Positions 1-8,825 of a stretch of 8,825 bases of DNA are shown here, piece after piece. A program made the translations under genes and the position numbers. This DNA comes from Sphingopyxis sp. GTDB lineage: Bacteria > Pseudomonadota > Alphaproteobacteria > Sphingomonadales > Sphingomonadaceae. The DNA is taken from assembly GCA_012035435.1 (NCBI GenBank), contig JAAUPH010000081.1, forward strand, positions 1 to 8,825. The letters run 5' to 3'. The notes beneath the pieces are model-generated. The model was not told the origin of the DNA. It saw only the letters and a program-made list of their open reading frames with translations, and searched no databases. Numbering within the stretch: position 1 is the first letter of the stretch; each line of letters begins with the position of its first letter.

Positions 1-1
1 G

Positions 2-52
2 GGGCCGGGGGCGGAGGTTTTCTACACGCCGCCTGCAGAAACGCTGCCCTGA
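2..52 (+). CDS. possible 3' end of an upstream gene (partial)
   Basis: From base 2 one + strand frame reads GPGAEVFYTPPAETLP and ends at TGA (50-52). Its codons have the G/C-rich third positions of the neighbouring genes. It lies directly before a pair of hairpins and converges with the LysR gene, which is where a gene end would be expected. Only 16 residues are visible, so no family can be named. The frame starting at base 1 is also open, to a TAG at 58-60, so the choice of frame is uncertain. Confidence 0.25.
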   Translation, partial: GPGAEVFYTPPAETLP

Positions 53-56
53 CGTT

Positions 57-162
57 CTAGAGCGTTTTCTAGTCAGGTGGAATCACCTGACGGCTCGGAA
101 AACGCGACAAATCAAAAACCTAGAGCGGTTGATCTGGCGCAGCCAGATCGGAAACCGCTCTA
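57..162. repeat. two tandem intergenic hairpins sharing the word CTAGAGCG
   Basis: Hairpin one pairs GCGTTTTC (62-69) with GAAAACGC (98-105) and, inside that, TCAGGTG (73-79) with CACCTGA (84-90) around a GAAT loop. Hairpin two pairs TAGAGCGGTT (121-130) with AACCGCTCTA (153-162) and GATCTGGC (131-138) with GCCAGATC (142-149), with a GCA loop and a three-base bulge (150-152). Both begin with CTAGAGCG (57-64 and 120-127), which suggests one composite repeat family. From memory, similar words are common between genes in alphaproteobacteria; I cannot confirm this here. The pair may also act as a bidirectional terminator, but neither hairpin has a clear T-run. Confidence 0.75.
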
Positions 163-1022
163 AATCCGCCGCTCCAGCGCGCGCACCATATGGTCAAGCA
201 GGCGTTTGCCCGGCAGCGACAGGTCGGGAACCGCCAGCAGCGCGATTTCGGTATCGTGGAGGTCGGGCAGCAGATTGGGATCATCGATCACCGCCAGATC
301 GGCGGGCACCATGTCGCGCGGCAGCACGGTAACGCCCAACCCCGCCCGCACCGCCGCCTGGCTGCCCGCGAGCGATGCACAGGTATAAGCGATCCGCCAG
401 CCATGCTTCGCCCGTTCGAGTGCGCTGATGGCACGAGCCCGGTACACGCAGGGCGCAGGCGACACGACGAGCGGTAACAAGTTGCATCCCTCGATGTTAA
501 AGCCGCCCGCTGCGGCCCACACCAAAGGCTCGCGCCACACGCGGACGCCGGTTTCGGGCCCCGCCGGCTCCCGCTTGATCAGCATCAGGTCAAATTCGCC
601 GCGCCCAAAGCCTTCGATCAAATTGAGCGTCAGGTCGCACGATACTTCCAGCGCCACACGCGGATGGCTTTTGGCAAATCGCGCCAGCACTTCGGGCAAA
701 TAGCTGGTCGCAAAATCCTCTGGTGTGCCCAGTCGAACCACGCCTTGCAACGCCGGTTCGGCCATTTCATCAAGCATCGCATCATGCGCTGCCAGCAACC
801 GCCGGGCGTGACCCAGCAACTGCTCCCCCGCAGCGCTCAGCCGAACCACGCGGTGCGCCCGTTCGAACAGCCGAATACCAACTGTTCCTCCAACCGCTTG
901 ATCATCAAGCTGACCGCAGAAGGCGAGCGGAACAGCCGCGCCGCGCTGGTCGTCATATTGCCAGTTTCGGCGACCGTCGCAAAGGCGCGCAGCAGGTCTA
1001 GGTCGATCTGAGGGCGGGTCAT
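160..1022 (-). pseudogene. LysR-type transcriptional regulator, one frameshift
   Basis: This is a LysR-family DNA-binding regulator of 287 residues once repaired, the usual family length. The N-terminal winged helix-turn-helix includes DLDLLRAFATVAETGN and the recognition stretch ARLFRSPSAVSLMIKRLEEQ (residues about 7-50). A linker and substrate-binding domain follow, including GVVRLGTPEDFATSYLPEVL and the late GLGVTVLPRDMV. The frame breaks at about 878-880: after EEQL the - strand lacks one G (GGT ATT CGG expected), and restoring it gives the canonical EEQLGIRLFERAHRVVRLSA. The ATG at 1022 fits LysR starts better than the TTG at 1037. The TAG stop (160-162) lies in the arm of the downstream hairpin. 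The gene is divergent from isocitrate dehydrogenase, so that gene or the regulator itself is the likely target; the effector is unknown. The break may be real or a base-calling error. Confidence 0.85.
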
Positions 1023-1127
1023 GTCATCTATTAACAAAACTCAACGATCATATCAAATCATCTCGTTTCTCGAATATCATCGCGGACCTTAACCCTTCGC
1101 CATCCATTTTGGAGAAGGAGACAGTTC
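1023..1127. promoter_or_regulatory. divergent lysR / isocitrate dehydrogenase control region
   Basis: This 105-base spacer is AT-richer than its surroundings and separates two divergent starts, so it should hold both promoters and any LysR operator. An imperfect dyad at 1046-1062 runs from GATCAT to ATCATC around AATC-rich bases, with 12 of 17 positions symmetric. A T-N11-A spacing occurs at 1061-1073, but that motif is too loose to count on its own. I see no convincing -35/-10 pair. Assignment as an operator region rests mainly on gene arrangement. Confidence 0.45.
1111..1120 (+). promoter_or_regulatory. Shine-Dalgarno fixing a GTG start
   Basis: GGAGAAGGAG ends seven bases before the GTG at 1128. 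The in-frame ATG at 1137 would be 16 bases away. This supports GTG as the start of the isocitrate dehydrogenase. Confidence 0.7.
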
Positions 1128-2594
1128 GTGACTCAAATGCTGATCGACCGCCCGGCCGCCACCACGGTCGCCCCGCTGGAATTTGCGCTCGCACATGGCG
1201 ACGGCATCGGCCCTGAAATCATGGCCGCAACGCTATCCATCTTGGAGGCCGCCAATGTGCCCGTTGCCCCGCGCGAGATACACATTGGCGAACAACTTTA
1301 CGGCGCGGGTCATAGCAGCGGCATCGCCCCCGAAGCCTGGGATGCGATCGAAGCCACTGGCCTGTTGCTGAAAGCCCCCATCACCACCCCGTTGGGCAAA
1401 GGGGTCAAAAGCCTCAACGTCACCATGCGCAAGACACTGGGTCTATATGCCAATGTGCGGCCCAACATGGCCTATGCGCCCTATGTGCCGACGCACTTCC
1501 CGGGCATGGACATCATCATCGTGCGCGAAAATGAGGAAGATCTCTACGCCGGGATCGAACATCGCCAGACCGACGATGTCTTCCAATGCCTGAAAATCGT
1601 CAGCCGCTCGGGCTGCGAGCGCATCGTCCGCTATGCCTTTGAACTGGCGCGCGCGCAGGGTCGCAAAAAGGTCACCTGCGTCACCAAAAACAACATCATG
1701 AAACTGACCGACGGCGTCTTCGCAGATGTGTTCGACACGATCGGTCTAGAATATCCAAATATCGTGCAGGAGCATATGATCGTCGATATTGCGGCCGCGC
1801 GGATCGCCACCGAACCCTATCGCTTCGACGTGATCGTGACGCCCAATCTTTATGGCGACATCTTGTCCGACATCGCCGCCGAAGTCGCAGGGTCGGTCGG
1901 CCTCTCGCCCTCGGCCAATATCGGCGCGCGCGCCGCGATGTTTGAGGCGATCCACGGCTCCGCCCCCTCGCTCGCGGGGCAGGATGCCGCCAACCCGTCG
2001 GGATTGCTGCTCGCGGCGTGCATGATGCTGGACCATACCGGACGCGGTGAGGCTGCCAGCCTGATCCGCAACGCTTGGAGCCGCGCGGTCGAGGATGGTA
2101 TCGCCACTCGCGACATGGGCGGCACGCTGGGCACCACGGCCTTCGCCGCCGAAGTCAGCGCTCGGCTGGGCAGCGTCCCGCGAAAAATGAAGGTCGCGGT
2201 CCCTGCCCCGCCGCTGCAGATCGTTCAGCCCAGCGATGTGGTGACGGTCGCGCGCGCCAAACGCGAATGTGTCGGTATCGACATTTTTGTGCAGGACCGC
2301 GCGCTCGACGCGAACCTGTTGGCGGCCGCCCTTCGCGCTGTGCCGCTCGACAATTTCGAACTGACGATGATCACCAATCGCGGAGTGAAGGTTTGGCCCA
2401 AGCCCAACCCGAACACCATCCTGACCGACCATTGGCGGTGCCGTTTCATGGCCAAGCTCGGTGCCCATGTGACGCGGACCGAAGCCATCGAAGCCGCCCT
2501 GTTGCTGAGCCGCGCAGGAATCGACGTGGTGAAGACCGAAGGGTTGTACACTTTCGACGACGTGCCCGGTTACTCGCTGGGTCAAGGCCAATAA
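1128..2594 (+). CDS. icd: isocitrate dehydrogenase, Rickettsia-type with C-terminal extension
   Basis: This 488-residue cytoplasmic enzyme oxidatively decarboxylates isocitrate to 2-oxoglutarate. Family signatures are clear: GDGIGPEI (24-31), the isocitrate-binding SLNVTMRK (95-102), R111, RENEEDLYAGIEH (133-145), the catalytic lysine in VTKNN (K187), and metal-ligand aspartates D220, D244 and D248 in NLYGDILSD. The isocitrate/isopropylmalate dehydrogenase fold ends near residue 350. About 135 further residues form the extra domain known from Rickettsia and Thermus isocitrate dehydrogenases, which separates it from 3-isopropylmalate dehydrogenase (about 360 residues). At the coenzyme-selecting site the protein reads HGSAPSLAG (276-284). 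E. coli NADP-enzyme has Lys-Tyr where this has Ser-Leu, and NAD-type relatives usually have Asp-Ile, so the cofactor cannot be assigned. The frame is intact. The gene diverges from lysR and is followed 64 bases later by liuB in the same direction. Confidence 0.93.
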   Translation: MTQMLIDRPAATTVAPLEFALAHGDGIGPEIMAATLSILEAANVPVAPREIHIGEQLYGAGHSSGIAPEAWDAIEATGLLLKAPITTPLGKGVKSLNVTMRKTLGLYANVRPNMAYAPYVPTHFPGMDIIIVRENEEDLYAGIEHRQTDDVFQCLKIVSRSGCERIVRYAFELARAQGRKKVTCVTKNNIMKLTDGVFADVFDTIGLEYPNIVQEHMIVDIAAARIATEPYRFDVIVTPNLYGDILSDIAAEVAGSVGLSPSANIGARAAMFEAIHGSAPSLAGQDAANPSGLLLAACMMLDHTGRGEAASLIRNAWSRAVEDGIATRDMGGTLGTTAFAAEVSARLGSVPRKMKVAVPAPPLQIVQPSDVVTVARAKRECVGIDIFVQDRALDANLLAAALRAVPLDNFELTMITNRGVKVWPKPNPNTILTDHWRCRFMAKLGAHVTRTEAIEAALLLSRAGIDVVKTEGLYTFDDVPGYSLGQGQ

Positions 2595-2630
2595 GCGGCC
2601 GATGATCGCAATTGAAATTTGAAATATCTT

Positions 2631-2646
2631 CGGCGGCGGCGGCGGC
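2631..2646 (+). repeat. (CGG)5 microsatellite before liuB
   Basis: Five CGG triplets plus a C lie 12 bases upstream of the liuB ATG. Triplet runs can vary in length by slippage, and this one sits where it would change the spacing of upstream signals. No function is shown. Confidence 0.6.
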
Positions 2647-2658
2647 TATAACGGGGTC

Positions 2659-4318
2659 ATGACAGCTCCAATATTGCCGACCGCCGTCCAGCCCGACAGC
2701 GACAGTTTCAATGCGCGATCCGCGCACAACCGCGCCCTTCGGGATGATCTGTGGGCCGCGTCGCCGCCGCTGCACTGGGCGGCAATGAAAAGTCACGCGA
2801 ACGCCATGTCGCCCGCGGCAAGCTACTCCCGCGTGAGCGAGTGGAACGGTTGCTCGATCCCGGCTCGCCGTTGCTTGAAGTGGGCCAGCTCGCCGCGAAT
2901 GGCATGTATGAGGGCGACGTCCATGGCGCATCGCTCATCACCGGCATTGGCCGCGTGTCGGGGCGGCAGGTGATGATCGTCTGCAACGATGCGACGGTGA
3001 AAGGCGGCACTTATTACCCGCTGACCGTTAAAAAGCATTTGCGCGCTCAGGAAATCGCGCTCGAAAATCACCTTCCCTGCATCTATCTGGTCGACAGCGG
3101 CGGTGCCAACCTGCCCCATCAGGCCGAAGTCTTCCCAGATCGCGATCATTTTGGACGGATTTTCTTCAATCAGGCCAATATGTCCGCGCGCCGAATTCCT
3201 CAAATCGCCTGCGTCATGGGCAGTTGCACCGCGGGCGGTGCCTATGTCCCCGCCATGTCTGACGAAACGGTGATCGTCCGCAATCAAGGCACCATCTTCC
3301 TCGCCGGTCCCCCGCTGGTCAAGGCCGCGACGGGCGAGGAAATCAGCGCCGAAGATCTCGGCGGCGGCGATCTCCACGGCCGCAAATCGGGCGTGGTCGA
3401 TCATGTGGCAGAGAATGACGAACATGCGCTGACGATCGTCCGCGATATTGTCAGCCACATCGGCGGAACAATAGGGACAGTACCCTTTTTCGGAAACGCG
3501 GGTTCGAGTGGTAATGGCGATCCATCGAAAAAGGGGACTGTCCCTATTGTTCGAGACCCCCGCCCGCCCAAATACTCCGCCGAAGAGCTCTACGGCATCA
3601 TCCCCGAAGACGTGCGCGCGCCCTATGATGTCCGCGAGATCATCGCCCGCCTCGTCGACGCATCCGAATTTCACGAATTCAAGGCGCTTTACGGCAGCAC
3701 GCTCGTCTGCGGCTTCGCGCATATCTGGGGCATGCCCGTCGCCATCCTCGCCAACAATGGCGTGCTGTTCAGCGAGAGCGCGCAAAAGGGCGCACATTTC
3801 ATTCAGCTCGCGCAGCAACGCAGCATCCCCCTGCTGTTCCTCCAGAACATCAGCGGCTTCATGGTCGGCGGCAAATATGAAGCCGAAGGCATTGCAAAAC
3901 ATGGCGCCAAACTCGTCACCGCCGTCGCCACCGCGACCGTCCCCAAAATCACCGTGCTGATCGGCGGCAGCTTTGGCGCGGGCAATTACGGCATGTGCGG
4001 CCGCGCTATCAACCCCGCTTCCTCTTCACCTGGCCCAACGCGCGGATCAGCGTGATGGGCGGCGAACAGGCGGCGAGCGTGCTGGCAACGGTCCACCGCG
4101 ACGCCGAAAAATGGGACGAACGCGAAGCCGAAGCGTTCAAAGCCCCGATCCGCCAGAAATATGAGGATGAAGGCAACCCCTATTACGCCACAGCCCGCCT
4201 GTGGGATGACGGGATCATCGACCCGGCGCAGACCAGGGATGTGCTGGGACTGGCGCTGGGGGCGTGCGCAAATGCACCGTTGAGCGACGGGCCGGGCTTT
4301 GGGGTGTTCCGGATGTGA
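2659..4318 (+). pseudogene. liuB: methylcrotonyl-CoA carboxylase beta (carboxyltransferase) subunit, two frameshifts
   Basis: This is the subunit that moves carboxylate from biotin to 3-methylcrotonyl-CoA in leucine degradation. Repaired, it is 553 residues. The N-terminal carboxyltransferase half carries [20 protein letters not shown] and [16 protein letters not shown] (about 188-203). The C-terminal half carries [11 protein letters not shown] and the second glycine-rich motif [15 protein letters not shown], and the end is GPGFGVFRM, as in LiuB/MCCC2. The ATG at 2659 opens an N-terminus that aligns with LiuB. At 2756-2757 a C is missing (TGG GCC CGC GTC expected), and at 4007 a T is missing (GCT TAT expected, giving [20 protein letters not shown]). 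The longest uninterrupted frame is 2751-4055. An 87-base palindrome adds 29 residues (about 270-299) between the two domains. Geranyl-CoA carboxylase (AtuC) is a less likely alternative. Confidence 0.88.
3466..3552. repeat. REP-like palindrome inserted in frame within liuB
   Basis: Arms of 27 bases (3466-3492 and 3526-3552) are reverse complements except for one base (A at 3482). The loop is 33 bases. Each arm holds the shorter quasi-palindrome GGGACAGTCCC or its one-mismatch form. The whole unit is 87 bases, exactly 29 codons, and has no stop in the gene's frame. It encodes GTIGTVPFF on the left and KKGTVPIV on the right, joined by a Gly/Ser/Asn-rich linker. It falls in the variable linker between the two carboxyltransferase domains, just before [15 protein letters not shown]. 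The GGGAC/GTCCC core resembles bacterial REP elements mobilised by REP-associated tyrosine transposases; that link is an inference, as no transposase is present in the window. Confidence 0.85.
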
Positions 4319-4320
4319 GG

Positions 4321-4770
4321 ATGCTGCCGATCTTTGCGCTAATTTTATTGTAGGGTTGCTCAATCAGTCCGCAAGAATTTGAGAGTTTCTGTCATGAGAA
4401 CTTCGAAATACGGATTAGTGACGCCGAGGCTTGGAAGCGCTACACAACTCTGCAGGTTACTCAGGCCCGCCAAACAGCTCGTCCCGTTAAAATGGCGGAT
4501 ATCGGCGAATTCCGGAGGTGGGGCCACGCAGCTCCGCAAGCAGGCCCTCCCTTCCCCGAACCGGTAGGCGCAATGGTAAACGTCTATGAAGGCGAGCCCT
4601 TCGTGGGCGGTCGCTTCGTGGCAGCGACCACCGATTTCTGGAGCAGTCATGTGGTATGGACGAATGGCGAGATAGTCACATGCAGTTCGAAGTTTCCTGA
4701 CGGTCCCTTCCTGATCTATGGCTTGAGCCGAAATGACACCCCGCGCCTCATCGTTAGCAGGGCAACATGA
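4321..4770 (+). pseudogene. putative small lipoprotein with TAG in the lipobox
   Basis: An ATG two bases after the liuB stop begins MLPIFALILL, then TAG (4351-4353), then GCSISPQEFESFCHENFEIR, and stays open to TGA at 4768-4770. Read through, this is 149 codons whose start looks like a type II signal peptide: a hydrophobic stretch ending L-L-x-G-C, with the stop at the lipobox position usually held by Ser or Ala. TCG to TAG is one base change. The rest is protein-like (WKRYTTLQVTQARQ, then FPDGPFLIYGLSRND). Third positions are less G/C-biased than in neighbouring genes. I recognise no family. If the stop is real, translation could restart at ATG 4492 or 4573. A weak GGA at 4311-4313 is the only Shine-Dalgarno candidate. 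The alternative is a non-coding spacer. Confidence 0.45.
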
Positions 4771-4791
4771 ACCACCGCATTCAGCGCCAAC

Positions 4792-4936
4792 AAATCCTCC
4801 CCGGAACGGGGAGGGCGACCAGCGAAGCTGGTGGAGGGACCGCGTGAGGGCGTGCGCTATGCTTCGGCCTCGCTCTACCCCGACAGCGGCCCCTCCGACC
4901 CCTGCGGGGCCACCTCCCCGTTCCGGGGAGGATTTT
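4792..4936 (+). repeat. left copy of the DUF559-flanking palindromic repeat
   Basis: The ends are perfect 23-base inverted repeats (4792-4814 and 4913-4935), beginning AAATCCTCCCC. Each end is itself a hairpin, CCTCCCC / GGGGAGG around a five-base loop. Inside are ACCAGC-GAA-GCTGGT (4818-4832) and CCCC-TGC-GGGG (4899-4909). Bases 4877-4939 match 5411-5473 of the right copy at 62 of 63 positions, in the same orientation, while the middle differs. The right end places GGAGGA six bases before the DUF559 start. Confidence 0.85.
4927..4932 (+). promoter_or_regulatory. repeat-derived Shine-Dalgarno of the DUF559 gene
   Basis: GGAGGA, part of the terminal arm of the left repeat, lies six bases before GTG 4939. 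It is a near-ideal ribosome binding site and fixes GTG as the start over the internal ATG at 5020. Confidence 0.65.
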
Positions 4937-4938
4937 GA

Positions 4939-5472
4939 GTGAGCGACAGGCGCAAGAAGCACTCCACTGTTGGTGCACCTGACGCCACCATCCGCCGCGC
5001 ACGCCAGTTCCGCAAAACAATGACGCTCCCGGAAGTGCTGCTGTGGCAGCAGCTCAAAAAGCGGCCCGGTGGCTATCAGTTCCGCAAACAGCACCCGGTC
5101 GGGTCCTATGTCCTTGACTTCGCCTGCATCCGGGCGCGGCTCGCCATTGAGGTTGATGGCGAAGCGCACAACCGCGGCGACCGGCCAGAGCGCGATGCAG
5201 CGCGCGACGCTTTTGTGCTGACACAAGGCTTCATAACGATTCGGATACCCGTAGCCGAGGTGCTCAACGACTTGGTCGGCGTCGTCCAGTTCATCACCGA
5301 ACAATGCCGCCAACGCGCCCACCCCAATCCTCCCCGGAACGGGGAGGTGGCGCGGCGAAGCCGTGACGGAGGGCCGGGTAAAGACATGCACTCCGCCGCG
5401 ACATTGCACGACCCCGACAGCGGCCCCTCCGACCCCTGCGGGGCCACCTCCCCGTCCCGGGGAGGATTTTGA
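4939..5472 (+). CDS. DUF559 (Vsr-like nuclease fold) protein with repeat-encoded tail
   Basis: This is a 177-residue protein. Residues 19-128 match the DUF559 pattern: RRARQFRKTMTLPEVLLWQQ (19-38), FRKQHPVGSYVLDFACIRAR (48-67), LAIEVDGEAH (68-77), then RDAARDAF and a closing GF-ITIRIPVAEVLNDL. The candidate PD-(D/E)XK-type acidic residues E32, D60, E71 and D73, plus H77, are all present, so the nuclease core appears intact. Relatives are related to very-short-patch-repair endonucleases, but their biological role is largely unsettled. Typical members end after about 120-130 residues. Here residues 130-177 (from NPPRNGEV to SRGGF) are encoded by the right repeat, whose final bases also give the TGA. 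The tail is low in complexity and probably unfolded. The GTG start depends on the left repeat's GGAGGA. No operon partner is evident. Confidence 0.85.
   Translation: MSDRRKKHSTVGAPDATIRRARQFRKTMTLPEVLLWQQLKKRPGGYQFRKQHPVGSYVLDFACIRARLAIEVDGEAHNRGDRPERDAARDAFVLTQGFITIRIPVAEVLNDLVGVVQFITEQCRQRAHPNPPRNGEVARRSRDGGPGKDMHSAATLHDPDSGPSDPCGATSPSRGGF
5326..5470 (+). repeat. right copy of the DUF559-flanking palindromic repeat
   Basis: Terminal arms 5326-5350 and 5444-5468 are 25-base inverted repeats with one mismatch, again each containing CCTCCCC / GGGGAGG. The copy has the same orientation as the left one. Its middle keeps a recognisable skeleton (GCGAAGC, then GGAGGG) but is otherwise diverged. 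It is read in frame by the DUF559 gene without an internal stop, and its terminal GGATTTTGA ends that gene. Confidence 0.85.
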
Positions 5473-5486
5473 GCGATAAATCGCTC
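5471..5486 (+). terminator. small hairpin after the DUF559 gene
   Basis: GAGCGA and TCGCTC form a perfect six-base stem with a TAAA loop, starting inside the stop codon. There is no T-run, so intrinsic termination is doubtful; it may simply be part of the repeat boundary. Confidence 0.35.
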
Positions 5487-5575
5487 CACTTCCGACCAAT
5501 CTAGCCCGCTGCCATAAACCCGGTCTAAACCCCTCCTCGGCCAAACCCTCGCTATTGCATGTTAAGGGCCTGCCG

Positions 5576-6718
5576 ATGACCACCCAAACCACTCGCCGCA
5601 CGCCCATCGTCGGCCTCGACCTCGCGCGCTTTCTTGCTGCATTTCTGGTCATGCTCTTCCACCTCGCTTATCTCTCATGGGCAATCCCGGACAGCAGCGC
5701 AGGCGCGATAGCGGGCGGCGGCTTCGCCTTTCCTGCACTGACTGACATCAGCTGGTTTGGCTGGGTGGGGGTCGAGATTTTCTTTGTCCTGTCGGGCTTC
5801 GTCATCAGCTACTCGGCGGGCACCAACGCCTTCGCCTTTTTCCGTAGCCGCGTGCTGCGCCTGCTCCCCGGCGCTTGGGCATCCGCCACCATCACCGTGC
5901 TGATTCTGCTGGTCATTGGCCGTGACTATGCCATGAACCTGGGCGCGGTATATTTGCGCACTATCGCGTTCGTCCCCATCGCGCCGTGGCTGGACGGCGT
6001 TTACTGGACGCTGGCGATAGAGATCGCCTTCTATGCGCTCGTCCTAGCGCTGCTCATCATCGGTCGCATTGACCGGCTCGAAACGCTGCTCATCACCATC
6101 GGCACCACCAGCGCCGCCTTTTGGTTCAGCTTGACTGTCCTCGACCTCCCCCTCGCCGCCCGAGGCAGCTGGGGATGGCGCTTTGCCGAGATCGCGCTGC
6201 TCACCGACGGCGTGCTCTTCGCCATTGGCGGCTTGCTCTGGCTCAATCTATGCCGCCAGCCGACCGCGCGCCGATGGTGGCTCATCGCCGCCTTCACCAC
6301 CGTTGGCCTCGCCAAAATCGCGCTCCACGCCGCCATCGAACCCGCGGTGCTCGCCGCACCCTGGCGGATAGTTGTGCCGATGTTGCTATGGCTCGGCGCG
6401 CTCGTGCTGATCGTCGTCGCGGTGCGCGCCAATGGCTGGCTGTCGCGCCGCCTGAACCCTGCGCTGGTCCGCACGCTGGGGCTCGCCACCTATCCGCTAT
6501 ACCTGCTTCACACGACCGTGGGCGCGGCGGTGCTGCTCGGCCTTTCGGGAACAGGGATTGCTCCGTTGACGGCGCTGGCTCTGGCCATTGCAACCGCCGT
6601 CGCAGCAGCGCTAGCGACTGCCCGCTATCTCGAACCGCCCATCCGGCACCTGCTCGACCGCAGCCTCGCAATCCTGCCCGGCACCGGCGCCCGCAGCCCG
6701 GCCGCGCCTGCAACTTAA
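5576..6718 (+). CDS. acyltransferase-3 family integral membrane protein (OafA/YrhL-like)
   Basis: This is a 380-residue inner-membrane protein of the acyltransferase-3 family, which transfers acyl groups such as acetyl to surface polysaccharides, lipids or small molecules; the substrate cannot be read from sequence. The family landmarks are in order: LDLARFLAAFLVMLFH with the conserved His (H29), GWVGVEIFFVLSGFVI (about 65-80), FFRSRVLRLLPGAW with the Arg-rich loop, and WTLAIEIAFYAL (about 144-155). Many hydrophobic segments follow, and the late YPLYLLH is also conserved. The length is normal and the frame intact. ATG 5576 is chosen because AAGGG (5564-5568) lies seven bases upstream and the family motif starts within 15 residues; TTG 5555 lacks this. 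It lies between liuB and liuD in the same direction but has no evident role in leucine breakdown. Confidence 0.9.
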   Translation: MTTQTTRRTPIVGLDLARFLAAFLVMLFHLAYLSWAIPDSSAGAIAGGGFAFPALTDISWFGWVGVEIFFVLSGFVISYSAGTNAFAFFRSRVLRLLPGAWASATITVLILLVIGRDYAMNLGAVYLRTIAFVPIAPWLDGVYWTLAIEIAFYALVLALLIIGRIDRLETLLITIGTTSAAFWFSLTVLDLPLAARGSWGWRFAEIALLTDGVLFAIGGLLWLNLCRQPTARRWWLIAAFTTVGLAKIALHAAIEPAVLAAPWRIVVPMLLWLGALVLIVVAVRANGWLSRRLNPALVRTLGLATYPLYLLHTTVGAAVLLGLSGTGIAPLTALALAIATAVAAALATARYLEPPIRHLLDRSLAILPGTGARSPAAPAT

Positions 6719-6889
6719 CCACTGTCCTACATTGCGCAGACGCTGCTATGCGGCAAAACCATGCGTCCCTGAAGGGCGCGAAGGAAAGGCCGCAATGTCG
6801 GAAATACATGCGATTCAGTGTGAAGTTGCGCAGTTTTCCGCGACTTTTCACTGTTGGAGAATCACCGCCAAGCGGGCATGGTTGCGCGC
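6719..6889 (+). promoter_or_regulatory. spacer before liuD with an inverted repeat; promoter likely but not located
   Basis: These 171 bases hold no convincing gene. ACATTGCG (6729-6736) and CGCAATGT (6791-6798) are an eight-base inverted repeat that encloses the small hairpin at 6763-6779. The acyltransferase ends just upstream, so liuD may need its own promoter here. I found no clear -35/-10 pair. GGAGA at 6856-6860 is 17 bases from the nearest in-frame ATG, too far for ordinary spacing. Confidence 0.35.
6763..6779 (+). terminator. weak hairpin after the acyltransferase gene
   Basis: GCG-T-CCC and GGG-CGC pair around a TGAA tetraloop with one bulged T. There is no T-run downstream, so this is a weak terminator candidate or part of the liuD leader. 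Confidence 0.25.
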
Positions 6890-8757
6890 ATGATTCAATC
6901 GCTTCTCATCGCCAACCGCAGCGAAATTGCTTGCCGGATCATTCGCACCGCGCGGGCCATGGGTATCCGCACCGTCGCGGTCTATTCCGACGCAGATGCG
7001 AAAGCGCTGCATGTGCGGCAGGCCGATGAAGCTGTTCATATCGGCCCCTCGCCAGCGCGCGAGAGCTATCTGGTGGGCGCGAAGATCATCGCCGCTGCCA
7101 AGGCACGGGCGCGGAGGCGATTCATCCGGGTTATGGGTTTCTGTCCGAAAACGCCGAGTTTGCACAGGCGGTGATCGACGCAGGGCTGATCTGGGTCGGC
7201 CCGCGCCCTGCCAGCATCACCGCGATGGGGCTGAAGGATGCGGCGAAGACGCTGATGGCGGCGGCTGGCGTGCCGGTGACGCCTGGCTATTTGGGCGATA
7301 ATCAGGACCCCGATTTGCTGGCCGCCGAGGCCGCGAACATAGGCTTCCCCGTGCTGATCAAGGCCGTCGCGGGCGGCGGCGGCAAGGGCATGCGCAAGGT
7401 CGATGCGGCCGCCGATTTCGCCGACGCCCTCGCCTCCTGCCAGCGCGAGGCGGCGGCCTCGTTCGGCAACGCCCATATCCTCATCGAAAAATATATCCAG
7501 CGCCCCCGCCATATCGAGGTGCAGGTGTTTGGCGACACCCACGGCAATATCGTCCACCTGTTCGAACGCGATTGCAGCCTCCAGCGGCGGCACCAAAAGG
7601 TGATCGAGGAAGCCCCTGCCCCCGGCATGGACGAAGCCACGCGCGAACAGCTTTGCGCGGCGGCGGTGAAGGCGGCGAAGGCGGTCGATTATGTCGGCGC
7701 GGGCACGATCGAGTTCATCGCCGATGCGTCGGAAGGCCTGCGCGCGGACCGGATATGGTTCATGGAAATGAACACCCGGTTGCAGGTGGAGCATCCGGTG
7801 ACCGAGGAGATCACCGGCGTCGACCTGGTCGAATGGCAGCTGCGCGTGGCGAGTGGCGAGCCTCTGCCCAAGCGGCAGGAGGAGCTGAGCATTAATGGCT
7901 GGGCGGTGGAAGCGCGGCTCTATGCCGAGGATCCAGCGAAGGGGTTTTTGCCGAGTACGGGCACGCTGGAGATGTTCACCATCGACGATGGCTATGCCCG
8001 CATAGAAACCGGAGTCGAGCACGGCGACGAGATTTCTCCCTACTACGACCCAATGATCGCGAAAATCGTCACTCACGCCGAAACGCGTGACGCGACGATA
8101 TGGCGTATGGAGGACTGCCTGTCGGAATTGCATGTGTACCCGGTAAAAACCAATGCCCCGTTCCTCCTTCGGGCGTTGACCTCGGCGGAGTTCCGGGAGG
8201 CGCGGCTTGATACCGCCCTCATTTCGAACAATCCCGCCTGGGCGGACGCGGTGCCGTTGTCGGAGTCGGCCAGGAATCAAGCGGCGGTCGCGATGATTCA
8301 TCGTCGGTCGCACGAGCCGCTGGTGTCGCCAATTGGGTTTCGCCTGAATGCACCCACGCAGAGCGTCATCGCCATGATGCACGGGACTGATGTGGTAACG
8401 GGCGATGCGGGGCGCCGGTTCGACGGGTTACTCCAGTACGATGACGGCGAAACATTGTGGTTGAACGAGGCGGGCGAAACTTTCGCGCTGCGGCCCTTTG
8501 CCGCGCGTGGCACCGGCCATGCGAACGCCCATGACGGCGACATCCTCTCCCCCATGCCCGGCAAGGTCATCGCGGTCGATGTCGCGGCGGGGGACGCGGT
8601 GGTGAAAGGCCAGAAACTGCTCACCCTCGAAGCGATGAAGATGGAGCATAGCCTCACCGCGCCGTTCGACGGGGTGGTGGCGGAGCTGAACGCGGCCTCC
8701 GGCGCGCAAGTGCAGGTGGAGGCGCTGTTGGTACGAATATCGGCAGTGGAGGAATAG
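6890..8757 (+). pseudogene. liuD: methylcrotonyl-CoA carboxylase alpha subunit (biotin carboxylase + biotin carrier), one frameshift
   Basis: This subunit carboxylates biotin with ATP and bicarbonate and carries it to LiuB. Repaired, it is 622 residues. The biotin carboxylase N-domain starts [16 protein letters not shown]; the glycine-rich ATP loop is AGGGGKGM (about 161-168); HQKVIEEAPAPG and EMNTRLQVEHPVTEEITG (about 292-309) are the catalytic signatures. The C-terminal biotinyl domain has EAMKM with the biotin lysine at about 584. At about 7105 an A is missing (AAG GCA ACG GGC expected), and restoring it gives [20 protein letters not shown]. The uninterrupted frames are 6854-7174 and 7171-8757. 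ATG 6890 is chosen from family starts; ATG 6878 is possible and neither has a good ribosome site. ANRSEIA has Ser where ANRGEIA is usual. Other acyl-CoA carboxylase alpha subunits look similar; the liuB neighbour favours MCC. Confidence 0.88.
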
Positions 8758-8766
8758 AGCTAGGCG

Positions 8767-8795
8767 CTCCCCTTCAGGGAGGGGTTGGGGTGGGG
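8767..8795 (+). repeat. hairpin plus G-rich tract after liuD (terminator or dispersed repeat)
   Basis: CTCCC (8767-8771) pairs with GGGAG (8777-8781) around CTTCA, followed by GGGTTGGGGTGGGG. It begins ten bases after the liuD stop. A T-run is lacking. From memory, CTCCC-loop-GGGAGGGG followed by G-runs is a common dispersed intergenic motif in this group of bacteria; a genome count would decide. The remaining bases to 8825 show nothing clear, though an ATG at 8821 could begin another gene. Confidence 0.4.
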
Positions 8796-8825
8796 ACGTG
8801 TCGGCGATAGATTGTTTGCCATGAC

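Follow-up and report, generated by a model that had tools for sequence, protein, structure and literature searches.

The window analysed here (the whole stretch of DNA, 8,825 nt) carries an 87-nt palindrome inside liuB, the gene for the beta subunit of methylcrotonyl-CoA carboxylase, which raises the questions of what this palindrome is, how it came to be read as protein within a conserved enzyme, and whether it serves any function there. In a database search, the product of the frame that contains it was most similar to P0001 (92 % identity), a protein annotated as methylcrotonyl-CoA carboxylase beta subunit. The features of the locus, in which REP and REPIN are putative assignments argued for below, are:

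2751..4055, plus strand: open frame of liuB (methylcrotonyl-CoA carboxylase beta subunit) with the insert; the gene itself begins and ends in other frames
3459..3560, plus strand: liuB linker, 102 nt or 34 codons (native linkers mostly 42 nt or 14 codons)
3466..3492, plus strand: left arm, REP unit 1, with core GGGACAGTACCC starting at 3474
3493..3525, plus strand: 33-nt spacer of the REPIN (hairpin loop)
3526..3552, minus strand: right arm, inverted REP unit 2, with core GGGACTGTCCC starting at 3534, 60 nt past the first core
4792..4935, no strand assigned: family-D palindrome pair, of a family that also occurs within liuB linkers in other species
5326..5469, no strand assigned: another family-D palindrome pair, at the opposite end of the DUF559 gene and overlapping the end of its open frame

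A sequence-only reading of this DNA had described near-perfect 27-base arms with one mismatch around a 33-base loop, lying in the coding frame without a stop and with a length divisible by three. This description was accurate: the arms (3466–3492 and 3526–3552, 27 nt each) are complementary at 26 of 27 positions, the loop is 33 nt long, and the 87 nt (29 × 3) leave the frame open. Among the six possible frames, those open across the palindrome are the coding frame and two on the opposite strand. The long DNA hairpin that the same reading had anticipated was also recovered, since the single-stranded DNA fold reached −31.5 kcal/mol (z −8.9; 0 of 200 shuffles equally good), and RNA folding of positions 3446–3572 gave a z of −4.0 against shuffles. 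When the window was simulated 40 times under a first-order Markov model, allowing at most one mismatch in the arm and a loop of up to 60, the longest arm was 15, versus 27 observed; these simulations and the fold shuffles rule out a palindrome arisen by chance. Each arm has its own palindromic core, GGGACAGTACCC (with one mismatch) at 3474 and GGGACTGTCCC at 3534, so that the cores, of the GGGAC-GTCCC type, form inverted REPs 60 nt apart. The tetranucleotides GTAG and CGTC are absent from both arms on either strand, inspection by eye found no direct repeat beside 3466–3552 that could represent a target-site duplication, and an Rfam scan of the window gave no RNA family match at the gathering threshold.

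The insert occupies a variable linker situated between the conserved stretches ...RDIVSH and RPPKY, which aligns with the corresponding linker in the solved structure of an MCC beta subunit (3u9r), in agreement with the earlier suggestion of a tolerant linker between the two carboxyltransferase domains. We compared this position in 162 loci found by LiuB similarity (155 distinct loci after removal of seven duplicates), and all locus counts given here refer to the matches listed. The native linker was 42 nt long in 109 of the 162 loci and 48 nt long in 19, and the length was a multiple of three in all 162. The palindrome had been thought to add exactly 29 codons; because the linker of the window has 102 nt (34 codons) and the usual one 42 nt (14 codons), the net gain is instead 20 codons, with native residues absent next to the element. 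Outside the linker, length in an alignment of 283 LiuB rows varied by at most about 6 residues, with the exception of N-terminal extensions in less than 1 % of the rows. An AlphaFold model of the insert-bearing protein was poor (mean pLDDT 54) and was set aside.

Alignment of 120 related proteins revealed quite different inserts in the same linker, although this set was retrieved with an insert-bearing query and is uninformative on prevalence. In the DNA loci, the long linkers (24 of 162 among the matches listed, one of them a duplicate; 69–102 nt) had a mean inverted-repeat score of 13.9, reaching at least 10 in 22 of the 24, versus a mean of 4.7 for the 138 short linkers; native stretches of comparable length (93–99 nt, linker plus flank) scored 5–9. 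Element-like linkers occurred in 29 of the 155 distinct loci among the matches listed and belonged to five families seen in DNA: family E (SSEVE..STSLD, the commonest in liuB, 16 loci), family B (PAQAGA..PAFAG, 7 loci, counting L101, whose left half differs), family D (PPRNGEG, 3 loci), family A (GTVP, the kind found in the window, 2 loci) and family C (LSLSKG, 1 locus). Labels were assigned by regular expressions on the residues, and one locus (L028) labelled B was counted as native after correction by hand. Three further types (G, H and I) are known from protein alone. The single mobile family that the sequence-only reading implied is thus replaced by at least these five. That the extra residues are unusual was borne out, as the remaining 126 of the 155 distinct loci (among the matches listed) do not have an element-like linker.

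The insert is not peculiar to one strain, a possibility that alignment of LiuB was expected to settle: P0001 and P0062, known as protein alone, have the same insert type at the same place with 34-residue linkers, and the genome loci L144 (KIGTVPIF, in G428) and L145 (GTVPNGT, in G424) have family-A inserts with a single core. By flanking DNA, no genome locus among the matches listed is closer to the window than L144 (85.2 % identity). Otherwise, the residue kind of the window recurs only in database proteins such as P0001 and P0062, and no orthologue among the DNA loci examined carried the same residues without a palindrome.

On a DNA tree of the flanks of the 155 distinct loci, evaluated without label shuffles, the state of the linker changed at least 27 times, a count in which gains and losses are not separated. 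A protein tree (87 changes, 283 rows) was less suitable, the protein being too conserved, and was set aside in favour of the DNA tree. A common spacer is often found among members of one family (e.g., L099, L170 and L175), and part of the changes may therefore be loss or exchange and not new insertion. Even so close relatives as those with more than 90 % flank identity differed in linker state in 42 of 112 pairs among the matches listed; for example, L092 (family E) and L102 (family B) are 91.9 % identical in their flanks, and proteins P0032 (family A) and P0090 (family B) are 99 % identical outside the linker. These results indicate that the linker is the one part of LiuB that varies much in length and that unrelated palindrome families have landed in it repeatedly.

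The two REP cores of the window are nearly direct repeats of each other, and two pairs of proteins, P0002 (34 residues) with P0061 (14) and P0062 (34) with P0071 (14), differ by precisely the 20 residues that separate the cores. This suggests that the element may collapse between its cores to a single REP with the length of a native linker, probably as a later step; it is given here as a suggestion because the members of these pairs are not each other's nearest relatives.

Following the proposal to search for a REP-associated transposase, we examined the dispersal of the cores and their neighbourhood in related genomes. The core GGGACTGTCCC occurred 23, 18 and 12 times in G428, G415 and G424, versus 1, 2 and 2 occurrences of a reversed control, and 10 of 14 genomes of relatives contained at least one copy of the family-A core (up to 23). 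Likewise, among 45 genomes of one genus, 10 contained AGGGACTGTCCC, with 57 copies versus 3 control hits. Single and tandem REP forms exist in the relatives, and in G428 and G424 the core type of the LiuB linker is the type carried elsewhere in the genome. G428 and G411 each contain an open reading frame that matches Y1_Tnp (6e-9 and 2e-9, above the Pfam cut-off) and has family-A cores on either side, a RAYT-like gene flanked by the same REP core; with the NCBIfam model REP_Tyr_transpos these frames scored 77.7 and 67.6 bits, under the model cut-off of 80. The link between the element of the window and the family flanking these genes consists of about 15 shared core bases. In the genus surveyed, full RAYT genes were found in 2 of the 45 genomes and fragments in 4 more, and only 3 of the 10 core-bearing genomes had a RAYT gene or fragment.

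Searches with the whole arm or element were less productive: a 19-nt pattern of the arm with at most 2 mismatches found near-exact copies in none of 22 genomes, a 21-nt pattern with at most 3 mismatches had hits, most of them resembling chance matches, in 23 of the 396 genomes examined from the order, and the 87 nt had no match at E up to 1 in a plasmid search. The other families are also dispersed. The arm of family E had copies in 17 of 20 genomes, as many as 108 in one, and its reversed control gave no hit in any of the 20, although three genomes that carry the insert had only 2 (G465), 5 (G019) and 0 (G309) copies. For family C, 12 of 14 genomes were positive, with a maximum of 46 copies and no control hits, but the insert carrier G109 had only two copies, one being the LiuB copy itself. 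Family B was present in 14 of 15 genomes, reaching 58 copies, and its control counts were 0 in 13 genomes and 1–2 in the others. Y1_Tnp was detected in 3 of 18 genomes tested for these families and had no match in five genomes rich in family E, and RAYT enzymes therefore need not move all the families. In G428, a stretch closely like the REP of the window (AATAGGGACAGTCCCCCTTTTTC) lies inside a glmS-like gene (L265, near 956–980), where it encodes EKGGLSLFIS. We take these residues to resemble a normal motif of glmS, and the similarity may be due to chance, conversion or insertion.

Purifying selection acts on the gene whether or not it carries an insert, as indicated by a dN/dS of the flanks of 0.024–0.083 in 15 chosen pairs (0.055 for the window versus L144). 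The inserts themselves were compared in 12 loci (L004, L081, L085, L090, L092, L099, L150, L151, L156, L169, L170 and L175), yielding a pooled dN/dS of 0.17 for the inserted linkers of seven chosen equal-length pairs from families B and E, with none from family A, versus 0.074 for native linkers in 14 chosen pairs. Inserts that last are hence less constrained than everything else measured, yet not free, and the excess of silent changes in shared inserts is unexpected for wholly neutral DNA. This weak purifying selection on inserts that are kept makes a later use by the protein possible. Silent divergence in the shared inserts was 0.28, versus 0.34–0.64 in the flanks of the same pairs, a reduction that could reflect the hairpin, exchange or use.

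Several explanations compete for these observations. The frame breaks of the window in liuB, liuD and a LysR-type gene might lead one to see in the palindrome an assembly or sequencing artefact, with a foldback joined into the gene, which the sequence-only reading had itself named as a threat; we give this almost no credence for the insert, since an insert of this type, within a 34-residue linker, is present at the same place in P0001 and P0062, and both sides of the insert are in one frame. An MITE or another hairpin element unrelated to RAYT would fit arms that are nearly perfect from end to end and the lack of a RAYT match in 7 of the 10 relatives that bear the core. Nevertheless, the core is that of the repeats flanking two RAYT-like genes, relatives contain single and tandem REP forms, and no target duplication was seen by eye, so that we regard such an element as unlikely, if somewhat less so than the two alternatives that concern the position of the insert.

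One of these holds that the element is kept for a function of its hairpin or of its residues, such as slowing of ribosomes between the two carboxyltransferase halves or an adjustment of folding or assembly. The RNA fold 4 standard deviations better than shuffles, the use of the same linker again and again, and the figures for shared inserts (dN/dS and silent divergence) could be so explained. However, five families of differing sequence and length sit at one place, 126 of the 155 distinct loci among the matches listed, near relatives included, do without any insert, and the constraint is weaker than that of native linkers and flanks, in figures that do not include family A; on balance, retention for a function is improbable. 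We attach a similarly low probability to the other, in which linker DNA would be a preferred target, cut or entered by the mobilising enzymes at some sequence or structure. It would account for the repeated use of the linker by unrelated families, but the native residues before the element differ (LG-, LGG-, LGNLR- or LPPQPLG-), the native linkers have no common motif obvious by eye, and family E is not confined to liuB. In other sphingomonads it lies in frame in genes for a nitrite/sulphite reductase-like protein (L193), valyl-tRNA synthetase (L210) and the beta subunit of glycyl-tRNA synthetase (L189), with a possible further copy, of which we are unsure, in L214. A Pfam scan of ten open reading frames spanning palindrome copies found a domain in six; the copy was within the gene in L189, L193, L210 and L206 (LiuB itself), and outside the domain in L197. 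For family E, 13 of 27 other copies were spanned by an open reading frame, an overcount since these frames have no annotation.

We therefore consider it likely that the 87-nt palindrome is a REPIN of a RAYT-related REP family that sits in frame at a permissive linker of LiuB, probably without function when it arrived, and that its position results from a filter and not from targeting. The element would comprise two inverted REP units and a spacer, its REP family adjoining genes for RAYT-type (Y1 HUH) transposases in relatives, and a RAYT would have moved it as a single-stranded hairpin. It would have entered liuB in a phase that kept the frame open, to be read as about 20 extra residues that most likely had no function at arrival, and inserts that persist would then come under weak constraint. 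The hotspot would arise because in-frame insertions survive at the tolerant linker, without insertion being aimed at liuB, an interpretation to which the varying entry points and the in-frame copies of family E in other enzymes lead us. The central claim of the sequence-only reading, a mobile palindrome inside a protein gene, is thus retained and refined to an REP doublet at a tolerant linker, whereas its account of the gain in codons and the restriction to one strain or family are not. One loop of a conserved enzyme, with repeated arrivals or swaps of mobile palindromes and empty sites in relatives, constitutes a natural experiment in which one can measure how often small mobile DNA becomes protein, separate targeting from a selection filter, and ask whether protein segments derived from hairpins come under selection.

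REPINs are described as doublets of REPs that form hairpins and are associated with RAYT transposases (Bertels and Rainey, 2011, PMC3116915). Like these, the element of the window consists of two inverted units, each with a palindromic core, and an intervening spacer, all folding into one hairpin, and a core that shares about 15 bases with its own adjoins RAYT-like genes in two relatives; the element differs in lying inside the reading frame of liuB, since the REPINs of that description are mainly extragenic. An extragenic location is usual for REPs, although not exclusive, and Di Nocera (2013, PMC3733652) reported intragenic, in-frame GTAG and CGTC REPs in genes of several species, over half of them being dimers or groups that encode 20–30 residues. 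The targets reported there include tRNA synthetases of E. litoralis and S. alaskensis, and in two Xanthomonas different REPs occupy nearly the same position within recB. Those REPs are tagged by GTAG or CGTC, unlike the arms of the window. The word "carboxylase" does not occur in the main text of that article, whose supplementary gene list may include a liuB case, and its section on in-frame REPs does not describe five families in one linker across an order. In-frame REPs are thus already known, and the use of one protein loop by many families is the new part; in a literature search, the titles and abstract openings included none on REP insertions in methylcrotonyl-CoA carboxylase. The Rickettsia palindromic elements (RPE) are also palindromic mobile DNA found in frame inside proteins thought to be functional, according to PMC3733652, a situation shared by the palindrome of the window, albeit in a host group other than Rickettsia. 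Coding palindromes, perfect and up to 284 bp long, are reported in mitochondrial genes of Nematomorpha (PMC6649704); they too are inverted repeats inside protein-coding genes, but they are mitochondrial and perfect, and the abstract listing is silent on REP or RAYT.

Downstream of liuB, the window contains a DUF559 gene (4939–5472; its match is under the cut-off of the DUF559 model) between the two family-D palindrome pairs, an arrangement that resembles that of REPs and RAYT, except that the gene encodes a nuclease and not a transposase. The sample comprised 30 distinct DUF559 genes from sphingomonad loci and was biased because most loci were fetched around liuB. Within 260 nt, family-D cores were present to both sides of 21 of these genes, to a single side of 3 and to neither side of 6; for random 350-nt intervals of the same loci the figure was 3.4 %. 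In all loci together, 63 of 89 family-D cores lay within 260 nt of a DUF559 gene; two permuted palindromes used as controls had 34 and 7 occurrences. Independently of sequence, flanking inverted repeats with a score of at least 16 accompanied 26 of 29 DUF559 genes (the 30 minus one at a contig edge; three are on plasmids) and 0 of 300 random intervals from L001–L080. Among DUF559 genes from plasmids, a set that includes Deinococcus, Sinorhizobium and Azospirillum and overlaps with the 30 in L296–L298, 8 of 11, with Deinococcus and Sinorhizobium represented, exceeded all 60 shuffles and L300, L303 and L304 did not.

It is conceivable, and we propose it tentatively, that the LiuB linker receives insertions from two mechanistically distinct movers, namely RAYT-type REPINs (family A) and palindromes that travel with DUF559 genes (family D, and type H, which is alike and known from protein alone), with DUF559 as the transposase-like partner of a new REP-like system. 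We know of no mover for these bacterial palindromes, and DUF559 would, if this were borne out, be a named one; the DUF559-palindrome system would mainly occupy the space between genes and occasionally a protein linker. No paper listed in a literature search combined DUF559, palindrome, repeat and flank.

Inverted palindromic flanks also accompany the DUF559 genes of, among others, L053, L057, L112, L297, L299, L301, L302 and L306. In two plasmids, a DUF559 gene separates neighbours of the same pathway, lying between NAD(P) transhydrogenase genes in L297 (1498–1893) and between sufB and sufC in L299 (998–1408), which suggests mobility. In Sphingobium sp. RAC03 (L296), a DUF559 gene and one small hypothetical gene lie between liuB and the gene for the alpha subunit, an interval presumably occupied in the window by the DUF559 gene and an acyltransferase-like gene.

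Frame breaks in the window were located at ca. 0.87 kb in the LysR-type gene, at ca. 2.75 and 4.0 kb in liuB and at ca. 7.1 kb in liuD; they may result from sequencing error or decay, and relatives with an intact liuB exist. Beside the LysR-type gene, positions 58–170 contain intergenic palindromes of another kind seen by eye, of the TCTAGAGCG...CGCTCTA type, which look like a further family of dispersed repeats.
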